Part shown: positions 1 to 64,000 of the stretch, piece after piece
How the letters are laid out: each line of letters opens with the position of its first letter
Numbering within the stretch: position 1 is the first letter of the stretch
Assembly (NCBI GenBank): GCA_937889595.1
Contig: CALAOR010000079.1
Span: 62,001 to 126,000, forward strand
Source of the DNA: an uncultured bacterium
GTDB taxonomy: Bacteria; Oederibacteriota; PGYV01; Palsa-1178
Direction: 5' to 3'
DNA length: 64,000 nucleotides
Notes under the pieces: generated by a model
The model's input: the letters and a program-made list of their open reading frames with translations, nothing else
What the model was told of the DNA's origin: nothing
Databases searched by the model: none
Program-made: the position numbers and the translations under genes

Positions 1-544
1 GCGCTTCATCAACCGTATCGCCGTCTTCGGCTGAAGCAGCATCTTTTATTACCTCTAGTTCCACATCGGACCCCGACATCTCTTTTAATGTATCGGAAGT
101 CTGGCTGTTAACTTCCTTTTTCATTCCCTGTTCTATGGCGAGCTTTATATAGGATTCGGGAGCCATCGCCATTTCTATTTCTATGCCGCCTTTGAACTTG
201 AATTCCTTGATGAAAGATGATAATTCGGGGTTCATGGGGTCGGCGCAGGCAAAAAGTACGGCTTTTCCGTCGCGCCTTACGGGAAAAATGCCCAGGGTTT
301 CAGCCTTGGCGCGCGGGATTATGGATAACAATGAAGCGTCAAGAGCGGCTGACATCATATCTATATACTCAACGCCGTAATGGACAGCAAGTCGTTTTGC
401 CATTTCTTCCTCGTCGGCCCCCAAAAGCGCGAGGTTAAAAGCCAAGCCCGACTTATTCTGAGCCCTCATTTCCACGGCCTTAGTGAACATTTCTTCGGTA
501 ATCAAACCCTCATCGATGAATTTTTTCCAAACGCCTGTGGCCAT
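1..544 (-). CDS. Type II secretion/type IV pilus assembly ATPase, N-terminal part (GspE/PilB family), cut by window edge
   Basis: Only the first 181 residues lie in the window; the gene runs off the left edge. They begin MATGVWKKFIDEGLITEEM and match the MshEN/T2SSE N-terminal domain: a helical segment (LITEE...A) followed by LAVHYGVEYIDM, then IPRAKAETLGIFPVRRDGKAVLFACADPMNP. In the family this domain precedes a Walker-type ATPase that powers pilus or type II secretion assembly, and some MshEN domains bind c-di-GMP. After about residue 145 the sequence becomes acidic, a likely linker. The ATG at 544 follows GGAGGAACCC, a strong ribosome site. The ATPase domain is not visible, so a stand-alone MshEN protein cannot be excluded. 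Confidence 0.72.
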   Translation of the reverse strand, partial: MATGVWKKFIDEGLITEEMFTKAVEMRAQNKSGLAFNLALLGADEEEMAKRLAVHYGVEYIDMMSAALDASLLSIIPRAKAETLGIFPVRRDGKAVLFACADPMNPELSSFIKEFKFKGGIEIEMAMAPESYIKLAIEQGMKKEVNSQTSDTLKEMSGSDVELEVIKDAASAEDGDTVDEA

Positions 545-621
545 GGGTTCCTCCAAAAATAATAGTGCCGGGTGTTGAACGATCTATCACAAATCCTGGA
601 ATAAATCATTATTACATTAAG

Positions 622-650
622 ATTATATAAGGTTTTATGGACAAAGTAAA
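622..650 (-). promoter_or_regulatory. Possible sigma-70 promoter for the GspE/PilB-like gene
   Basis: On the minus strand TTTACT (645-650) and TATAAT (622-627) are separated by 17 bases, about 80 bases before the start codon at 544. The -10 is perfect; the -35 has two mismatches to TTGACA. Confidence 0.35.
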
Positions 651-683
651 GCGGGATAAATAATCTGGAAAATCGCAATTAAA

Positions 684-3600
684 TTACTTTTTCCAGCTCA
701 ACCACACGTTCTCCGCGCCTAATATGGACTCCAACTGCATTAAAATGCTCTCATTAACCTTTATTTTCATGTCATCCGCAAGCGTGGCCTCGACTTCACG
801 TCCGTCTTTGGTCAGGATGTGCATTACAACTATTGAATCGCCTTTATGGGCTGAAATTATGCTGTTTATTTCCTTTGATGTGGCTTCTTCGAGGGCTATT
901 TCACGGAGCTTTATATGCAGGAACTTTCCCAGCTTTGAGTAAGCGTCATCTATGGCTATTAAACTTTCCAGGAATATCACAGGGTCGTCGCTGTAGTAAC
1001 TTATCCTGCCGCGCACAAGGAACATCATGTTTTCCTCAAAGCCCTGGTGTTTTTCCCTGATTATTTTCTCCTGGGCTATAATAAGGATTTTATCGGTCAT
1101 GTCTTCGAGTATAAAATGCAGCGTTTCCTCGTTCTTTGAATTCACTTTTTTCGCGAAGGAGTGCACTATGCCGCCGACTATGACATTTCCGCTTTCCTCT
1201 TTCTTTTTAAGCTCCCTGATGGGCACGGTAAAATTTTTGAGAAGTTTTTCATATTTGGTAAGCGGGTGCGCCGACACATACGTGCCGAGAACTTCACGTT
1301 CGTATGTCAGCAGGTTGCTCTCCGGCCATTCGGGAGTATCAGGCATCTTTTGTTCTTCCTGGTCGGATTCAAAAAGCGAGAACTGGCCCACTTCCATGTC
1401 GCTCTGGAAACCTGCGGCCCCCCTGATGGCCACGTCTATGGAAGCGTAAACAGCCGCCCTGTTCGGGTAGGTGTAATCAAAAGCACCGGCTTTAACCAGG
1501 CTCTCAAGCGTTTTGGTGGTAATGGCGCGGTTTGAGACCCTGCGGGTGAAATCAAATATATCCTTAAACCCACCGCCTTCTTTTCTCTGTTTTACTATCT
1601 CTTCCGCGGCGCCGATCCCCACGTTCTTGATGGCGGCCAATGCGTAGCGTATTATGTTTTTTTCTACGGAAAACACAACTTCGCTTTTATTTATATCCGG
1701 GGGCAGGACTTTTATGCCTATATTCCTGCAGTCATCTATGTAAAAAGACGTCTTGTCTATCTTATCCATGACGCTTGTCAAAAGCGCGGCCATGTATTCG
1801 CCTGTGTAATGCGTCTTTAAATAAGCCGTCTGATATGCCAGCACCGCGTAAGCCGCGGCATGGGATTTATTAAAGCCATACTGCGAGAACTGGTTCAGTT
1901 TATCAAACTGATCCTCGGCCTTTTCTTCCGATATATTATTTGCCCTGGCGCCGTTTATAAACTCGACCTTGATCTTTGCCATTTCTTTTTCTTTTTTCTT
2001 GGACATGGCGCGGCGCAGGTTGTCGGCTCTTGCCACGGTAAAACCCGCGATTTTTACCGCTATCTGCATGACCTGTTCCTGGTAAACGGCTATGCCGTAT
2101 GTTTCTTTAAGCACCTCTTCAAGCTGCGGAAAATCATACTTGATCTCCTGAAGCCCTTTTTTTCTCTTGATATAATCGTCTATGTATTTCATGGGGCCCG
2201 GCCTGAAAAGCGCTATGATGGCTATTATTTCCTCGAACGCCGTGGGTTTCATTTTCTTTAATATGTCGCGCATCCCGTCGCTTTCAAGCTGGAAAACGCC
2301 GAGCGTGTTCCCGGCCGATAGCTGTTCGTACACTTCCGGGTCGGAGTAGTCATCTTCCTTGAGCACGATCTCCTCGCCCCTTGTTTCGCGCACCGCGTCT
2401 ATTGTCCTTTTGATAACCTGGAGGTTGCGCAGGCCCAATATGTCAAATTTGATGAGTCCGATCTTTTCGAGCGATTCCATCTGGTACTGTGTCATGAAAT
2501 TCAGGGCAATTGCCCCGTCATTTCCGCTGTCGCGGGGCACCGCTAAAGGCACAAAATCGCTTAAAGCCGACGGCGCGATAACCACGCCGGCCGCGTGCGT
2601 GGAATCCTGCCTGAGCATTCCCTCTATCTTAAACGCGTAATTCAGTACCTCATCCGTCCAGTTTTCCGAAGATATGAATTTTTTAAACGCGTCATCCTGC
2701 ATGACTTCCTTAAAGCTGATTTTGGGGCCGTCCGGCACAAGCTTGGACAAACTGTTTACTTTTGCAAGCGGTATGTCAAGCACGCGGCCCACGTCTTTGA
2801 TGGCCTGTTTGGGTTTTAACTGCTGAAAAGTAACGATTTGGGCGACCTTATCCCTGCCGAATTTATTCACAATAAACCCGATTATCCTGTCCCTGCCCTC
2901 GTCCGAAAAATCCATGTCTATATCAGGCGGTGACACACGCTCCGGGTTTAGAAACCTTTCAAAAAGCAGCCCGTATTTTAACGGGTTAACGCTTGTAATG
3001 CCCAGGACATATGAAACCAGGCTTCCTGCCGCGCTGCCCCTACCCGGTCCGACCGGGATATTATTTTTCATGGCAAAATCCACGATATCCCTCACTATTA
3101 AAAAGTAACCGGAATAACCGAGCTGCTTTATGGTGGAAATTTCATGGTCCAGCCTTTGCGTTAATTCGGCGGAAGGCGACGGGAATTTTACGGCAAAATC
3201 ATCGCGCACTATTTTTTCAAGGTATTCATCGTAGGATTTCTCGCCGCCCGTATCGTACGAAGGCATGTGCGTTTTTTTATTTATCGGCAGTTCAAAGTGG
3301 CATTTGGCCGCTATTTCCACGGTGCTCGTTATAGCCGCGTCATCTTCCGGAAATATGGAAAGCATGTCATTGTAGTTCTTAAAATAGAATTCATGGGTTT
3401 TAAAGGACAACCTGTCCGAGTCGGCCAGTTTTTTTCCTGTTTTTATACACACAAGTATGTCCTGTGCTTTTGCGTCATCCTTATTCATGTAGTGTACGTC
3501 ATTAGTAACGGTCAGGGGTATGGACAGCTTTGCTGAAAGTTCCTTTAACCCCTTGTTCATGATCAGCTCTTCCGGCAGGCCGTGGTTCTGCATTTCCAGG

Positions 3601-4103
3601 TAAAAATTGCCATCCCCGAACATCTTATTATATTCCTGCGCCGCCATGATGGCGCCTTCAAGGTCATTGTTGATGATCTTATTGGGAACTTCGCCCTGCA
3701 TGCACGCTGACAGGGCTATCAAGCCTTCGGCGTGTTCGCTCAAAAAAGCCCGGTCCACTGCGGGTTTGTAATAAAACCCGTCAGTAGCGGCTAAAGTCGC
3801 GATTTTTAGCAGGTTTTTGTAGCCAATTTCATTTTTTACGAGGAGTATGAGGTGGTTTTTTTCCCTTGATTTCTGCCTGATGTCGTCAACAACATAAGTT
3901 TCAAGGCCTATTATGGGCTTTAAACCGGCGTAGGTCAGGCTTGAATAGAATTCAACCGCGCCGTACATGTAACCATGATCGGTTATGGCGCAGGAATACA
4001 TGTTATTCTGCTTGCAGGCTTCTATGATGTCCTCAAACCTGCACATACCGTCTAACATGCTGTACTTGCTGTGCAGGTGCAGATGGACAAAATTGTGCTT
4101 CAA
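684..4103 (-). CDS. dnaE: DNA polymerase III subunit alpha
   Basis: Replicative polymerase of 1139 residues, typical for DnaE1. The N-terminal PHP domain opens with HLHLHSKYSMLDG (residues 8-20). The palm carries GRGSAAGS (about 351-358), the catalytic aspartates in PDIDMDF (about 391-397) and a third aspartate in IKFDILGL (about 553). Fingers, helix-hairpin-helix and a C-terminal OB-fold region (VIVGGIVHSF, FILEDMTD) follow. There is no internal exonuclease, so proofreading would be by the PHP domain or a separate subunit. The start is TTG at 4103, supported by CGGAG seven bases upstream and by the protein beginning right at the PHP domain; no ATG fits. TTAACA and TAATAT spaced 16 bases sit upstream at about 4160-4190. 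Transcribed alone, with about 270 bases to prmC. Confidence 0.97.
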   Translation of the reverse strand: MKHNFVHLHLHSKYSMLDGMCRFEDIIEACKQNNMYSCAITDHGYMYGAVEFYSSLTYAGLKPIIGLETYVVDDIRQKSREKNHLILLVKNEIGYKNLLKIATLAATDGFYYKPAVDRAFLSEHAEGLIALSACMQGEVPNKIINNDLEGAIMAAQEYNKMFGDGNFYLEMQNHGLPEELIMNKGLKELSAKLSIPLTVTNDVHYMNKDDAKAQDILVCIKTGKKLADSDRLSFKTHEFYFKNYNDMLSIFPEDDAAITSTVEIAAKCHFELPINKKTHMPSYDTGGEKSYDEYLEKIVRDDFAVKFPSPSAELTQRLDHEISTIKQLGYSGYFLIVRDIVDFAMKNNIPVGPGRGSAAGSLVSYVLGITSVNPLKYGLLFERFLNPERVSPPDIDMDFSDEGRDRIIGFIVNKFGRDKVAQIVTFQQLKPKQAIKDVGRVLDIPLAKVNSLSKLVPDGPKISFKEVMQDDAFKKFISSENWTDEVLNYAFKIEGMLRQDSTHAAGVVIAPSALSDFVPLAVPRDSGNDGAIALNFMTQYQMESLEKIGLIKFDILGLRNLQVIKRTIDAVRETRGEEIVLKEDDYSDPEVYEQLSAGNTLGVFQLESDGMRDILKKMKPTAFEEIIAIIALFRPGPMKYIDDYIKRKKGLQEIKYDFPQLEEVLKETYGIAVYQEQVMQIAVKIAGFTVARADNLRRAMSKKKEKEMAKIKVEFINGARANNISEEKAEDQFDKLNQFSQYGFNKSHAAAYAVLAYQTAYLKTHYTGEYMAALLTSVMDKIDKTSFYIDDCRNIGIKVLPPDINKSEVVFSVEKNIIRYALAAIKNVGIGAAEEIVKQRKEGGGFKDIFDFTRRVSNRAITTKTLESLVKAGAFDYTYPNRAAVYASIDVAIRGAAGFQSDMEVGQFSLFESDQEEQKMPDTPEWPESNLLTYEREVLGTYVSAHPLTKYEKLLKNFTVPIRELKKKEESGNVIVGGIVHSFAKKVNSKNEETLHFILEDMTDKILIIAQEKIIREKHQGFEENMMFLVRGRISYYSDDPVIFLESLIAIDDAYSKLGKFLHIKLREIALEEATSKEINSIISAHKGDSIVVMHILTKDGREVEATLADDMKIKVNESILMQLESILGAENVWLSWKK

Positions 4104-4211
4104 ATTATGCTCCGTTTTACAGTTTAAGATTGTTAATGCGTTTTATCAACAAAAACAATAAGTCGTAAAATATTACCATAAATATGATTTTTGTTAAACA
4201 AGAAGATTAGG

Positions 4212-4251
4212 CTTGAAAATCGCATTAGAGGTCTTGTTTGCGATTTTCAAG
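4212..4251. terminator. Hairpin downstream of prmC (possible terminator)
   Basis: Perfect 12-base arms CTTGAAAATCGC (4212-4223) and GCGATTTTCAAG (4240-4251) with a 16-base loop, between prmC (ends 4371) and dnaE (starts 4103). No clear U-tract follows on the minus strand, so it may instead be a repeat or stabilising hairpin. Confidence 0.35.
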
Positions 4252-4370
4252 TGTGTAAAATCCATATAATAATAGGCTGAGTACGGCTAAAGAATCCGTC
4301 TAAAAATTTGCCAAACGGGTTAAACATTGGATTTTATCCAATTTACGAAATATTTAATTAAAATGTGGCC

Positions 4371-5246
4371 TTACACCATCCTAAAAACCATCACCCGTTC
4401 CTTATCCCTGAAATCCTTAAACGCCCCCGTGAACTTCCACTCGGGTTTGCTGAATAATTTTTTTACTTTTTTGCCCATTTTATCGCCTATTTCCATAACT
4501 ATAAACCCGCCTGGATTCAAAAACTTTTTCCCGTTTTCCGCGAACTTTTTATAAAATGAATAACCATGTCCGCCGTCTGTCAGGGCTGCGCGCGGCTCCT
4601 TTAGAACCTCTTTTTGAAGGGTTTTCATGGCATTTAGGCGTATATAAGGCGGGTTGGATACCAGAAGGTCAAACTTCAGGTGATGACGCCTGCAAAGGCT
4701 GAAAAAATCGCCTTTATGCAGCTTTACGCTGCGGCTCACGCCGTGTTTTAAGGCATTTGCCAAAGTAAGGTTTAAGGCCTTTTTATTCAGGTCAAAACAA
4801 AGGACTTTTTTGATACTGCCGGTTTCTTTGAGCAAAGTTACGGACAAAATGCCCGAACCCGAACCGCAGTCAGCCGCAATTGCACCCTGAACCAGGCTGT
4901 CTTTTATGGACAAAACCGCGTCAATAACAGACTCGGTATCGGGCCGCGGTATAAAAACCCCTTTTTCAACCTTAAATTCCCTCCCATAAAAACATTCGGT
5001 CCCGGTTATGTACTGCAGCGGCACATTTTTCGTCCGGAGTGCCGTCATGTTAATAAACAGTTTCAAGACCGCTTCCGGGATCATTTCCCTTAAACAGACA
5101 TAAAGTTTTTCCCTTGTCATACAGCCTGCATGCAGAAGTAAGGCCTCTGCTTCCCTGAACGCGGATTCTTTATTGCGGAACACAGGCGTGAGCCTTTTTC
5201 TGGCGTCAGCAAGCGCCTGCGAATAAGTAACCTTGATTCCCCCCAT
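4371..5246 (-). CDS. prmC: Peptide chain release factor N5-glutamine methyltransferase
   Basis: Cytoplasmic SAM-dependent enzyme that methylates the glutamine of the GGQ motif in release factors. 291 residues, normal for PrmC/HemK. An N-terminal helical domain is followed by the SAM-binding motif ADCGSGSGILSV (about residue 128) and the diagnostic NPPYIRL (about 196) that holds the substrate glutamine side chain. Its substrate gene prfA lies two genes upstream, the classical pairing. The start ATG at 5246 has an AAGG-like site about 10 bases upstream, 4 bases after the ankyrin gene ends, so the pair is co-transcribed. Confidence 0.95.
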   Translation of the reverse strand: MGGIKVTYSQALADARKRLTPVFRNKESAFREAEALLLHAGCMTREKLYVCLREMIPEAVLKLFINMTALRTKNVPLQYITGTECFYGREFKVEKGVFIPRPDTESVIDAVLSIKDSLVQGAIAADCGSGSGILSVTLLKETGSIKKVLCFDLNKKALNLTLANALKHGVSRSVKLHKGDFFSLCRRHHLKFDLLVSNPPYIRLNAMKTLQKEVLKEPRAALTDGGHGYSFYKKFAENGKKFLNPGGFIVMEIGDKMGKKVKKLFSKPEWKFTGAFKDFRDKERVMVFRMV

Positions 5247-5250
5247 TAAT

Positions 5251-5784
5251 TCAGCCTTTTCTCATAAATCGTGCCAGCATAAAACGCAAATAGTTGAAGA
5301 AACTCATTTTATCGTTGATTAACATTTTGATTTCCTTTGTTTTTGACATATCAAACGCGCTGTGCCCGGTTTTATTTATCATGCTTATGTCCGCACCCGC
5401 CTTTATCAGCAAAGAAACCGCTTCTTTATGCCCTATGGCAGAGGCTTCCATGAGAGCCGTATTACCATCAATACTTACATCGTCAAGCCTGGCTCCCGCG
5501 TCTATAAGCACACGCACCGCGTCTATCTTCCCGAACCAGGAAGCGGCGATCAGCGGTGTAATGCCTTTGCTGTCAGGCAGGTTTATGTCCGCCCTGGAAT
5601 TTATAAGTTCTTTTGCGGCATCCATAAAACCCGCCCTGACGGCCAGTATAAGAGGGGTGAATTTATACGGGGACGAAGTGTCAGGCGCGTTTACATCAGC
5701 GCCTTCTTTGATGGACGCGCGTATGGACTCAACATCACCGGAAGCGGACGCGGCAATGAGCTTTTCGTTTAAGACTGAATTCAT
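5251..5784 (-). CDS. Ankyrin repeat protein
   Basis: 177 residues with about four ankyrin repeats (for example FTPLILAVRAGFMDAAKELI, then GITPLIAASWFGKIDAVRVL, GNTALMEASAIGHKEAVSLL and GHSAFDMSKTKEIKMLI), covering residues 10-155. A short basic C-terminal tail contains FFNYLRFMLARFMRKG. No signal peptide is seen, so it should act in the cytoplasm as a protein-binding module with no enzymatic domain. It sits between prfA and prmC, 51 bases after prfA and 4 bases before prmC, so it belongs to the release-factor operon. Its partner is unknown. The tail could associate with membrane, but that is a guess. Confidence 0.88.
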   Translation of the reverse strand: MNSVLNEKLIAASASGDVESIRASIKEGADVNAPDTSSPYKFTPLILAVRAGFMDAAKELINSRADINLPDSKGITPLIAASWFGKIDAVRVLIDAGARLDDVSIDGNTALMEASAIGHKEAVSLLIKAGADISMINKTGHSAFDMSKTKEIKMLINDKMSFFNYLRFMLARFMRKG

Positions 5785-5835
5785 AACACCCCTTCTTTAA
5801 ATATATAATCAAACAAGAACTTACCGTAAAACTTT

Positions 5836-6906
5836 TTACGCGCCGGTCAGCAGTTTTTGGTTCATGTCAAAAGTCAGTTTTTCTATGAACTCTTCTATGT
5901 CGCCCTGCATAACAGCTTCGAGATTATAAACGGTCAAGCCTATCCTGTGGTCGGTTACCCTGTTCTGCGGGTAATTATAAGTCCTGATCTTCTCACTCCT
6001 GTCGCCTGAGCCTATCTGCGCCTTGCGGGTCGAATCAAGTTTCGCTTTTTCATCGCCTTCAAGCTTGTTCTTTACGCGCGCCCTAAGTATGGTCATGGCA
6101 AGTTCCTTGTTTTTGATCTGCGACCTGCCGTCCTGGCAGAAAACTTCGAGCATTGTCGGCAGATGGATTATCCTGACAGCAGACTCTGTCCTGTTGACGT
6201 GCTGTCCACCCGCGCCTGAGGCGCGCATAACTTCTATTTTCAGGTCATCCGGCCTTAATTCGACATCCACTTCTTCCTGTTCGGGCAGTACGGCAACCGT
6301 TGCGGCCGAAGTATGTATTCTTCCGCTTGTTTCGGTATCGGGCACCCTCTGCACCCTGTGTGTCCCGCTTTCAAATTTCAGTTTGCCATACGCGTTTTCC
6401 CCGGTTACCATAAATATGACTTCCTTGACCCCGCCGAGTTCCGTGGGCGAAGAAGACATTATTTCAAGCTTTAATTTATGGGTTTCTATGTACCTCGAAT
6501 ACATCTTGAACAGGTCCCCGGCAAACAAGCCTGCTTCATCCCCGCCTGTGCCTGCCCTGATTTCCATAATAGCGTTCTTTTTGTCATTGGGGTCCTTGGG
6601 GATGAGCATGTACTCAAGTTCATTTTCCAGCTTCAACATGCGTTCCGCCGATTCTTTCATGTCCTGGCGCGCCATATCCTGCATTTCCTTATCTGTTTCA
6701 TTATTCATTATTTCTTCGGAGTCTTTGACTGCGGCACTGGCATTAAGATACTCCTCGAATTTTCCGACTATGGGGCGGTAATCAGAGTGTTGTTTCATTT
6801 TTTTTGAATACAAATCCCTGTTTTGGATAACCGCAGTATCGGACAGCTCATAGTTAAGTTTTTCAAAGTTTTCCTTGATTTTTTGGAGTTTATCAATAAA
6901 GATCAT
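5836..6906 (-). CDS. prfA: Peptide chain release factor 1
   Basis: Recognises UAA/UAG in the ribosomal A site and triggers peptidyl-tRNA hydrolysis. 356 residues, full length. The GGQ loop reads GAGGQHVNRTESAVRI (about residues 230-245), and the codon-recognition region is in HRVQRVPDTETSGRIHTS, typical of RF1 rather than RF2. Its ATG overlaps the stop of the upstream DUF1385 gene by 4 bases (ATGA), implying translational coupling. prmC, which modifies the GGQ glutamine, lies downstream in the same operon. Confidence 0.97.
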   Translation of the reverse strand: MIFIDKLQKIKENFEKLNYELSDTAVIQNRDLYSKKMKQHSDYRPIVGKFEEYLNASAAVKDSEEIMNNETDKEMQDMARQDMKESAERMLKLENELEYMLIPKDPNDKKNAIMEIRAGTGGDEAGLFAGDLFKMYSRYIETHKLKLEIMSSSPTELGGVKEVIFMVTGENAYGKLKFESGTHRVQRVPDTETSGRIHTSAATVAVLPEQEEVDVELRPDDLKIEVMRASGAGGQHVNRTESAVRIIHLPTMLEVFCQDGRSQIKNKELAMTILRARVKNKLEGDEKAKLDSTRKAQIGSGDRSEKIRTYNYPQNRVTDHRIGLTVYNLEAVMQGDIEEFIEKLTFDMNQKLLTGA

Positions 6907-7889
6907 TTTTTCTTTGCCTTCCCTTTCGGGGCCTGTTTTTTTATGAAAGCATTTTCCAGGGCGACAACTTTTTCAAGCGATTTGACCGCAACTTCCAGTT
7001 GCTCCTTATCCGGCTGCCTGGTGGTTAAACCCTGGAAAGCAAGTCCCGGCGCTATAAAAATTTTCATAAAAGGGTTGTCGCTGTACTTATCCGAAAGCTT
7101 CAGCAGCTCGTATGAAAGCCCGACTATGGGGAGCAAAAGCGGTATCTCGCAAAGTATCCGCTGCCACCACTTGAGCTGCGCGGGAAGGAATATTACAAAT
7201 AATATAAGGCTTATTAAAACCGTGATTATGATAAACGCGGTGCCGCAGCGCGGGTGTTTTGTGCTGTAAGGTTTTATGTTGTTATAGACAAGTTTCTTAC
7301 CCGCTTCAAAGGCGTATATCGACTTATGTTCCGCGCCGTGATACTGAAAGAGCCGTTTAACGTCATTGAAAAACGATATGCCCCAGACATAAAGGAAAAA
7401 TATGATGAATTTAAATACAACCATGCCTATGTTGAAATAGTACCTATTGGTGTTCAGTTCATGGAATCTTTTGGCGATAAGCCTGTTTATGCCGTAAGGA
7501 AGAAGTATGAATAAACCGAGCGCAAGCACGATCGCAAAGGCAAAAGAAGCGGAAGTTTCAAGCGCTTCGTTGCGCGGCTTTAAATCCTTAACCCTGATCT
7601 TTTTCTTTTTGGCTTCCTCTTTCAGGATATCCTCTTCCATCAGGTTGGCAGAGATAGTCAGCGACTTAAATCCAAGTTTCATTGATTCATACATGCCGAG
7701 CAGGCCCCGCAAAAACGGCCATTTCCAGAATGCGTGCTTATCGGATGCGCTGTTCACATTGCCGGACTCCACCGTAATGCTCTTATCCGCCCGGCGGACC
7801 GCTACAGCGTAAAAATGCGGGGAACGCATCATGACGCCTTCTATGACAGCTTCGCCGCCGACGTTGTATTTTGATTTTTTCTCAGCCAT
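6903..7889 (-). CDS. DUF1385 family membrane protein (YqhQ-like)
   Basis: 328 residues beginning MAEKKSKYNVGGEAVIEGVMMRSPHF, where GGEAVIEGVMMR is the family hallmark. There are about four hydrophobic segments: near 114-134, 155-175, 217-240 and around the LLPIVGLSYE region. The motif FQYHGAEHKSIYAFE near 190 is conserved in this family and could bind metal or a ligand, but the biochemical function is unknown to me. In Firmicutes and many other phyla the gene lies beside prfA/prmC as here. GGAG lies 7-10 bases before the ATG. The last codons overlap prfA. Confidence 0.88.
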   Translation of the reverse strand: MAEKKSKYNVGGEAVIEGVMMRSPHFYAVAVRRADKSITVESGNVNSASDKHAFWKWPFLRGLLGMYESMKLGFKSLTISANLMEEDILKEEAKKKKIRVKDLKPRNEALETSASFAFAIVLALGLFILLPYGINRLIAKRFHELNTNRYYFNIGMVVFKFIIFFLYVWGISFFNDVKRLFQYHGAEHKSIYAFEAGKKLVYNNIKPYSTKHPRCGTAFIIITVLISLILFVIFLPAQLKWWQRILCEIPLLLPIVGLSYELLKLSDKYSDNPFMKIFIAPGLAFQGLTTRQPDKEQLEVAVKSLEKVVALENAFIKKQAPKGKAKKK

Positions 7890-7912
7890 TTGTAAAACTC
7901 CTTTTAATTCAA

Positions 7913-8033
7913 AATTTAGAATTCAAAATTCAAAATTATGGTCTATTGCTGCGGGCTTGTCGCCCTTGCAATATTATAATAAGGTCGCAAAGCGACACCT
8001 AAATTTTTAATTTTGAATTTTGAATTCTAAATT
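7913..8033. repeat. MITE-like element with perfect 26-base inverted ends
   Basis: The left arm 7913-7938 and right arm 8008-8033 are perfect reverse complements, built of repeats of AATTCAAAATT. The core contains two small hairpins (GCGGGCTTGTCGCCC and GGTCGCAAAGCGAC). No coding potential. It separates yqhQ from rpmE and may be transcribed through; a non-autonomous mobile element or folded spacer is the simplest reading. Confidence 0.6.
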
Positions 8034-8087
8034 GCAATTCACCGGTTATTCCGCCACACCGGAAAATGACCTCCATTGAATAAAAAT

Positions 8088-8132
8088 CGCCCTTTGTCAG
8101 GCCGTCAATACGACACAGCATAACAAAGGGCG
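8088..8132 (-). terminator. Rho-independent terminator of rpmE
   Basis: On the minus strand the arms CGCCCTTTGT and ACAAAGGGCG (10 bases, perfect, 25-base internal region) lie 17 bases after the rpmE stop and are followed by GATTTTTATT. This would end the rho/rpmE transcript before yqhQ. Confidence 0.55.
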
Positions 8133-8148
8133 GTATTTTATCGGGCAG

Positions 8149-8388
8149 CTATTCTTTTGTCTTTGCCGGCGCAGGTGTTGCCGCGGGTGTTGCTTTGCTC
8201 GCTCTTTTCCTGAATTTTTCAACTCTTCCGTCGGTATCCATGAATTTCTGGACGCCGGAGAAGAAAGGATGGCATGACGAGCAGACTTCAACCTTGATGT
8301 TGCCTATCGTGCTTTTCGTTTCAAAAGCGTTTCCGCAGGCGCACGTTACCATGGCCTGTTTGTAATCCGGGTGTATTCCTTTTTTCAT
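8149..8388 (-). CDS. rpmE: Ribosomal protein bL31
   Basis: Large-subunit protein of the central protuberance. 79 residues starting [22 protein letters not shown] at 8388 chosen because GGAGAAACGGAA precedes it and L31 always begins at this point, although the frame stays open a little upstream. Cysteines C16, C18, C36 and C39 (CxC...CSSC) make it the zinc-binding C+ form. A 15-20 residue tail rich in Ala/Pro/Lys/Thr extends beyond the usual end. It lies 63 bases after rho, a widespread gene pair. Confidence 0.95.
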
Positions 8389-8451
8389 TTCCGTTTCTCC
8401 TTGATATTTTGTTTTTATTCCGCAATCCACTGTCCGAATTCCGCAATAAGT

Positions 8452-9705
8452 TTAATCTATGTTCATCGCTTCCAGGAATGCCTTGTTCGTTTTCTTCTTT
8501 GTCATTTCCTCGTTTAAGAACTCTATTATATCAACCGGTTTCATTTTACTCAAGAGGGCTTTTCTCAAAACCCACACTTTTCTGAGCGTATCTTTTTCAA
8601 GCAGGAGCTCTTCTTTCCTTGTCCCTGATTTGCTTATGTCTATTGCCGGGAACAGCCTTCTGTCCGCGAGTTCCCTTGAGAGCACGATTTCGCTGTTGCC
8701 GGTTCCCTTGAATTCCTCAAATATGACGTCATCCATCTTGCTTCCGGTTTCTATCAAGGCCGTCGCTATGATGGTAAGCGAACCGCCTTCTTCGATGGCG
8801 CGCGCCGCTCCAAAGAACCTTTTGGGTTTCTGCAGTGCGTTTGAATCTATACCACCGGAGAGCACCTTGCCCGAACTTGGCGCCACGGCATTATACGCCC
8901 TGGCAAGCCTTGTGATGGAGTCAAGAAGGATAATAACATCCCTTTTGTGTTCTACCAGCCTTTTGGCTTTTTCCAGGACCATCTCAGCGACCTGCAAGTG
9001 CCGTGTCGGCGGTTCGTCAAACGTTGAAGACACAACTTCGCCTTTCACGGTCCTTTCCATGTCCGTTACTTCTTCCGGTCTTTCATCTATAAGAAGCACT
9101 ATAAGGAATGCATCGGGGTGATTCTCTGTGATTGAATTTGCTATTTTCTGCAGCAGGACTGTTTTGCCGGTCCTTGGCGGCGCCACGATCAGGCCCCTCT
9201 GGCCAAAACCAAGCGGCATTAAAAGGTCCATGATGCGCATAGAAGGGTCCTTATCCTTGTTCTCAAGGACTATGTGCTTCTCGGGGTAAAGTGGCGTGAG
9301 ATTGTCAAAATAGGTCTTGTCCTTTATCGTTTCCGGGTCATCGCCGTTTATTGTCTCAACTTTCAAAAGTGCGAAGTATTTTTCCCCTTCTTTCGGCGGC
9401 CTCACCTGTCCGGCAACCACGTCGCCGGTCCGTAGGTCAAATTTCCTGATCTGCGAAGGAGATACATATATATCATCCGGTCCGGGAAGATAGTTGTAGT
9501 TTGGCGAGCGCAGGAATCCAAATCCGTCCGGGAGTATTTCAAGGACGCCTTCGCCGAATATAAGGCCGTTATTTTTCGAGTCGGTTTCAAGTATCTTGAA
9601 AATAAGCTCCTGTTTTTTCAGCGTTGCGGTTTCTTCGAGTTTGAGGTCTTTCGCGATTTTCTGGAGTTCGACCAATTTCTTAAGCTTTAAATCCTGTAGA
9701 TTCAT
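8452..9705 (-). CDS. rho: Transcription termination factor Rho
   Basis: Hexameric RNA-dependent ATPase/helicase that ends transcription at C-rich untranslated RNA. 417 residues. An N-terminal Rho-N helix bundle ([20 protein letters not shown]), a cold-shock-like RNA-binding domain with [20 protein letters not shown], then the RecA-type core with Walker A APPRTGKT (about 174-181), Walker [17 protein letters not shown] and the Q/R loops ([17 protein letters not shown]). No insertion domain, unlike many high-GC Rho proteins. ATG at 9705 is preceded by AGGAGG. A strong promoter and a long leader that may fold over the ribosome site precede it. Confidence 0.97.
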
Positions 9706-9735
9706 TTAATTGATTACCTCCTAAGGTAATTGGAA
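9703..9735 (-). promoter_or_regulatory. Rho leader hairpin masking the Shine-Dalgarno sequence
   Basis: The minus strand reads ATTACCTTAGGAGGTAAT just before the rho start. ATTACC can pair with GGTAAT, enclosing TTAGGA, so most of AGGAGGT would sit in a stem. A second hairpin (GGCTT...AAGCC) lies slightly upstream. This layout is compatible with translational control, perhaps autoregulation, which is known for rho by other mechanisms; here it is inference. Confidence 0.35.
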
Positions 9736-9887
9736 ACAAGGCTTTTTTTAAGCCATACCTTATGCAAATCAAAACCCTGTAAAACAAGGTGGATTTAAGC
9801 ACAGGTTTATTATGAACAAAAAAACAAGCAGATGATTTGGAAAAGCGATTATAGATTTCCTCCTGACTGACTTGTTATTACGTGATA

Positions 9888-9916
9888 AATATAACCTTTT
9901 TTTAAGAACTTGTCAA
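9888..9916 (-). promoter_or_regulatory. Sigma-70-type promoter of rho
   Basis: TTGACA (9911-9916) and TATATT (9888-9893) separated by 17 bases on the minus strand. Predicted transcription start near 9881, leaving a leader of about 175 bases. Confidence 0.6.
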
Positions 9917-9943
9917 CAATAAAAAGCAGTTTTTTAGTATTTT

Positions 9944-10222
9944 CTAATAATTTAAAACCGCCGCAGATTCCAAATATTCCTTCAAAATCTGTTTAAGCGT
10001 CGCCTTGCCCTTGCTTGTTTTAAAATAGGATTCGCGCCTCAACGCATCCTCTTTGGATTTGTGGCCTTCGAAGTAAATAAGTTCAACCGGCCGACGGTTG
10101 CGGGTGGAAACGTTACTTCCTTGGCTGTGTTCCTTTAACCTTCGGTGGATGTCCGTTGTAAAACCGGCGTAGAAGTCGTTGTCGAGGCATAATAACACAT
10201 AGACGTAAAAGAAGTTTTCCAT
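9944..10222 (-). CDS. GIY-YIG nuclease domain protein
   Basis: 92 residues, the size of the small stand-alone GIY-YIG family (YhbQ/UPF0213 type). The two halves of the signature appear as FYVYVLLC and FYAGFTTDIHRRLKEH, with the catalytic Arg in RRLKEH and Glu in EDALRRESYFK. These proteins are thought to cut DNA or be degenerate relatives of such nucleases. Two ATGs are possible: 10228 has GGAGGGG touching it, while 10222 (MENFFYVYVL) has the correct 6-base spacing and is chosen. The promoter-proximal region has been rebuilt by a hairpin insertion that duplicated the ribosome site and start codon (see repeat at 10220-10324). Confidence 0.85.
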   Translation of the reverse strand: MENFFYVYVLLCLDNDFYAGFTTDIHRRLKEHSQGSNVSTRNRRPVELIYFEGHKSKEDALRRESYFKTSKGKATLKQILKEYLESAAVLNY

Positions 10223-10324
10223 TTTCATCCCCTCCCTGTACCAGTCGTCGCTTTGCTCCTCCGGTACAGGGCACGCCCTGCTTGTGAAATAGAACAAAAG
10301 AGTTTTTTCATTTTCATCCCCTCC
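10220..10324. repeat. Hairpin H1 flanked by a 16-base direct repeat carrying SD and ATG
   Basis: CATTTTCATCCCCTCC occurs exactly at 10220-10235 and 10309-10324. On the coding strand it is GGAGGGGATGAAAATG, a ribosome site plus start codon. Between the copies lies hairpin H1 (arms CCCTGTACC 10234-10242 and GGTACAGGG 10263-10271). The upstream copy can start a 28-codon peptide (MKKLFCSISQ...) whose TGA overlaps the downstream start region. Confidence 0.75.
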
Positions 10325-10396
10325 GATGAAAAGATAAGAACCTTGTTATTTAGATCTTAACAGATTGAATATTTAACTACCGTTTGCGTTCAACCG

Positions 10397-10434
10397 CCCT
10401 GTACCAGTCGTCGCGATGCTCCTCCGGTACAGGG
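10397..10434. repeat. Hairpin H2, second copy of H1
   Basis: Arms CCCTGTACC (10397-10405) and GGTACAGGG (10426-10434); the 20-base core differs from H1 only at two bases. Located 125-165 bases upstream of H1, between the tRNA and the GIY-YIG gene. Confidence 0.75.
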
Positions 10435-10488
10435 CATTCACCACTCGCCGACGATAAGTGCGTTGTTTATTAGTAGGAATTTGGCGCG

Positions 10489-10521
10489 CCATGAACCCGA
10501 GCGATAGCGAGTGGTTCATGG
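10489..10521. repeat. Hairpin H3 joined to the tRNA-Glu 3' end
   Basis: Arms CCATGAACC (10489-10497) and GGTTCATGG (10513-10521), perfect over 9 bases, core CGAGCGATAGCGAGT. On the minus strand its first three bases are the CCA of tRNA-Glu, so the repeat starts inside the tRNA 3' end. Confidence 0.7.
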
Positions 10522-10593
10522 TACCGCTAAGGAGAATCGAACTCCTATTACAGGATTGAGAACCCCGTGTCCTAACCGTTAGACGATAGCGGC
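10519..10593 (-). tRNA. tRNA-Glu (anticodon CUC)
   Basis: 75 bases on the minus strand with encoded CCA (10519-10521). Acceptor GCCGCTA pairs with TAGCGGT (first pair G-U), D arm GTC...GGAC, anticodon stem CGGGG/TCCTG with loop TTCTCAA giving CTC (reads GAG), T arm GGAG TTCGATTC TCC. Overall pattern (TCGTCTAACGGTTAGGACA) is that of glutamate tRNA. The T stem and the G1-U72 pair are somewhat weak. Confidence 0.92.
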
Positions 10594-10612
10594 ACTAAAT
10601 ATAACAAAAAGA

Positions 10613-10641
10613 AAATTAACACAAGCTGTTTTAAATGTCAA
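10613..10641 (-). promoter_or_regulatory. Promoter of tRNA-Glu
   Basis: TTGACA (10636-10641) and TAATTT (10613-10618) spaced 17 bases, ending 19 bases before the mature 5' end at 10593. Confidence 0.5.
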
Positions 10642-10663
10642 GATTTCAAATATATATGGTATA

Positions 10664-11011
10664 TCAGCCTATCATTTTTTCTATGAGGTTTTTGTCTTCT
10701 TCCTTTAATGCAAGAAACTCCAGGCCGAACTGATGCTGGCCGTTTACTTCTTTTATCCATTTAATTTCCGCAAAGGCCGTGATCGGGCCCTCCTTATACT
10801 CCGTCTTAAACTCCAGTTTTATGACATCGCCCGCTTCGCCTGTTATATTGCCCTCTATCCTCACGCCGCCTATGCTCAGATCCCTGCTCATCCCGTCGTT
10901 TTTTACGGCGAGAATGGAGTTTTCCTTGGGCATCAATTTGTATTTAACAGGATACTGCAAATAAGCCCTCTTAAACTTTCTTTTCTCAAGATGTAAATCG
11001 CCTTCATTCAT
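10664..11011 (-). CDS. PilZ domain protein (1 of 3)
   Basis: 115 residues, essentially one PilZ domain. The c-di-GMP motifs are visible as KRKFKRAYLQYPVKY (RxxxR-like, near residues 10-20) and RDLSIGGVRI (D/NxSxxG, near 44-53). It ends with FGLEFLALKEEDKNLIEKMI, nearly the same ending as the PilZ proteins at 12182 and 21829. In the family such single-domain proteins bind c-di-GMP and act on motility, pili or transcription; the target here is unknown. ATG at 11011 has GGGGTG upstream. Transcribed divergently from the CDF transporter. Confidence 0.87.
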   Translation of the reverse strand: MNEGDLHLEKRKFKRAYLQYPVKYKLMPKENSILAVKNDGMSRDLSIGGVRIEGNITGEAGDVIKLEFKTEYKEGPITAFAEIKWIKEVNGQHQFGLEFLALKEEDKNLIEKMIG

Positions 11012-11146
11012 ATATTCACCCCGGCATTCGTATTAATTACAGCTATAATATAGGGTTTAATCCGCGCAAAGTCAATAAATAAAAACAAAAAATTCATGTT
11101 TTTATGTTAAAATGAATTATTAACCGGTAAATTCCAAGGAGAGATA

Positions 11147-12121
11147 ATGGAGATTAACGATAAGAATTCATGCAAAAAGAGCGATGAGGATGACCACGAT
11201 CACGACCATGAACAGCATGTACATCATCACGGTCATGACCATGGGTTGACCGGCGAAAAAAATATATTAAAAGCTGTAATTCTAAACATTATTATCACTG
11301 CCGCGGAGATCGCCGGCGGGATCATATCAGGCTCGCTTTCCCTGTTATCCGACGCTTTTCACAATCTGTCCGATGTGGTGTCCCTGATAATATCCTATAT
11401 AGCCATACTTGTCGGGAAAAAATCAAAATCATCCACCAAAACATACGGTTATAAAAGGGCTGAAATACTGGCGGCTCTGGCAAATGTCATAGTTTTATTC
11501 TTTGTAAGCGGATTCATTATATATGAGGCCATAAAAAGATTATCCAGACCGGAACCGGTCAATTCAGTCATAATGTTATCCGTGGCTTTTGTCGGGTTGC
11601 TTGGAAACGGCATTTCAGTGGCCATGCTGTTTAAGGACTCCAAATCAAGTTTAAACATAAAATCGGCGTTTTTGCACCTTCTTGGCGATACGGTTTCCTC
11701 GGTTGCCGTCATCCTGACCGCAATAGTCCTTTTATTCAAACCCTGGTATATCCTGGATACGCTGATATCCATGTTTATATCGCTTTACATCATAAAGGAA
11801 TCCGTATCCATACTGCTGGAAAGCATAAATATACTGATGCAGGGGGTTCCAAAAGGGCTTGACAAAAATAAAATAAAGGAAAAGATATACTCTTTGCGCG
11901 GGTTGGGCATAAGGGACATCCACCACATTCATATGTGGGACATAACACCGGGCAGGACGGTTTTTGACGCGCACATTGTCGTTAATAAGGTGAGATTAAA
12001 AGATGCGGACCGGATAATAATGAAGGTTAATTCTTCGCTTTCAAAGGATTTTCACATCAGCCACTCAACTATACAGATCGAATCGGAGAACTTCAACCAC
12101 TGCGTCACCTGCGACCTGTAA
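11147..12121 (+). CDS. CDF family divalent cation efflux transporter (CzcD/ZitB-like)
   Basis: 324 residues. An N-terminal His/Asp-rich tail (residues 16-33) would gather metal. Six membrane helices follow, with the paired metal-site motifs SDAFHNLSD (H72/D76) and HLLGDT (about H176/D180), the HxxxD type typical of zinc exporters. The cytoplasmic C-terminal domain (about 220-320) has HHIHMWDITPG and ends with a cysteine-containing VTCDL. It exchanges protons for Zn2+ or related ions. AAGGAGAG precedes the ATG. One of only two plus-strand genes in the window. Confidence 0.94.
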   Translation: MEINDKNSCKKSDEDDHDHDHEQHVHHHGHDHGLTGEKNILKAVILNIIITAAEIAGGIISGSLSLLSDAFHNLSDVVSLIISYIAILVGKKSKSSTKTYGYKRAEILAALANVIVLFFVSGFIIYEAIKRLSRPEPVNSVIMLSVAFVGLLGNGISVAMLFKDSKSSLNIKSAFLHLLGDTVSSVAVILTAIVLLFKPWYILDTLISMFISLYIIKESVSILLESINILMQGVPKGLDKNKIKEKIYSLRGLGIRDIHHIHMWDITPGRTVFDAHIVVNKVRLKDADRIIMKVNSSLSKDFHISHSTIQIESENFNHCVTCDL

Positions 12122-12181
12122 AATGACCCCGCCTATTTTGACCGTTTACTCTATCCTGTCTACTCTCTGAATATTTTGATC

Positions 12182-12535
12182 TTATGAATGGAGCATGTCG
12201 TCGAGGCTTTCAGCCTCTTCTTCGCGCAGTCCCACAAACTGGACGCCGAATTCGTGCATATTTCCATCACTTTTAACCCACTTTATTTCAGCCAGGACTA
12301 TTATGATGTCCTTTTTATCCCTGCCAAAGATCTCGCACCTTATTATATCACCGGGGACTCCGATTGCTTCACCCTTGACCCTTACACCGCCTATGCTGAC
12401 ATCAGCGCTTTTTCCCTGTTTTCTTATGGTTTCAACGCTTATTTTCTTGGGCATTATCTTATAAAATATAATGAACTCTTTTTCATGCCTCTTATTGGAA
12501 CGTTTTTCGACATACATCCTGCCTTTAGTGTTCAT
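12182..12535 (-). CDS. PilZ domain protein (2 of 3)
   Basis: 117 residues with the PilZ motifs KRSNKRHEKEFIIFY (residues 11-25) and KSADVSIGGVRVKG. The ending FGVQFVGLREEEAESLDDML resembles its two paralogues. Probable c-di-GMP receptor without an effector domain. GGAGGCACTTTGA precedes ATG 12535, and a TATAAT lies about 30 bases further up, so it can be transcribed separately from the oppA-like gene 38 bases away. The CDF gene ends 60 bases beyond its stop, convergent. Confidence 0.87.
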   Translation of the reverse strand: MNTKGRMYVEKRSNKRHEKEFIIFYKIMPKKISVETIRKQGKSADVSIGGVRVKGEAIGVPGDIIRCEIFGRDKKDIIIVLAEIKWVKSDGNMHEFGVQFVGLREEEAESLDDMLHS

Positions 12536-12572
12536 TCAAAGTGCCTCCTGTATTTAAGGTTATTATAATTAT

Positions 12573-14207
12573 TTACTTCTCAAGCGTAATTTTAAATTTC
12601 TGGATTTCCGCCGGCACATACCATTTAACCTGATTATAGCTTATGCCCGCAGGGGCCGGGGTTATGCCGTGCACGCGTTTGTGTATGGCGGTCAAAGTGT
12701 AAGGGGCGTATAGGAAGGTGCATGGCGCGTCATCGGCGATTATGGCGTGTATTTTTCTGTAAATCCTGGTCCTTTTATCCCGGTCAAACGTAGTCCTGCC
12801 TTCTTCCAAAAGCCTGTCAACTTCCGGGTTATTATAACTTATAAAATTAAATTCGCCTTCTTTTGTTTTGGAAGAGTGCCATATGTCATAGCCGTCCGGG
12901 TCCCTCGACAATCCCCAGCCCATTACAACCGCGTCAAATTTTTTCTTGTCTATGTACTGTGTCAGGAAAACGTTCCATTCAATCACTCTTATGTCAACGG
13001 TTATCCCGAGCTTGCCCCACTGTTGCTGCGCTATGGCGGCAATTTCTTCCCTTTCCTTGTTGCCGTGGTTGGTATAAAGCGTAAACGTGAATTTTTTTCC
13101 GTCCTTTTCAAGCAGGCCGTCTTTTCCCTTTTTCCAGCCCGCTTGCGCAAGGAGTGTTCCGGCACGGACAGGGTCGAAACCACAATCAACGACCTTATCA
13201 TTGTAGGCCCATGAACCCGGTATAAAGGGACCGGTCAGTTTCCTGGCCAGGTTTTGACATACGCCCGATATGATCTCGTCCCTGTTAATCGCGCAGGAAA
13301 GCGCCTGCCTGACTTTTTTATCCTTAAAAAGCGGGTTGGTTTGATTGTAACCTATGTAAATATACTTTAATGCCGGGAACTGGTATTTATTGAAATTATC
13401 TGCGAAGGCGGCGATGTTTGTTTTTTTTAAGTACTGGTCGGGGGTGAGCATCATCATGTCAAGGGTCCCTGATTCAAGGTTCATGAACTGCACGGACTGG
13501 TCCGGTATGAACATGCACGCATACCCCGTAATGTATGGTTCGCCTTCATAATAATCCTTATAGGCATAAAGCTCGATTTTCTGGCTTGTGACCCATTTTT
13601 TGAACCTATATGGGCCCGTCCCGACCGGCGACCTGTTGAAAGCCGTATTATTAACATCCACTTTTTCCAGTAAATGAGAAGGCAGCATTGACATGCCCCA
13701 TGATTCCAGGGCCGGGGCATAAACTTTTTTATAATATACCTTAAAAGTATACTCATCGGGCGTTTCAACCCTGTCCACCAGCTCAAAGTTGGACCTGTAA
13801 GCGGTCTTGACGTTTTTATCCATGAATTTATCAAAGGTAAACCTGCAGTCCTTTGATGTAAATTCAACTCCGTCGTGCCACTTGACGCCTTTACGCAGGA
13901 AAAATGTTATGATTTTCCCGTCGGGAGAGATCGTCCACTTCCGGGCCAGATCGCCTTCGAGATTAAGGTCCTTGTCATAACGCACAAGGCCGTTAAATAT
14001 CATTCCGGTTATGTTCAGTGATGACGCGTCAGAAGCCAAAAGCGGGTTTAATGTGGCCGCCTCCCCGATGTCTGAATCAATTAACACGTCGCCATATGCG
14101 GGCCTGTCAATATAATCTTTTTTCAGCGTATATTTTGGCCTACGGCTGCATGAAAGCACAAGGATTAAGACCGCAAATATGATCACTGCTGTTTTTAACA
14201 AACGCAT
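12573..14207 (-). CDS. Peptide/nickel-type ABC transporter solute-binding lipoprotein (OppA/DppA family)
   Basis: 544 residues. A signal peptide with lipobox LVLSC (Cys20) anchors it to a membrane. The SBP_bac_5 fold shows its usual phrases: DIGEAATLNPLLASDASS, then ARKWTISPDGKIITFFLRKG, VKWHDGVEFTSKDCRFT, YIGYNQTNPLFKDKKVRQA and DAVVMGWGLSRDPDGY. It should capture oligopeptides or a similar solute. No permease or ATPase gene is adjacent, so it may use a remote transporter or act in signalling. AGGGGG precedes the ATG. Confidence 0.92.
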   Translation of the reverse strand: MRLLKTAVIIFAVLILVLSCSRRPKYTLKKDYIDRPAYGDVLIDSDIGEAATLNPLLASDASSLNITGMIFNGLVRYDKDLNLEGDLARKWTISPDGKIITFFLRKGVKWHDGVEFTSKDCRFTFDKFMDKNVKTAYRSNFELVDRVETPDEYTFKVYYKKVYAPALESWGMSMLPSHLLEKVDVNNTAFNRSPVGTGPYRFKKWVTSQKIELYAYKDYYEGEPYITGYACMFIPDQSVQFMNLESGTLDMMMLTPDQYLKKTNIAAFADNFNKYQFPALKYIYIGYNQTNPLFKDKKVRQALSCAINRDEIISGVCQNLARKLTGPFIPGSWAYNDKVVDCGFDPVRAGTLLAQAGWKKGKDGLLEKDGKKFTFTLYTNHGNKEREEIAAIAQQQWGKLGITVDIRVIEWNVFLTQYIDKKKFDAVVMGWGLSRDPDGYDIWHSSKTKEGEFNFISYNNPEVDRLLEEGRTTFDRDKRTRIYRKIHAIIADDAPCTFLYAPYTLTAIHKRVHGITPAPAGISYNQVKWYVPAEIQKFKITLEK

Positions 14208-14231
14208 TTTATCCCCCTAAAAATGTCAACT

Positions 14232-14261
14232 GCCATTGCGGGTTTTAAGTCCCGCAATGGC
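14232..14261. terminator. Hairpin after secG
   Basis: Perfect 11-base arms GCCATTGCGGG (14232-14242) and CCCGCAATGGC (14251-14261) with an 8-base loop, 20 bases beyond the secG stop. A short T-run (CATTTTTAG) follows 6 bases later on the minus strand, so termination of the glycolytic operon here is plausible but not certain. Confidence 0.45.
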
Positions 14262-14281
14262 ATTTGATAATACGGCTGAAA

Positions 14282-14671
14282 TTATTTTGCGCCCGCAGGT
14301 TTTGAAGCCGGCACGCCGGGTTTTGTAACAGGAACAACCGGCGCCGCCTGCAAAGGCTTGGCTTGGTTTGCCGCGCCCGGTACTGCCGGAGCTTCTGTCT
14401 TTACCTTGTCCAGCACTCCCTGGTAATTGGTTGCTTTTCTCGATTGAAAAAGCGCGAGAAAAATCGAAGTGGCCATGAAAAGAACGGCAAGGATGATGGT
14501 AAACCTGGTAATAAACTTCTTTCCGCCGCCCGAACCGAGCATGGTCTGTGCCGCGCCCGAACCAAAAGCAAAACCCACTTCAGATCCTTTGCCTGTCTGT
14601 ATAAGCACTATGGCAATAAGCAGTACCACATTTATTACATGTATTACCCAGATAATATTGTAAAGCAGCAT
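14282..14671 (-). CDS. secG: Preprotein translocase subunit SecG
   Basis: 129 residues. Two membrane helices (about 6-26 and 56-76) flank the diagnostic loop IQTGKGSEVGFAFGSGAAQT. It is the accessory subunit of the SecYEG channel. The C-terminal 40 residues are Ala/Pro/Lys-rich (KPLQAAPVVPVTKPGVPA) and probably disordered. AAGGAGT precedes the ATG. It follows tpiA by 18 bases; the gap-pgk-tpi-secG order is found in many bacteria. Confidence 0.94.
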   Translation of the reverse strand: MLLYNIIWVIHVINVVLLIAIVLIQTGKGSEVGFAFGSGAAQTMLGSGGGKKFITRFTIILAVLFMATSIFLALFQSRKATNYQGVLDKVKTEAPAVPGAANQAKPLQAAPVVPVTKPGVPASKPAGAK

Positions 14672-14689
14672 TAAATACTCCTTCCCTAT

Positions 14690-15451
14690 CTATCGATAGA
14701 ATTTAACTATGGCTTCAAATGAATCGGCTTTTAAGGCTGCCCCGCCCACGAGCGCCCCGTCTATATCGGGCATATTCATCAAAGTCTTGGCGTTATCCGG
14801 TTTGACCGATCCGCCGTACTGTATCCTTACCGACTGCGCCGTGGCCTGGTCATAAAGAGAGGCCAAAGTTTCCCTTATGAACTTATGCACCGCCTGCGCC
14901 TGGTCGGGTGTCGCTGTTTTGCCTGTGCCGATGGCCCATACAGGTTCATACGCGATCACTATGCTTGTGACTTTTTCCTTGGATATTCCTTTTAATCCGC
15001 CGGTTACATGATCCTTCACTACGTCATTTGTTATGCCTTTTTCCCTCTCGTCAAGCTTCTCACCCACGCAAAGTATCGGGAAAAGCCCGTACTCAAGGGC
15101 CATTTTTACCTTTGTATTGATTATTTCATTTGTTTCATGAAAATACTGCCTTCTTTCGGAATGGCCCAATATGACATAGTGGCATCCTGCGGAACGCAGC
15201 ATAAGAGGTGATATTTCGCCTGTAAAAGCGCCTTCCTGCGCCGCATACATGTTCTGCGCGCCTAAAGCTATATTTGACCCTTTAATGACCGCGCTGACCG
15301 CCTGCAAGTCGACAAAAGGAGGGCAAATAGCGATCTCCACCTTATCCCCATCAGCGTCTTTCAGAACATTTTTCAGTGACGAAGCAAGTTCCACCGCGTC
15401 ATCAATATCCTTGTACATTTTCCAGTTTCCCGCGATCAAAGGTATTCTCAC
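14690..15451 (-). CDS. tpiA: Triosephosphate isomerase
   Basis: Interconverts dihydroxyacetone phosphate and glyceraldehyde 3-phosphate. 253 residues. Catalytic residues are in AGNWKMYK (Lys), LGHSERR (His) and AYEPVWAIGTG (Glu); phosphate loops are in YGGSVKPDN and GALVGGAAL. Start chosen as GTG at 15451 because GGAGG sits five bases upstream; an ATG four codons earlier overlaps that ribosome site. In the gap-pgk-tpi-secG operon. Confidence 0.97.
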   Translation of the reverse strand: MRIPLIAGNWKMYKDIDDAVELASSLKNVLKDADGDKVEIAICPPFVDLQAVSAVIKGSNIALGAQNMYAAQEGAFTGEISPLMLRSAGCHYVILGHSERRQYFHETNEIINTKVKMALEYGLFPILCVGEKLDEREKGITNDVVKDHVTGGLKGISKEKVTSIVIAYEPVWAIGTGKTATPDQAQAVHKFIRETLASLYDQATAQSVRIQYGGSVKPDNAKTLMNMPDIDGALVGGAALKADSFEAIVKFYR

Positions 15452-15490
15452 AAAATCCTCCATTTTTTTAATTTATTACATACGTCAATA

Positions 15491-16711
15491 TTATTTGTTG
15501 GTTAAAGCGGCTACTCCGGGAAGTTCGATGCCTTCCATAAACTCCATGGAAGCGCCGCCGCCCGTTGATACGTGTGTCATTTTATCCGTCAGTTTCAGTT
15601 TCTTCAGGGCGGAAGCGGAATCCCCGCCGCCTACCACTGTCACCGCGCCTGATGCCGCAAGCGCCTTTCCTATTTCCATGGTGCCTTTTGAAAATTGTTC
15701 CACTTCAAAAACCCCCATGGGGCCGTTCCAGAATATCGTCTTTGCTTTCATGATGATATTTTTAAACTTATCTATTGTGTTCAAACCTATATCAACGCCT
15801 TCCCAGCCTGCATCAATTGAATCCCTGAGGACTGATTTATATTCGGCTGTCTGGAGCGCTGTCATGAAATCAACGCCTTTTGGCGGGGTCTTCGCCACTA
15901 TGTGGTCTATGGGAAGGTATATGGAAACGTTCTTGTCCATGGCTTTCTTCATTATGTCTTTCGCCGTGTCAATTTTGTCTTTTTCACAAAGCGAATCGCC
16001 GATCTCGCGCCCCTTTGCCTGGAGGAATGTGTAAGCCATGCCGCCGCCTATGATTATGCCGTCGACCAGGTTTAACAGGTTTTCTATCACCATTATCTTA
16101 TCTGAAACTTTGGCTCCGCCTAAGATGGCTAAGAACGGTTTTTTCGGGTTGGCAAGCAGTTCGCCTAAAAATTTCAGTTCTTTTTCCATTAAAAATCCGG
16201 CCGCGCATTTTTTTATGTATTTGCACACGCCTTCCGTGGAAGCATGCGCCCTATGTGCCGTCCCAAACGCGTCATTGATGTATATATCGCCCAAAGAAGC
16301 GAGTTTCTTTGAGAATTCCGGGTCATTGGCTTCTTCTTCACTGTGAAATCTCAAATTTTCAAGCAGCATTACTTCGCCGTCTTTCAGGGAATCAGCCATC
16401 TTTTTGACTTCATCGCCGATGCAATCGCCGGCGAATTGTACCGGCTTGCCCAGCAGTTCTGATAGTTTCACGGCAACCACATCCAGTGAAAATTCAGGGG
16501 CCTTTTTCCCCTTTGGCCTGCCAAGATGGGACATTAAAATGAGCCTGCCGCCTTTTTTCAGGACATACTTTATTGACGGAAGCGAAGCGCTTATCCTTTT
16601 ATCCGAAGTAATCACCCTTTTGGTGTCCAAAGGCACGTTAAAATCAACGCGCATTAATACCTTTTTGCCCTTTATATCGCCCGCCAGATCCTCAATTGAT
16701 AATTTTGCCAT
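15491..16711 (-). CDS. pgk: Phosphoglycerate kinase
   Basis: 406 residues, two Rossmann-like domains. N-terminal substrate region has MRVDFNVPL and SHLGRPKG; the C-terminal nucleotide domain has FWNGPMGVFEVE and VVGGGDSASALKK, ending with STGGGASMEFMEG. Makes ATP from 1,3-bisphosphoglycerate in glycolysis, or the reverse in gluconeogenesis. AAGGAGGATTTAC precedes ATG. Lies between gap and tpi. Confidence 0.98.
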   Translation of the reverse strand: MAKLSIEDLAGDIKGKKVLMRVDFNVPLDTKRVITSDKRISASLPSIKYVLKKGGRLILMSHLGRPKGKKAPEFSLDVVAVKLSELLGKPVQFAGDCIGDEVKKMADSLKDGEVMLLENLRFHSEEEANDPEFSKKLASLGDIYINDAFGTAHRAHASTEGVCKYIKKCAAGFLMEKELKFLGELLANPKKPFLAILGGAKVSDKIMVIENLLNLVDGIIIGGGMAYTFLQAKGREIGDSLCEKDKIDTAKDIMKKAMDKNVSIYLPIDHIVAKTPPKGVDFMTALQTAEYKSVLRDSIDAGWEGVDIGLNTIDKFKNIIMKAKTIFWNGPMGVFEVEQFSKGTMEIGKALAASGAVTVVGGGDSASALKKLKLTDKMTHVSTGGGASMEFMEGIELPGVAALTNK

Positions 16712-16746
16712 GTAAATCCTCCTTGATTATGATTTCTTTTTAAATC

Positions 16747-16777
16747 CCAGAGGCGTTGTTTATCACAACGCCCCTGG
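16747..16777. other. Intercistronic hairpin between gap and pgk
   Basis: GGCGTTGT (16752-16759) pairs with ACAACGCC (16765-16772); outer CCAG/CTGG extend the stem around one mismatch. No U-run follows, so an mRNA processing or stability element, setting gap above pgk, is more likely than a full terminator. Confidence 0.45.
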
Positions 16778-16831
16778 TATGTTGTTGCATAACTTTAGTT
16801 TTTAGAAGCCTGAAACTCCGTGCTCCTTAAA

Positions 16832-17845
16832 TTACAGGCCTTTGCTTACCATGTAATCGGCCAGATCAACTACCCTGCAGGAATAACCCCATTCATTGTC
16901 ATACCAAGAAAGTATCTTTACCATATTCCCGACAACGTACGTCATGTCTCCGTCAATTGACGATGAGTGTGAGTCGTTTAAATAGTCATGCGAAACAAGG
17001 GGAAGTTCCGAGTATGCGATTATGCCCTTTAATTCGCCTTCGGCGGCGGACTTTAAGATCGCATTTACTTCCTCTTTTGTAACTTCTCTTTTCATTTCAA
17101 AAACCACGTCAACCGCTGAAACGTTGGGCGTCGGAACGCGCATTGAGTAGCCGTTGAGCTTGCCTTTCATCTCAGGCATAACAAGCCCTATCGCTTTTGC
17201 GGCTCCTGTGGATGTAGGGATCATGGATAAAGCCGCAGCTCTTGACCTTCTTAGATCTTTGTGAGGTTGGTCAAGGATTTTCTGGTCGTTTGTGTAGGAG
17301 TGAATCGTAGTCATGAGTCCCTTAACTATCCCGATCTTCTCGTGAAGGACCTTTGTGAAAGGCGCCAGGCAGTTTGTCGTGCAGGAAGCGTTTGACACGA
17401 TATGGTGCGTTTTGGGATCGTATTCTTTTTCATTAACGCCCATGACAAATGTCTTGTCCTCGCCTTTTGCCGGAGCTGAGATAATAACCTTTTTTACCCC
17501 GCCATTGGTCATATGTAGAACTGCTTTTTCCTTGTCGGTAAAAAAACCGGTTGATTCAATGACCATTTCAATACCCATCGTATTCCACTTGATGGCTGCC
17601 GGATCTTTTTCCTTGAATATTTTGATCTTTTTTCCGTTGATTACAACATCCTCGCCGTCGGCATGTACATCCCCGCTAAAAATACCCTGCACCGAGTCAT
17701 ACTTGAAAAGATGCGCGAGTGTCTTCGCGTCCGTAATGTCGTTTACCGCAACTACTTCTATCTGGCTGTTTTTCTTGGCCAGCAGAGCTTTTAAAACGTT
17801 CCTGCCTATGCGTCCAAAACCGTTAATTCCTACTTTTACCGCCAT
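16832..17845 (-). CDS. gapA: Glyceraldehyde-3-phosphate dehydrogenase, type I
   Basis: 337 residues. NAD-binding motif NGFGRIGRNV at the N-terminus and the catalytic Cys in SNASCTTNCLAP (about residue 150), with the partner His in the following helix region. Oxidises and phosphorylates glyceraldehyde 3-phosphate. Start MAVKVGINGF at 17845, preceded by GGAGGTACGGAT; the frame is open for ten more codons but those lie over the ribosome site. First gene of the glycolytic operon, behind the promoter at 17908-17935. Confidence 0.97.
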   Translation of the reverse strand: MAVKVGINGFGRIGRNVLKALLAKKNSQIEVVAVNDITDAKTLAHLFKYDSVQGIFSGDVHADGEDVVINGKKIKIFKEKDPAAIKWNTMGIEMVIESTGFFTDKEKAVLHMTNGGVKKVIISAPAKGEDKTFVMGVNEKEYDPKTHHIVSNASCTTNCLAPFTKVLHEKIGIVKGLMTTIHSYTNDQKILDQPHKDLRRSRAAALSMIPTSTGAAKAIGLVMPEMKGKLNGYSMRVPTPNVSAVDVVFEMKREVTKEEVNAILKSAAEGELKGIIAYSELPLVSHDYLNDSHSSSIDGDMTYVVGNMVKILSWYDNEWGYSCRVVDLADYMVSKGL

Positions 17846-17907
17846 ATCCGTACCTCCGTTTGTTAGAATTAGCAACGTTTGATTGAACGTGCTTAAATAT
17901 CCGCTAA

Positions 17908-17935
17908 ATTATATTATATTGGGGAAATTTGTCAA
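17908..17935 (-). promoter_or_regulatory. Strong sigma-70 promoter of the gap-pgk-tpi-secG operon
   Basis: Perfect TTGACA (17930-17935) and perfect TATAAT (17908-17913) spaced 16 bases; predicted start near 17901, about 55 bases before the gapA ATG. Confidence 0.65.
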
Positions 17936-17961
17936 CGGTTTTTTACCAAACAGCATGTGAA

Positions 17962-18999
17962 TTAATGCACGAATGGCTGATTTGCCTTCTGTTTGAGAAG
18001 TTTTGACGCCGCATCATAAACTTCATCAACCGTTATCATTTCCATGGGCTGCATTGATCTTGTCCTGAATTTTTTTGAATCAACATCAATGCCGGTTTTA
18101 GCCACATCCTGCAGGTGCGATATCTTAAAGTGGCCGTCTTCCTCCCTGTAAGGATGCCATTCAACAGGATTTTCAGGGCCGAATAATGTCAGGGTTTTTA
18201 TCCCTAAAGCCGCCGCCATGTGGCGCAGGCCCGAATCGTTTCCTATGAAAAGCCTCAGCTTATTCAGGAAAAAAGCCAGCCTTAAAAAATCAAGGCCGCA
18301 GTAAAGTTTCGCTTTTTCGCCTATTCCGGCCGTAACTATCTCTCCAATTCCCTTTTCATCCGCGGAACAGAAAACCGCTATTTTATATCCGTCCGCAGCA
18401 AGGCGTTTTCCCGTTTCTATAAAACCTTCTTTCATCCACATTTTATTGTCCCGTTTCGCGCCAATACCCAGGCCAACCGTCAGCCATACTTCATCATCAT
18501 CTATATACCTGGTATATTCCTCGTTTAGTTTAAGTTCGGTCTTTTTCATTTCGTCGGATATGTCCGCCAGCTTGAGCGGGTTTAAAGTATCCAGGTCACG
18601 CTCAATTATGCTCTTTTGCGCTTCTATTATGCCCAGCGGCACCGAGGAAAAATAATCTTTGCCGCTGTGGTTGTGTACAAGGCGGAACTTGGCGCCGGAT
18701 AACAGCGAAATAAGCGCGCTCCTGAATGTTGCATGCAGGTTCACGCAAAGGTCAAAATCATATTTGCGGAGGCGGAACACAAGACGGATAAGATCAAAAG
18801 GGTCGTTCTTGTCGTATGTTATCACTTCATGAACGTATGGAAGCAGGTATTTAAAATTCTCATATTCTTTCTTCAGCACATATATTATCTTTGGGGCGGC
18901 GCAGTTATAGTCAAGGACCTTTAACACGGGAGTGGACAGGACAATATCGCCGATATCACGGAGCTTGATCACGAGAATATTTTTTATGGGTTTAAGCAC
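17962..18999 (-). CDS. Glycosyltransferase family 9 (heptosyltransferase-like)
   Basis: 345 residues. The N-terminal ILVIKLRDIGDIVLSTPVL and C-terminal FIGNDSGLRHMAAALGIKT with LFGPENPVEWHPY are the GT9 signatures. Family members add ADP-heptose or related sugars to lipopolysaccharide core at the inner membrane, so this supports an outer membrane with LPS-like glycolipid. Start is GTG at 18999 with AAGG ten bases upstream; no ATG fits the conserved N-terminus. It is a single gene with no other LPS gene adjacent. Confidence 0.93.
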   Translation of the reverse strand: MLKPIKNILVIKLRDIGDIVLSTPVLKVLDYNCAAPKIIYVLKKEYENFKYLLPYVHEVITYDKNDPFDLIRLVFRLRKYDFDLCVNLHATFRSALISLLSGAKFRLVHNHSGKDYFSSVPLGIIEAQKSIIERDLDTLNPLKLADISDEMKKTELKLNEEYTRYIDDDEVWLTVGLGIGAKRDNKMWMKEGFIETGKRLAADGYKIAVFCSADEKGIGEIVTAGIGEKAKLYCGLDFLRLAFFLNKLRLFIGNDSGLRHMAAALGIKTLTLFGPENPVEWHPYREEDGHFKISHLQDVAKTGIDVDSKKFRTRSMQPMEMITVDEVYDAASKLLKQKANQPFVH

Positions 19000-19062
19000 G
19001 CAAAACCAGCCTTGTCAAAAGCGCGGCATAAAGGCCGGCATTCTCTTTAAAAGTTTGATAAC

Positions 19063-19827
19063 TTAAGGTTTATACAGTTCGTAGTGGTCGTTAAGCAGTT
19101 TATTTACCTTGTCTTCTTTTGTCTTTATCATTGCCTGATATTTGAAAACGTAGTTTTTAAAAAGTTCGTTGAACTTGTCAATATCTTTTCTTATATAGAA
19201 CATTTCCTCGTCATTATACCCATACTTGAGCTCGACTTCGTTCGTGCGCTGGATTTTCTTGCTGAACCTCTTCAGAAGGACCTTAACGCGCGCCTGATTT
19301 TTCACCATCGCTTTGTAGTCTTCATTAAATTCGGTGCCCCACTCTTCGGCGAGCGCCAGGCTGTGCTCGGCTTTATCCACCTGATTTTCCCAGTCAAGTT
19401 CCACCTGGTCGCGTTTGTCCAAAAGTGCCTCGGTGTGAATCCTGCTTACTACCTGCCCCATGTCATTATAGCCTTCCATAAAATCTTTTTTAAATGTCTT
19501 GGTGTACCTTTTTGTATCCTTGGCGCACCTGTTTAAAAGTGATTTTGTGTCCACCAAAAGGCCCCATGCTTCTATTTCAGGCGTCTTGATGGTAAACACC
19601 GGCGTCACGGTCGGAACCGGTGTATATATGAGGCTGTTGTCGTCAAAAATATTTGCTTCAGTCCCGGGGCCTTTTACAACACCCAAGCTCACAGGACCTC
19701 TCCCGCCTTCTTCAGTCTGCGGAGTGGCGCCCGCCTTGGGAGTGCTTTTACTTGGCGCCGCATATAAACCGGCCGCCAGAAAACATAATATTAATAATGA
19801 CATAACGTATTGTATACTGGAACGCAT
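19063..19827 (-). CDS. Secreted helical protein of unknown function
   Basis: 254 residues. A signal peptide (MRSSIQYVMSLLILCFLAAGLYAA) is followed by a Pro/Thr/Gly-rich stretch (about 25-85, including PVPTVTPVFTIKTP), then about 165 residues of charged, mostly helical sequence that could form a coiled-coil bundle (KDFMEGYNDMGQVVSRIHTE, RVKVLLKRFSKKIQ). No family recognised. It is expected in the periplasm or outside. AGGAGGTTTT precedes ATG, and a plausible promoter lies at 19858-19887, so it is probably monocistronic. Confidence 0.8.
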   Translation of the reverse strand: MRSSIQYVMSLLILCFLAAGLYAAPSKSTPKAGATPQTEEGGRGPVSLGVVKGPGTEANIFDDNSLIYTPVPTVTPVFTIKTPEIEAWGLLVDTKSLLNRCAKDTKRYTKTFKKDFMEGYNDMGQVVSRIHTEALLDKRDQVELDWENQVDKAEHSLALAEEWGTEFNEDYKAMVKNQARVKVLLKRFSKKIQRTNEVELKYGYNDEEMFYIRKDIDKFNELFKNYVFKYQAMIKTKEDKVNKLLNDHYELYKP

Positions 19828-19857
19828 AAAACCTCCTGTGTTTTAAAGGTATTTGAT

Positions 19858-19887
19858 ATTTTAACTTAAAGGCGGGGTAAAAGTCAA
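19858..19887 (-). promoter_or_regulatory. Possible promoter of the secreted helical protein
   Basis: TTGACT (19882-19887) and TAAAAT (19858-19863), 18-base spacer, ending about 30 bases before the start codon. Confidence 0.4.
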
Positions 19888-19924
19888 TAAATTAATCGAA
19901 TATATTTATACTTTCGGTTATGTT

Positions 19925-20079
19925 GATACTATCGCCCCCCCTTCGTTGTGGGCCGAATAATCCTGTCAACACACATTGTGTGTTGCCGGACTTCGTATTC
20001 GGCCCCTACAAATATCTGCCTGCATTTGTAGGGGCAGCATATCATGCTGCCCGCCCTTTGCGGGGTTTTCGACAGTATC
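19925..20079. mobile_element. MITE-like element B (GATACTGTCGG family), inverted relative to element A
   Basis: 155 bases filling most of the 320-base gap between the porin-like and helical-protein genes. Its right end TTTTCGACAGTATC matches the family; the left end GATACTATCG is degraded. Inside are three hairpins also present, in reverse order, in element A: GGGCCGAATA...TATTCGGCCC, CCCCTACAAATA...ATTTGTAGGGG, and GGGCAGCAT...ATGCTGCCC. No coding capacity. Confidence 0.7.
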
Positions 20080-20100
20080 CAGTGTATATATATAAACAAC

Positions 20101-20130
20101 AAAGGCGCGGGAAATCTAACCCGCGCCTTT
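20101..20130 (-). terminator. Rho-independent terminator of the porin-like gene
   Basis: Perfect 11-base arms AAAGGCGCGGG (20101-20111) and CCCGCGCCTTT (20120-20130), GC-rich, 20 bases after the stop at 20150 and followed on the minus strand by TTGTTTATA. Confidence 0.7.
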
Positions 20131-20149
20131 GTGTTTAAAAACTGTTTAT

Positions 20150-21259
20150 TTAGTAAGTTATCCTGCAGCCCAGTGTGGGCCTTACGAACTGTGAAATATT
20201 GGTATTGTCATACGTGCGCCAATCCGCTATATCCACGGCAAACTGCAGTATGGCGGAATCAAGGATGTATAACTCAAAACCGGGTGAATTTGTCAAATAC
20301 CTCTCGCCTGTCGTGCCCGAGGCGATATTGTCAAAACCCGTGAAGTTATGGTCCGCAAGATTCTGCTGGAAAGTAAGCCTGAACCATTTGGCAAAGGACG
20401 GCCTGTAACCCGCCTTGAAATAATACCCGTATGCTTTGGCATCACCCGACGACAGCGCTTTCTGCAGCACGGCGCCCGCTGCTTCGCTTCTTATCGTCAA
20501 ATCCCCAAAATCCAACATCACGCCGAAGCTGTAACGCATGAGGTTGTTGATCTCCTTATCGTCCCATTTGCCCAACGCGATGGAACCGGTGAGTTTTACC
20601 GGCCCTAATTCAGGTTCGGCATGGAGCATTACCGTGGGCTGATTATTGTTGTCGAGGTAAGCGCTTCCTCCGGTGTCTATAGCGCCGTTCATTATGTAAA
20701 GGAATACGGGTATGGACACGCTGGAAACCGAGAAACTTTTGAGTATTTCCAGACCTGATTCGTGCATTTCACCGAGGAAAGGGCTGTGAGTGAACTGCCC
20801 CGCATTGAATTCGTCCTCGAAGAAAAGCTCGGTGCCGTAATCAAGCGTGAACCTTGGCCTTAATACGCCGAACGACAGGTCCACTCCGCCGGGCAAAGAT
20901 GCTTTTGCCAGCAACCTGCTCCAGCCGTCAAAAGAAGGGGTAACATCAAACTTGGACATTTTTGAATTGATCGGGTTGCCAATTGATGGTGTGGCGCCTG
21001 TATCGCAGGCAAACTGCGGTTCAACGTCCACAGAGAACCAATCGGTCAGGTCCTGGGATATATATATCCAAATATCCCCTATGGTAAACCCCCTGGATTC
21101 AGAGCCTGTTGCACCGTTGCTGGTACCTGACGAGTAATCGAACAAACCGATCTTAAGCTGGCCGCCGACATGCGTGGCAGGCGCTCCATCAGCATAAATA
21201 GCTGAAGTCAGACATAAAACAACTGCAAAAAACAGGAACATCTGGATCTTTTTAAACAT
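20150..21259 (-). CDS. Porin-like outer membrane beta-barrel protein
   Basis: 369 residues. Signal peptide MFKKIQMFLFFAVVLCLTSAIYA, then alternating hydrophobic/polar strands typical of a barrel: GGQLKIGLFDYSS, FTIGDIWIYISQDLTDWFSV, LTIRSEAAGAVLQ, YYFKAGYRPSFAKWFRLTFQ. The C-terminus ends FVRPTLGCRITY with a final aromatic, as expected for outer-membrane insertion by BAM. Overall resemblance is to phosphate-selective or general porin families, substrate unknown. ATG 21259 is preceded by AAGGAGGGAAAA; the frame stays open to 21706 only through element A and is not used. Confidence 0.82.
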   Translation of the reverse strand: MFKKIQMFLFFAVVLCLTSAIYADGAPATHVGGQLKIGLFDYSSGTSNGATGSESRGFTIGDIWIYISQDLTDWFSVDVEPQFACDTGATPSIGNPINSKMSKFDVTPSFDGWSRLLAKASLPGGVDLSFGVLRPRFTLDYGTELFFEDEFNAGQFTHSPFLGEMHESGLEILKSFSVSSVSIPVFLYIMNGAIDTGGSAYLDNNNQPTVMLHAEPELGPVKLTGSIALGKWDDKEINNLMRYSFGVMLDFGDLTIRSEAAGAVLQKALSSGDAKAYGYYFKAGYRPSFAKWFRLTFQQNLADHNFTGFDNIASGTTGERYLTNSPGFELYILDSAILQFAVDIADWRTYDNTNISQFVRPTLGCRITY

Positions 21260-21307
21260 TTTTCCCTCCTTGGATTTTAACTCTATTTTAATCAGAAACA
21301 TTTTATA

Positions 21308-21336
21308 TATATAGCAAATAAGAGCTGGAAAATCAA
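21308..21336 (-). promoter_or_regulatory. Probable promoter of the porin-like gene
   Basis: TTGATT (21331-21336) and TATATA (21308-21313), 17-base spacer, about 50 bases before the start codon. Confidence 0.45.
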
Positions 21337-21410
21337 GTATATTTAAATACAGAAGGGTTTTAACGGCAAGTGACATAAATAAGATCGTCCTGCGGCGGAT
21401 AAAATCAAAC

Positions 21411-21576
21411 GATACTGTCGGAAAAGCCCGCAAGGGGCGGGCAGCATGATATGCTGCCCCTACAAATGCAGGCAGATATTTGTAGGGGCCGAATACGAAG
21501 TCCGGCAACAAGCAAAGTGTGTTGACAGGATTATTCGGCCCACAACGATAGTTTTTAGGGATTTTCCGACAGTATC
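21411..21576. mobile_element. MITE-like element A with perfect 15-base terminal inverted repeats
   Basis: Ends GATACTGTCGGAAAA (21411-21425) and TTTTCCGACAGTATC (21562-21576) are exact reverse complements. CAAAC borders both sides and could be a target duplication. The interior consists of hairpins (21439-21459; about 21457-21488; 21486-21541) shared with element B. Accounts for most of the 366-base gap before the HTH gene. Confidence 0.75.
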
Positions 21577-21603
21577 CAAACATTATCATCATAATGATGA
21601 GAG

Positions 21604-21618
21604 TTTTCCGGCAGTGTC
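21604..21618. repeat. Solo right end of the same element family
   Basis: TTTTCCGGCAGTGTC differs from the element A right end by two bases and follows a small palindrome (CATTATCATCATAATGATG, 21580-21600). Probably a relic of a second insertion. Confidence 0.45.
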
Positions 21619-21626
21619 CAAGCAGC

Positions 21627-21857
21627 CTACATTGCCATTTTTGCAGGATCCACGCAGTCCGTATCCATCCATTCTTCGATAAGCTCTTTTTTAAAACGCC
21701 ACGCACCCAGTATTTTCGTGCCGGGAATTTTATTAAGGCTTAATAGTTTATAAATGGTGACCGGTTTTACTTTAAGAAATACCGCGACTTCCTTTAAGGT
21801 CAATACATCATTGTTTAAATTTTCCAATTTACACTGCTCTTTTGTGCTTTTCCACAA
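21627..21857 (-). CDS. Excisionase-family helix-turn-helix DNA-binding protein
   Basis: 76 residues. The core LTLKEVAVFLKVKPVTIYKL followed by LSLNKIPGTKILGAWRF is the MerR-like/excisionase (HTH_17) fold, in which the winged helix ends with a conserved W-R-F. Such small proteins bind DNA in phage recombination or act as regulators; there is no integrase nearby. Its first 29 bases overlap the end of the PilZ gene, and no good ribosome site precedes the ATG, so translation is probably coupled; a TTG eleven codons in (LENLNND) is an alternative start. Confidence 0.78.
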   Translation of the reverse strand: MWKSTKEQCKLENLNNDVLTLKEVAVFLKVKPVTIYKLLSLNKIPGTKILGAWRFKKELIEEWMDTDCVDPAKMAM

Positions 21858-22197
21858 GCAAATTCAGGTAATCTATATCTTCTTCTTTCAAAGCTATAAA
21901 ACTTAAGCCCGCTTCAAAATCCGTGTTGTCATTTTTCTTTACGCACCATTGGACCTCACAAAACGCCTTGATGGCGCGTACAGAATTCCCGATTGCAGAT
22001 ATTTCAATGCGTATTACATTTCCCTCCACGAGTTTACGCGGCACCTGCATACATAATCCGGACCTGGATATATTTAGCGTTGTCCCTTCTTCGTATCCGG
22101 TTGATACGGCGCCGTCACTATCTGAAAGGATTTTGAATTTAGCATAAGCTGTTAAATCAACCCGCTCATCAACTCTTTTTTCCATGAAGGATATCAT
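21829..22197 (-). CDS. PilZ domain protein (3 of 3)
   Basis: 122 residues. Motifs EKRVDERVDLTAYAKF (RxxxR region) and LNISRSGLCMQVP (NxSxxG) mark a PilZ fold and probable c-di-GMP binding. The C-terminus EAGLSFIALKEEDIDYLNLL parallels the other two. Coupled to the downstream excisionase-like gene by a 29-base overlap, suggesting the two act together, possibly as sensor and DNA binder (inference). GGAGG lies 10 bases before ATG 22197. An extended -10 promoter and palindrome precede it. Confidence 0.86.
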   Translation of the reverse strand: MISFMEKRVDERVDLTAYAKFKILSDSDGAVSTGYEEGTTLNISRSGLCMQVPRKLVEGNVIRIEISAIGNSVRAIKAFCEVQWCVKKNDNTDFEAGLSFIALKEEDIDYLNLLVEKHKRAV

Positions 22198-22225
22198 GTA
22201 TGCACTGCCTCCTCGATTAAATGAT

Positions 22226-22246
22226 AATTGAACCAGTTCAATTATA
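22226..22246 (-). promoter_or_regulatory. Extended -10 promoter overlapped by an 18-base palindrome
   Basis: TGCTATAAT on the minus strand (-10 at 22241-22246) is an extended -10. AATTGAACTGGTTCAATT (22226-22243), with perfect 8-base arms, overlaps it and covers the likely start, the usual place for a repressor site. Confidence 0.45.
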
Positions 22247-22314
22247 GCACGAATTGTTCCGAAAGCAAACTATATTTATATGAGTTTTACGATGAAATAA
22301 ACGTTTAAATGTGC

Positions 22315-23712
22315 CTATTGGGGCTTTTTGGATAGCCTTGTCCTTACAGGGACAATTTCAGAAATCTGATATTTCTCTATTTTGTGCATTATTATCTTTC
22401 TTGTTATACCGAGAAGCCGGGCTGCTTTTGTCTGATTTCCTTTGGTTTTAATCAGGGCATTTACTATGGATTTCTTTTCCATTTCGGAGAGCGGCATATC
22501 CGGCTGCGGCAGGGTTTGTTCATTCCTTGATTCCGCGTACCTTTCATAAGTCAGGTTTAAAATATCCGGTTCTATTATATCGCCATCTGATACCACTATA
22601 GCTTCTTCAAGGACATTCCTGAGCTCCCTTATATTTCCGGGCCAGTTATACCCCATCAGCATTTCCATGGCGCTGTCTGAGATCGTTTTCCCGGTCATGT
22701 TGTTTTTCAGGCATATTTCCCTGAGAAAATAATCGGCTAGTAATGGTATATCCGCTTTTCTGTCGCGCAGCGCCGGCATATGAAGTGATATGACATTCAG
22801 TCTGTAATAAAGGTCTTCCCTGAAGCGGCCGTCAGCGACCTCCCTCTTAAGTTCGGAATTCGTGGCGGAAATTATCCTGACATCTATGGTCCTGGATTTA
22901 TTTGAACCCAACGGTTCCACGCGCTTGTCTTCAAGCACCCTGAGCAGTTTTGCCTGAAGCCTGTAATTTATGTTGCCTATTTCATCAAGGAATATGGTCC
23001 CGTTGTCGGCTATTTCAAACTTACCCTGGCGGGTGTTATATGCCCCCGTGAAAGCGCCTTTTTCGTAGCCGAATAACTCCGATTCCTGAAGTCCCTCGGG
23101 TATGGCGGTCATGTTAATGCATATCATCTTGCCGTCTTTGCGTTTTGAGAGGTTGTGTATGGCCCTGGCCGCTATTTCCTTGCCTGTCCCGCTTTCACCC
23201 GTGATCAAAACTGTGGAGCTTGATTTTGCGATATTGCCGATCTTCTTGAATATTTCCCTCATCTTTTTGGATTTCCCTATCATTTTCTCAAAAACATTTT
23301 CCCCGTGGATGTCCCCTTTTAATATTGCAAGTTCTTCCTTTAACTCTATTTTTTCGAATATTTTACCTATTGTAAGCTTTAGCTCGTCAAAATTCAGCGG
23401 TTTTTGAAGGTAATTATCTATGCCGAGCTTCAATGCCTGCACCGCCGACTCCACGGTACCATAGGCCGTCATAATGATAACAGCGGTGCCGCCGTCTATT
23501 TCCTTTATGCGTTTATACAGTTCTATGCCGTCCATTTCCGGCATTTTAAGGTCAAGCAGGATGAGGTGTATGGGTTCTTTCTTTATGAGTTCAATGGCTT
23601 CCAACGGAGTCGACGCGGTGTATACCGCGTAATCATCCTGCGTAAGGATTGCGTTTATTACTTTCAGCGTTGACTTATTGTCGTCAACCACAAGTATCTT
23701 CCTTTTGTTCAT
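22315..23712 (-). CDS. NtrC-family sigma-54-dependent response regulator
   Basis: 465 residues. Receiver domain 1-120 with phospho-acceptor D54 ([13 protein letters not shown]) and K in QKPLNF. AAA+ domain with Walker A GESGTGKE (about 172), the sigma-54 contact loop GAFTGA (about 220) and Walker [12 protein letters not shown]-terminal Fis-type helix-turn-helix in [20 protein letters not shown]. It would activate sigma-54 promoters when phosphorylated. Its ATG overlaps the histidine kinase stop by 4 bases, so the partner is clear. Last gene of the cdaA-cdaR-pdxJ cluster. Confidence 0.96.
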
Positions 23713-24431
23713 CCTTTTAGCCTTCTTTTCTCAAGCGGCACCGATATTGTAAACTCTGTGGATATGGCCGGCCTGCTTTTCACGGTTATCAAGCCGCCAT
23801 GCTTTTTAACAATTGCATTGCTTATTGAAAGCCCTATGCCCAATCCCGAAACTTTGGTGGTAAAAAACGGCTCAAATATGTGTTTTAAGTCTTTTGCCTT
23901 GATGCCTGTCCCGTTATCTTTCAGGGTTATGTAAGCGTTCCTGTTATCCGCGTCAAGTATGACTTCCGCCTTTGGTTCCTTTACACCCCGCAAAGCATCC
24001 GCGGAATTTGAAAAGAAGTTTACCATAACCTGCCGCATCTTTTCCTGGTCCATGTACACTTCAGGCATTGGATTCTTCCTTATGGTGACCTTAATGTCCG
24101 CCGGAAAACCATGCTTAACCATCATCAATATAGCCGTTATGAAGTTTTCAAGCTTTACTTTACCGGGCTTAAGGCCCAGTCCCGATGAAAAACTCAAAAA
24201 TTCGTTTAAATATCTCTCCAGCCTGTTTATCTCGTCTATTATTATGCCTGTAAATTCCTTTATTTCATCCTGCCCGCTGTATTTGTCATGCAGGTATTGG
24301 CTGGCGCCCTTCATGGAGTTGAGTGGATTCTTTATCTCGTGGGCTAAAGCCGCTACCATACGCCCCGTCCTGTCGTGCTGCCCCGTGCGCGACGGGCGCT
24401 TTTCAGCGTGTGCCGTTGCTTTATCCTTCAT
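23709..24431 (-). CDS. Soluble histidine kinase without sensor domain (NtrB/HydH-like core)
   Basis: 240 residues. The H box MVAALAHEIKNPLNSMKG places the phosphorylated His at residue 31; N box NFFSNSADAL, G boxes DNGTGI and GLGIGLSIS follow. There is no membrane segment and only 24 residues before the H-box helix, so any signal must come from a partner protein or from dimer interactions. It overlaps pdxJ upstream and the NtrC-type regulator downstream by 4 bases each, giving tight stoichiometric coupling. Confidence 0.94.
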   Translation of the reverse strand: MKDKATAHAEKRPSRTGQHDRTGRMVAALAHEIKNPLNSMKGASQYLHDKYSGQDEIKEFTGIIIDEINRLERYLNEFLSFSSGLGLKPGKVKLENFITAILMMVKHGFPADIKVTIRKNPMPEVYMDQEKMRQVMVNFFSNSADALRGVKEPKAEVILDADNRNAYITLKDNGTGIKAKDLKHIFEPFFTTKVSGLGIGLSISNAIVKKHGGLITVKSRPAISTEFTISVPLEKRRLKG

Positions 24432-25141
24432 TTTACCGCCTTGATCATTTCTTTTACGGCCTTATCCATGCCGACGATAACCGCCCTTGCTATAATGTTA
24501 TGCCCTATATTTAAGTCTTCAATCTCTTTAATACCCGCTATTTTACCGGCATTACCGTATGTAAGGCCGTGTCCCGCGTTTACTTTAAGCCCGAGTGACC
24601 TGGCGTATACGGCCCCGTCCTTTATTTTTATAAACTCTTTATCCATGATCTCTGCGGTTTTTGCGTTCGCATACCTGCCCGTGTGTATTTCTATGAGATC
24701 CGCGCCCGCTTCCCTGGAAGCTTTTATCTGTTTTGGGTCGGCTTCTATGAATAGGCTGACATCGATGTTTTTTGCCTTAAGCCGTGAGATGACTGTTTTC
24801 AGCTTCTTAAAATTCACTATTACATCCAGTCCGCCTTCAGTTGTCAGTTCCTGCCTCTTTTCCGGCACTATAGTAGCCTCATCCGGGACTATGGACAGGG
24901 CCTTACTGACTATACCGGCAGACAGGGACATTTCAAGGTTGAATTTCCTTTTGACCGCAGCCTTAAGCCTTTCCACATCTTTATCATTAATATGCCTTCT
25001 ATCTTCCCTTAAATGCGCGGTTATTCCGTCTGCGCCGGCCTTTTCCGCCATTATTGCGGCTTCCACAGGGTCGGGAACCACATCCATACGCGCCTGCCTT
25101 ACAGTCGCCACGTGGTCTATGTTTACGCATAATTTTGCCAT
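24428..25141 (-). CDS. pdxJ: Pyridoxine 5'-phosphate synthase
   Basis: Condenses 1-deoxyxylulose 5-phosphate with 3-amino-2-oxopropyl phosphate in the DXP-dependent vitamin B6 pathway. 237 residues, normal length. Signatures: VNIDHVATVRQAR at the N-terminus, GADGITAHLREDRRHI (phosphate loop), and VNAGHGLTYGN. ATG 25141 shares one base with the cdaR stop, and its end overlaps the histidine kinase start, so all three are co-translated. Confidence 0.97.
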   Translation of the reverse strand: MAKLCVNIDHVATVRQARMDVVPDPVEAAIMAEKAGADGITAHLREDRRHINDKDVERLKAAVKRKFNLEMSLSAGIVSKALSIVPDEATIVPEKRQELTTEGGLDVIVNFKKLKTVISRLKAKNIDVSLFIEADPKQIKASREAGADLIEIHTGRYANAKTAEIMDKEFIKIKDGAVYARSLGLKVNAGHGLTYGNAGKIAGIKEIEDLNIGHNIIARAVIVGMDKAVKEMIKAVK

Positions 25142-25551
25142 TATCTGGACCCGTCGGTTCTTTTTGACTGTTGTAATTCTATCTCTATCTGATAAGGCGT
25201 TACATTGCGGATATCCAGGCCCCTCGGGATCGATTTTATATTCATAGGGGTTATCCTGTAATTGTTCTTGCCTTCTTTTGAGCCTTTGAGACTTATAATG
25301 ACCTTAACTTCTTTTTTATTTATGTTATTTACAATGTCACGCCTGCCTGTGAGTTCTATGTCGGCGGAATTTGCCACCTTATTTATTATCTGCATATCGG
25401 ACGGGAAACTGTCAAACTGCACAGGCGCGCTGATGACAACGCTTAAGTTCTGCTCGCTGGCCACATAGAACCACAGTCCTAAAGCCGTAAGCAGGGCCCC
25501 GAGCTTGTACTGCCAGTTATTGAAAATAAATTTTTTAATCGCGTCTGTCAT
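25141..25551 (-). CDS. cdaR: YbbR-domain protein, CdaR-like regulator of diadenylate cyclase
   Basis: 136 residues: one N-terminal membrane helix (NWQYKLGALLTALGLWFYVA) and a single YbbR domain outside (VVISAPVQFDSFPSDM, ADIELTGRRDIVNNIN). Characterised CdaR proteins have three or four YbbR domains and bind CdaA to control c-di-AMP synthesis; this one is minimal. It follows cdaA by 62 bases, supporting the assignment. Confidence 0.85.
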   Translation of the reverse strand: MTDAIKKFIFNNWQYKLGALLTALGLWFYVASEQNLSVVISAPVQFDSFPSDMQIINKVANSADIELTGRRDIVNNINKKEVKVIISLKGSKEGKNNYRITPMNIKSIPRGLDIRNVTPYQIEIELQQSKRTDGSR

Positions 25552-25613
25552 ATATCCTCCTTAATGATGCCGCTTTTGGACCTTCGGGCATTTTGAGTTT
25601 TTTAACCGGAAGT

Positions 25614-26390
25614 TCACCTTATCTTCGGCGCGTACAGGGACAGTATCTCCAGCAGCGTTTCACCGTTTATATCCGGGGTTATTTTACCGCCTATTGCCAA
25701 AGATATTGACTTTCTTTCTTCGGATACTATGATCGTTATCGCGTCCGTTTCCTCGGAAATACCTATGGCCGCCCTGTGCCTCATGCCGTATTTTTTGTCT
25801 ATATCGTCTTTTTGTGTCAGAGGAAGTATGCATCCTGCCGCGGCGATCCTGCCTTCACGGATTATAACGGCGCCGTCATGCAGTGGCGATTTATGGTTAA
25901 ATATCGATATCAAAAGTTCCGAGGACGTCTCCGCGTCCAGGGTTGTCCCGGTTTCCATGAAACCTTTCAGGTTTACTTCCCTTTCAAGCACAATGAGCGC
26001 GCCACTTTTCTTCTTTGCCAGTATTTCAGCGGTTTCCTTTATTTCCCTGTAAAGCTGGCCGTGTTCCTTGAATATAAACTTGAATATCCTGTTCTGCCCG
26101 AACTCAACAAGCGCGCGCCTGAGTTCCGGCTGGAAAACTATTATAAATGCTATTATCCATATGGCGCTTAAACCGGTCAGGATCCAGGACATTGTATCAA
26201 GCCTAAGCATCCTTGATAAGACGACAAGCACGAGTATGATGCCGAAACCCTTAAGCATCTGTATTGCCCTGGTTTCGTGCAGAAGAATAAAGAGGTTGTA
26301 TAAAATGAAGGTTACAAGCAGAATATCCAGGACATCATTCCATCTCATTCCGGCGAATGTGCTCAAAACAGCGTCAAATCTTTCGCTCAT
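25614..26390 (-). CDS. cdaA: Diadenylate cyclase CdaA
   Basis: 258 residues. Three membrane helices in the first 90 residues, then a DAC (DisA_N) domain with the DGA motif in SPLHDGAVII (about 171) and the RHR motif in MRHRAAIGISEE (about 205). It condenses two ATP into c-di-AMP, a second messenger for potassium, osmolyte and envelope homeostasis. AAAGGGG precedes ATG. First gene of cdaA-cdaR-pdxJ-HK-RR. Confidence 0.96.
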   Translation of the reverse strand: MSERFDAVLSTFAGMRWNDVLDILLVTFILYNLFILLHETRAIQMLKGFGIILVLVVLSRMLRLDTMSWILTGLSAIWIIAFIIVFQPELRRALVEFGQNRIFKFIFKEHGQLYREIKETAEILAKKKSGALIVLEREVNLKGFMETGTTLDAETSSELLISIFNHKSPLHDGAVIIREGRIAAAGCILPLTQKDDIDKKYGMRHRAAIGISEETDAITIIVSEERKSISLAIGGKITPDINGETLLEILSLYAPKIR

Positions 26391-26420
26391 ACTTAACCCC
26401 TTTCCTATAGAATTTATTTA

Positions 26421-26506
26421 GATACTGTCGGAAAAACATTACAAAACAATGAAATTCTTTATCCGCACCGGACACGACCTATCATAAGGACTTTTCGAAC
26501 AGTATC
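26421..26506. mobile_element. MITE-like element C (GATACTGTCGG family)
   Basis: 86 bases; left end GATACTGTCGGAAAA is exact, right end TTTTCGAACAGTATC is imperfect. Contains a 23-base stretch (26471-26493) that occurs exactly, inverted, in element E at 55703-55725. Abuts element D with only CAAGT between. Confidence 0.65.
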
Positions 26507-26511
26507 CAAGT

Positions 26512-26686
26512 GATACTGTCTGAAAACCCTCATTAATATAGCGTATTCTTTTATCGTGACTGGTACTGATAAGATTTTGACTCAGGCCTTTGCGCGATAC
26601 CCCTTTATAATACAAGCGCAAAATCCTGAGGCAAAATCTTATCAGTGCCAGCCACGACTTAACATAAAGGCTTTTCGGGCAGTCTC
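26512..26686. mobile_element. MITE-like element D with long internal hairpin
   Basis: Left end GATACTGTCTGAAAA, right end TTTTCGGGCAGTCTC, both slightly degraded. Inside, 26561-26595 and 26616-26650 form 35-base arms that pair at about 31 positions. No coding sequence. Confidence 0.65.
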
Positions 26687-26771
26687 CAAGAACCTGCCAA
26701 TCCCATATTTGAAGTATTTTATGGTATTACTTTATCACGCTTACAATATTCGCACCGGGCAACATAAAACA

Positions 26772-26839
26772 CCATGTACCATTCGCAGTAGCTCAGGTAC
26801 ATGGCATGCCATATTCGCAGTAGCTCAGGTACATGGCAT
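26772..26839. repeat. Hairpin H4 and a 27-base tandem duplication of its core and right arm
   Basis: Arms CCATGTACC (26772-26780) and GGTACATGG (26796-26804), core ATTCGCAGTAGCTCA. The block 26781-26807 is repeated exactly at 26813-26839 (period 32). Lies at the 3' end of folP and, with elements C and D, fills the 450-base gap before cdaA; no gene is seen there. Confidence 0.7.
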
Positions 26840-26844
26840 AAGCA

Positions 26845-27687
26845 TCATTTATAATCCGACATGGCCCTTGTCATTAAAGCCGTTTCTTTCATCTCTTTGA
26901 CGTCATGCACCCGCAGCATATCCGCGCCTTTTGCGGTGCATAACGCGACCGAGGCCGCCGTTCCAAACAGTCTCTTATCCGCGTCAAGACCCAGTACTTT
27001 TCCTATCATGGACTTCCTCGAAGTCCCTACAAGGAGCGGTATTCCAAATTCCTTGAACTCGTTAAGCCTGTCTATAATTTCAAAATTGTCCTTTAGGGTT
27101 TTGCCGAACCCTATGCCCGGGTCCAGCATAAGGTTTTCTTTCTTTATCCCCGCAGCAAGCGCGCTGCTTATTCTTTCCCTGAAGTAATCCTTGATATCAT
27201 GAATCACACCCGCAGGCGAATACACGGGGTTTTCCTGCATTTTATCTGGCGTACCGTTAATATGCATTATTATGAATCCCGCGTGCGTTTGTGCGGCGAT
27301 TTTCATGATTTCAGGCTCATATGTCCCGCCTGATATATCATTGATTATGTCCGCCCCCGCCTTTATCGCTTCATAAGCGGTTCCTGATTTGTATGTGTCT
27401 ATGGATATGAATATCTTCCCGTTTGCGGCCCTTAATGACCTGATAACCGGCACTACCCGGGCTGTTTCCTGCTGGGCCGTTACCCTGGCCGCGCCCGGCC
27501 TTGTTGATTCCCCGCCTGCATCTATGACATCAGCGCCTTCGTTTATCATTTTCAGGGCGTGATCCAGCGCCTTATCACTTTCAATGAACAACCCGCCGTC
27601 TGAGAACGAATCCGGGGTTATGTTCAGTATGCCCATTATCCTTACGGTATTAAAATCCATTTCACGTCCGCGGGCCTTAAATATCAT
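26845..27687 (-). CDS. folP: Dihydropteroate synthase
   Basis: Joins p-aminobenzoate to the pterin diphosphate in folate synthesis. 280 residues. Signatures MGILNITPDSFSDGG (near 18-32), IDAGGESTRPGA, NDISGG and MLDPGIGFGKT. The first base of its ATG (27687) is the last base of the folE stop (TGATG), so the two are coupled; an in-frame ATG nine codons later (MDFNTV) is an alternative start. Upstream genes folE and ftsH form the operon. Confidence 0.96.
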   Translation of the reverse strand: MIFKARGREMDFNTVRIMGILNITPDSFSDGGLFIESDKALDHALKMINEGADVIDAGGESTRPGAARVTAQQETARVVPVIRSLRAANGKIFISIDTYKSGTAYEAIKAGADIINDISGGTYEPEIMKIAAQTHAGFIIMHINGTPDKMQENPVYSPAGVIHDIKDYFRERISSALAAGIKKENLMLDPGIGFGKTLKDNFEIIDRLNEFKEFGIPLLVGTSRKSMIGKVLGLDADKRLFGTAASVALCTAKGADMLRVHDVKEMKETALMTRAMSDYK

Positions 27688-28274
27688 CAGGAGCCTTTGC
27701 TTATCAGCTCGAGCGCTTCCTTGCGCGTTGATTCATTCTTCCTGAATATGCCCCTGATGGCTGATGTGACCATTTTTGACCCGGGTTTTTTAACGCCCCT
27801 CATGGTCATGCACAGATGCTCAGCCTCAACAACGACAAGAACCCCGAGCGGTTCTATGGTTTTCATAAGCGTGTCGGCTATCTGGGAGGTTAGGCGTTCC
27901 TGCAGCTGCAGCCTTTTCGCGTACAGTTCAACTACCCTGGCGAGTTTGCTCAGACCAAGCAGTTTGTTCTTTTTTGGTATGTAGGCTATGTGCGCCTTGC
28001 CTAAAAACGGCAGTAAATGATGCTCGCAAACGGAATAAAAAGGTATGTCCTTTAAAATAACCATCTCATCATGTTCTTCGGTTTCAAAAACCTTGATTAT
28101 ATCTTCGGGTTCCCTGCCGATACCGTCAAATATGTCGGCGTACATATCGGCAACCCTGCGCGGGGTCTCCCGCAACCCTTCCCGGTTTATATCATCGCCT
28201 ATGGCCCCTACTATGAGTCGCACGGCTTTTTCTATGGATGCCCTGTCAAACTGATGCTTTTTTCTTTTTGCCAT
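27687..28274 (-). CDS. folE: GTP cyclohydrolase I
   Basis: Converts GTP to dihydroneopterin triphosphate, the first step to folate. 195 residues. Zinc and substrate residues in [18 protein letters not shown] and [16 protein letters not shown], plus [12 protein letters not shown]. Start ATG 28274 has AGGAG ten bases upstream and overlaps the last 29 bases of ftsH; the open frame further upstream lies inside ftsH. Next gene folP follows with a one-base overlap. Confidence 0.96.
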
Positions 28275-30093
28275 TGCGCGCGTACTCCTGGTACATTTTT
28301 TCGAATTCTTCACCCTCTATGGTTTCCTTTTCAAGAAGGGCCTTGGCCATGACGTCAAGGAACTTTTTGTTCTTTTTTAGTATCCCATATGCCTCCGCGT
28401 GCGCCAGGTCAATTATGGATTTTACCTCTGAGTCTATTTTCTGCGCGGTATCTTCGCTGTAGTTCTTTTCCCTCATAAAATCTTTTCCGATAAATACTTC
28501 CTGATTTGACTTGCCCCAGGCCAGCGCGCCGAGCTTGTCGCTCATGCCGAGTTCGCATACCATCCTGTGCGCGATCGAAGTGGCCCTTTCTATGTCATTG
28601 GCGGCGCCTGTAGTATAATCCACAAATACAAGCTCTTCCGCGGACCTTCCGCCCATAAATATGGTTATTGTATTTACAAGCTCGCTCCTTTTGTAGGAGT
28701 GCTTATCCTCGATGGGAAGCGACAGCGTGTATCCCAGAGCCATGCCCCTCGGTATGATGGATATTTTATGGACCGGGTCAGTGCCTTTTAAGAACCTGGT
28801 TACTATGGCATGGCCGGCTTCGTGATAGGCTGTATTGTTGTTTTCCTTTTCCGAGGTTGTCCTTGATTTCTTTTCCGGGCCGGCAACCACCCTCTCTATG
28901 GACTCTTCCAGTTCCGCCATGGTCACCGTCTTTTTATTCCTTCTCGCGGCCAATAGGGCGGCTTCATTCACAAGATTAGCGAGGTCCGCACCCGAGAAAC
29001 CCGATGTGCGTTTTGCGATGATGCCCATATTCGCGTCAGGATCGAGTTTTACATCCTTGGAATGGACCTTTAATATCCCTTCCCTGCCTTTTATGTCCGG
29101 CCTGCTTACAACAACCTGCCTGTCAAACCTTCCCGGCCGCAGCAGCGCCGGGTCAAGAACGTCCGGCCTGTTTGTCGCGGCAATAAGTATGACGCCTGTA
29201 TTGGTTTCAAAGCCGTCCATTTCCACGAGAAGTGCGTTTAATGTCTGCTCGCGCTCGTCATGACCGCCGCCCATGCCGGCGCCCCTATAACGGCCCACGG
29301 CGTCTATCTCGTCTATAAATACTATGCACGGGGCGTTTTTCTTTCCCTGTTCAAATAAATCCCTGACCCTGGCCGCTCCGACGCCCACAAACATTTCCAC
29401 AAAATCAGAACCTGATATGGAAAAAAACGGCACGCCTGCTTCACCGGCAACCGCGCGCGCCAATAAGGTTTTTCCCGTACCCGGCGGGCCGAGCAAAAGA
29501 ACGCCTTTGGGTATCTTGCCGCCCAATACCTGGAACTTTTTGGGTTCTTTTAAGAACTGGATTATTTCCTGCAATTCTTCCTTGGCTTCGTCCACGCCTG
29601 CCACGTCGGCGAAGGTCACTTTGCCGCCCGTCTCGGCAAGTTTTGCCCTGCTCTTGCCAAATGTCATTGCCCCGCCGCCGCCGCCCTGCGAACGGTTCAT
29701 TATGAATATCCAAAATACAATAAGGAGTATGATGGGTCCCCAGAAAATTAAGAACGACTTGAATATCCTTCCCGCGGTGCTTCCAGGAAGTTTCGCCACG
29801 ATCGAGACATTAGCGTCGTGAAGCGACTTATAGAACACAGGGTCATCAGTCGGCGATGTGGTGGTGAATTTGGAATTATCCTTTGCCAAACCTTCCACAA
29901 GGATGAGCCCTTCTTCTGTCCTGGAAACATTTACAGTTGAAATATCGCCCTTTTTAACCGCGTCAAGAAAGTCCGAATAATTGTAATTCTTCGGGCCCGC
30001 CTGTTTGTTCTGGTTAAAATACGAAAATGAAACAATTATAACAAGAAACAGGAATAACCAAAATGTAACTGAAAAATCAGTCTTATTTTTCAT
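28246..30093 (-). CDS. ftsH: ATP-dependent zinc metalloprotease FtsH
   Basis: Membrane-anchored AAA+ protease for membrane-protein quality control. 615 residues. Two membrane helices (about 8-25 and 110-132) flank a periplasmic domain; AAA domain with Walker A GPPGTGKT (about 200-207), Walker [13 protein letters not shown] and the pore loop in [10 protein letters not shown]; zinc motif HEAGH (about 422-426) in the protease domain. AAGGAGATTTTT precedes ATG. Promoter at 30159-30187. The ftsH-fol linkage is seen in many bacteria. Confidence 0.97.
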
Positions 30094-30158
30094 GCTAAAA
30101 ATCTCCTTTTTCGTGTGACAAAGTTATTTATGTCCCAAAAAGCACAATTGGAATATAA

Positions 30159-30187
30159 ATTATATAATTTTTCAGGATAAATTACAA
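30159..30187 (-). promoter_or_regulatory. Promoter of ftsH-folE-folP
   Basis: TTGTAA (30182-30187) and perfect TATAAT (30159-30164) spaced 17 bases on the minus strand, about 65 bases before the ftsH start. Confidence 0.6.
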
Positions 30188-30254
30188 GAAAATAAGACGG
30201 TTTTTACGCCGGAATTTTACAACAGGCGCCGGGAATTTGCATTTAGTAATTGTT

Positions 30255-33080
30255 TTAACGTATATGCTTTCCTGTCATATGCATGCATAAAAACTCGCCG
30301 GTGAAAGACTTTTTTGACCTGATTATTTCCTGGGGTGTGCCTTCAAAGACCACATAACCGCCTTTGTCCCCGCCTTCAGGGCCTATGTCTATTATATAAT
30401 CGGAATTTTTAATTACATCCAGGTTATGCTCTATGACTACGACCGTGTTTCCCAGCTCGACCAGCCTGTTTAGTACGCCCAGCAGTTTTTCAATATCCGC
30501 GAAATGCAGGCCCGTTGTGGGCTCGTCAAGGATGTAAAATGTCTGCCCTGTGGAGCGCTTGCATAACTCGGCGGCAAGCTTCACCCTCTGGGCCTCCCCG
30601 CCGGATAGTGTTGTGGCCTGCTGTCCCAGGGTCATGTATCCCATCCCAACGTCGTCCAGTGTCTGCAAGACTTTTTTGATGGTCGGTATGTTGCCAAAAA
30701 ATACAAGCGCGTCTTCCACCCGCATGTTCAGCACTTCGGATATGTTCTTATCCTTGAAAGTTATTTCCAGCGTTTCCCTGTTATATCTTTTTCCGCCGCA
30801 TTCCTCGCAAGGCACGTAAACATCGGGTAAAAAATTCATTTCAATGCGTATTATCCCGTCCCCGCCGCAGGCCTCGCACCTGCCGCCCTTGACATTAAAG
30901 CTGAAACGCCCGGGTTCATACCCGCGCATTTTAGATTCTTTTGTGTCCGCGAACAGATCCCTTATCTCGGTAAAGACGCCTGTGTAAGTCGCGGGATTTG
31001 ACCTCGGCGTCCTGCCTATGGCTGACTGGTCTATCTCTATGATCTTGTCTATCTGCTGCCAGCCTGTTATTTCCTTATAACCGCCCGGCCGTATGCCCCC
31101 GCGGTAAACCTCATACATCAAACCGGGATGCAGTGTCTCTGCTATCAGCGAGGATTTTCCCGAACCGGATACCCCGGTTATACAGATGAAATTTCCCAAC
31201 GGGAATTTCACATTAATGTTCTTAAGATTATTTGTGGTTGCGCCTCGCAATTCTATGAACTTATCCGCGGTTCTTTTTACCGATTTCTCGATCGTTATCT
31301 TAGTTTTATTGTTAAGGTATTTCGCTGTCAGCGAGGTTTTGTTCTTGAGCAGGCCTTCAAGATCGCCCGCATATACGATTTCCCCGCCGTGCACGCCCGG
31401 CCCGGGCCCCACGTCAACGATGAAATCCGCGTTCACTATTGTCTCTTCATCATGCTCAACAACGATGACCGTATTGCCAAGATCCCTCAATTTCTGCAGG
31501 GTCGCGAGCAGTTTTTGATTGTCACGCTGGTGAAGCCCTATGCTCGGCTCGTCCAATATGTATAAAACCCCCACCAGGCCCACGCCTATCTGGGTTGCCA
31601 GGTGTATCCTCTGGAACTCCCCGCCGGATAAGGACCCGGATTTCCTGTCCAGGGTCAGATAACTTAAACCCACATTCAGGAGGAATAAAAGCCTGCCCCG
31701 TATTTCCTTGAGTATTTGCCTGGAAATCATCTCGTCCTTTTTGGATAATTCAAGGCTTGAAAAATATTCATACGACTTTTCTATGGACATGCGGGTGGCG
31801 TCTATTATGGACATGCCGCCGACGCGTACCGCGATTGTCTCGGGTCTAAGCCTCATTCCGTGGCACGCGCTGCATTCTTTTTCCACCATGTATTTGTTAA
31901 ATATATCCTGCCTGATCCGCTCAGCATCGGTACCCCTGTAGCGGCGGTCAAGAAAAGGAATAAGGCCCTCAAAACCGCCCGAATGTTTCCAGTCGGTGGT
32001 ATAATTTTTGTACTCGTATTTTATGCTGTCATCAGTGCCGTAGAGTATGATTTTCCTGATCTTTTCAGGGAGATTCTTAAAAGGCGTGACCAGGCTGAAT
32101 TTATAATGCTCGGACAATCCGGTGACCAGGTGCCAGTAATAGCCGTCATGATTGCCCCAGGGCTTTAACGCGCCTTCCTTGATGGATAAAGCCTCGTTTA
32201 CCACAAGTTTCTCATCAACTTCTATCCTGCTGCCTATGCCCGTGCATTCGGGACAGGCGCCAAACGGACTGTTAAAAGAGAACATCCTCGGCTCGAGTTT
32301 TGTCATGGAAAAAGAACATTTGGGGCAGGAAAGTTTTTCGGAAAAAAGAGTGTCCGACTTTTTCCCCGTGTCATGTATTATGACTATGCCCTCGCCTATT
32401 TTTACCGCAAGTTCCACGGACTGCGTCAGCCGTTTTTTATCGGACTTTGAAACCGCCAGTCGGTCCACGACTATTTCCACGGTGTGCTTTTTGTTCTTGT
32501 CGATGTTTATTTTATCCTCAATGGATTTTACCTCGCCGTCTATCCTGACCCTTAAAAAACCCTCTTTTTTTACATTTTCAAACAATTTTGTGTACTCGCC
32601 CTTTTTTCCCGATATGACCGGCGCCAGTATGAGTATCTTTGTGCCGTCGCCGGCATCGATCACCTTGTCAACTATCTGCTGGACGGTCTGTGATTGTATC
32701 CGCGTCCCGTCATTCGGGCAGTAAGGCACGCCTATCCTGGCCCAAAGCAGCCTCAGATAATCATATATTTCAGTGATGGTCCCGACCGTGGACCTGGGAT
32801 TGCTCCCTCCGCTCTTTTGCTGTATGGCTATTGCAGGGGAAAGTCCGTCTATGGTGTCCACATCAGGTTTCTGCATCTGCCCCAAAAACTGCCGTGCGTA
32901 AGCTGAAAGCGATTCCACATACCTGCGCTGTCCTTCGGCGTATATGGTGTCGAAAGCCAGTGATGATTTGCCGGAACCTGAAACACCTGTTATGACCACA
33001 AGTTTGTCGCGTGGGATAGTAATGTCAATGTTTTTCAGGTTATGTTCCCGCGCGCCTTTTATTACGATTTTGTCAGCCAA
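30255..33080 (-). CDS. uvrA: Excinuclease ABC subunit A
   Basis: Damage-recognition ATPase of nucleotide excision repair. 941 residues. Two ABC modules with Walker [15 protein letters not shown] (about 33) and [15 protein letters not shown] (about 640), ABC signatures [12 protein letters not shown] and [12 protein letters not shown], and zinc motifs CPKCSFSM...CPEC and CEACGGDG...CEECGG. Start is TTG at 33080, supported by AAGGAG nine bases upstream and by the conserved N-terminus ([15 protein letters not shown]). Downstream of the ABC exporter/TPR genes by 35 bases. Confidence 0.97.
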
Positions 33081-33115
33081 AATTTTCTCCTTTTAAGTAC
33101 GATTTAAATATCCAA

Positions 33116-33820
33116 TTACTGCGTTGCTTTTAAAACCGCCTTAAGATCATTGATCTTACCCTGCTTCATTATCGCCTGGATCCTGGAAAGAGCCAGATGC
33201 CGGCTCTGAATGTCCTTTGTTGTTTTATATAAATTTACCCAGTACATGACGGCCTGGTCGGGCGTTTTTGATATATCGTATATATTGCCCAGCATGCGTT
33301 CTATTATGGCCGGATGGTCGTCAAACTTGATTGCTTCCTCCAGAAGGCCCGTGTACTTGATCGTATCCCCTTTTTGCCTGTAAATTATCGCTCCCAGGTA
33401 AAACCTGAGTTTCCAGAATCCAGGATTATACTTTAAGCCTTTTTTAATCAAATTTATTGCTTCGTCATAGCGGTGCAGGTTAAAAGCCAGGATGGCCGCG
33501 CCGTAAGTGTAGGCAAAAGTGAAACCGGGGTCCGTGTCGGTCATGGTGTCTATATATTTATATAGGTCCCTGTACCTGGTGCCGGAGTTTTCGGCATCGC
33601 CGTAATACTGCAGGAACTGTATGTAATCCATATCCGCCGCAAGCGACCTGAAACCGAAACCAACGGAAAATAATTGCGGAAAATTTTTGTAAGAATGAAG
33701 GCTGAGAAAATACCAGTCAGGCTGGGACTTTATGACCCTTTGCGACGCCTGGTTGTTTATGACGCAGGCAGCTGCGGCCATGAATATCAAAACTGAGATT
33801 AAAACTGTCTTTTTGACCAA
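33116..33820 (-). CDS. Membrane-anchored TPR-like protein
   Basis: 234 residues. An N-terminal hydrophobic segment (VLISVLIFMAAAACVINNQA) anchors or exports it. Residues 85-215 form helical repeats of the TPR type (AFNLHRYDEAINLIKKGLKYNPGFWKLRFYLGAIIYRQKG). The segment FSVGFGFRSLAADMDYIQFLQYYGD resembles TPR proteins often encoded beside ABC-2 exporters. Follows the permease gene by 29 bases, so probably a partner of that exporter. Function unknown. Confidence 0.8.
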   Translation of the reverse strand: MVKKTVLISVLIFMAAAACVINNQASQRVIKSQPDWYFLSLHSYKNFPQLFSVGFGFRSLAADMDYIQFLQYYGDAENSGTRYRDLYKYIDTMTDTDPGFTFAYTYGAAILAFNLHRYDEAINLIKKGLKYNPGFWKLRFYLGAIIYRQKGDTIKYTGLLEEAIKFDDHPAIIERMLGNIYDISKTPDQAVMYWVNLYKTTKDIQSRHLALSRIQAIMKQGKINDLKAVLKATQ

Positions 33821-33849
33821 GGCGCCACCGTTTAAAGCCTTAAAGGCTT

Positions 33850-34623
33850 TTAAAATTCTTTCCTGCTGAAAATAATGGAGGTTAAAACCAGCATTACAAT
33901 TATATACAATGATGTGTAACCTAAAACCAGCCCCAGATAATTCAGGTCAAAAAGAGCCTGGCTGCTGTTTATCTTATCCTTCATGTTGAACAATTCAAGG
34001 TTCGGGACAACATAATATATAAGATCAACGGCCGCTTTCACAACGGCCCCGCCTGTTTTATCCGCCAGGTTCTTAAGGTGTATGGTCAGGTGCCCCATGG
34101 CGTATATGGAAATAAGGAATATTATGCAGCCCGGCACAGAAGTCGTGACCACCGACAAAAACATGGCTGCCGAGGCCAGGATCGCCACGCTTAAAAATGA
34201 ATACATGGATGCCTCGATAAGTTTTATATCCCACGGTTCCCCGCCCCTGAATTTGACTATAAGCATCAGGATCACAAGCATTATCAGGATATTCATCAAA
34301 ACAGTCATCATCATTCCCAGGTATTTTCCCAGTATATACTCGTACCTTTTTATCGGCTTGACAATGATAAGCGTGAGTGTTTTAAGCTCTGTTTCCTCAA
34401 AAAGCTGTACGGTCATGGAAAGGACGATCGTCAAGAATGCAAAAAGGCTTATGGCAAAAAGCCCAAAATCCACGACCATCTTTACTTCAGCCTCCCGGGC
34501 AAGTTCGCTTATGGCAAGCGAGAACCCGATGGCAAAAACCGCGAATAATATGAGGACATTGAGTATTTTATTCCTGAAACTTTGCTTAAATATGTATTCA
34601 GCCACGGCGGCTATGCGTCTCAT
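33850..34623 (-). CDS. ABC-2 type transporter permease
   Basis: 257 residues with about six membrane helices (near 18-38, 50-72, 105-127, 140-163, 172-190, 232-252) and the typical N-terminus IFKQSFRNKILNVLILFAVF. The cytosolic loop contains LKTLTLIIVKPIKRYEYILGK, which is characteristic of the permease half of ABC-2 exporters. Overlaps the ATPase gene by 4 bases. Substrate unknown; lipids, sugars or toxic compounds are usual for the family. Confidence 0.88.
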   Translation of the reverse strand: MRRIAAVAEYIFKQSFRNKILNVLILFAVFAIGFSLAISELAREAEVKMVVDFGLFAISLFAFLTIVLSMTVQLFEETELKTLTLIIVKPIKRYEYILGKYLGMMMTVLMNILIMLVILMLIVKFRGGEPWDIKLIEASMYSFLSVAILASAAMFLSVVTTSVPGCIIFLISIYAMGHLTIHLKNLADKTGGAVVKAAVDLIYYVVPNLELFNMKDKINSSQALFDLNYLGLVLGYTSLYIIVMLVLTSIIFSRKEF

Positions 34624-35369
34624 GCTTTATCCCCCGCTTTTATTTTTGCCACAAAATACTTTTCCATGCTGCCGAATTTTTTCATTGCGGTTTTCATCGG
34701 CTGCACGTCGATTAAAAAGCCCTTATGTATGACAGCCACCCTGTGGCAGATCTTTTCAACTTCACTCAGGATATGGGAATTAAAAAATATTGTTTTGCCT
34801 CTTTTATTCAGGTCTATTATTATATCCCTTGTTTCCTTGTAGCCCAATGGATCAAGACCTGACATGGGTTCATCCATAAAAAGCAGGTCGGGATCGTTCA
34901 GGATGGCCTGGGCCAGGCCCAGCCTGCTCTGCATTCCTTTTGACAGTCCTTTTATGCTGGTATCGGATTTCGCGCCCAGCCTTACTATCTCAAGGACTTC
35001 TTCTATCCTTGCCTTTTTCGATCTTTGCGGCAGGCCCAAAAGTTCGGCAAAATAATCCATGACCTCCCTGACTTTCAGGTATTTAGGGAAATAAGGAAGT
35101 TCGGATAAATAACCTATTTTTGCCCTGACTTCTATGTCATCGATGGATTTACCCAGTATTTTTACGTCCCCGGCCGTAGGTTTTAAGAGCCCGAGCATGA
35201 GTTTCATAAGTGTAGTTTTACCCGCGCCGTTTAATCCCAAAAGCCCGAAAACCTCGCCTTTTTCTACAGAAAGATCTATGTTTTTCACGCCGACAACCCT
35301 GTCATTTTTCCAAAAATCAAGCGCCTTGTATATCTTTGTAAGCCCTTTTATTTCAATAACATTTTCCAA
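34620..35369 (-). CDS. ABC transporter ATP-binding protein
   Basis: 249 residues. Walker A GLNGAGKTTLMKL, signature LSKGMQSRLGLAQAI, Walker B DLLFMDEPMSGLDP, then a switch His in FFNSHILSE. Drives the exporter formed with the permease downstream (4-base overlap). Start taken as TTG at 35369 because GGAGG lies exactly five bases upstream; the ATG at 35384 overlaps this ribosome site. Promoter at 35409-35437 with four tandem 13-base repeats just above it. Confidence 0.93.
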   Translation of the reverse strand: MENVIEIKGLTKIYKALDFWKNDRVVGVKNIDLSVEKGEVFGLLGLNGAGKTTLMKLMLGLLKPTAGDVKILGKSIDDIEVRAKIGYLSELPYFPKYLKVREVMDYFAELLGLPQRSKKARIEEVLEIVRLGAKSDTSIKGLSKGMQSRLGLAQAILNDPDLLFMDEPMSGLDPLGYKETRDIIIDLNKRGKTIFFNSHILSEVEKICHRVAVIHKGFLIDVQPMKTAMKKFGSMEKYFVAKIKAGDKA

Positions 35370-35408
35370 GTTTGCCTCCTTCATGAAAAGTAAAAAGTAA
35401 GGTATAAT

Positions 35409-35437
35409 ATTTTAAATCTAAAAAAACATCCTGTCAA
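35409..35437 (-). promoter_or_regulatory. Promoter of the ABC exporter operon
   Basis: Perfect TTGACA (35432-35437) and TAAAAT (35409-35414), 17-base spacer, about 33 bases of leader to the TTG start. Confidence 0.58.
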
Positions 35438-35489
35438 GGACGGAGTTATAGGACGGAGTTATAGGACGAGGTTATAGGACGGAATTATA
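35438..35489. repeat. Four tandem 13-base repeats abutting the -35 element
   Basis: GGACGGAGTTATA at 35438, 35451, 35464 and 35477, with one or two changes in copies 3 and 4. On the minus strand they read TATAACTCCGTCC and stop directly at TTGACA. Could be binding sites for a regulator or slippage products. Confidence 0.8.
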
Positions 35490-35524
35490 GAATGTTGCTT
35501 TGCCTTTATTGGATTTGACTTAAA

Positions 35525-35647
35525 TTAATTATCCTGCACAGCGGCAACAAACCGACCGTTGAGAAGCATTTTCAATGTTTTTGCCGATATACCGGCCGGA
35601 TTTAACAAAGCCGAGACAAGAACATTGGTATCAATTACAACTATCAT
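35525..35647 (-). pseudogene. Truncated PIN-domain toxin (VapC-like)
   Basis: 40 codons beginning MIVVIDTNVLVSALLNPAG, the first strand and catalytic Asp (D6) of a PIN ribonuclease, then AKTLKMLLNGRFVAAVQDN and a TAA stop. Complete PIN toxins have about 130-140 residues, so two thirds are missing, including the other acidic residues. Its ATG overlaps the antitoxin stop (ATGA), the normal toxin-antitoxin layout. I find no continuation in another frame downstream; the exporter promoter region follows. Confidence 0.75.
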
Positions 35648-35916
35648 TTTTTCCTATATTTCCTTGTTTCCTGTATCTCTTTCTCAATTGACGCGTGACT
35701 TATGCCCTTAGCGCCCGTTTTTTGCATCGAAGCAACCGCTTTTCTTGCCATTACAGCCGAAGTTTCTTTAAGCATAAACTCAAAATCCGTCTCGTTTGTG
35801 GGAAGTATGAAGCCTATGGGTTTTCCGTTAAAAGTTAGCACTGTCTCCTCTTTGCTTATCAGTTTCCTGGTTTCCTTATTTTTTGTAGCTAAATCCCTGA
35901 CAGTTATGAATTTCAT
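35644..35916 (-). CDS. Phd/YefM-type antitoxin, orphaned
   Basis: 90 residues. The N-terminus MKFITVRDLATKNKETRKLI and the strand ETVLTFNGKPIGFILP match the DNA-binding fold of Phd/YefM antitoxins, followed by a charged C-terminal helix that would bind the toxin (IEKEIQETRKYRKK). The downstream PIN gene is truncated, so this antitoxin has no intact partner here. GGGGTG precedes ATG 35916. Upstream at about 35943-35975 lie TATAAT/TATACT boxes inside an imperfect palindrome, in keeping with autoregulation. Confidence 0.8.
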   Translation of the reverse strand: MKFITVRDLATKNKETRKLISKEETVLTFNGKPIGFILPTNETDFEFMLKETSAVMARKAVASMQKTGAKGISHASIEKEIQETRKYRKK

Positions 35917-36194
35917 GCGTCACCCCAATTCTTTTAAAGAGTATAACATATGTATGACAATTATACAACATATTTTTCAGTAAAACACTTATAATGTAAT
36001 ATAAATGCTTAAAAGTTCGAATCCATCAAGGTTTGTCCAATAATCATGAATAAAAATAAGGCTAAAAAGGATGCTGGACATAATGAATAACGTTCGCAAC
36101 TGGGTTTAAGCCAAAAACAAAAATCCGTTTATAAATTATAAAAATTCGAGGACCGGATTTTAAATAAATTAAATCCCTGATTTATCTGTTGTCT

Positions 36195-36650
36195 TTATCT
36201 TCTGCTGACTACAAATTCTTTGTCCTGCAAGCACACGGCCGACTGCATTTTCAGCTCGTTATATGAAGAGAAAGCGTACATTCTTACCCCTGGCCGGTCT
36301 GTTTTCACGTCGTAACCGGTTTCTATCTTCACGATATTTTCTATGTCTTTTATTGTACATTTTTTTGCATCAAAGTCGATCTTTTTCATGTCCTTGATAT
36401 CCAGGCTGCCATATCCGCCGCTTGGCAGGTATATAGCGCCGTTGGAGAAATCAACGATAAAAGCTACTACACCCGGCACTATAAAAAGCAGCAGGCAAAG
36501 CCCGTCCATTACCGCAACTCCGGCGTCTATAAGATTACCGCCCTTCTGCCCGACGCGTTTTGGGTACATTATCGTCCCGCAGCCTATTAGAAGAGAAACA
36601 AGTAACATACAGACCGACACCTTTAAAAAATACAATATTTTCCTGCCCAT
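36195..36650 (-). CDS. Small lipoprotein with hydrophobic segment, function unknown
   Basis: 151 residues. Signal peptide with lipobox LLIGC (Cys near residue 24), then GTIMYPKRVGQKGGNLIDAG, a hydrophobic stretch GLCLLLFIVPGVVAFIVDF (membrane helix, about 52-70), and AIYLPSGG. The combination GTI-YP-R-GQ...PGVVAFIVDF...G-IYLP recalls a family of small proteobacterial lipoproteins, but I cannot name a function. The second half is polar and has one long helix-like stretch. ATG 36650 is chosen over a GTG four codons earlier because GTGAGG then stands as its ribosome site. Confidence 0.72.
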   Translation of the reverse strand: MGRKILYFLKVSVCMLLVSLLIGCGTIMYPKRVGQKGGNLIDAGVAVMDGLCLLLFIVPGVVAFIVDFSNGAIYLPSGGYGSLDIKDMKKIDFDAKKCTIKDIENIVKIETGYDVKTDRPGVRMYAFSSYNELKMQSAVCLQDKEFVVSRR

Positions 36651-36961
36651 AAACAACCTCACTTTTGCAGGCCATAATAATACCCGCTATTTTTTGAAAT
36701 TATAGTATCTTCTTTCCCTGAAGGTTTGACCTCTACCTGTATCCCGCCAATCCATTACACAGCATAAAACATTTAACCGCTGATATTAAATCCTGATTTT
36801 CCGGATTCTATCGACCTTTTTCCACCCGCCCCGTCTTTGTACCTTGCCCCTCCCGCAGGCAGTCCGCCCGCGACAAAAAGAAAAGTGTCAAACATCGAAA
36901 TGATACTAGAGAATATCACCATGGTTTATTGCCATTGCGATTTTCAGGCGGGATGAATTCC
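36651..36961. other. Gap with a repeat and no gene
   Basis: No coding sequence seen. The only structured content is direct repeat R1 (36880-36930) and a short GC-rich piece (36825-36875) unlike its AT-rich surroundings. Confidence 0.5.
36880..36930. repeat. Direct repeat R1 upstream of the isochorismatase-fold gene
   Basis: 51 bases beginning GAAAAGTGTCAAACATCGAA; matches R2 (37630-37680) at about 44 of 51 positions in the same orientation. The two bracket one plus-strand gene. Confidence 0.72.
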
Positions 36962-36990
36962 TTGTAAAAACAGATTCAAAATATTATAAT
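36962..36990 (+). promoter_or_regulatory. Promoter placed for a leaderless transcript
   Basis: TTGTAA (36962-36967) and perfect TATAAT (36985-36990) spaced 17 bases. Only six bases separate the -10 from ATG 36997, so transcription should start at or within the start codon; no ribosome site is present. Confidence 0.5.
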
Positions 36991-36996
36991 CCTTGC

Positions 36997-37572
36997 ATGG
37001 ATAAAATACCTGTAATTGATAAGGCAAAAACAGCGCTCGTAGTAATAGACCTTCAAAAAGGCATCGCTTCCATGCAGACGCAGCCGCACGCGGCAAAAGA
37101 CGTGATACAAAACGCCGCGGATATGGCTAAAGCCTTCAGAAAGAACAATATGCCGGTTTTTTTGGTGAGGGTATCATCCGGTCCAAAAGAAAGGCTGAAC
37201 CCCGCGGCAGATGTTATAAGGCCAATGCCGGCCCAGATGCCGCCGGATTGGAGCGAAATAGTGCCCGAGTTATCCGCCGGGCCCGAAGACGTCATCATAA
37301 CAAAAAAACAATGGGGAGCCTTCTACGGCACGGAACTCGACCTGCAGTTAAGGCGCAGGGATATAAAGACGATAGTTTTGTGCGGCATCTCCACCGTGTT
37401 CGGAGTGGAGAGCACGGCCAGGAGCGCATACGAACACGGCTACAACCAGATATTCGCGGAGGACGCGATGTCCGCGCAGAGCACGGAAGAGCACGAACAT
37501 GCTATCAAAAAAATATTTCCAAGGATTGGACTTGTGCGGAGCACGAAGGATGTGCTGGAGGCACTGGGGTAA
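36997..37572 (+). CDS. Isochorismatase-fold hydrolase lacking the usual catalytic Cys
   Basis: 191 residues. The fold is clear: KTALVVIDLQKG (Asp near 17), KKQWGAFYGTELD (Lys near 107) and IVLCGISTVFGVESTARSAYE. In amidase-type members the last motif reads T-x-x-C-V-E-S-T, with a nucleophilic Cys; here that position is Gly (F-G-V-E-S-T), as in some isochorismatase-like subfamilies that do not use Cys. The substrate cannot be predicted. Lone plus-strand gene in a minus-strand region, bracketed by repeats R1 and R2, with a probably leaderless mRNA; this suggests acquisition as a unit. Confidence 0.88.
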   Translation: MDKIPVIDKAKTALVVIDLQKGIASMQTQPHAAKDVIQNAADMAKAFRKNNMPVFLVRVSSGPKERLNPAADVIRPMPAQMPPDWSEIVPELSAGPEDVIITKKQWGAFYGTELDLQLRRRDIKTIVLCGISTVFGVESTARSAYEHGYNQIFAEDAMSAQSTEEHEHAIKKIFPRIGLVRSTKDVLEALG

Positions 37573-37629
37573 ACCGGGTGGTTATCAATATTCCTAAAGG
37601 CCGTTAAATACCTCCAAATAAAAAAATAC

Positions 37630-37680
37630 GAAAAGTGTCAACCCTCGAAATGATAATTGATAATATCACTATTGTTTATT
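37630..37680. repeat. Direct repeat R2 downstream of the isochorismatase-fold gene
   Basis: Partner of R1 (36880-36930), beginning GAAAAGTGTCAACCCTCGAA. Confidence 0.72.
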
Positions 37681-37743
37681 ACAGTTTATAGTCCAAATCC
37701 CATAAACCAGCATATAGAACTGAATAATTCTGGAATTTAAGGC

Positions 37744-38130
37744 TTAAAATAAATTATTGCCTTTTAAATAATCCTCGATTGTTTTTATGAATTCCTTCCC
37801 GTATTTAAGTACTTCTTTTGCGTCTTTTTCCGGTATTACAAACGTATACTCGTATTCTCCTATTTGCCGTTTTTCAAAGGCATCGTTTAAATTTCTGCTC
37901 ATGTCCTTTGGGAATACTCCCGTCTTTATAAATTGTTCTCCAAATGCTGAAATCGCGCCCTTGTGCGAGGAAAAGCTGAGATTTTTGGTCAAAAGGATGG
38001 CTTCGACAGTATAAAACATCGCATAATATACCCTGGATACCGAAGATTCATAATCTTTTTCCTTTATCAACATTTTTGCTGAACGCAGATATTTGTCGGC
38101 ACGTTCAAAAAGTGACTTTACTTCTTTCAT
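37744..38130 (-). CDS. HEPN domain protein (UPF0332-like) of an MNT/HEPN pair
   Basis: 128 residues of helical sequence. The central motif SRVYYAMFYTVEAILL (residues 32-47) is the HEPN core, normally S-R-x-Y-Y-A-x-F-H in active ribonucleases (R-x6-H). Arg33 is present but the His position is Tyr40, so classical HEPN RNase activity is doubtful. SSHKGAISAFGEQFIKTG follows as in UPF0332 proteins. Its ATG overlaps the nucleotidyltransferase gene by 4 bases. Role may be a toxin of altered type or an accessory that presents substrate. Confidence 0.87.
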   Translation of the reverse strand: MKEVKSLFERADKYLRSAKMLIKEKDYESSVSRVYYAMFYTVEAILLTKNLSFSSHKGAISAFGEQFIKTGVFPKDMSRNLNDAFEKRQIGEYEYTFVIPEKDAKEVLKYGKEFIKTIEDYLKGNNLF

Positions 38131-38447
38131 ACCGCCACACCTTCACGCCTTAAATTTATCATGAGCGGGCTGTTTATGGATGCATAATCGCCTGAAGAAA
38201 CCGGGTAAACGGATATAAGCACGCTGTATTCAAGGTTTAAATCCGTAATTGCTTCTATCATCCTGCTGATCTCGGCAGACTTGCTTATATCCCCGTCCAA
38301 CACAACGGCAATATCTATATCTGAATTTTCCGTCTGCTGCTCTCTCGCATAGGAACCATAGACAATAAGCTGTTTAAGCCTTGAACCATACAGCTCTTCA
38401 AGTTTTTGCTTCAATTTCGCAATTATTACTTTTATTCTGTTTTCCAT
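38127..38447 (-). CDS. Minimal nucleotidyltransferase (MNT) of an MNT/HEPN pair
   Basis: 106 residues. The polymerase-beta-like motif is YGSYAREQQTENSDIDIAV: Gly31-Ser32 and metal ligands Asp43 and Asp45. In studied pairs the MNT protein adds AMP groups to the HEPN protein and thereby neutralises it. The expected third acidic residue may be in DLNLEYSVLI. Coupled to the HEPN gene by a 4-base overlap. Confidence 0.88.
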   Translation of the reverse strand: MENRIKVIIAKLKQKLEELYGSRLKQLIVYGSYAREQQTENSDIDIAVVLDGDISKSAEISRMIEAITDLNLEYSVLISVYPVSSGDYASINSPLMINLRREGVAV

Positions 38448-38595
38448 TTTAAAAACTCCCGGTTACTATCATAAACGTGCTATTAATCATCATCTGATTT
38501 TATCACTTTATATCATGTACTAGCAAGACAAAAATATATTACTGCGTCAACATACACAGATTTCGTCACGTATCAGGTCAAGACCCTCGAACTAT

Positions 38596-39447
38596 TTAAG
38601 CCCGCAGCAATCCCGTGATCATTTCCGCCACAGCTTTTTCACAGTTGAGCAGGATTGACAGGTGATTTGCCCCCATAATTATCCGTTTCACTGAACGTTT
38701 TTTTATGCTATCCGCGGAAAGGTTAAAATAATCCAACACTTTTGAAGGCTCAAAAAGCTCGTCATTTTTCCCTATGAACAGCCCGTAAGGCCGGTTTATG
38801 CGCCTGAATTCGCCCGGCGGGTCATAAGGGGTCATGGCGTTTGCCATATTCACGGTAATTGAAGTTATGAAAAGCGGGTTTGCAGCGAGTACTTCCCTTG
38901 GGTAATTAAAACGGACCGCCTTAAAACTGCCCAAAAGTTTCCCTCCTGATATTCCGTTGATTATGAATGCCGGCAGGTTCACCTTTGTGAATTTCTCCCT
39001 GTCAGTTTGCTTTTGAATCCCTGATTTATAACCAAGCTGGGGTGAGATAAAGATATAACCGTCTGCAGGACTATCCGTGTCCCATGAAGCGTAGTTAAGC
39101 ACCATCCCGCCGCCTGAGGAGTGCCCGCCAATAAAAAACAATATGTTAGCGTATTTACTTTTCAACTCCCTGGCCATTTTTCCTATATCATCCCAGCACT
39201 GTTCCTTCGATGGAGAATGCCCACGCTCCCCGCCGGAATTCCCGTGCCCGCGAATATCCATAAGCACAACGCCGGTATTATAATTGTTTGAAAGATTAGA
39301 AGCAAAAACCGCATATCCCCCGCCGCTATAGGCCCCGCCTCCGTGAAGAAAAAGAAGGATTGAGGAAGGGTTGCCATGGATAAAATTGTAATAAGCCAAT
39401 TTGACGCCATCGGAAGCAGATAAAAATTCGGCCCGCGGCAATGACAT
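38596..39447 (-). CDS. Alpha/beta hydrolase (monoglyceride lipase/serine aminopeptidase S33 type)
   Basis: 283 residues. Oxyanion region LFLHGGGAYSGGG, MDIRGHGNSGGERG, nucleophile elbow GGHSSGGGM (Ser), acid in IGKNDELFEP and His in GANHLSIL. Probably cleaves an ester or amide in the cytoplasm; substrate unknown. The start is uncertain: ATG 39447 has no good ribosome site, and the frame stays open upstream with plausible protein (DPFSFDEIRSAGQM) up to a stop near repeat A, so the original 5' end may have been lost when that repeat arrived. Confidence 0.83.
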   Translation of the reverse strand: MSLPRAEFLSASDGVKLAYYNFIHGNPSSILLFLHGGGAYSGGGYAVFASNLSNNYNTGVVLMDIRGHGNSGGERGHSPSKEQCWDDIGKMARELKSKYANILFFIGGHSSGGGMVLNYASWDTDSPADGYIFISPQLGYKSGIQKQTDREKFTKVNLPAFIINGISGGKLLGSFKAVRFNYPREVLAANPLFITSITVNMANAMTPYDPPGEFRRINRPYGLFIGKNDELFEPSKVLDYFNLSADSIKKRSVKRIIMGANHLSILLNCEKAVAEMITGLLRA

Positions 39448-39496
39448 TTGACCGGCCGATCTGATCTCATCAAAGGAAAACGGATCTGTGTCGCTG

Positions 39497-39606
39497 ATAC
39501 ATCACCTCTGCAAATTTTTATACCTGATGAATAAAACCAAGGGACACGTAATTTGTATCTATTTTATCACCCATGTTTCCAAAGGCAAGAGTAAAGAAAA
39601 AACAGG
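39497..39606. repeat. Direct repeat A
   Basis: About 110 bases beginning ATACATCACCTCTGCAAATT and ending AAAAAACAGG; a second copy (A') lies at 41054-41164 in the same orientation with roughly 85-90% identity by eye. Situated just upstream of the hydrolase gene. Confidence 0.82.
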
Positions 39607-39688
39607 CGTCCAGATCATTTTATGGGGAGAAGTCCCGGCCTTAAACCGGATTTCAAATCTTGTTCGAAGACGAAGGGTTTCTTTCATT

Positions 39689-39743
39689 CTCAATATTTTA
39701 CAAGTGCATATTATTATCAAATATTATGTAAAGAACTGACCTC
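39689..39743. repeat. Direct repeat B
   Basis: CTCAATATTTTACAAGTGCA and about 35 further bases, ending AACTGACCTC. The first 32 bases are identical to copy B' (40990-41044), the rest is similar. Together A and B fill the 320-base gap after the TolB-like gene; no gene is present. Confidence 0.82.
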
Positions 39744-39769
39744 ATATATACTTTTATACGGGTAAAACA

Positions 39770-40924
39770 TCAATGCCACTGAGGTCCCATATCATCGGCT
39801 GGATAGGTACTTGTTATTCTGGTTTGATTACTGCCGTCGGCATTCATAATGAAAATATTGACACAGGCGGTCCTCATGCTGGCAAATACAATTTCATTTC
39901 CGTCCGGCGACCATTTAGGCGAAACATCCCAATAACCACCTGTTGTCAGCCTTACGGTGTTGCTGCCGTCTGCATCCATAACGTATATTTGAAAAGTAAA
40001 GTCACGGTTACTATCAAAAAGTATTTTACTTCCATCTGGAGACCAGGAAGGTAATTCATCTGTATTGGGACTGTTTGTCAGCCTTGTTTGATTGTTGCCG
40101 TCCGAATCCATGACATAAATCTGCTGATTTCCGTCCCTTGTGCTTACAAAAGCTATTTTTGAACCGTCCGGCGACCATACCGGCTCATAGTCATCAGATG
40201 CATTATTTGTAAGTCTTATAACTCCGCTTCCGTCGGAATTCATGGTGTATATCTCCAAATTTCCGTCGCGAATGCTTTCAAAAACTATTTTATCTCCCCC
40301 GGGCGAATAGCAAGGGCTTGAATCATCAAACGGATTATTAGTCAAATTTAACGAATTACTTCCGTCAGCATTCATCTGATAGATCTCATAATTGCCGTCC
40401 CGTTTAGTGCCGAATATTATTTTACTGCCGTCGGGGCTCCATTTTGGGACATTATCAGATGCGGGATTGTTTGTAATGTTTGTTTGACCACTGCCATCCG
40501 CGTTCATCGTATATATTTCATAGTCGCCGCTGCGGTTGCTATAGAACGTTATTTTCCCGGCCAACCCAAGCGTACTTGTCAAAGTGACAGTTGCGGTACT
40601 TGTGATCTGCAATGTAAATGTCACAGTTGGGGTGTTTATGGAAGACGGGGTTCTTGTAAATGTTGGCATCATTGAAATTGCGAAAGAAGGTGTCGAAGTA
40701 AATGTCATGGATGATGAAGGGCAAGGAGTATTTGCTGATGTGTAGGTTTGCGTTAAAACAGGGGTGTTTAATACTGAAACGGATTGAGTGTTTGTAGATG
40801 TTGCAGTAAATATTATATTTGTCGTCCCAGGGATAGTTGCCGGTTGATATTTTTTTGAGCATCCAAAATAAATAATCGAAAAAATAAAAACAGAACAGAA
40901 CAAGAACGGTGATATTTTTTTCAT
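39770..40924 (-). CDS. TolB-like beta-propeller lipoprotein with Thr/Ser-rich linker
   Basis: 384 residues. Lipobox YFGC (Cys22), then a Thr/Ser/Pro-rich linker (about 40-130), then six propeller blades of about 42 residues, each of the form KIxFxSxRDGNxEIYxMNADGS...LTNNP...PxWSPDGS (WD40-like PD40 repeats). This is the fold of TolB and of many outer-surface proteins; without TolB's N-terminal domain or a tol operon, TolB itself is unlikely. The lipid anchor plus stalk suggests display of the propeller away from the membrane. AAGGGG precedes ATG; promoter at 40950-40978. Bracketed by repeats A/B and B'/A'. Confidence 0.9.
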   Translation of the reverse strand: MKKISPFLFCSVFIFSIIYFGCSKKYQPATIPGTTNIIFTATSTNTQSVSVLNTPVLTQTYTSANTPCPSSSMTFTSTPSFAISMMPTFTRTPSSINTPTVTFTLQITSTATVTLTSTLGLAGKITFYSNRSGDYEIYTMNADGSGQTNITNNPASDNVPKWSPDGSKIIFGTKRDGNYEIYQMNADGSNSLNLTNNPFDDSSPCYSPGGDKIVFESIRDGNLEIYTMNSDGSGVIRLTNNASDDYEPVWSPDGSKIAFVSTRDGNQQIYVMDSDGNNQTRLTNSPNTDELPSWSPDGSKILFDSNRDFTFQIYVMDADGSNTVRLTTGGYWDVSPKWSPDGNEIVFASMRTACVNIFIMNADGSNQTRITSTYPADDMGPQWH

Positions 40925-40949
40925 TTTTCATCCCCTTCGTATATTAATT

Positions 40950-40978
40950 ATAATATCATTTTTAAATATGAAAGTCAA
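40950..40978 (-). promoter_or_regulatory. Promoter of the TolB-like lipoprotein
   Basis: TTGACT (40973-40978) and TATTAT (40950-40955), 17-base spacer, about 25 bases before the start codon. It lies inside the B-B' interval, so promoter and gene would move together. Confidence 0.55.
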
Positions 40979-40989
40979 TCCTTGAACCA

Positions 40990-41044
40990 CTCAATATTTT
41001 ACAAGTGCATATTATTATCAAGTATCAGGTAAAGGCCTGACCCC
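40990..41044. repeat. Direct repeat B'
   Basis: Copy of B (39689-39743), ending GGCCTGACCCC. Confidence 0.82.
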
Positions 41045-41053
41045 ATCTATTCT

Positions 41054-41164
41054 ATACATCACCTCTGCAAATTTTTATACCCGGATGAATAAAACCAATG
41101 GCCGCGGAATTTGTACCTATTTTATCACCACTGTTTCCAAAGGCAAGGGGAAAGAAAAAACAGG
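41054..41164. repeat. Direct repeat A'
   Basis: Copy of A (39497-39606), directly after B'. The order is A-B-gene-B'-A', with all copies in one orientation. Confidence 0.82.
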
Positions 41165-41393
41165 AAGATGGGCTGACGGAGTAGGGTTGGCACCTCGGCT
41201 TTGAATTGTGTAGTCGCGGGCCTACGTCCAATCGGCCCGCGCCTAGATAAGGATTGGAGATACGCAACCATCAAGATAGTTCACACAACCAATTTATCTC
41301 CGGCATTTCGTAGAGCAGCTGCTCCATGTGCGCCGAAGCGAACCTGCGAAGGAGCATGCCGCCGCTCACCACGGCTTTTCAAAACGTACCGTG
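41165..41393. other. GC-rich, hairpin-containing stretch without a gene
   Basis: Clearly higher GC than both sides. Contains a perfect hairpin CGCGGGCC/GGCCCGCG (41215-41222, 41234-41241) and a second, GCTCC/GGAGC, at 41331-41355. No convincing open frame and no recognised family. May be imported DNA or a folded RNA. Confidence 0.4.
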
Positions 41394-41684
41394 CTAAGTG
41401 TCAAGCGTCAGACCGCACAAACAACTTTTATATTTTTTGCTTTTCTTTTTCATATAAGAGCCTTGCCAAATATAAATTTCATTGAAGATAAAAGCTATAA
41501 GTGAGGTCTGACCCCTTCCACCATTTTCAGCGTATTCCTTTCTCATTTTGGCAGCATTCGATATTACATTCTTGTTGATCCAATACTCCAATCCTGGAAA
41601 AGCAGTAAAATTATTCCTACCATTGTTTGAACATGAAACAAACAGCATTGAAACAAGAAACAACAGAATGGTTTTTTTCTGCAC
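41394..41684 (-). CDS. Small lipoprotein, 3' end probably replaced by a repeat
   Basis: 96 residues as read. Signal peptide with lipobox LFVSC (Cys18), then NNGRNNFTAFPGLEYWINKN and a helical part to about residue 56. Beyond that the frame passes through a GGGTCAGACC repeat (AENGGRGQTS), after which the character changes (GSYMKKKSKKYKSCLCG). So the original C-terminus may be gone. Start is GTG 41684 with GGAGG seven bases upstream. Function unknown. Confidence 0.55.
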   Translation of the reverse strand: MQKKTILLFLVSMLFVSCSNNGRNNFTAFPGLEYWINKNVISNAAKMRKEYAENGGRGQTSLIAFIFNEIYIWQGSYMKKKSKKYKSCLCGLTLDT

Positions 41685-41762
41685 AACAGCCTCCTTTATT
41701 TATTTAAGGTATATCGCAAGAATAAATTATCAAACCTTGAAATTAAGGGCAAGGGTCAAACC

Positions 41763-42758
41763 TCATCCACCCATTTCCATCCATGGCTTTAATTTAGACT
41801 TCTTTACTTTATTTTTGTGGAAAAAATCATAAATCCTATCAAACACCGTTAAATGCCCGGGGTCCCTTCCTGTTCTTTTATATAGCACATACCCATTCCA
41901 TGTATGCCGCCATGTCTCCCGGACAATCCAGCTTTTTTCCAGATAGTCCTTTACAGTTTCTCCTTTGTCTTCCGAGTAGTATTCATCATAATGCTCGCAG
42001 TTCTTCTGGATTATTATATCCCTGTACTTCCCTGCCCTGCATTCTCCAAGGGTTAATTTTCCGTGTACCGGGTACTTTTCACCCGGCGTTTCCGCGGGCG
42101 GTAAATCAGAAACTTCGGTTGCCATCAGTTTTGTTACGCGCAGGTTTTTGTCAAACTCATAAAGCGTATAATCCTCAGAACCGGCACCTCCGGCCCATGT
42201 GTGATGTGACAAGAGCTGAAATTGTTTGACTCCATCGCATTTTAAATCAACAAATTCAAAATCACATTGCAGATCCCTTGTAGCTTCACGAAAAACCGAC
42301 AACGTATTTAGGTTATCATCAACAACTATTATTCCGTGATAGCAACAATTACTGCAGGAACCGTAGGATGAGTATTTGACTATTATCCTCTCAGGGAGCC
42401 CGTTTAGTATCTTCTCCCGGCTGCAATTTACAAATTCGATTATTTCACTGTCTTCCTCATTCCCGAGCGGCCAGGGGTTTTGTAAAAACATTTTCGGGTT
42501 TGTTTTCAGTAAAACATCGTCCATCTGTTCCAAACTTAACACCGCGCCGGGAGTCACAGTCAATCCGGCAGCCTGAGTGGCTGCAGTTAAAGCCAAAGGT
42601 ATGGTTTGAGCGTTGTTAGTCAAGGGAAGCGCATAAGCCGAAGTAATCGTCATTGGGAGGTCAGCTATATTTTCTGCCGTGATAGCATTTGGAGACAAAG
42701 TAATAATCACCGCTAAAACCAGAATAAAATTAGACGCTCTCCTGTTGTTTTTATTCAA
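41763..42758 (-). CDS. Secreted protein of unknown function
   Basis: 331 residues. Signal peptide FILVLAVIITLSPNAITA. The mature part has a CSNCCYHGIIVVDD cysteine cluster (about 134-147), then mixed strands (FEFVDLKCDGVKQFQLLSHH, DYTLYEFDKNLRVTKLM), and a basic end. Four or more cysteines suggest disulphides outside the cytoplasm. No domain recognised. Apparent start TTG 42758 with GGGAAGGG about 12 bases upstream; spacing is long so the start is uncertain. Confidence 0.7.
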   Translation of the reverse strand: MNKNNRRASNFILVLAVIITLSPNAITAENIADLPMTITSAYALPLTNNAQTIPLALTAATQAAGLTVTPGAVLSLEQMDDVLLKTNPKMFLQNPWPLGNEEDSEIIEFVNCSREKILNGLPERIIVKYSSYGSCSNCCYHGIIVVDDNLNTLSVFREATRDLQCDFEFVDLKCDGVKQFQLLSHHTWAGGAGSEDYTLYEFDKNLRVTKLMATEVSDLPPAETPGEKYPVHGKLTLGECRAGKYRDIIIQKNCEHYDEYYSEDKGETVKDYLEKSWIVRETWRHTWNGYVLYKRTGRDPGHLTVFDRIYDFFHKNKVKKSKLKPWMEMGG

Positions 42759-42870
42759 AATTATATGTCCCTTCCCTTTTCTGCTGACAAAGTGATTTTT
42801 CGGGCGTATTTTAAGGGGCAGTGGTCAGACATCGTATTGAGCCTTTAGAATTTTTCACTTCTGCTTCTTT

Positions 42871-43332
42871 TCATTTCTTGCATATTATTTCGCATTTTTC
42901 GTCCATCATCTGACAATGCCGCTTGGTATCTGCCTGAAGTAAGCCAAACAACTTCACCAAATCCTTCACATTGCTGTTGAAAATCTTAAAACATTCGGAT
43001 TCTACTATGCCTTTTTCAAGCGTCCTTGCAAGCTTGAAAGCCTGCTTGCAGTCCATGCCCCTGTTTTTCGCACTGTCAATCTCGCCACTAAGAAAAATAA
43101 TAGATTCTTCCAATGATTCTGTTTTAATATAATTCAAGTCAAGTTTTATATCTTTGTCATCCACCAGGGTTCCAAATTCACGCAACATTCTTGCATGTTG
43201 TTTTTCTTCCCCTGAAATACCCTTCCAGAACTGCCCATGTTCCGGGAATATATCCCCGAAAACAGAGTAAAGTTCCATTACTTTTTCCTCATTAACAGCA
43301 AGCCTTTCAACAATTGCAAGCGTCCTGTCCAT
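42871..43332 (-). CDS. Ferritin-like/rubrerythrin-type di-iron protein
   Basis: 153 residues, four-helix bundle. Likely metal ligands: Glu15/16 (AVNEEKVMELY), ExxH in GEEKQHARML (Glu43/His46), Glu in TLEKGIVESE and a final DTKRHCQMM. The ExxH spacing is that of ferritin-like proteins such as rubrerythrin, but no rubredoxin domain (CxxC pairs) is present. Could deal with peroxide or bind iron in an anaerobe. ATG 43332 is preceded by GGGGTGGG; a longer open frame would start at 43380. Confidence 0.72.
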   Translation of the reverse strand: MDRTLAIVERLAVNEEKVMELYSVFGDIFPEHGQFWKGISGEEKQHARMLREFGTLVDDKDIKLDLNYIKTESLEESIIFLSGEIDSAKNRGMDCKQAFKLARTLEKGIVESECFKIFNSNVKDLVKLFGLLQADTKRHCQMMDEKCEIICKK

Positions 43333-43563
43333 GATTCCCACCCCAATATCAGATTGTAAACTTTTTTGTTTATCGTACAATTCATTGTATTATATTACTA
43401 TTAAAACAAAAATACAATTAGTTTATCGTGTATGTCCCTTTGGACTTTGGGCTATTACGAGGATTGAAATACCGCTGAAAAATTACATATTTTTGATTGT
43501 TTCATATATGATGGGAACCCGTTTTAAATCGTAAATTGTAAATTATTCATTTTGAACTGTATT

Positions 43564-45141
43564 TTATTTTATTTTAAATACCTTTCCGCATATTATCTTC
43601 CCTTTATCCGGTTCTTCTAACATATACAGGTAGACCCCAGGCGAGGTTCGCTCGCCAAAGGGGTTCCTGCCGTCCCACTCTATGAGGTTTGTATCGCTTC
43701 TCCTTGACGCGACTAATTCGCCGGATAATGTGTATATTATGACATTTGACCCCGGTTTGACGTAGAGGAACTTAAGGGTCCCCTTAAAAGCTGTATCGCA
43801 GTTATAAGGGTTCGGGTAAACCACCAGCTCGCCTGTAGGGTACGGCGTCGGCGTCATGGTAATGGTCGGCGTCTGTGTCACGGTCCGGGTCAGTGTCTGT
43901 GTCACGGTCCGGGTCGGAATCTGTGTCACGGTCACGGTCAGGGTCGGCGTCACGCTTTGCATCTCGGTGCCTGTATAGGACGGCGTTGGAGTTATTGTCG
44001 CAGTGCCGGTTTTAGTGCGGGTTGAGGTTGGCGTTGCGCTTTGTGTCTGTGTACCTGTACCGGATGATGTAGGAGTTATGGTCGCAGTCCCGGTTTCAGT
44101 CCCGGTTATGGTCAGCGTGGGGGTATTGGTGGACGTAGGAAGCACTTCGGTATACCACGCTTCACGGCCGCAGCAGGTCATGCCGTCTATGGACCACATC
44201 TTATTGTCAAAGACCGTGGTCCCGCCCTCGCACTCATTGCCAAAAGCCGCAGTTGGATTCGCGCAGGTCCAGGTAACACCGTCATATGAGTACCAGACAT
44301 CGCTGTATATGGTCGACCCGTTCTTCCCGCCTATAACCCACATCCTGTTATCATACACCTCAAAACCCATGCCTTCCCTGGGCGAGAACCCGGCATTACC
44401 CGTGGCCAGGTTCCAGTCTGCGCCGTTCGTCGACCACCATACGTCATTCGCGCTTACCCCTGTATATGTATAGCCGCCTACGACCCAGAGCCTATCGCCC
44501 GATCCCGGGTTATAAACCGCGCATTTTAACGCGAGTCTTCCCCCGAAAGCCGCGTTCTGCGTCGCCGCATACCAATCTGCGCCGTTGCTTGAGTACCAGA
44601 CATCCTTAAAATAAGTCGCGCCTGCGGTGTTATAACCTGCCATCACCCACATCTTCGGCCCGGTGCCGTTGTCAAATACCGCAGACCCATACTGGTCCCT
44701 TGGGCTAAACTGCGCGTTACTTGTAGCAGCAGCCCAATTGACCCCGTCTGTTGAATGCCATGCGTCGTTCAGGTACAATCCCGAGGAGTTGCCTGAAATG
44801 ACCCACATTTCATTGTTGTAGACAAGCCCCTGTACGCCCGCCCTTATGCAAAAATTCGCGTTCCCTGTCGCCAGGTTCCAGTCTGCGCCATTTGATGAGT
44901 ACCAGACGTCATTCATGTGTACGGCTGACGCGTTAACCCCGGCGATGACCCACATATAATTGTTATATGAAAGCACGGCGTTCAAATTCCTTGAAGGGAA
45001 TGCGGCGTTGCGCGTGGCTGCAGTCCAGTCCACTCCGACCATCGCGTGCACGGAAACGCAGAGAAAAAGCGTAAAAATAAAAACACTCATTATAAAAGGG
45101 TAAATGCCCTGCCCCGAACCTGTCCTGTCCCCTTGTATCAT
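43564..45141 (-). CDS. Secreted kelch-like repeat protein with Thr-rich stalk and C-terminal sorting-like domain
   Basis: 525 residues. Signal peptide near 15-35. Residues 38-330 hold about six repeats of 48-50 residues of the form MWVIAG...NDVWYSSNGADWNLAT, a kelch/galactose-oxidase type propeller. Residues 330-430 are a Thr/Pro/Gln stalk (ITPTPSYTGTEMQ, RTVTQTLTRTVTQTPT). The C-terminus, VVYPNPYNCD...GSNVIIYTLSGELV...WDGRNPFGERTSPGVYLYM...GKVFKIK, resembles the FlgD/T9SS type-A sorting-type domain. AGGAGAAAAC precedes ATG. Expected at the cell surface; ligand unknown. Confidence 0.84.
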   Translation of the reverse strand: MIQGDRTGSGQGIYPFIMSVFIFTLFLCVSVHAMVGVDWTAATRNAAFPSRNLNAVLSYNNYMWVIAGVNASAVHMNDVWYSSNGADWNLATGNANFCIRAGVQGLVYNNEMWVISGNSSGLYLNDAWHSTDGVNWAAATSNAQFSPRDQYGSAVFDNGTGPKMWVMAGYNTAGATYFKDVWYSSNGADWYAATQNAAFGGRLALKCAVYNPGSGDRLWVVGGYTYTGVSANDVWWSTNGADWNLATGNAGFSPREGMGFEVYDNRMWVIGGKNGSTIYSDVWYSYDGVTWTCANPTAAFGNECEGGTTVFDNKMWSIDGMTCCGREAWYTEVLPTSTNTPTLTITGTETGTATITPTSSGTGTQTQSATPTSTRTKTGTATITPTPSYTGTEMQSVTPTLTVTVTQIPTRTVTQTLTRTVTQTPTITMTPTPYPTGELVVYPNPYNCDTAFKGTLKFLYVKPGSNVIIYTLSGELVASRRSDTNLIEWDGRNPFGERTSPGVYLYMLEEPDKGKIICGKVFKIK

Positions 45142-45422
45142 GTTTTCTCCTGTTAATATATTGCGTAATTATTCATAATACCTGCTTGTGGGGTTAAAAT
45201 CAACATAAAACAAAGACCTTAGAACCGCGATAGAAACAATTGAAAAAGGCCGTCCAACCTTGTAGAATGCTGTCTGCGAAGACATCAATCAACTCACCTA
45301 ACGGGTGAAGAAGGAGAAAAGACCTTAAGCATGCAGTAACCCATCCCACTTTCCAGTTAAGCAAAAGGCAACAAAAACAGTGGCTGGCCGATTTGGACGC
45401 GATTCGCAACACCAATCCTGCT

Positions 45423-45445
45423 GGCCCTTCGACAGGCTCAGGGCC
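45423..45445. repeat. Hairpin H5, TCG..GCTC core
   Basis: Arms GGCCCT/AGGGCC around core TCGACAGGCTC. Confidence 0.75.
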
Positions 45446-45473
45446 TTTATCAATTATATTTCAGGATGCTGCA

Positions 45474-45496
45474 CATCCTGAGCTTGTCGAAGGATG
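45474..45496. repeat. Hairpin H6, same core inverted, different arms
   Basis: Arms CATCCT/AGGATG around GAGCTTGTCGA, the reverse complement of TCGACAAGCTC. Same core as H5 with one base change but unrelated arms. Confidence 0.75.
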
Positions 45497-45659
45497 GCTG
45501 GGCATAATGCATTCGAACTAAAACCTCTGAATTCAAGTTCAAATACGGCGCCTATTAGGATAAAAACTCAGGGACTTTTGATAGTTTGTCAGTATTCAAC
45601 CGTTCTCCTTAATCCTAAACCCTTAATTCTCATTCCTCTAAAATTTTCATCAGAAAATT

Positions 45660-46478
45660 TTAAGTTCCTATATGTATCGGCTCCACTATTTTCTTTATCA
45701 GCACTATCGCCGATAATGACGTGAGATAACTTGTCTTCGGATTGTTCGGCGACGGCAAGTTTTCCGTGATGGCCCTGAACCTTCCGAAATCGCCTTCCAC
45801 TATTATCTCGTGGATGTTATTTGATATGAAAGGATCTATGATTATTTTGACATGAGTCTGTTCGGCCCCGACGCCCGCGAGGCTTAATGTCGCGGCTATG
45901 TTGATGTTCTGCGGGAAATCCTTTACCGCGTCCCTGGCGTTGCCGTCGTATACGGTGGTTTCAGTTTTAATTTCGTCAACGTTGATTCCTTTGTCTATGA
46001 GGGATTTAACGCCCTTAAACGCTTTTGGCGGTTTTCTGGTTATCAGGGTCACTTTTCTTAAACCTGAATACTTTGCGGCATCAAGCCCGTCTATTCCGAC
46101 TACGGCGCCGGATGGTACGAATACGTTTATCTTCTTTTTCCTCGCCTCTTCTATGAGGTCGGTGTTTTCAAGCACGCCGCCGGCGCTTAAGAACATGATG
46201 TCGCGGTTATGCCTGATCGCCATTTTAAAGATACCGTTCACGGCGTCCTTATGCGCGCATTCCACTACCAGGTCGCAATTTTTCATCAGTTCTTCGGCTT
46301 CCAGGAATACCGGTTTGACGTTCTTTAACTTCGCCGCGAGCGCGTCGTATTTCTTCCTGTCTATGTCAAAACACGCGTAAAGCAGGACATTTATGTTGCC
46401 TTTGTCAACGGCTTCGGCAATATCACTTCCTATGGCCCCGCAGCCGATGATGCCCAGTTTTTTAACTTTGATCTCCAT
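45660..46478 (-). CDS. nadX: L-aspartate dehydrogenase (NadX-like)
   Basis: 272 residues. Rossmann motif LGIIGCGAIGSDIA (8-21) and the DUF108/aspartate dehydrogenase body: FVPSGAVVGIDGLDAA, VYDGNARDAVKDFPQNINIAA and SLAGVGAEQTHVKIIIDP. In Thermotoga and others it oxidises aspartate to iminoaspartate for NAD synthesis, replacing NadB. Follows panD immediately (TAAATG), so it belongs to the pantothenate operon; both enzymes use L-aspartate. No nadA or nadC in the window. Confidence 0.9.
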   Translation of the reverse strand: MEIKVKKLGIIGCGAIGSDIAEAVDKGNINVLLYACFDIDRKKYDALAAKLKNVKPVFLEAEELMKNCDLVVECAHKDAVNGIFKMAIRHNRDIMFLSAGGVLENTDLIEEARKKKINVFVPSGAVVGIDGLDAAKYSGLRKVTLITRKPPKAFKGVKSLIDKGINVDEIKTETTVYDGNARDAVKDFPQNINIAATLSLAGVGAEQTHVKIIIDPFISNNIHEIIVEGDFGRFRAITENLPSPNNPKTSYLTSLSAIVLIKKIVEPIHIGT

Positions 46479-46838
46479 TTAAGCACCGCCTGATTTTATT
46501 TTGTTAGATGAATTCACTTTCACTATCCTGGGTTTGAAAGCAGCCCTTTCTCCGGCTTCTACAAGCCCGTAGGACACAATGATTATTATGTCATTTTTTT
46601 CCGAAAGCCTTGCGGCTGCGCCGTTTATGCATACGGCGCCCGAGTTCTTTTTTCCTTTTATAACGTATGTTTCAAACCTTTCGCCGTTATTGATGTTCAA
46701 TACATGCACTTTCTCATTTTCACAGATATCAGCGGCCAGCATCAGCGCCTCGTCTATGGCTATGCTGCCTTCGTATTCAAGGTGCTTATCAGTGACTGTT
46801 GCCCTGTGTATTTTTGATTTAAGCACTTCCACAAGCAT
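46479..46838 (-). CDS. panD: Aspartate 1-decarboxylase proenzyme
   Basis: Makes beta-alanine for pantothenate. 119 residues. Self-cleaves between Gly24 and Ser25 (HLEYEGSIAIDEALM), generating the pyruvoyl group; Asn/Gly-rich GAVCINGAAARLS near 72 is also typical. Fifteen bases after panC; nadX follows at once. Confidence 0.97.
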   Translation of the reverse strand: MLVEVLKSKIHRATVTDKHLEYEGSIAIDEALMLAADICENEKVHVLNINNGERFETYVIKGKKNSGAVCINGAAARLSEKNDIIIIVSYGLVEAGERAAFKPRIVKVNSSNKIKSGGA

Positions 46839-46853
46839 GGATTACCTCCGGGG

Positions 46854-47702
46854 TCATATTTTGATTATCGTATTATCTATAAGCCTTGTCTTTCCCACAA
46901 AAATTGCCGCGGCTATGAGCACATTGCCCGCTATAATCTCTGCGGGAGCCAGATCTTCCGTCCCGGCTATTTCAACGTAGTCTATCTCTACTCCCGATTC
47001 TTTTATCTTGCGCCGGATCTCTTTTTTTATTGTTTCAGCCGATCTTTCGCCTAATTCTACCATACTTTCCGCCATCTGCAATGATTTATATAATATGGGC
47101 GCGGTATCGCGCTGTTCCGGCGTTAAATACGCGTTCCTTGAGCTTAATGCCAGCCCGTCTTTCTCCCGCACGATGGGACAGATGACAGCTTCAGTATTAT
47201 AGTGCAGGTCCTTTATCATTTTTGAAAGTATGAGCGCCTGCTGGGCGTCTTTTTGGCCCAGGTATAACCTGTCGGGTTTTACTATGTTCAAAAGTTCCGC
47301 GACTACGGTTGTCACGCCCTTAAAATGCCCGGGCCTTGACGCGCCGCAAAGGACATTTGCCATTTCATTTTCCAGTGTCACGTAAGACGCCGCTCCCGGC
47401 GGATACATCATATCCCTGTCCGGGGTGAATACACAGTCAACCTTGCGGGTCTCTTTCAGCATTTTCAGGTCCTTTTTCAGCGGCCTCGGGTATTTATCAA
47501 AATCCTCGCCCGGCCCGAACTGCGTCGGGTTCACAAATATGCTTACTATGATTTTATTGTTTTCAGCAGATGCCCTGTCCACAAGCGACAAGTGCCCCTC
47601 ATGCAGGGCCCCCATGGTCGGCACAAAGCCTGTGGAGTGGCCGCGTTTTTTCAGCTTTGCCGTATATTCATGCATTTCACTTATTTCTTTGATTATTTTC
47701 AT
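46854..47702 (-). CDS. panC: Pantothenate synthetase
   Basis: ATP-dependent ligation of pantoate and beta-alanine. 282 residues. Signatures FVPTMGALHEGHLSLV (HxGH nucleotide site), NPTQFGPGEDFDKYPR, YLGQKDAQQ and KDGLALSSRNAYL. Follows panB by 13 bases. Confidence 0.97.
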   Translation of the reverse strand: MKIIKEISEMHEYTAKLKKRGHSTGFVPTMGALHEGHLSLVDRASAENNKIIVSIFVNPTQFGPGEDFDKYPRPLKKDLKMLKETRKVDCVFTPDRDMMYPPGAASYVTLENEMANVLCGASRPGHFKGVTTVVAELLNIVKPDRLYLGQKDAQQALILSKMIKDLHYNTEAVICPIVREKDGLALSSRNAYLTPEQRDTAPILYKSLQMAESMVELGERSAETIKKEIRRKIKESGVEIDYVEIAGTEDLAPAEIIAGNVLIAAAIFVGKTRLIDNTIIKI

Positions 47703-47715
47703 TTAAAGTTCCCGC

Positions 47716-48504
47716 CTAATAATAATATTTTTTGCCCGGAAATTTTTTGTTCCTCACGTCTGAAGTGAATTTATGAAGGGCCTTTACCGAACGGATTGCC
47801 GCATTGTCGTATTTTTTCACAAATTTTGGGGTAAAATCCTCGAACGCGCCGAGCAAATCCGGCGTGACAAGCACCTGGCCGTCGCAGTACGGCCCTGAAC
47901 CTATGCCTATTACAGGTATGCCCACGGCTTTGGTTATCATAGCTGCGGTTTTTGAGAGCACTTTTTCAACAACCAATGCGAAAGCACCTGCTTTTTCTAT
48001 GGCTTTTGCCTCGGAAACCAGCCTTATCTTGTCCTCATCATTTACACCCTGCACGGGATATCCCCCGTATTTGTTGACTGATTGCGGCTGCAGCCCGATA
48101 TGCCCCATGACAGGTACGCCTATATCAACTATGGCCTTTATCTGTCTGTAGATTTCAAGGCCGCCCTCGAGCTTGACGGCCGAAGCGCCGGAATTTTTCA
48201 TTATTTTCCCGGCATTTTTCACGGCGGATTTTACGGATTCCTGGTATGACATAAAAGGCATGTCAGCGACGATCATGGTGTCTTTTGCGCCCCTTTTTAC
48301 CGCCTTTAGATGGTATATCACGTCATCCACGGTGACAGGCAGCGTGTCTTTATAACCCAAAAAAACCATGCCGAGCGAATCACCGACTAAAATAATGTCA
48401 ACGCCGGCTTTTTCAAGATATGAAGCCATGAGATAATCATAGGCTGTCAGCATGACTATTTTTTTCTTTGATTTTAACCGGGCGATCTGCGGGGCCGTAT
48501 ACAT
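47716..48504 (-). CDS. panB: Ketopantoate hydroxymethyltransferase
   Basis: First committed step to pantothenate, using methylene-tetrahydrofolate. 262 residues with start MYTAPQIARLKSKK at 48504; the frame is open 19 codons further up but those overlap the upstream kinase gene, and typical PanB length supports 48504. Signatures MLTAYDYLMASYLEKAGVD, VGDSLGMVFLGY, KLEGG and MGHIGLQPQSV, with GIGSGPYCDGQVLV near the end. One base separates it from the stop of the kinase gene (TAAGTAATATG context). Confidence 0.96.
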   Translation of the reverse strand: MYTAPQIARLKSKKKIVMLTAYDYLMASYLEKAGVDIILVGDSLGMVFLGYKDTLPVTVDDVIYHLKAVKRGAKDTMIVADMPFMSYQESVKSAVKNAGKIMKNSGASAVKLEGGLEIYRQIKAIVDIGVPVMGHIGLQPQSVNKYGGYPVQGVNDEDKIRLVSEAKAIEKAGAFALVVEKVLSKTAAMITKAVGIPVIGIGSGPYCDGQVLVTPDLLGAFEDFTPKFVKKYDNAAIRSVKALHKFTSDVRNKKFPGKKYYY

Positions 48505-48505
48505 A

Positions 48506-49153
48506 TTACTTATCCAGCCTCGGGGTGTAGTAATTAATCCCGCCTTTGATATTAAGCGCAAAATCCTTTATCATCTTATATGCTTTTTTGTCGCCGACAA
48601 AATCAACTTCATCCGTATTTACTATCGCGAGCGGGCCGGCCGTATAATTGGAGAAAAAATGGTTGTATGCCTGTGAAAGGTTATAAAGGTAGTCCTTTGA
48701 AATGCTTTTTTCAAAACTTCTGCCGCGCTTTTTAATCCTGTCCATGAGCACCTCAATTGAAGCCTGCAGGTATATTACAAGATCGGGTTTTAAAAGCTGC
48801 GCTTCGTTAACGACCACGCCGTATATTTTTTCATAAAGATTAAGTTCATTTTCACCGAGCGTTATGTAGGCAAATATGCGGTCCTTTTCTATGAGATAAT
48901 CGGATACGATCTTTTTCGAGAAAAGATCAAGCTGTTTTAAGGGTTCCTGCTGCGTGGCCCTGTTTAAAAGGAATGTAAGCTGGGTCTGCAGCGCGAAAGT
49001 GTTCATTTCCTTGTAGAATTTTTCCAAAAAAGGGTTGTTGTCAACCTGTTCCAAAACAAGTTTTGCCTCCAGGTCCGCGGATAACATACGGGCAAAAGTG
49101 GTCTTCCCCACCCCGAGCACGCCCTCTATGGCTATGTAATGAAAGTCACTCAT
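48506..49153 (-). CDS. Deoxynucleoside kinase (deoxyadenosine/deoxyguanosine type)
   Basis: 215 residues. P-loop AIEGVLGVGKTTFARML, substrate motif VSDYLIEKDRIFAY (D/E-R-S type), and LID region KKRGRSFEKSISKDYL. Salvages deoxynucleosides. The kinase commonly lies beside folK and panB in other bacteria, as here. Overlaps folK by 4 bases and panB closely. Confidence 0.93.
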   Translation of the reverse strand: MSDFHYIAIEGVLGVGKTTFARMLSADLEAKLVLEQVDNNPFLEKFYKEMNTFALQTQLTFLLNRATQQEPLKQLDLFSKKIVSDYLIEKDRIFAYITLGENELNLYEKIYGVVVNEAQLLKPDLVIYLQASIEVLMDRIKKRGRSFEKSISKDYLYNLSQAYNHFFSNYTAGPLAIVNTDEVDFVGDKKAYKMIKDFALNIKGGINYYTPRLDK

Positions 49154-49641
49154 AAAATTTCTCCTATGCGCTGCGTACTTTCCGCAAAAACACCTTTATT
49201 TAACAGTTCTTTTACCGTTAAATTGTTTGCAGGATGCGGGAAATCACCCGCTATTTCGGATAAAGGTTCAAGGACAAATTTTCTTCGCGTTATTTCGGGA
49301 TGTGGAATTACAAGCCCCGGGCTGTTAATTATTATATTACTATAAAACAATATGTCAATATCTATAATACGCGGCCCCAGGTGCCCGTCTCTTATCCTGC
49401 CCATGGAAAGCTCTATCTTTTTTATCGTACTTAAAAGAGCGTCAGGCGCCATGTCAAGTTCCGTTTCTATGCACATGTTGTTGAAATCCGGCTGGTTTTT
49501 CATTCCCACAGGCTCTGTTTCATAAAGCCCGGACCGCCTTACCGCCTTTATGCCGTTTTGTTCCATCAGATTTAAGGCAGTCTTTATGTTTTCCGGTTTA
49601 TTGCCTATGTTAGAACCTAATGAAAGGTAAATTCTTGCCAT
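49150..49641 (-). CDS. folK: 2-amino-4-hydroxy-6-hydroxymethyldihydropteridine diphosphokinase
   Basis: 163 residues. Transfers pyrophosphate from ATP to the pterin, supplying the substrate of FolP. Signatures LSLGSNIGNK, LYETEPVGMKNQPDFNN and LGPRIIDIDILFY. Overlaps the kinase gene by 4 bases; five bases after dapL. folE and folP are elsewhere (27 kb); folB is not seen. Confidence 0.96.
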   Translation of the reverse strand: MARIYLSLGSNIGNKPENIKTALNLMEQNGIKAVRRSGLYETEPVGMKNQPDFNNMCIETELDMAPDALLSTIKKIELSMGRIRDGHLGPRIIDIDILFYSNIIINSPGLVIPHPEITRRKFVLEPLSEIAGDFPHPANNLTVKELLNKGVFAESTQRIGEIL

Positions 49642-49646
49642 GATGT

Positions 49647-50801
49647 TTATAACTTTACCTTTTTAAGCCTGTCCAATGCCTTTGAAATAAGTTCCTCTTC
49701 AACCGTAAGGGCTATCCTGAAGTACCTGTCTCCGGAGAGTCCAAAGCCTATGCCCGGGGTTACCACGATATCCGCTTCATCAAGCACTTTTGTGCAAAAA
49801 TCCATGGACTTAAGATTCCCCGGAACCTTCACCCACAGATAAAGCGTTGCCTGCGGCTCTAAAACCTCGTATCCCATGGCCCTTAATCCTTTTGTGAAAG
49901 CCTGTGCGCGGCTTTTATAAAGCGCCCTTATCTGCCCCGCCTCTTCATCGCAGTTCAGGAGCGTCCACGCAGCGGTCTCCTGTATAGCTGTGAAGGTCCC
50001 CGAATCCATATTTTCCTTTACAAGCCCGAGCCCGTTTATCAGTTTTTCACCGCCTACGGCGAATCCTACCCTCCAGCCCGTCATGTTGTACGTTTTTGAC
50101 ATGGAGTAGAATTCGATCACATGGTCCTTCGCGCCCTGCATCTGGAGCATGGAGATCGGTGGGGTATTGAAATATATCTCCGAATACGGCGCATCCTGGG
50201 CGATTATAAAATCATACTTTTCCGCGTACGACAGCGCCTCTTCATAGAACTCTAATCCAGCCATGGCGGAAGTGGGGTTGTTCGGATAATTAAGCCACAT
50301 TATTTTTGTCTGCTCGTAGACCTCCGCGGGTATATTTGCCAGGTCCGGAAGAAAATTATTTTTCTGTTCCAGCGGCATGGCAAGCGGCACACCGCCTGCT
50401 ATAAGCGTCCCCGACGTATAACCAGGGTAGCCCGGGTCGGGTATGAGCACTATATCGCCGGGATTTAAAAATGCGAGCGGAAGGTGCGTGATGCCGTCCT
50501 TGGCGCCGATCAGGCACATGGTTTCACTGTCTGTTATTCCCACGTCAAATCTCTTTTTCATCCACTTCATCACTGCCTGCTTAAATACAGCGCTGCCCCG
50601 CCCGATCGGGTACTGGTGATTTGACGGCTTGCCCACAGATTCCCTGAAATTGTCTATGATCCTGCTGGGCGTGGGCCTGTCCGGGTCGCCTATGCCGAGG
50701 TTCAGTATGTCCCTGCCCGCGGCTATGGCGGCTTTTTTCTTCTTATCAAGCTCGATAAAAATATAGGGCGGCAATGATTTTAACCTGTTATTAATTTCCA
50801 T
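49647..50801 (-). CDS. dapL: LL-diaminopimelate aminotransferase
   Basis: 384 residues, PLP fold-type I. N-terminus NRLKSLPPYIFIELDKKK and ILNLGIGDPDRPTP are diagnostic for DapL rather than other class I/II aminotransferases. PLP Lys in YSMSKTYNMTGWRVGFA (about 234), with PNNPT and FIAQDAPYSEIYF. It converts tetrahydrodipicolinate directly to LL-diaminopimelate, bypassing DapD/C/E, which agrees with dapB, dapA, dapF and lysA being the only other lysine genes here. AGGT precedes ATG. Confidence 0.94.
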   Translation of the reverse strand: MEINNRLKSLPPYIFIELDKKKKAAIAAGRDILNLGIGDPDRPTPSRIIDNFRESVGKPSNHQYPIGRGSAVFKQAVMKWMKKRFDVGITDSETMCLIGAKDGITHLPLAFLNPGDIVLIPDPGYPGYTSGTLIAGGVPLAMPLEQKNNFLPDLANIPAEVYEQTKIMWLNYPNNPTSAMAGLEFYEEALSYAEKYDFIIAQDAPYSEIYFNTPPISMLQMQGAKDHVIEFYSMSKTYNMTGWRVGFAVGGEKLINGLGLVKENMDSGTFTAIQETAAWTLLNCDEEAGQIRALYKSRAQAFTKGLRAMGYEVLEPQATLYLWVKVPGNLKSMDFCTKVLDEADIVVTPGIGFGLSGDRYFRIALTVEEELISKALDRLKKVKL

Positions 50802-50829
50802 AAAGACCTCCGTATCATACTGTTTTATT

Positions 50830-51591
50830 TTATCTTACAAAATTAGTCAGCCTTCCGATTTCGCCTATCTCAACTTCGACCTTATCGCCGCGGTTCATGG
50901 GTCCTATGCCCGCCGGCGTGCCCGTAGATATGATGTCACCCCGGTTTAAGGTCATTATCTTTGAGATAAAACTCACGAGTTTCTTTGTTTTAAAAATGAA
51001 CTTTGAGGTATTTGAATCCTGCTTTAACTCCCCGTTCAAATACAGCTTTATGTCCTGTCTGTCGGGATTTATGTCCCTGACTATGTACGGTCCAAAAGGC
51101 GCGAAAGTATCAAATGATTTGGCCCTGGTCCACTGGCCGTCTGTTTTCTGCAGATCGCGGGCCGTCACGTCATTTAAACAGGTATAACCGAGTATGTGTA
51201 TGTCAACCTCGTCTTCGGGGATATCTTTAATTGTATTTTTTATGACAATGGCCAGCTCGGCTTCATAATCCACCCGGGATGCCATGTCCGGGTATATGAT
51301 CTCATCCTTATGCCCGATCACCGCGCTTGGGGGTTTCAGGAATATCACGGGTTCCGCCGGCTTTTCCATTTTCATTTCTTTCGCGTGGTCGGTATAATTT
51401 AAACCCACGCAAACGATCTTTGAAGGGTCCGTTGGAGGAAGTATTCTCACGCGCGAGCTTTCAATGACGTTTGGCATGACCTTATACTGCGTATATATAT
51501 CGCCTTCTATGTCGGTTATGTTCCCTTCGTTATTCATGATGCCCCACTGTGGGACGCTGTCTTCTATGGAGTATCTGACGAATTTAATCAT
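50830..51591 (-). CDS. Fumarylacetoacetate hydrolase family protein
   Basis: 253 residues. Core motif VGLNYTDHAKEMKMEKP...FLKPPSAVIGH, metal ligands in YEAELAIVI and CLNDVTARDLQ, GTPAGIGPMNRGDKVEVEI at the end. FAH-family enzymes cleave or isomerise C-C bonds in oxo-acids (e.g. decarboxylases, fumarylpyruvate hydrolase, oxaloacetate tautomerase). ATG 51591 overlaps the dapB stop by 8 bases. Its place inside the lysine operon, between dapB and dapL, suggests housekeeping of a keto-acid side product, which is inference. A longer frame upstream runs inside dapB and is rejected. Confidence 0.9.
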   Translation of the reverse strand: MIKFVRYSIEDSVPQWGIMNNEGNITDIEGDIYTQYKVMPNVIESSRVRILPPTDPSKIVCVGLNYTDHAKEMKMEKPAEPVIFLKPPSAVIGHKDEIIYPDMASRVDYEAELAIVIKNTIKDIPEDEVDIHILGYTCLNDVTARDLQKTDGQWTRAKSFDTFAPFGPYIVRDINPDRQDIKLYLNGELKQDSNTSKFIFKTKKLVSFISKIMTLNRGDIISTGTPAGIGPMNRGDKVEVEIGEIGRLTNFVR

Positions 51592-52369
51592 GCAGCTGCA
51601 GTACGTCCGCCATGGAGTAAAGCCCTGCCGGTTTGTCCGCCAGGAATTTTGCGGCTTTGAGCGCGCCCATGGCAAGTGTTTCCCTGGAAAACGCAGTGTG
51701 GGATATTTCAAGTTTGTCGCCCATGGACCCGAAAATCACTTTATGTTCCCCGACTATGCCGCCGGCCCTTACCGCAAATACCCCGATTTGATCGCGGTCG
51801 CGTACATTATTCCTTCCGTCGCGTCCGAAAACCATGTTAGCTTTCGGGTCGAGCCCTTTTTCTTTCAGTATAATTTCAGCTGTAGTAATAGCCGTTCCTG
51901 AAGGCGCATCCTTTTTCATCCTGTGATGCTCTTCAATAATGTCTATATCATAGTCGTCCTTTAAGGCGCGTGTGGCTTGCTTTAAGAGCTTCCACATGAC
52001 ATTGACCCCTATGCTGTAATTGGAAGACATGACTATAGGTATACGCTTGGAGGCAAGTTCTATCTCAAAAAGCTCATTGCTGTCAAATCCCGTGGTACCT
52101 ATAACAACAGGCTTATTTGCTTCAACCAGTTCTTTCAGGTGCGTTAAAGTGGCTGAAGGGGTCGTGAAATCTATAAAAACATCCACGGCTGCGATCCCTT
52201 TTTTCAGATCGTCAGTTATGGAAAACCCGCTTATTCCGGCGCCCACAGCGCTGTTGCCTTTGGCCTCCAAAAGCAGGCCGATCTTATATATTTCCGGGTT
52301 CTGCGCCGCAACCGAAACCAAAGCGTTCCCCATCCTGCCCGCAGCTCCGGATATTCCTACACGTACCAT
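51584..52369 (-). CDS. dapB: 4-hydroxy-tetrahydrodipicolinate reductase
   Basis: 261 residues. N-terminal GISGAAGRMG (NAD(P)-binding), catalytic IIEEHHRMKKDAPSGTA and DRDQIGVFAVRAGGIVGEH. Converts the DapA product to tetrahydrodipicolinate. CGGAGGTTATTTT precedes the ATG. 3' end overlaps the FAH gene. Follows dapA with a 110-base gap holding an inverted repeat. Confidence 0.96.
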   Translation of the reverse strand: MVRVGISGAAGRMGNALVSVAAQNPEIYKIGLLLEAKGNSAVGAGISGFSITDDLKKGIAAVDVFIDFTTPSATLTHLKELVEANKPVVIGTTGFDSNELFEIELASKRIPIVMSSNYSIGVNVMWKLLKQATRALKDDYDIDIIEEHHRMKKDAPSGTAITTAEIILKEKGLDPKANMVFGRDGRNNVRDRDQIGVFAVRAGGIVGEHKVIFGSMGDKLEISHTAFSRETLAMGALKAAKFLADKPAGLYSMADVLQLHD

Positions 52370-52393
52370 AAAATAACCTCCGTTTTTAAAGAA

Positions 52394-52481
52394 AATTACT
52401 AATTACAAATTACTAATGACTAATTAAATCAATAGCCTTACTTTGCCTCAATTAGTAATTAGTCATTAGTAATTAGTAATT
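52394..52481. repeat. AT-rich inverted repeat between dapA and dapB
   Basis: Arms 52394-52425 and 52450-52481 are made of AATTACTAATT/AATTAGTAATT units; at least 18 bases pair perfectly. The right arm reaches the dapA stop codon. A related block is at 61229-61266. May fold in the mRNA and attenuate read-through or be a MITE. Confidence 0.6.
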
Positions 52482-53359
52482 TAGACCTTCAACCCGTATT
52501 CTTTCATCGCTTTCTTGATTTTATCCAGGTTTTCCTTATCCGGTTGGGTCATAGGCAGCCTTATGTCATGCGATATTAGACCGAGCATGGCGCATGCAGC
52601 CTTGACCGGGATCGGGTTTGTTTCTATGAACATGGCCCTGATCAGCGGGAACATCCTGTGGTGCATTTCCTGCGCGCCTTTTAAGTCCCCGTTATTGAAA
52701 GCAACTATCATTTCTTTTACATCCTTTGGAATAATATTGGCCACCACTGATATGACGCCCTTGCCGCCTATGGATAAAAGCGGCAGAGTCAAAGCGTCAT
52801 CACCCGAGAGTACGTCAAAATCCGGACCGCACTGCTCTATAACTTCGCTCATCTGCGCCAGATCCCCGCTTGCTTCTTTTACGCCTTTTATATTCGGTAC
52901 TTCCTTCGCGAGCCTGACCATTGTCGGGGTCGCCACATTCACCGCGGTCCTTCCGATTATGTTATATATGATCACGGGTATTTTTACCGATTGCGCCACT
53001 GCCTTAAAATGCTCGTATAGGCCCTTCTGGGTCGGCTTATTGTAGTAAGGGTTGACGACTAAAGCCGCGTCAGCGCCTGATTTTTCCGCTGCCTGTGTGT
53101 ATTCTATGGCCTCAGCCGTGGAATTTGAACCCGTGCCGGCCATTACTTTCATCCTGCCCTTTACAAATCTCACGGTTAAATCAACCAACTGCTCATTTTC
53201 TTCCGGGGTTAAGGTCGGTGACTCGCCCGTGGTTCCCGCCGGGACTATGCCGTCGGTGCCGGCTGCAGCGTGCATCTCTATAAGCTGCTTATATGATTCT
53301 TCGTCTATTTTGCCGTCCTTAAAAGGCGTTACTATCGCCACATACAATCCCTGGAACAT
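52481..53359 (-). CDS. dapA: 4-hydroxy-tetrahydrodipicolinate synthase
   Basis: Condenses pyruvate with aspartate semialdehyde. 292 residues, TIM barrel. GTTGESPTLTPEE (phosphate/substrate loop), YYNKPTQKGLYEHF, and the Schiff-base Lys in NIKGVKEASGDL (about 161). GGAGGATCTGAC precedes ATG. In the lysine operon between dapF and dapB. Confidence 0.97.
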   Translation of the reverse strand: MFQGLYVAIVTPFKDGKIDEESYKQLIEMHAAAGTDGIVPAGTTGESPTLTPEENEQLVDLTVRFVKGRMKVMAGTGSNSTAEAIEYTQAAEKSGADAALVVNPYYNKPTQKGLYEHFKAVAQSVKIPVIIYNIIGRTAVNVATPTMVRLAKEVPNIKGVKEASGDLAQMSEVIEQCGPDFDVLSGDDALTLPLLSIGGKGVISVVANIIPKDVKEMIVAFNNGDLKGAQEMHHRMFPLIRAMFIETNPIPVKAACAMLGLISHDIRLPMTQPDKENLDKIKKAMKEYGLKV

Positions 53360-53409
53360 GTCAGATCCTCCATCGATTCTTTTTTATTGCCTTAATCAGC
53401 AATCAATAA

Positions 53410-54243
53410 TTAGAATTTAAAAGCGTCTTCCCCGACAACCCCCGACGCGACCACTCTCGCGTTGCCTTCGAGATGTACATCGGTTATATTTTTATTTTCA
53501 TCCTTAAAATAAACCTTCAAGAGTCCGCCTCTGGTATTGAAAGATACGGGCGATTTAGCCTTGCCATTCAGGTAAAGGACTATGCCTGCGGCTGTTGCGC
53601 CTGTTCCGCAGGCAAAAGTTTCATCTTCGACGCCGCGTTCATAGGTTCTTATGTCAAAAACATCGTCGCCTTTTTTTTCAATAAAATTTACATTGGCCCC
53701 TTTGGGCGCAAAACTCGTATGGAACCTTATTTCTTTGCCTATGTGTTTTACCCTGACGTTTGCCAGGTCCTTTACTTCTATCACAAAATGCGGAACGCCT
53801 GTATTTATAAAAGAACCTTTAACTTCGCTGCCGCTTAACCGTATCTTGACCTGGTTCCTGTAATCAAAAGGATCTATCATCTTAAGTTTCACATCGCCAT
53901 TCTTCTTTATCTCGGCTTCATGCGCACCGTCTTTTGCCAGAAAGGACATTTTTGCCTTTGCGCGGCCGTTTATATAGGCAAACCTTGCTATGCACCTGCC
54001 GCCATTGCCGCACATCTCCGCTTCTTTTCCGTCATTATTATAGAACTTCATGTAGAAATCATAACCTTTGGCGGCCTTTTCAAGCATTATCAGGCCGTCA
54101 GCCCCTATGCTGAATTTCGGGGAGCAAAGCGCTTCTATCTGTTTCGCGGAAAGTTTCACACTGCCGTCATAGTTATCCATCAGGATAAAATCATTACCGT
54201 TTCCGCTCATCTTTGTAAATTTCAAACCGTCGTTTTTTGCCAT
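53410..54243 (-). CDS. dapF: Diaminopimelate epimerase
   Basis: 277 residues. FTKMSGNGNDFILMDN at the N-terminus, first catalytic Cys in AEMCGNGGRCIARF (about 77) and second in ETFACGTGATAAG (about 213). Interconverts LL- and meso-diaminopimelate for peptidoglycan and lysine. Next to lysA upstream (32 bases). Confidence 0.97.
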   Translation of the reverse strand: MAKNDGLKFTKMSGNGNDFILMDNYDGSVKLSAKQIEALCSPKFSIGADGLIMLEKAAKGYDFYMKFYNNDGKEAEMCGNGGRCIARFAYINGRAKAKMSFLAKDGAHEAEIKKNGDVKLKMIDPFDYRNQVKIRLSGSEVKGSFINTGVPHFVIEVKDLANVRVKHIGKEIRFHTSFAPKGANVNFIEKKGDDVFDIRTYERGVEDETFACGTGATAAGIVLYLNGKAKSPVSFNTRGGLLKVYFKDENKNITDVHLEGNARVVASGVVGEDAFKF

Positions 54244-54275
54244 TTTAATTCTCCAATTCTTCTTCCATAAATCTC

Positions 54276-55517
54276 TTATTTCTCCCTGCTTACCAGGTCC
54301 TCATATGTTTCTCTTTCCCTTATCAGGTAATGCCTGCCGCCGTCAACCATGACTTCCGCGGCGCGGGGCCTTGAATTATAGTTTGAAGCCATGGCCATGC
54401 CGTAAGCGCCGGCTGAACGCACGCAGAGCAGCTCGCCGTTATCCATCTGTGGAAGGTGCCTGTCCTTGCCGAGAAAATCCGCGCTCTCGCAAATGGGGCC
54501 CACTATGTCGCAAACCTCAAGCTTTGATCCATTTTTTATATTGACCGGTATTATCTTGTGATAAGAACTGTACAGCGCGGGCCTGATCAGGTCATTCATG
54601 CCTGCGTCAACTATAAGGAAATTTTTCAACCTTCCTTTTTTATTGTAAGTTATCCTTGTGATCAGCGCTCCCGCATTGCCTATAATAAATCTGCCCGGCT
54701 CTAAAATAAGCTTCAGGTTAAAACCCGCCAGATGCGGCTTAATGGCCTTTGCGAAAATATCAGCTGTAGCCGGCTTTTCTTCGTTGTAAATAATGCCAAG
54801 ACCGCCGCCTATATTCAGGTACTCGATACCTACGCCCTGGCACAGCAGTTGGGACACAAACTGCGCCATCTTCCCTACCGCGTTTAAGTATGGTATGGGG
54901 GTGGTTATCTGGGAACCTATGTGCATATCAACGCCTTTAATATTGATATGCTTTAACTTCTGTGCGCTTTTATATATTCCCATGGCCAGGTTGATATCTA
55001 TGCCGAACTTTGATTCCTTTTTTCCGGTATTCACGTAAGCATGGGTCAAAGCGTCGACATCAGGGTTGATCCTGATCGCCACGTCAACTTTGCGCTTCAT
55101 TGATTTGGCAACATTATTAATGGAATGCAGCTCTTCCTGGCTCTCAATATTGAACATGAGTATGCCTGACTTTATGGCGTATTTTATCTCTTCAGCCGTC
55201 TTGCCCACGCCTGCATACACTATCTTTTTCGGGTCCACGCCCGAGCGCAGCGCCCTGTATAATTCACCGCCGGACACTATGTCAAAACCCGAACCTTCCT
55301 TTGCCATTTCCTTAAGTATAGCGCCGTTTGAATTAGCCTTGATCGAATAGCATATGAGCGCATCCATGTCGGAAAAGGCGCTCTTTATCTTCCTGAAATG
55401 CTCCAGGAACGTCCTTTTGCTGTAGACATAAAGCGGGGTCCCGTATTTGGAAGCAAGCTCGTTAATATCAACGTCTTCGGCAAAAAGCGTCTTCTTTTTA
55501 TAGTTAAAATAGTCCAT
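54276..55517 (-). CDS. lysA: Diaminopimelate decarboxylase
   Basis: 413 residues, PLP alanine-racemase-type fold. Lys in ICYSIKANSNGAIL (about 65), GSQITTPIPYLNAVGKM, NIGGGLGIIY, EPGRFIIGNAG, and CESADFLGKDR near the end (catalytic Cys). Final step to L-lysine. Start ATG 55517 follows GGAGGTACGTC; upstream open codons are outside the conserved protein. First gene of the long biosynthetic operon, behind the promoter at 55565-55593. Confidence 0.97.
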   Translation of the reverse strand: MDYFNYKKKTLFAEDVDINELASKYGTPLYVYSKRTFLEHFRKIKSAFSDMDALICYSIKANSNGAILKEMAKEGSGFDIVSGGELYRALRSGVDPKKIVYAGVGKTAEEIKYAIKSGILMFNIESQEELHSINNVAKSMKRKVDVAIRINPDVDALTHAYVNTGKKESKFGIDINLAMGIYKSAQKLKHINIKGVDMHIGSQITTPIPYLNAVGKMAQFVSQLLCQGVGIEYLNIGGGLGIIYNEEKPATADIFAKAIKPHLAGFNLKLILEPGRFIIGNAGALITRITYNKKGRLKNFLIVDAGMNDLIRPALYSSYHKIIPVNIKNGSKLEVCDIVGPICESADFLGKDRHLPQMDNGELLCVRSAGAYGMAMASNYNSRPRAAEVMVDGGRHYLIRERETYEDLVSREK

Positions 55518-55564
55518 GACGTACCTCCAACAATTCAAAACGCGCAGGAAAAGTATAGTATTTA

Positions 55565-55593
55565 ATAATAACATAAAGAATATTTTTAGTCAA
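55565..55593 (-). promoter_or_regulatory. Promoter of the lysA...nadX operon
   Basis: TTGACT (55588-55593) and TATTAT (55565-55570), 17-base spacer, about 50 bases before the lysA start. No riboswitch-like leader fits in this short leader. Confidence 0.6.
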
Positions 55594-55615
55594 CAAGCCG
55601 AAACAGTTATGTCAA

Positions 55616-55664
55616 TGCAAAATAAGAATGTCCGGTTTTCTGCAAAATAGAAATGTCCGGTTTT
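55616..55664. repeat. Two 24-base direct repeats resembling an IS21-type end
   Basis: TGCAAAATAAGAATGTCCGG (plus TTTT) at 55616 and TGCAAAATAGAAATGTCCGG at 55641, period 25. Multiple repeats containing AATGTCCGGTTTT are seen at the tips of IS21-family elements; no transposase is present, so this would be a solo end. Recognition is from memory and not certain. Confidence 0.5.
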
Positions 55665-55696
55665 TTATTGCTTTTTTAAGTTCAGTTACACTATTG

Positions 55697-55801
55697 GCGG
55701 GAAAGTCCTTATGATAGGTCGTGTCAGACGCATGGCAGTTTTATTTATGGATTGGTCGTCCGGTATTATAATGACAATTTCTGTCGTCAGGCTTTTCCCG
55801 C
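55697..55801. mobile_element. MITE-like element E
   Basis: 105 bases with ends GCGGGAAAG(T)CC and GGCTTTTCCCGC, imperfect inverted repeats. Positions 55703-55725 are an exact 23-base inverted match to element C. Ends 4 bases before the peptidase stop codon region. Confidence 0.55.
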
Positions 55802-55805
55802 GGCA

Positions 55806-57857
55806 TCACCTTAATACAATAAACTCGCCAATCCTGCTCTTCGCCTGTCTGCCTGTAGAATCTTCAGCCGCTAAAATATAATAATACACCCCGCTGGCAA
55901 AGCTGCCAAGTTCCTTCAGGGGCAAGTTCACGGCATAATGCCCTGTTATAGAATCGGCGGGCCATGTTTTATCCTTTAAAAGCCTGAAAGAAACCGTGTA
56001 AACCTTTATCCTTACGGATTTTGGCTGCTGCGTTGCATCCAGCCGCACATAAATCGTATTTTCCCCCGGCATTACGGGATTGGGATAAACAAGAACATTA
56101 TTTATTTTAAACGCGGTATTTTCCCCCGCAGTTTGGGTGCTTGTCGGCGAATATTGCGGTGTTGCGGTAAATGTCGGTGTATCGGTCGGCGTTGGTGATA
56201 TCGTGTCTGTTATTGTGGCGGTGTGCGTCGCGGTCCCGGTAGAAGTGACGGTAAAAGTCGGCGTGCCTGTCGGAGTGTCCGTGTTTGTATCTGTCGGCGA
56301 GTCCGTCGCGCTTGCAGTATAGGTCCATGTCGGCGTTTGTGTGCATGTGAATGTCGGCGTGATAGTCGACGTTGGAGTGTCGGTCGGCGAGTCCGTCACG
56401 CTTGAAGTATAGGTACAGGTCGGCGTTTGCGTGTATGTGAATGTCGGCGTGACCGTCGGTGTCATAGTATGTGTCTGCGTTTCTGTGGCAGTTTCTGTAC
56501 TTGAAGGCGTATACGTTGATGTTCCTGTATTTGTTACGGTGAATGTCATGGTCACAGTAAACGTAAAGGTTCCGGTAAAAGTAAGTGTCGACGTTCTTGT
56601 CGGCGTGGCTGTTTTCGTGACTGTGAAAGTTGAAGTTACGGTAAAAGTCGGAGAATTTGTTGCCGTGGGTGTCGCGGTCTTCGTACAAGTAAAAGTGGGA
56701 GTGACGGTACGTGTTGCGGTAAATGTCGGGGAGTCCGTAAAAGTCCTTGTTACCGTCGGCGAAACTGAAAATGTAAAGGTAACGGTCACAGTCGGCGTTA
56801 CTGTCGGAGAGTTAACGCCTATGTAAAAATTCTGCCGGCTCCCGTCGTCGCCGTAATGCATCCCGTTCCCCCCTCCTGACCATCCTTCCACCCTGACCCT
56901 CATTCTCGGTGAGTCCACTGTCCCGGGAGGCGTCCAGGTAAAATAATTGTCCCCCTGAACGCTTGTTGCCGCCGCTATCTGCGTCCAGTTCAATCCGCCG
57001 TCCTGGGAATAATATATCTTTACAGTATCAATGCTTGTGCCGTACTGTTGCCAGTGTATTACTTGCGGGGTATTATTGAGCCACGCTTCGCCACCGTCAG
57101 GCAAAAATAACTCCACATCGGAATCCATGCCCTTGGTCCCGGGGTCGAATGTAATAACGCCTGTCATTGTATTTGCCTCATTCGTGACGCCGTTATAGTA
57201 TTTGTAATAATAATCATGCCGCATTTCATCCCATGTGTTGTAGACCATGATATACTTGTCGTCATTGTATCCCCATGCAGCCATGGCATGTCCGGTGCCT
57301 GAGAAATTGTCACCCCATATGCACGGTTTCCCGCCGTCTATGGAATCCGCAAGGTTCTGCCAGGACCAGTCATTGGCCGCGTTCCCTGCAAAGTACGTAC
57401 TTGATGAATCAGTATATCCCCTTATGCCCGCCACCGTTGTCAATGCCGTCGCAGCCATGTTGACATATGTGCCGCCAGCCGCATTGGTCTGCATGTGATA
57501 GGCCAGCTCATAATGGGTCTTTGCCTTTGGCACGTCCGCATCGTAATAACTCCACGAAAACGTTTCGCCATAGTACCCTTTCAGCGCCAGCATTGCCGTT
57601 TTATCCATATAACATTGTATCAACTTTCCATAATCGGTGTTTTTTCCGTAACTCCCGCCGCCCATGCCTCCGTAATTATCCCAGTATCCCATGACCATAC
57701 ACCCCGATGTCGGGACACAACCTGCGTACCACAGGTAAGCGGGCATGCGCGTCATGTCGCCCCCGTTCATGTATGGTACATAATGGTAACCGGCCCGCAA
57801 TGAAAATACGCATGAAAACATAAAAACGGATATGAGCAGGATTTTATTAATGGACAT
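55806..57857 (-). CDS. Secreted C39-like cysteine peptidase with Ig-like domain, Thr/Pro stalk and C-terminal sorting-like domain
   Basis: 683 residues. Signal peptide to about residue 22. Papain-like domain 23-245: catalytic Cys47 in WYAGCVPTSGCMVMGYWD, His near 190 in GTGHAMAAWGY, Asn near 207 in VYNTWDE. Next, an Ig-like domain 245-355 (LPDGGEAWLNNTPQVIHW, IYYSQDGGLNW). Residues 360-585 are a Thr/Pro-rich stalk with T-P-T-x-T repeats, including a duplicated 30-residue unit. The C-terminus NVLVYPNPVMPGEN...VRIKVYTVSFRLL...FASGVYYYILAAEDSTGRQAKSRIGEF is a sorting-type domain. ATG 57857 (MSINKILL) is chosen since AAGGA precedes it; it overlaps the upstream gene by 11 bases. Probably a surface or released protease. 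Confidence 0.88.
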   Translation of the reverse strand: MSINKILLISVFMFSCVFSLRAGYHYVPYMNGGDMTRMPAYLWYAGCVPTSGCMVMGYWDNYGGMGGGSYGKNTDYGKLIQCYMDKTAMLALKGYYGETFSWSYYDADVPKAKTHYELAYHMQTNAAGGTYVNMAATALTTVAGIRGYTDSSSTYFAGNAANDWSWQNLADSIDGGKPCIWGDNFSGTGHAMAAWGYNDDKYIMVYNTWDEMRHDYYYKYYNGVTNEANTMTGVITFDPGTKGMDSDVELFLPDGGEAWLNNTPQVIHWQQYGTSIDTVKIYYSQDGGLNWTQIAAATSVQGDNYFTWTPPGTVDSPRMRVRVEGWSGGGNGMHYGDDGSRQNFYIGVNSPTVTPTVTVTFTFSVSPTVTRTFTDSPTFTATRTVTPTFTCTKTATPTATNSPTFTVTSTFTVTKTATPTRTSTLTFTGTFTFTVTMTFTVTNTGTSTYTPSSTETATETQTHTMTPTVTPTFTYTQTPTCTYTSSVTDSPTDTPTSTITPTFTCTQTPTWTYTASATDSPTDTNTDTPTGTPTFTVTSTGTATHTATITDTISPTPTDTPTFTATPQYSPTSTQTAGENTAFKINNVLVYPNPVMPGENTIYVRLDATQQPKSVRIKVYTVSFRLLKDKTWPADSITGHYAVNLPLKELGSFASGVYYYILAAEDSTGRQAKSRIGEFIVLR
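56290..56445. repeat. Duplicated 90-base unit within the stalk coding sequence
   Basis: Two neighbouring units encode TPTFTCTQTPTWTYTASATD and TPTFTYTQTPTCTYTSSVTD, each followed by SPTD. They are nearly identical in DNA, showing recent expansion of the stalk. Edges are approximate. Confidence 0.7.
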
Positions 57858-58575
57858 GACGGGCCCATTCCTTTTCGTAATATTTATCATTTGCCCCTGG
57901 CGAAAGTGAACCCGGGTATCTTTCCTTAAGTTCTTTCATATCCTCCATCTTTAAAGACAGGCCGTTAACCAGAATGTCTTTGCCGCCGTAATTAAACTCA
58001 TAAAACTGATCCATAGGGGTGATATAATAGACTTTCACAATCGCCGCCCCGGACGGGCATTGCGCCGCCATAATATCGAGAACGGTGTAAAAAGGCGGCA
58101 GGCCATGGATAAACTCCGGCACCGGCGCCAAGGACCGCCTGCATGACACAACAACAGTTCCGTACTTTCCTGTTCCCCACTTCCTTTTTTTTGCTTCCAG
58201 AAATTTCGCGTCGTATTCTTTTCCGTTATGCATGGGTGATTTTATTATTTCCATGTAATCGGCCCTTCCCTGGATTATTTCCGATGTGATCGACGAGTAA
58301 TCTCCGGGCGCGCCGCCGTCTATCCTGAAAATAAAATAATAAAAAGATTCGACGCCGTCGAGGCTGCAGCAGGGTATTTCCCCGGCCGGAACCGCCTGTC
58401 CCCACACTGAAACGGCGGATTCCACGGCTATTTTTCTCATGGTATCCAGGGGCACGGAATCCGGCGCAAGAGTGCCCCGTGAAGGAAACCCGTATTTATA
58501 TCCTCCCGCGTACAGGTAACATGAGAAGACGGCTATAAAAAATGCAAATATTATAGAAATCTTTTTATTTGTCAT
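57847..58575 (-). CDS. Secreted protein coupled to the peptidase gene
   Basis: 242 residues starting MTNKKISIIFAFFIAVFSCYLYAG, a signal peptide. GGAGGTAAAA precedes ATG 58575. The mature part includes VESAVSVWGQAVPAGEIPCC, FYYFIFRIDGGAPGDYSSIT and VVVSCRRSLAPVPEFIHGLP, with about four cysteines. The end EYYEKEWARHVH-like tail overlaps the start of the C39-like peptidase. In sequence pattern it recalls inhibitor or prodomain proteins (FYYF-I/V strands), so it might be an inhibitor, chaperone or substrate of that peptidase; this is inference. No family recognised. Confidence 0.72.
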   Translation of the reverse strand: MTNKKISIIFAFFIAVFSCYLYAGGYKYGFPSRGTLAPDSVPLDTMRKIAVESAVSVWGQAVPAGEIPCCSLDGVESFYYFIFRIDGGAPGDYSSITSEIIQGRADYMEIIKSPMHNGKEYDAKFLEAKKRKWGTGKYGTVVVSCRRSLAPVPEFIHGLPPFYTVLDIMAAQCPSGAAIVKVYYITPMDQFYEFNYGGKDILVNGLSLKMEDMKELKERYPGSLSPGANDKYYEKEWARHVH

Positions 58576-58714
58576 TTTTACCTCCTTGTTATTAAGACAG
58601 GAATAACGGGTTGAAAGTTCCATTAATATGAGGTTTTTTTTTGAGAATCAGGTTTAGAAATGAATGAAATATTGCTGGTTTTGACCCGTTGGAGGAGCCG
58701 TAACAGGCCTTACT

Positions 58715-61129
58715 TTAATTTTCCGAAAGCTTTTTTGCCAGCTTGACCGCGTCATAAGCGTCCTTGGAATAGCCGTCCGCGCCTATCTCCCTGGCATAGC
58801 TCTCGGTCACAACCGCGCCGCCTATCATGAACCTGCAATTTAAACCCTGTTTTTTTGCGAGGCTGATAACGGTCTTCATTTCAATCATGGTTGTCGTCAT
58901 CAATGCCGAGAGGGCCACTATCCGGGCGCCTGTTTCCCGGACCTTCTCTATGATTGTAAATTCATGGACGTCTTTACCCAGGTCTATGACATCGAAACCG
59001 TAATTTTTCAGCATTAACGCGACTATGTTCTTGCCTATGTCGTGAATATCGCCTTTAACAGTGGCGATAAGCACTATTTTCTTTTCGATTTTTACCCCGG
59101 GTTCAGCCTTTAATAGCGGTTCTATAATACTGAAAGCTGCCTTCATGGCATCCGCGCTCGCTATCAACTGCGGCAGGAAGTATGTTTTCTTTTCATACAG
59201 GTCGCCCACATAACTTATCGCGGGAATCAATTTTTTATCCACAATATCCGAAGGTTTTTCTCCGGCTTTTACCGCCTGTTCTATGAGCGCCCTGATGGAT
59301 TCAGAATTGCCGTTAACTACCGCGTCGTATATGGTTTCCGGCCCTGCTGTTCCCGGTGTTTTTAACCCCGAACTTTGCGCATGGCCCGAAAACAATTTTA
59401 CATACATTTCACTTTTTTTATCTTTCATTGTAAGCACATCAGCGGCGGCCTTAATGTTCATCAGGAGGTCCAGCGAGGGGTTTGCTATCGCCATTGTAAG
59501 CCCGCGGTCCATTGCCATGGCAAGGAACGCTGAATTGACATAACCGCGCTCGGGAAGTCCGAAAGACACGTTGGACAGACCCACGATTGTATTAAATCCG
59601 TCCTTTGACGACCGTGATATGAGCTTTAATGTTTCAGCCGCGGCTTCCTGGTTTGCCGAAACCGTCATAACAAGGCCGTCTATGATTATGTCCTTGTTGG
59701 TGAAACCGAACTTTTTTGCGGCAGTAAATACTTTATCAATGATAACCTGTCTTTTTTTCGCGGTTTCAGGCACTCCTTTGCCGCCAAGCGGCAGCAATAC
59801 AAACATGGCGCCGTATTTTGCGGCGATCGGCAGGAGTTTTTTCATTTTTTCGGGCTCTCCTGATATGGAGTTGATCAGCGCGCGGCCCGGATATATCCTG
59901 AGCGCGGCTTCTATCACATCCGGCGACGGTGAATCTATGCAGAGCGGCAGTTCGCTTAATGAACTTAGCATTTCCACGGTCTTAACCATGACATCCTTCT
60001 CTGTAATGCCCGGCATCCCGACATTTACATCAAGTATCCGGGCGCCTTGCTGCGCCTGCTCAAAAGCAAATTTTCTTACTTCTTCTGTTTTACCGGCTTT
60101 AAGTTCTTCCTGAAGCTGTTTCTTGCCCGTGGGATTTATCCGCTCTCCTACCACAACCACGGGAATATCCTGCGACATAAACACTGTTTTTCTTGCCGAT
60201 GTTACGGCGCTATAACTGATCTTTGTATCTTTCGGTGTTTTGGCGGTTTTTAACTGCGCGGTTATGCCGGAAATACATTCAGGCGATGTGCCGCAGCAAC
60301 CGCCAAGAAGATTAACCCCGGCTTTTACAAACGGTTTTGTATACGATGAGAACGTCTTTGCGTCCATGTCAAAAATAGTCTTTCCGTCCACGAGCCTTGG
60401 TAGTCCCGCGTTTGGTTTTGCCATCAGGGGCACTTTTGCGTAAGGTTTCATCATTTCTATTACCTTGACCATCTCGGCCGGTCCCGTGGAGCAGTTTACC
60501 CCAACAACATCGGCTCCAAGCGATTGCAGCGTAATTAGAGCCGTAACCGGGTCAGTACCTGTAAGCGTCCTCATGTCCTTGTCAAAAGTCATGGAAACGA
60601 TCACGGGTTTATCCGAAAGTTCCTTACACGCGAGCAGGGCCGCGCGCGCTTCCTGTATGTCTATCATGGTTTCTATGACAAACAGGTCGACCCCGCCTTT
60701 TAACAGCCCCTTTGCCTGTTCTTTAAAATGATTGACGCAGGTTTCAAAAGGCATATCCCCAAACGGTTTGGGAAAGTGCCCCGTAGGCCCTATGTCGCCC
60801 GCCACAAGGCCGTTTTTACCCAATGCTTTCCTGGAAATTTTAGCTAGTCCTTCGTTTAACTTCAGCACGTCTTTACCAAGCCCGAATTCATCAAGTTTCG
60901 GCCTGGTAGCGCCGAGCGTAAATGTATAAAGTATCTGTGTGCCTGCTTTGACGTATTCTTTCTGCAGGTCAATCAGATGTTTGGGGTTATCAAGCGCCCA
61001 TTTTTCCGGGCATACGCCATTAGGCATGCCGCGGCGCTGCATGGCCACCCCGGTAGACCCGTCAAGGACAACAACTCCCTTTTTTATCAGGTCCAGGAAT
61101 CTCTTTTTTGCATTTACCTTTTTTGCCAT
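58715..61129 (-). CDS. metH: Cobalamin-dependent methionine synthase, catalytic part (short MetH)
   Basis: 804 residues. Homocysteine domain (10-300) with zinc Cys in GVNCSTG (about 213) and GGCCGTSPE (about 276); pterin-binding domain (about 320-580) with VVGERINPTGKK and NSISGEPEK; cap and B12-binding domain (about 600-804) with KGDIHDIGKNIVALMLKNYG (DxHxxG at about 693). The C-terminal reactivation domain of E. coli MetH is absent and appears as a separate gene at 61272. AGGGGC precedes ATG. Confidence 0.95.
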   Translation of the reverse strand: MAKKVNAKKRFLDLIKKGVVVLDGSTGVAMQRRGMPNGVCPEKWALDNPKHLIDLQKEYVKAGTQILYTFTLGATRPKLDEFGLGKDVLKLNEGLAKISRKALGKNGLVAGDIGPTGHFPKPFGDMPFETCVNHFKEQAKGLLKGGVDLFVIETMIDIQEARAALLACKELSDKPVIVSMTFDKDMRTLTGTDPVTALITLQSLGADVVGVNCSTGPAEMVKVIEMMKPYAKVPLMAKPNAGLPRLVDGKTIFDMDAKTFSSYTKPFVKAGVNLLGGCCGTSPECISGITAQLKTAKTPKDTKISYSAVTSARKTVFMSQDIPVVVVGERINPTGKKQLQEELKAGKTEEVRKFAFEQAQQGARILDVNVGMPGITEKDVMVKTVEMLSSLSELPLCIDSPSPDVIEAALRIYPGRALINSISGEPEKMKKLLPIAAKYGAMFVLLPLGGKGVPETAKKRQVIIDKVFTAAKKFGFTNKDIIIDGLVMTVSANQEAAAETLKLISRSSKDGFNTIVGLSNVSFGLPERGYVNSAFLAMAMDRGLTMAIANPSLDLLMNIKAAADVLTMKDKKSEMYVKLFSGHAQSSGLKTPGTAGPETIYDAVVNGNSESIRALIEQAVKAGEKPSDIVDKKLIPAISYVGDLYEKKTYFLPQLIASADAMKAAFSIIEPLLKAEPGVKIEKKIVLIATVKGDIHDIGKNIVALMLKNYGFDVIDLGKDVHEFTIIEKVRETGARIVALSALMTTTMIEMKTVISLAKKQGLNCRFMIGGAVVTESYAREIGADGYSKDAYDAVKLAKKLSEN

Positions 61130-61161
61130 TACGAACAGCCCCTTTACAGGTATTTATTATT

Positions 61162-61191
61162 TTTATACAAGTAAATAATGATTTTTATCAA
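61162..61191 (-). promoter_or_regulatory. Possible promoter of metH
   Basis: TTGATA (61186-61191) and TATAAA (61162-61167), 18-base spacer, about 35 bases before metH. No SAM or cobalamin riboswitch is recognisable in the short leader. Confidence 0.4.
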
Positions 61192-61228
61192 TGTATCACA
61201 GAAAAAACTGATTTACAAATGGTTTTAT

Positions 61229-61266
61229 AATTACTAATTAGTCATTGGTAATTGGTAATTAGTAAT
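61229..61266. repeat. AT-rich repeat related to 52394-52481
   Basis: AATTACTAATTAGTCATTGG and following bases, ending 6 bases before the stop of the MetH activation gene. Shares the AATTAGTCATTRGTAATT word with the dapA-dapB repeat. Confidence 0.5.
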
Positions 61267-61271
61267 CGCTT

Positions 61272-61889
61272 TCAAGACACTCCCGCCACGGCAATCACGC
61301 TTTTCTCCGGCGTCAGCAGGAACCTGTCTGAAATACTTATCCCGATCTTCGACAGATTGAGCGTGTCATATATTACCTTCTGACACTCGATTTTCAGGTC
61401 CCCGTATCCCGGCGAGAAACGCCTGGTTATTATCCTTCCTTTTTTGGCCAGCTGGGCTGCAAGAAATTCCTGCATCCAGTCAAGCCCCGTGTCAGCGGTT
61501 TCCGAACCAACCGCGTCCAGTATAACACCGAGTGAATTGTTGCCCGCCTTCATTTCAAGGTCCCTGCGTTCAACTATGCCCGCGCCGGCCGTAGAAGCCA
61601 TGAGTAGGACATCGCTGCTTGTCTTGAAAAGTTCCGTTACCTGGATGCTTTCTATGATAACTCCGTTTTCCAGCCTGACACTATTGCCGCTTTTTGATGT
61701 TATCTTTAGGAACAGGTAAGCGCCTTTTAAATCGCATAATATATCACCCAGGTTTATAGCGTCATTGATCTTTTTCTGCTGTTGTTCCGGCAGGACTGTT
61801 TTGCCCTTTTTATATCCCATACGGTACAGGACATTATCCACAGGCGCTTTGGCGTTTATACGTTCCAGATAAACCGTTTTTTCAGGCAT
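61272..61889 (-). CDS. Methionine synthase activation domain protein (separate subunit)
   Basis: 205 residues with start MPEKTVYLERINAKAPVDNV at 61889 (AAGGAGAAGGC upstream). The motif RRFSPGYGDLKIECQKVIYD and the end ISDRFLLTPEKSVIAVAG correspond to the SAM-binding reactivation domain of MetH (R-x-S-P-G-Y). LMASTAGAGIVERRDLEMK is also typical of stand-alone versions. It would methylate oxidised cob(II)alamin so that the catalytic protein, encoded 140 bases away, returns to work. Confidence 0.92.
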   Translation of the reverse strand: MPEKTVYLERINAKAPVDNVLYRMGYKKGKTVLPEQQQKKINDAINLGDILCDLKGAYLFLKITSKSGNSVRLENGVIIESIQVTELFKTSSDVLLMASTAGAGIVERRDLEMKAGNNSLGVILDAVGSETADTGLDWMQEFLAAQLAKKGRIITRRFSPGYGDLKIECQKVIYDTLNLSKIGISISDRFLLTPEKSVIAVAGVS

Positions 61890-61936
61890 TGCCTTCTCCT
61901 TGGGTTTTAAGGATTTTAACATATAAAAGAGTTGTT

Positions 61937-62707
61937 TCAAACATTGATATCGGTGGTTTTATTGAAAAAATCCAGCGCTATCCTTGCGAAATCATAATTT
62001 CTCGTCAGCATGGTCATGTGTCCGCCTTTATCAAATAAATGCGACTCAAATCTATTGCTTTTCTTTTTTAAACCGTCTACTATGCCTTCCATGCCCGGCA
62101 CGGCTTCATCTGTCCTGCTTCCTGTCAGCAATACGGGCATTTTAATTTCCTCCAGGTCCTTGTGATATAATTTTTGCCCTGTTTTTGCGGCGTTTAGGAG
62201 CATTTGAGTGTCCATGTCCACTACTTTTTCCCACTTAAAACCGTGAAGCATGAACCATGCAAATCCCATTTCGCCGTTTTTCTCCGCGAGCCTTGCCTGC
62301 TTTATACTGCCCGCCATTTCAACCGGGATTTTTTCTCCTATGAAACTGTCGCAGATGAGTTTTATTACAAGCCCGGGCCTTTCCAGGGCCAGGTTCAAAC
62401 CGACTAAAGCGCCTCCGCTTGTGCCTATGACATACGCGCGGTCAACCCCGAGCCTTTCAAACAGGGCCGCCGCGACTTTTGAATTCTCGAACCAGAAATC
62501 CTGCGGCAGAGTTTCAGCCTTTTCCGATTTGCCGTGACCCGGATAATCAAAAGTAAATACCTTAAAACGTTTCCCATAAAATCTTTTTATTTCTTTTTTA
62601 AACATGGCAGATGCCGTGGAATTGCCGTGAAGAAGCAGAAGATAGGGCCCCTTCTTCCCATAGGTGTTGAAATACACTTTCTTTTCATTGTACTTAAAAA
62701 AAGGCAT
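61937..62707 (-). CDS. Alpha/beta hydrolase
   Basis: 256 residues. LLLHGNSTASAMF (oxyanion), TFDYPGHGKSEK, nucleophile GTSGGALVGLNL (Ser near 95), acid in TGSRTDEAVPGM, His in KGGHMTML. Small cap region 130-190. Resembles MhpC/BioH-type esterases and lactonases; substrate unknown. AAGGAGAC precedes ATG. Adjacent to the methionine genes, 47 bases from the activation gene start, but a link is not evident. Confidence 0.88.
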   Translation of the reverse strand: MPFFKYNEKKVYFNTYGKKGPYLLLLHGNSTASAMFKKEIKRFYGKRFKVFTFDYPGHGKSEKAETLPQDFWFENSKVAAALFERLGVDRAYVIGTSGGALVGLNLALERPGLVIKLICDSFIGEKIPVEMAGSIKQARLAEKNGEMGFAWFMLHGFKWEKVVDMDTQMLLNAAKTGQKLYHKDLEEIKMPVLLTGSRTDEAVPGMEGIVDGLKKKSNRFESHLFDKGGHMTMLTRNYDFARIALDFFNKTTDINV

Positions 62708-62864
62708 TTATGTCTCCTTAAAAATAAACGGTCATTTGTTTATGTTTTATTGTATAACGAAAAACGGGATTTGTAAATTTATTTAGACACTACCGTAAAG
62801 ACATCCTCCGGCGTGGGTAATTTTTACATATGAATCAGGCGCATGTGTACCTGGGCAAATAAGC

Positions 62865-62904
62865 AAACAGGCCGGCGGCTGTTTCTGGCCGCCGGCCTGT
62901 TTTT
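62865..62904. terminator. Strong bidirectional terminator
   Basis: GGCCGGCGGC pairs with GCCGCCGGCC over an 8-base loop, flanked by AAACA and TGTTTTT. Stem 62865-62879/62888-62904, 25 bases after the stop of the 62929 gene. Confidence 0.75.
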
Positions 62905-62928
62905 AATGGGATTATATGGATTAAAACA

Positions 62929-63441
62929 TCATGAATTCAAATTTAAAAGCCGGATCGCAGCCTGTGCTTCCGCCGCGTTTTTATAGATCCATTTTAAGTA
63001 TTGTGTGCCTTGTCCATTAATAACCAGCCTGTATTTCTGCCATCCATTATCCTTATATTGTATGGCCTGGATCCTCCCGTTTAAAGTAAAAATCATTACA
63101 CCTGCGTCAGAACCCCTCCACCAGAATTCAAGCTCCGTGGGCCCTTCCACAACCACCGGTATGTTCCCAAAAACAGCGCAGCTGACCGCGTCTATGCCGT
63201 CGGGCATGGGACTGTCATTTTTAAGAATAGGTTTATTTTCCGCAGGATCTTCGTTCTCGGAAACTGGCTGATATCCCATAGAACTGTCATATTGCCCGAT
63301 ACTTGCCATCTGTACCGGCTCTTCGGCGCGCAGGACTGCCGCAGACAAAAACATTAAAAACGCGGCTGAGACCAATACTGCCGCCGTTAATATACTGCCG
63401 TTTGTTCCCTTAATTGCCGGTCTTTCATCCGCTTGCATCAT
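62929..63441 (-). CDS. Envelope protein with N-terminal anchor, unknown function
   Basis: 170 residues. A hydrophobic segment (about 18-40, ILTAAVLVSAAFLMFLSAAV) anchors or exports it. The rest is a beta-rich domain: AVSCAVFGNIPVVVEGPTEL, EFWWRGSDAGVMIFTLNG, WQKYRLVINGQGTQYLKWIY. The FWW...LNG...WQ...L-W-Y pattern is that of lectin-like jelly-roll modules, but the family is not identified. A near-perfect sigma-54 promoter lies 40 bases upstream, directly behind a sigma-54 activator gene, so it is probably the activator's target. Confidence 0.75.
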   Translation of the reverse strand: MMQADERPAIKGTNGSILTAAVLVSAAFLMFLSAAVLRAEEPVQMASIGQYDSSMGYQPVSENEDPAENKPILKNDSPMPDGIDAVSCAVFGNIPVVVEGPTELEFWWRGSDAGVMIFTLNGRIQAIQYKDNGWQKYRLVINGQGTQYLKWIYKNAAEAQAAIRLLNLNS

Positions 63442-63481
63442 TTTTATCCACCGCCGTTATTTGATTTGTTAGGTGAATAAT

Positions 63482-63497
63482 AGCAATTAGCATGCCA
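63482..63497 (-). promoter_or_regulatory. Sigma-54 promoter (-24/-12)
   Basis: TGGCATGCTAATTGCT: GG and GC separated by exactly 10 bases, one or two changes from consensus TGGCACG-N4-TTGCT. Start expected near 63471, about 30 bases before the ATG at 63441. Confidence 0.62.
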
Positions 63498-63576
63498 TGA
63501 CGAAAACCTTTAAAACAATAGTATTTGTTGCGGATAGAAAAGGGTTTATTATCATTTATGATAACAGGTATGAGAA

Positions 63577-64000
63577 TTAAGAAATGTTGTGCTTTTTTAT
63601 TTTCCTGTAAAGGTTGGCAACACTTATATGCAAGGATTCCGCAGTTCTTATCCTGTCATTACCGCATTTAATCATCACTGATCTTATAAACTCTTTTTCC
63701 ATAAACCCCATATAATCATCCAGACTCATATTTTCCTCGCTTCCGGAAATCGGCGCTAAACAGACGTTATTTATCGAAGTTTCTCTGTCCTGTATATACT
63801 GCGGCAGGTCCTCGGGGGTAATGACAATCCTGTTTTCCGACAACACTACAGCCCTCTCAATGACATTTAAAAGTTCCCTCACGTTCCCGGGCCAATCATA
63901 GGCGCATAACGCGTCCAACGCATGCTGGTTTATTTGCTTGAAACATGCCGCCTCAGGCAGTACCCTGCTATGTTTTAAAAAATAATCGCAAAGCATCGGT
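63577..64000 (-). CDS. Sigma-54-dependent transcriptional activator, C-terminal part, cut by window edge
   Basis: About 140 residues are in the window. PMLCDYFLKHSR and DALCAYDWPGNVRELLNVIE with RAVVLSENRIVITPEDLP are the end of the AAA+ domain (WPGNVREL), and FIRSVMIKCGNDRIRTAESL with HISVANLYRKIKKH is a Fis-type DNA-binding helix-turn-helix. The ATPase and any receiver domain lie beyond 64000. The sigma-54 promoter downstream suggests local regulation. Confidence 0.92.
   Translation of the reverse strand, partial: PMLCDYFLKHSRVLPEAACFKQINQHALDALCAYDWPGNVRELLNVIERAVVLSENRIVITPEDLPQYIQDRETSINNVCLAPISGSEENMSLDDYMGFMEKEFIRSVMIKCGNDRIRTAESLHISVANLYRKIKKHNIS

Follow-up and report, generated by a model that had tools for sequence, protein, structure and literature searches.

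Duplication of a ribosome site and start codon beside a hairpin at a tRNA-linked GIY-YIG gene

Why should a small nuclease gene possess two copies of its ribosome site and start codon, one on either side of a hairpin? The question is raised by a locus in the 64-kb stretch of DNA analysed here (the window). A gene of 94 codons on the minus strand (9944..10228) encodes a single-domain GIY-YIG nuclease. The 16-mer GGAGGGGATGAAAATG, recognised by sequence match on the same strand and composed of a ribosome site and ATG AAA ATG, was found at the start of this gene (10220..10235) and again upstream (10309..10324), with the hairpin H1 (10234..10271, minus strand) in between. As the original prediction had stated, the repeat flanks H1; both copies were exact, and there was no third exact copy in the window. 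Two bases of the downstream copy (10234-10235) belong to the hairpin arm; the other 14 of the 16 lie outside. It had also been claimed that the upstream copy begins a 28-codon peptide ending over the gene start, and this was borne out. The leader ORF (10225..10317, minus strand) is opened by the upstream 16-mer, runs through H1 and has 30 codons from its first ATG or 28 from its second. Its stop codon, TGA, and the first ATG of the nuclease gene are merged into ATGA.

The 16-mer pair did not arise by chance. With up to three mismatches allowed, six matches to GGAGGGGATGAAAATG were present in the window where 0.92 would be expected, and the two exact ones were those around H1. Within two mismatches, the 154 loci scanned contained no further copy except overlapping stretches of the window site itself. 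An assembly error could in principle have doubled the 16-mer, the assembly being a draft of 93 contigs, but this is extremely improbable: the copies differ in their flanks and by three differences beyond the 16-mer, and the junction is internal to a contig of 171 kb.

H1 is not the only hairpin at the locus. Upstream of the GIY-YIG gene the minus strand carries H2 (10397..10434), then the hairpin W (10489..10521; CCATGAACC...GGTTCATGG) and then a gene for tRNA-Glu (CUC) (10519..10593; ARAGORN). The 5' arm of W starts on the CCA of the tRNA, and the unit adjoins the tRNA gene. H2, whose inner stem is marked by a double tandem G-A and a bulged T, is 93% identical to H1 across 43 nt. Fused to it is the remnant of the right arm of a W-type hairpin (GCGAGTGGTGAATG, 10435..10448, minus strand), and a near-identical sequence occupies the same place in the related genome G003.

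The relatives reveal which of the two hairpins is older. By protein similarity the closest were G003 (69%) and G021 (67%), and no closer one was present among 45 genomes of the phylum; G001, of the same genus as the window genome, lacked a rho match and had weaker GIY-YIG matches only. In G003 the hairpin adjoining the gene shares its double tandem G-A stem with H1 and H2, and in both G003 and G021 the surroundings of the hairpin are those of H2 and not those of H1. H2 and the G003 hairpin are bordered by GCGAGTGGT..ATG on the left and GGTACAGGGCG on the right, while H1 has neither. Likewise, GCGAGTGGTTCATG on the left of the G003 hairpin and CG on its right match the flanks of H2 and not those of H1. 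A junction of the same kind, where the right arm of a W-type hairpin continues into a CCCTG hairpin, was recognised by eye in G021. H2 is thus the older copy, and H1 was seen only in the window genome. Since the hairpins of G003 and G021 stand in the H2 context and neither locus contains the 16-mer, even with two mismatches allowed, H1 is a lineage-specific extra copy with which the second start came; the two arose together or in close succession in the window lineage. No relative was found that lacks H1 and yet keeps both copies of the 16-mer, the outcome that had been named as fatal to the original prediction. That prediction had extended neither to the seniority of H2 nor to the tRNA-linked hairpin/GIY-YIG unit which makes up the locus.

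The hairpin family shows some covariation. The outermost pair of the inner stem was standard in all 26 distinct sequences compared (CG in 11, TA in 14, GC in one); because these derive from a subset of 32 among 79 hairpins, selected by xGA..GAx'T, a pattern imposed by the search expression, they support this outermost pair only. H1 and H2, with their doubled motif, are among the 47 hairpins outside the pattern.

The similarity between the two starts is longer than the 16 bases first reported: it reaches 29 nt at 90% identity. Compared downstream in successive blocks of ten bases, the copies share 10, 9, 7, 1, 4 and 3 positions, and upstream the identity is at chance level. Together with the order hairpin-start-hairpin-start, this length might be taken to mean that an earlier GIY-YIG copy was mostly deleted and survives as a stump in the upstream copy with its ORF, the deletion leaving H2-start followed by H1-start-gene. 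Contig C72 of genome G035 (locus L155) offers a parallel: a tRNA-Asn gene stands there between two GIY-YIG copies, the first interrupted by two stop codons and the second stop-free, an array which suggests repeated insertion at one tRNA. The end of the similarity after about 30 nt (one match in the next ten) and the different flanks of H1 and H2 nevertheless make a stump improbable.

Could H1 instead have transposed into the ribosome site as a mobile hairpin, generating a target-site duplication of 14-16 bp? An exact direct repeat does touch the right end of H1, and the relatives without H1 are also without the repeat. Examination of other hairpin sites, which the original prediction had proposed, gave little encouragement. 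When 60-nt flanks were compared at 62 distinct hairpins, no direct repeat exceeded 8 nt at 55 of them, and a repeat of at least 11 nt was present at seven; those inspected among the seven were arrays, one tRNA copy and the window locus. General target-site duplication by these hairpins is therefore not supported. Of the claim that insertion of a hairpin doubled the start, the joint appearance of hairpin and start has stood and the target-site duplication as a general rule has not; that the site was chosen at a Shine-Dalgarno sequence rests on one case. Moreover, 37 non-hairpin bases (10272..10308, minus strand) separate the upstream copy from H1, and the similarity exceeds 16 nt. Known members of the IS200/IS605 family are relatives of the REP-associated enzymes and make no larger duplications, according to PMC2817692. 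Transposition into the ribosome site thus seems rather unlikely.

Local duplications, on the other hand, are frequent near these genes. Direct repeats of at least 14 nt were present in the 400 bp upstream at 9 of 20 hairpin loci (18 loci defined by the TGNACC..GGTNCA pattern, plus L011 and L012, assigned by eye) and at 17 of 95 other GIY-YIG loci, compared with 2 of 151 far windows; these 115 loci are the ones among 120 with enough upstream sequence. Among the duplicated units were pairs of 121, 111 and 57 nt, a 54-nt unit present in three copies and a tandem of 36 nt. The absence of repeats at 55 of the 62 hairpins and the frequency of local duplications together favour break-and-repair copying over classical transposition.

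Our preferred explanation, to which we assign a probability of roughly one half, is that the locus represents a hairpin/GIY-YIG unit linked to a tRNA gene, in which H2 was copied into the gene start, and that the start was duplicated by break-and-repair copying. The ancestral order would have been tRNA-Glu, W, H2, ribosome site and gene. In the window lineage a second copy of H2, now H1, would have been placed inside the gene start, and the stretch of ribosome site and start duplicated along with it would be no shorter than 14-16 bp and probably close to 29 bp. Hairpins might extrude in a hairpin-rich tract and then be cut, perhaps by the GIY-YIG enzyme, whereupon repair synthesis would jump back and copy hairpin and target again. 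Cutting by this enzyme is proposed because 1ywl, a solved relative, has been placed with the structure-selective nuclease Slx1: a figure legend in a GIY-YIG survey labels it Slx-1 (PMC1564403). The duplication, the seniority of H2, the association with tRNA genes, the boundaries at hairpins and the frequency of local duplications are observed; we infer the cutting by the enzyme, the copying mechanism and the mobility of the unit. Against copying it must be said that the spacers differ where a simple tandem duplication would make them match (H2 lies 72 nt from the upstream copy, whereas H1 touches the downstream one), that most of the 37 nt to the left of H1 have no clear source and that, as for transposition, 55 of 62 hairpins stand without a repeat. 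The first 13 nt of the 37-nt segment resemble the gene start (10 of 13 positions); a search for the source of the segment turned up no convincing candidate (best score 18, null 15).

The leader ORF might be thought to have a purpose of its own. Leader and H1 could act as a regulator, translation of the leader opening H1 and freeing the ribosome site of the gene through ATGA coupling. The leader has its own ribosome site and a stop overlapping the gene start, and H1 gives a stable RNA fold (-23.1 kcal/mol, z -4.3). But the leader was not seen upstream of the GIY-YIG gene in G003, it had no Pfam match, and it is explained as a by-product of the duplication. We consider such a regulator very improbable, and the suggestion that the insertion produced a purposeful leader peptide found no support. 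The peptide, translatable on paper, is probably incidental to the duplication. H1 itself could weaken or couple translation of the GIY-YIG gene, to judge from its predicted fold.

The protein has the characteristics of a minimal GIY-YIG nuclease. Its assignment is based on PF01541 (60.7 bits against a cut-off of 22.6, the domain spanning residues 7-75), on UPF0213 structures and on invariant positions. In an alignment of 21 proteins Y10, Y20, G22, R30, H34 and E54 were invariant and E66 nearly so; we presume that these residues have catalytic roles. The nearest solved proteins by sequence were the UPF0213 members 1ywl and 1zg2. Over its 94 residues the protein matched no second Pfam family, hence no added DNA-binding domain was found, and no NCBIfam family; PHROG 314, 'homing endonuclease', gave a weak match (E 8.5e-6). 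A single-protein scan of viral contigs gave 31 stretches fitting a pattern, none of which was confirmed.

Downstream of the GIY-YIG gene lies an ORF (8452-9705, from the ORF list) which we take from its sequence to be rho. The neighbourhood of rho was compared in 15 genomes, 11 of which had a rho match. The tRNA-Glu gene was located upstream of rho, without an intervening GIY-YIG gene, in G002, G006, G007 and G008 (same strand) and in G009 (opposite strand). Because several relatives have this arrangement, the unit of the window is probably an insertion into an older tRNA-Glu/rho order. At the window locus there was no partial tRNA-Glu copy between the GIY-YIG gene and rho (score 8). In G007 a W-like hairpin was found on the CCA of tRNA-Glu where the GIY-YIG gene is absent. 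In G003 the GIY-YIG gene precedes rho and tRNA-Glu is absent; all that remains is GCGGTACCA, located before the first hairpin, which resembles the 3' end of tRNA-Glu, and two ORFs (L010:332-1260) end just before it, perhaps belonging to another element integrated in the missing tRNA-Glu gene. In the window, two ORFs resembling each other (10664-11011, 115 aa, and 12182-12535, 117 aa), the first just upstream of tRNA-Glu, look PilZ-like.

The association with tRNA genes and hairpins is not confined to the window. A tRNA gene was located within 600 bp of the GIY-YIG gene in 23 of 27 relatives from named genomes and at 27 of 93 matches in 59 related genomes, compared with none of 30 RAYT control loci. 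Wherever the two were adjacent they were codirectional (50 of 50). The density of tRNA genes was 0.48 per kb near GIY-YIG genes and 0.085 per kb beyond 1 kb. Hairpins of the form TGNACC..GGTNCA (arms of at least 8, 500-bp flanks; no hits with the reversed control pattern) numbered 29 in 57.9 kb of upstream sequence, 4 in 58.2 kb downstream and none in 177 kb farther off. They stood upstream of the gene at 18 of 120 loci, 16 of these among the 27 named ones. Hairpins with arms of at least 8 began on the 3' CCA end of 20 of 42 tRNAs upstream of such genes, against 0.88 expected.

Where the tRNA gene follows the GIY-YIG gene, 8 of 21 pairs had the 5' part of the tRNA (24-62 nt) copied exactly ahead of the GIY-YIG gene, and in six of these eight a hairpin started at the junction (control 6%). 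In the opposite orientation a tRNA 3' copy lay beyond the gene in 4 of 39 pairs. Partial tRNA copies with a score of at least 20 occurred in 14 of 50 cognate and 12 of 587 non-cognate comparisons; the window locus scored 8. At L065, L072 and L075 the anticodon marks the end of the copy, which measures 38-40 nt including upstream bases; it is followed directly by the hairpin, then by the GIY-YIG gene and the intact tRNA. Hairpin-bounded duplications comparable to the window event occur where some relatives sit in tRNA genes. A midpoint-rooted tree was built from few columns and from 106 of the 120 rows, which are not independent, since one query retrieved them all by similarity. A tRNA or hairpin was present in 36 of the 40 rows of one clade, as in 6 of the 66 other rows. 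The clade includes Patescibacteria, Omnitrophota, Planctomycetota, Bacteroidota, Verrucomicrobiota and the phylum of the window genome.

Some integrative elements use tRNA genes as attachment sites, and SegB-type homing endonucleases possess an extra DNA-binding region beyond the catalytic domain. Some loci of the clade resemble tRNA-targeted integrative elements in having a partial tRNA copy on one side and an intact tRNA restored, but in the loci read the unit holds a single small GIY-YIG gene. In T-even phages, according to PMC13096335, segmental amplification through homologous recombination is driven by SegB, a free-standing homing endonuclease of the GIY-YIG class whose gene is linked to tRNA genes. 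A free-standing GIY-YIG gene beside tRNA genes and segmental direct duplications with short homology at their junctions are common to both systems (PMC13096335). The clade described here differs in residing in bacterial chromosomes of several phyla, in the small size of its proteins (about 92-94 residues), in the hairpins at its boundaries and in that no added DNA-binding domain was found. By analogy, the unit can be likened to a SegB-type nuclease joined to REP-like hairpins. With the UPF0213 single-domain proteins 1ywl and 1zg2 it shares similarity across the whole domain, but linkage to tRNA genes is a feature of this clade. The available text of the GIY-YIG survey does not contain the name UPF0213 (0 occurrences), and its tRNA passages do not concern the location of tRNA genes (PMC1564403). 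In the part of the open-access literature covered, we found no paper on cellular GIY-YIG genes tied to tRNA genes and palindromes.

The presence of such relatives at tRNA genes, with similar hairpins, in very different bacteria suggests a little-noticed kind of mobile DNA. We tentatively extend this, as a possibility short of an even chance, to widespread mini mobile elements in which a structure-selective single-domain GIY-YIG nuclease and REP-like hairpins would spread without a transposase or integrase, the nuclease cutting tRNA genes at either the anticodon or the CCA end and an intact tRNA being regenerated; the duplicated start would be a trace of hairpin self-copying. If the link between tRNA, hairpin and GIY-YIG gene is causal, some bacterial palindromic repeats are mobilised by an enzyme other than RAYT, tRNA genes are targeted by elements only a few hundred bases long, and the strategy of phage SegB has its equivalent on chromosomes across phyla. 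As a compact trace of one copying event, the duplicated start offers a concrete substrate for testing the mechanism.

The hairpin family is also dispersed like REP elements. The window genome contained 42 CCNTGNACC..GGTNCANGG hairpins, against 4 for the backwards pattern, mostly away from GIY-YIG genes and some in adjacent pairs or arrays. In being short, imperfect, dispersed palindromes, partly paired or arrayed, they are similar to REP and BIME sequences as portrayed in PMC2817692 and PMC3733652; the GTAG or CGTC tag of those systems, as given there, was absent beside H1, H2 and the hairpin of G003. A Y1 (RAYT-type) transposase could be the mover of the hairpins. The window genome had eight Y1-transposase matches, all of them more than 10 kb from any listed hairpin. 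In contrast to REP sequences, the hairpins accompany the GIY-YIG gene and not RAYT genes: 30 control loci, part of the Y1 matches in 59 genomes, contained one hairpin in 89.7 kb (two with the reversed control), so that there was no enrichment and RAYT was rejected as the hairpin partner.

Several longer repeats were observed as well. At 26772-26840 the window has another CCATGTACC hairpin, accompanied by part of a second copy; larger composite repeats lie nearby (inverted repeat 26554-26657). Two inverted repeats of 128 nt, 96% complementary (19943-20070 and 21421-21548), flank or enter an ORF of 518 codons (20150-21706, minus strand), one past its 3' end and one in its 5' part; their motif TTTGTAGGGGC also occurs near a hairpin on contig C52 (L004). 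In genome G000 (loci L107-L121) many dispersed hairpins lie inside longer composite repeats with blocks such as TTTTCCGACAGTATCT.
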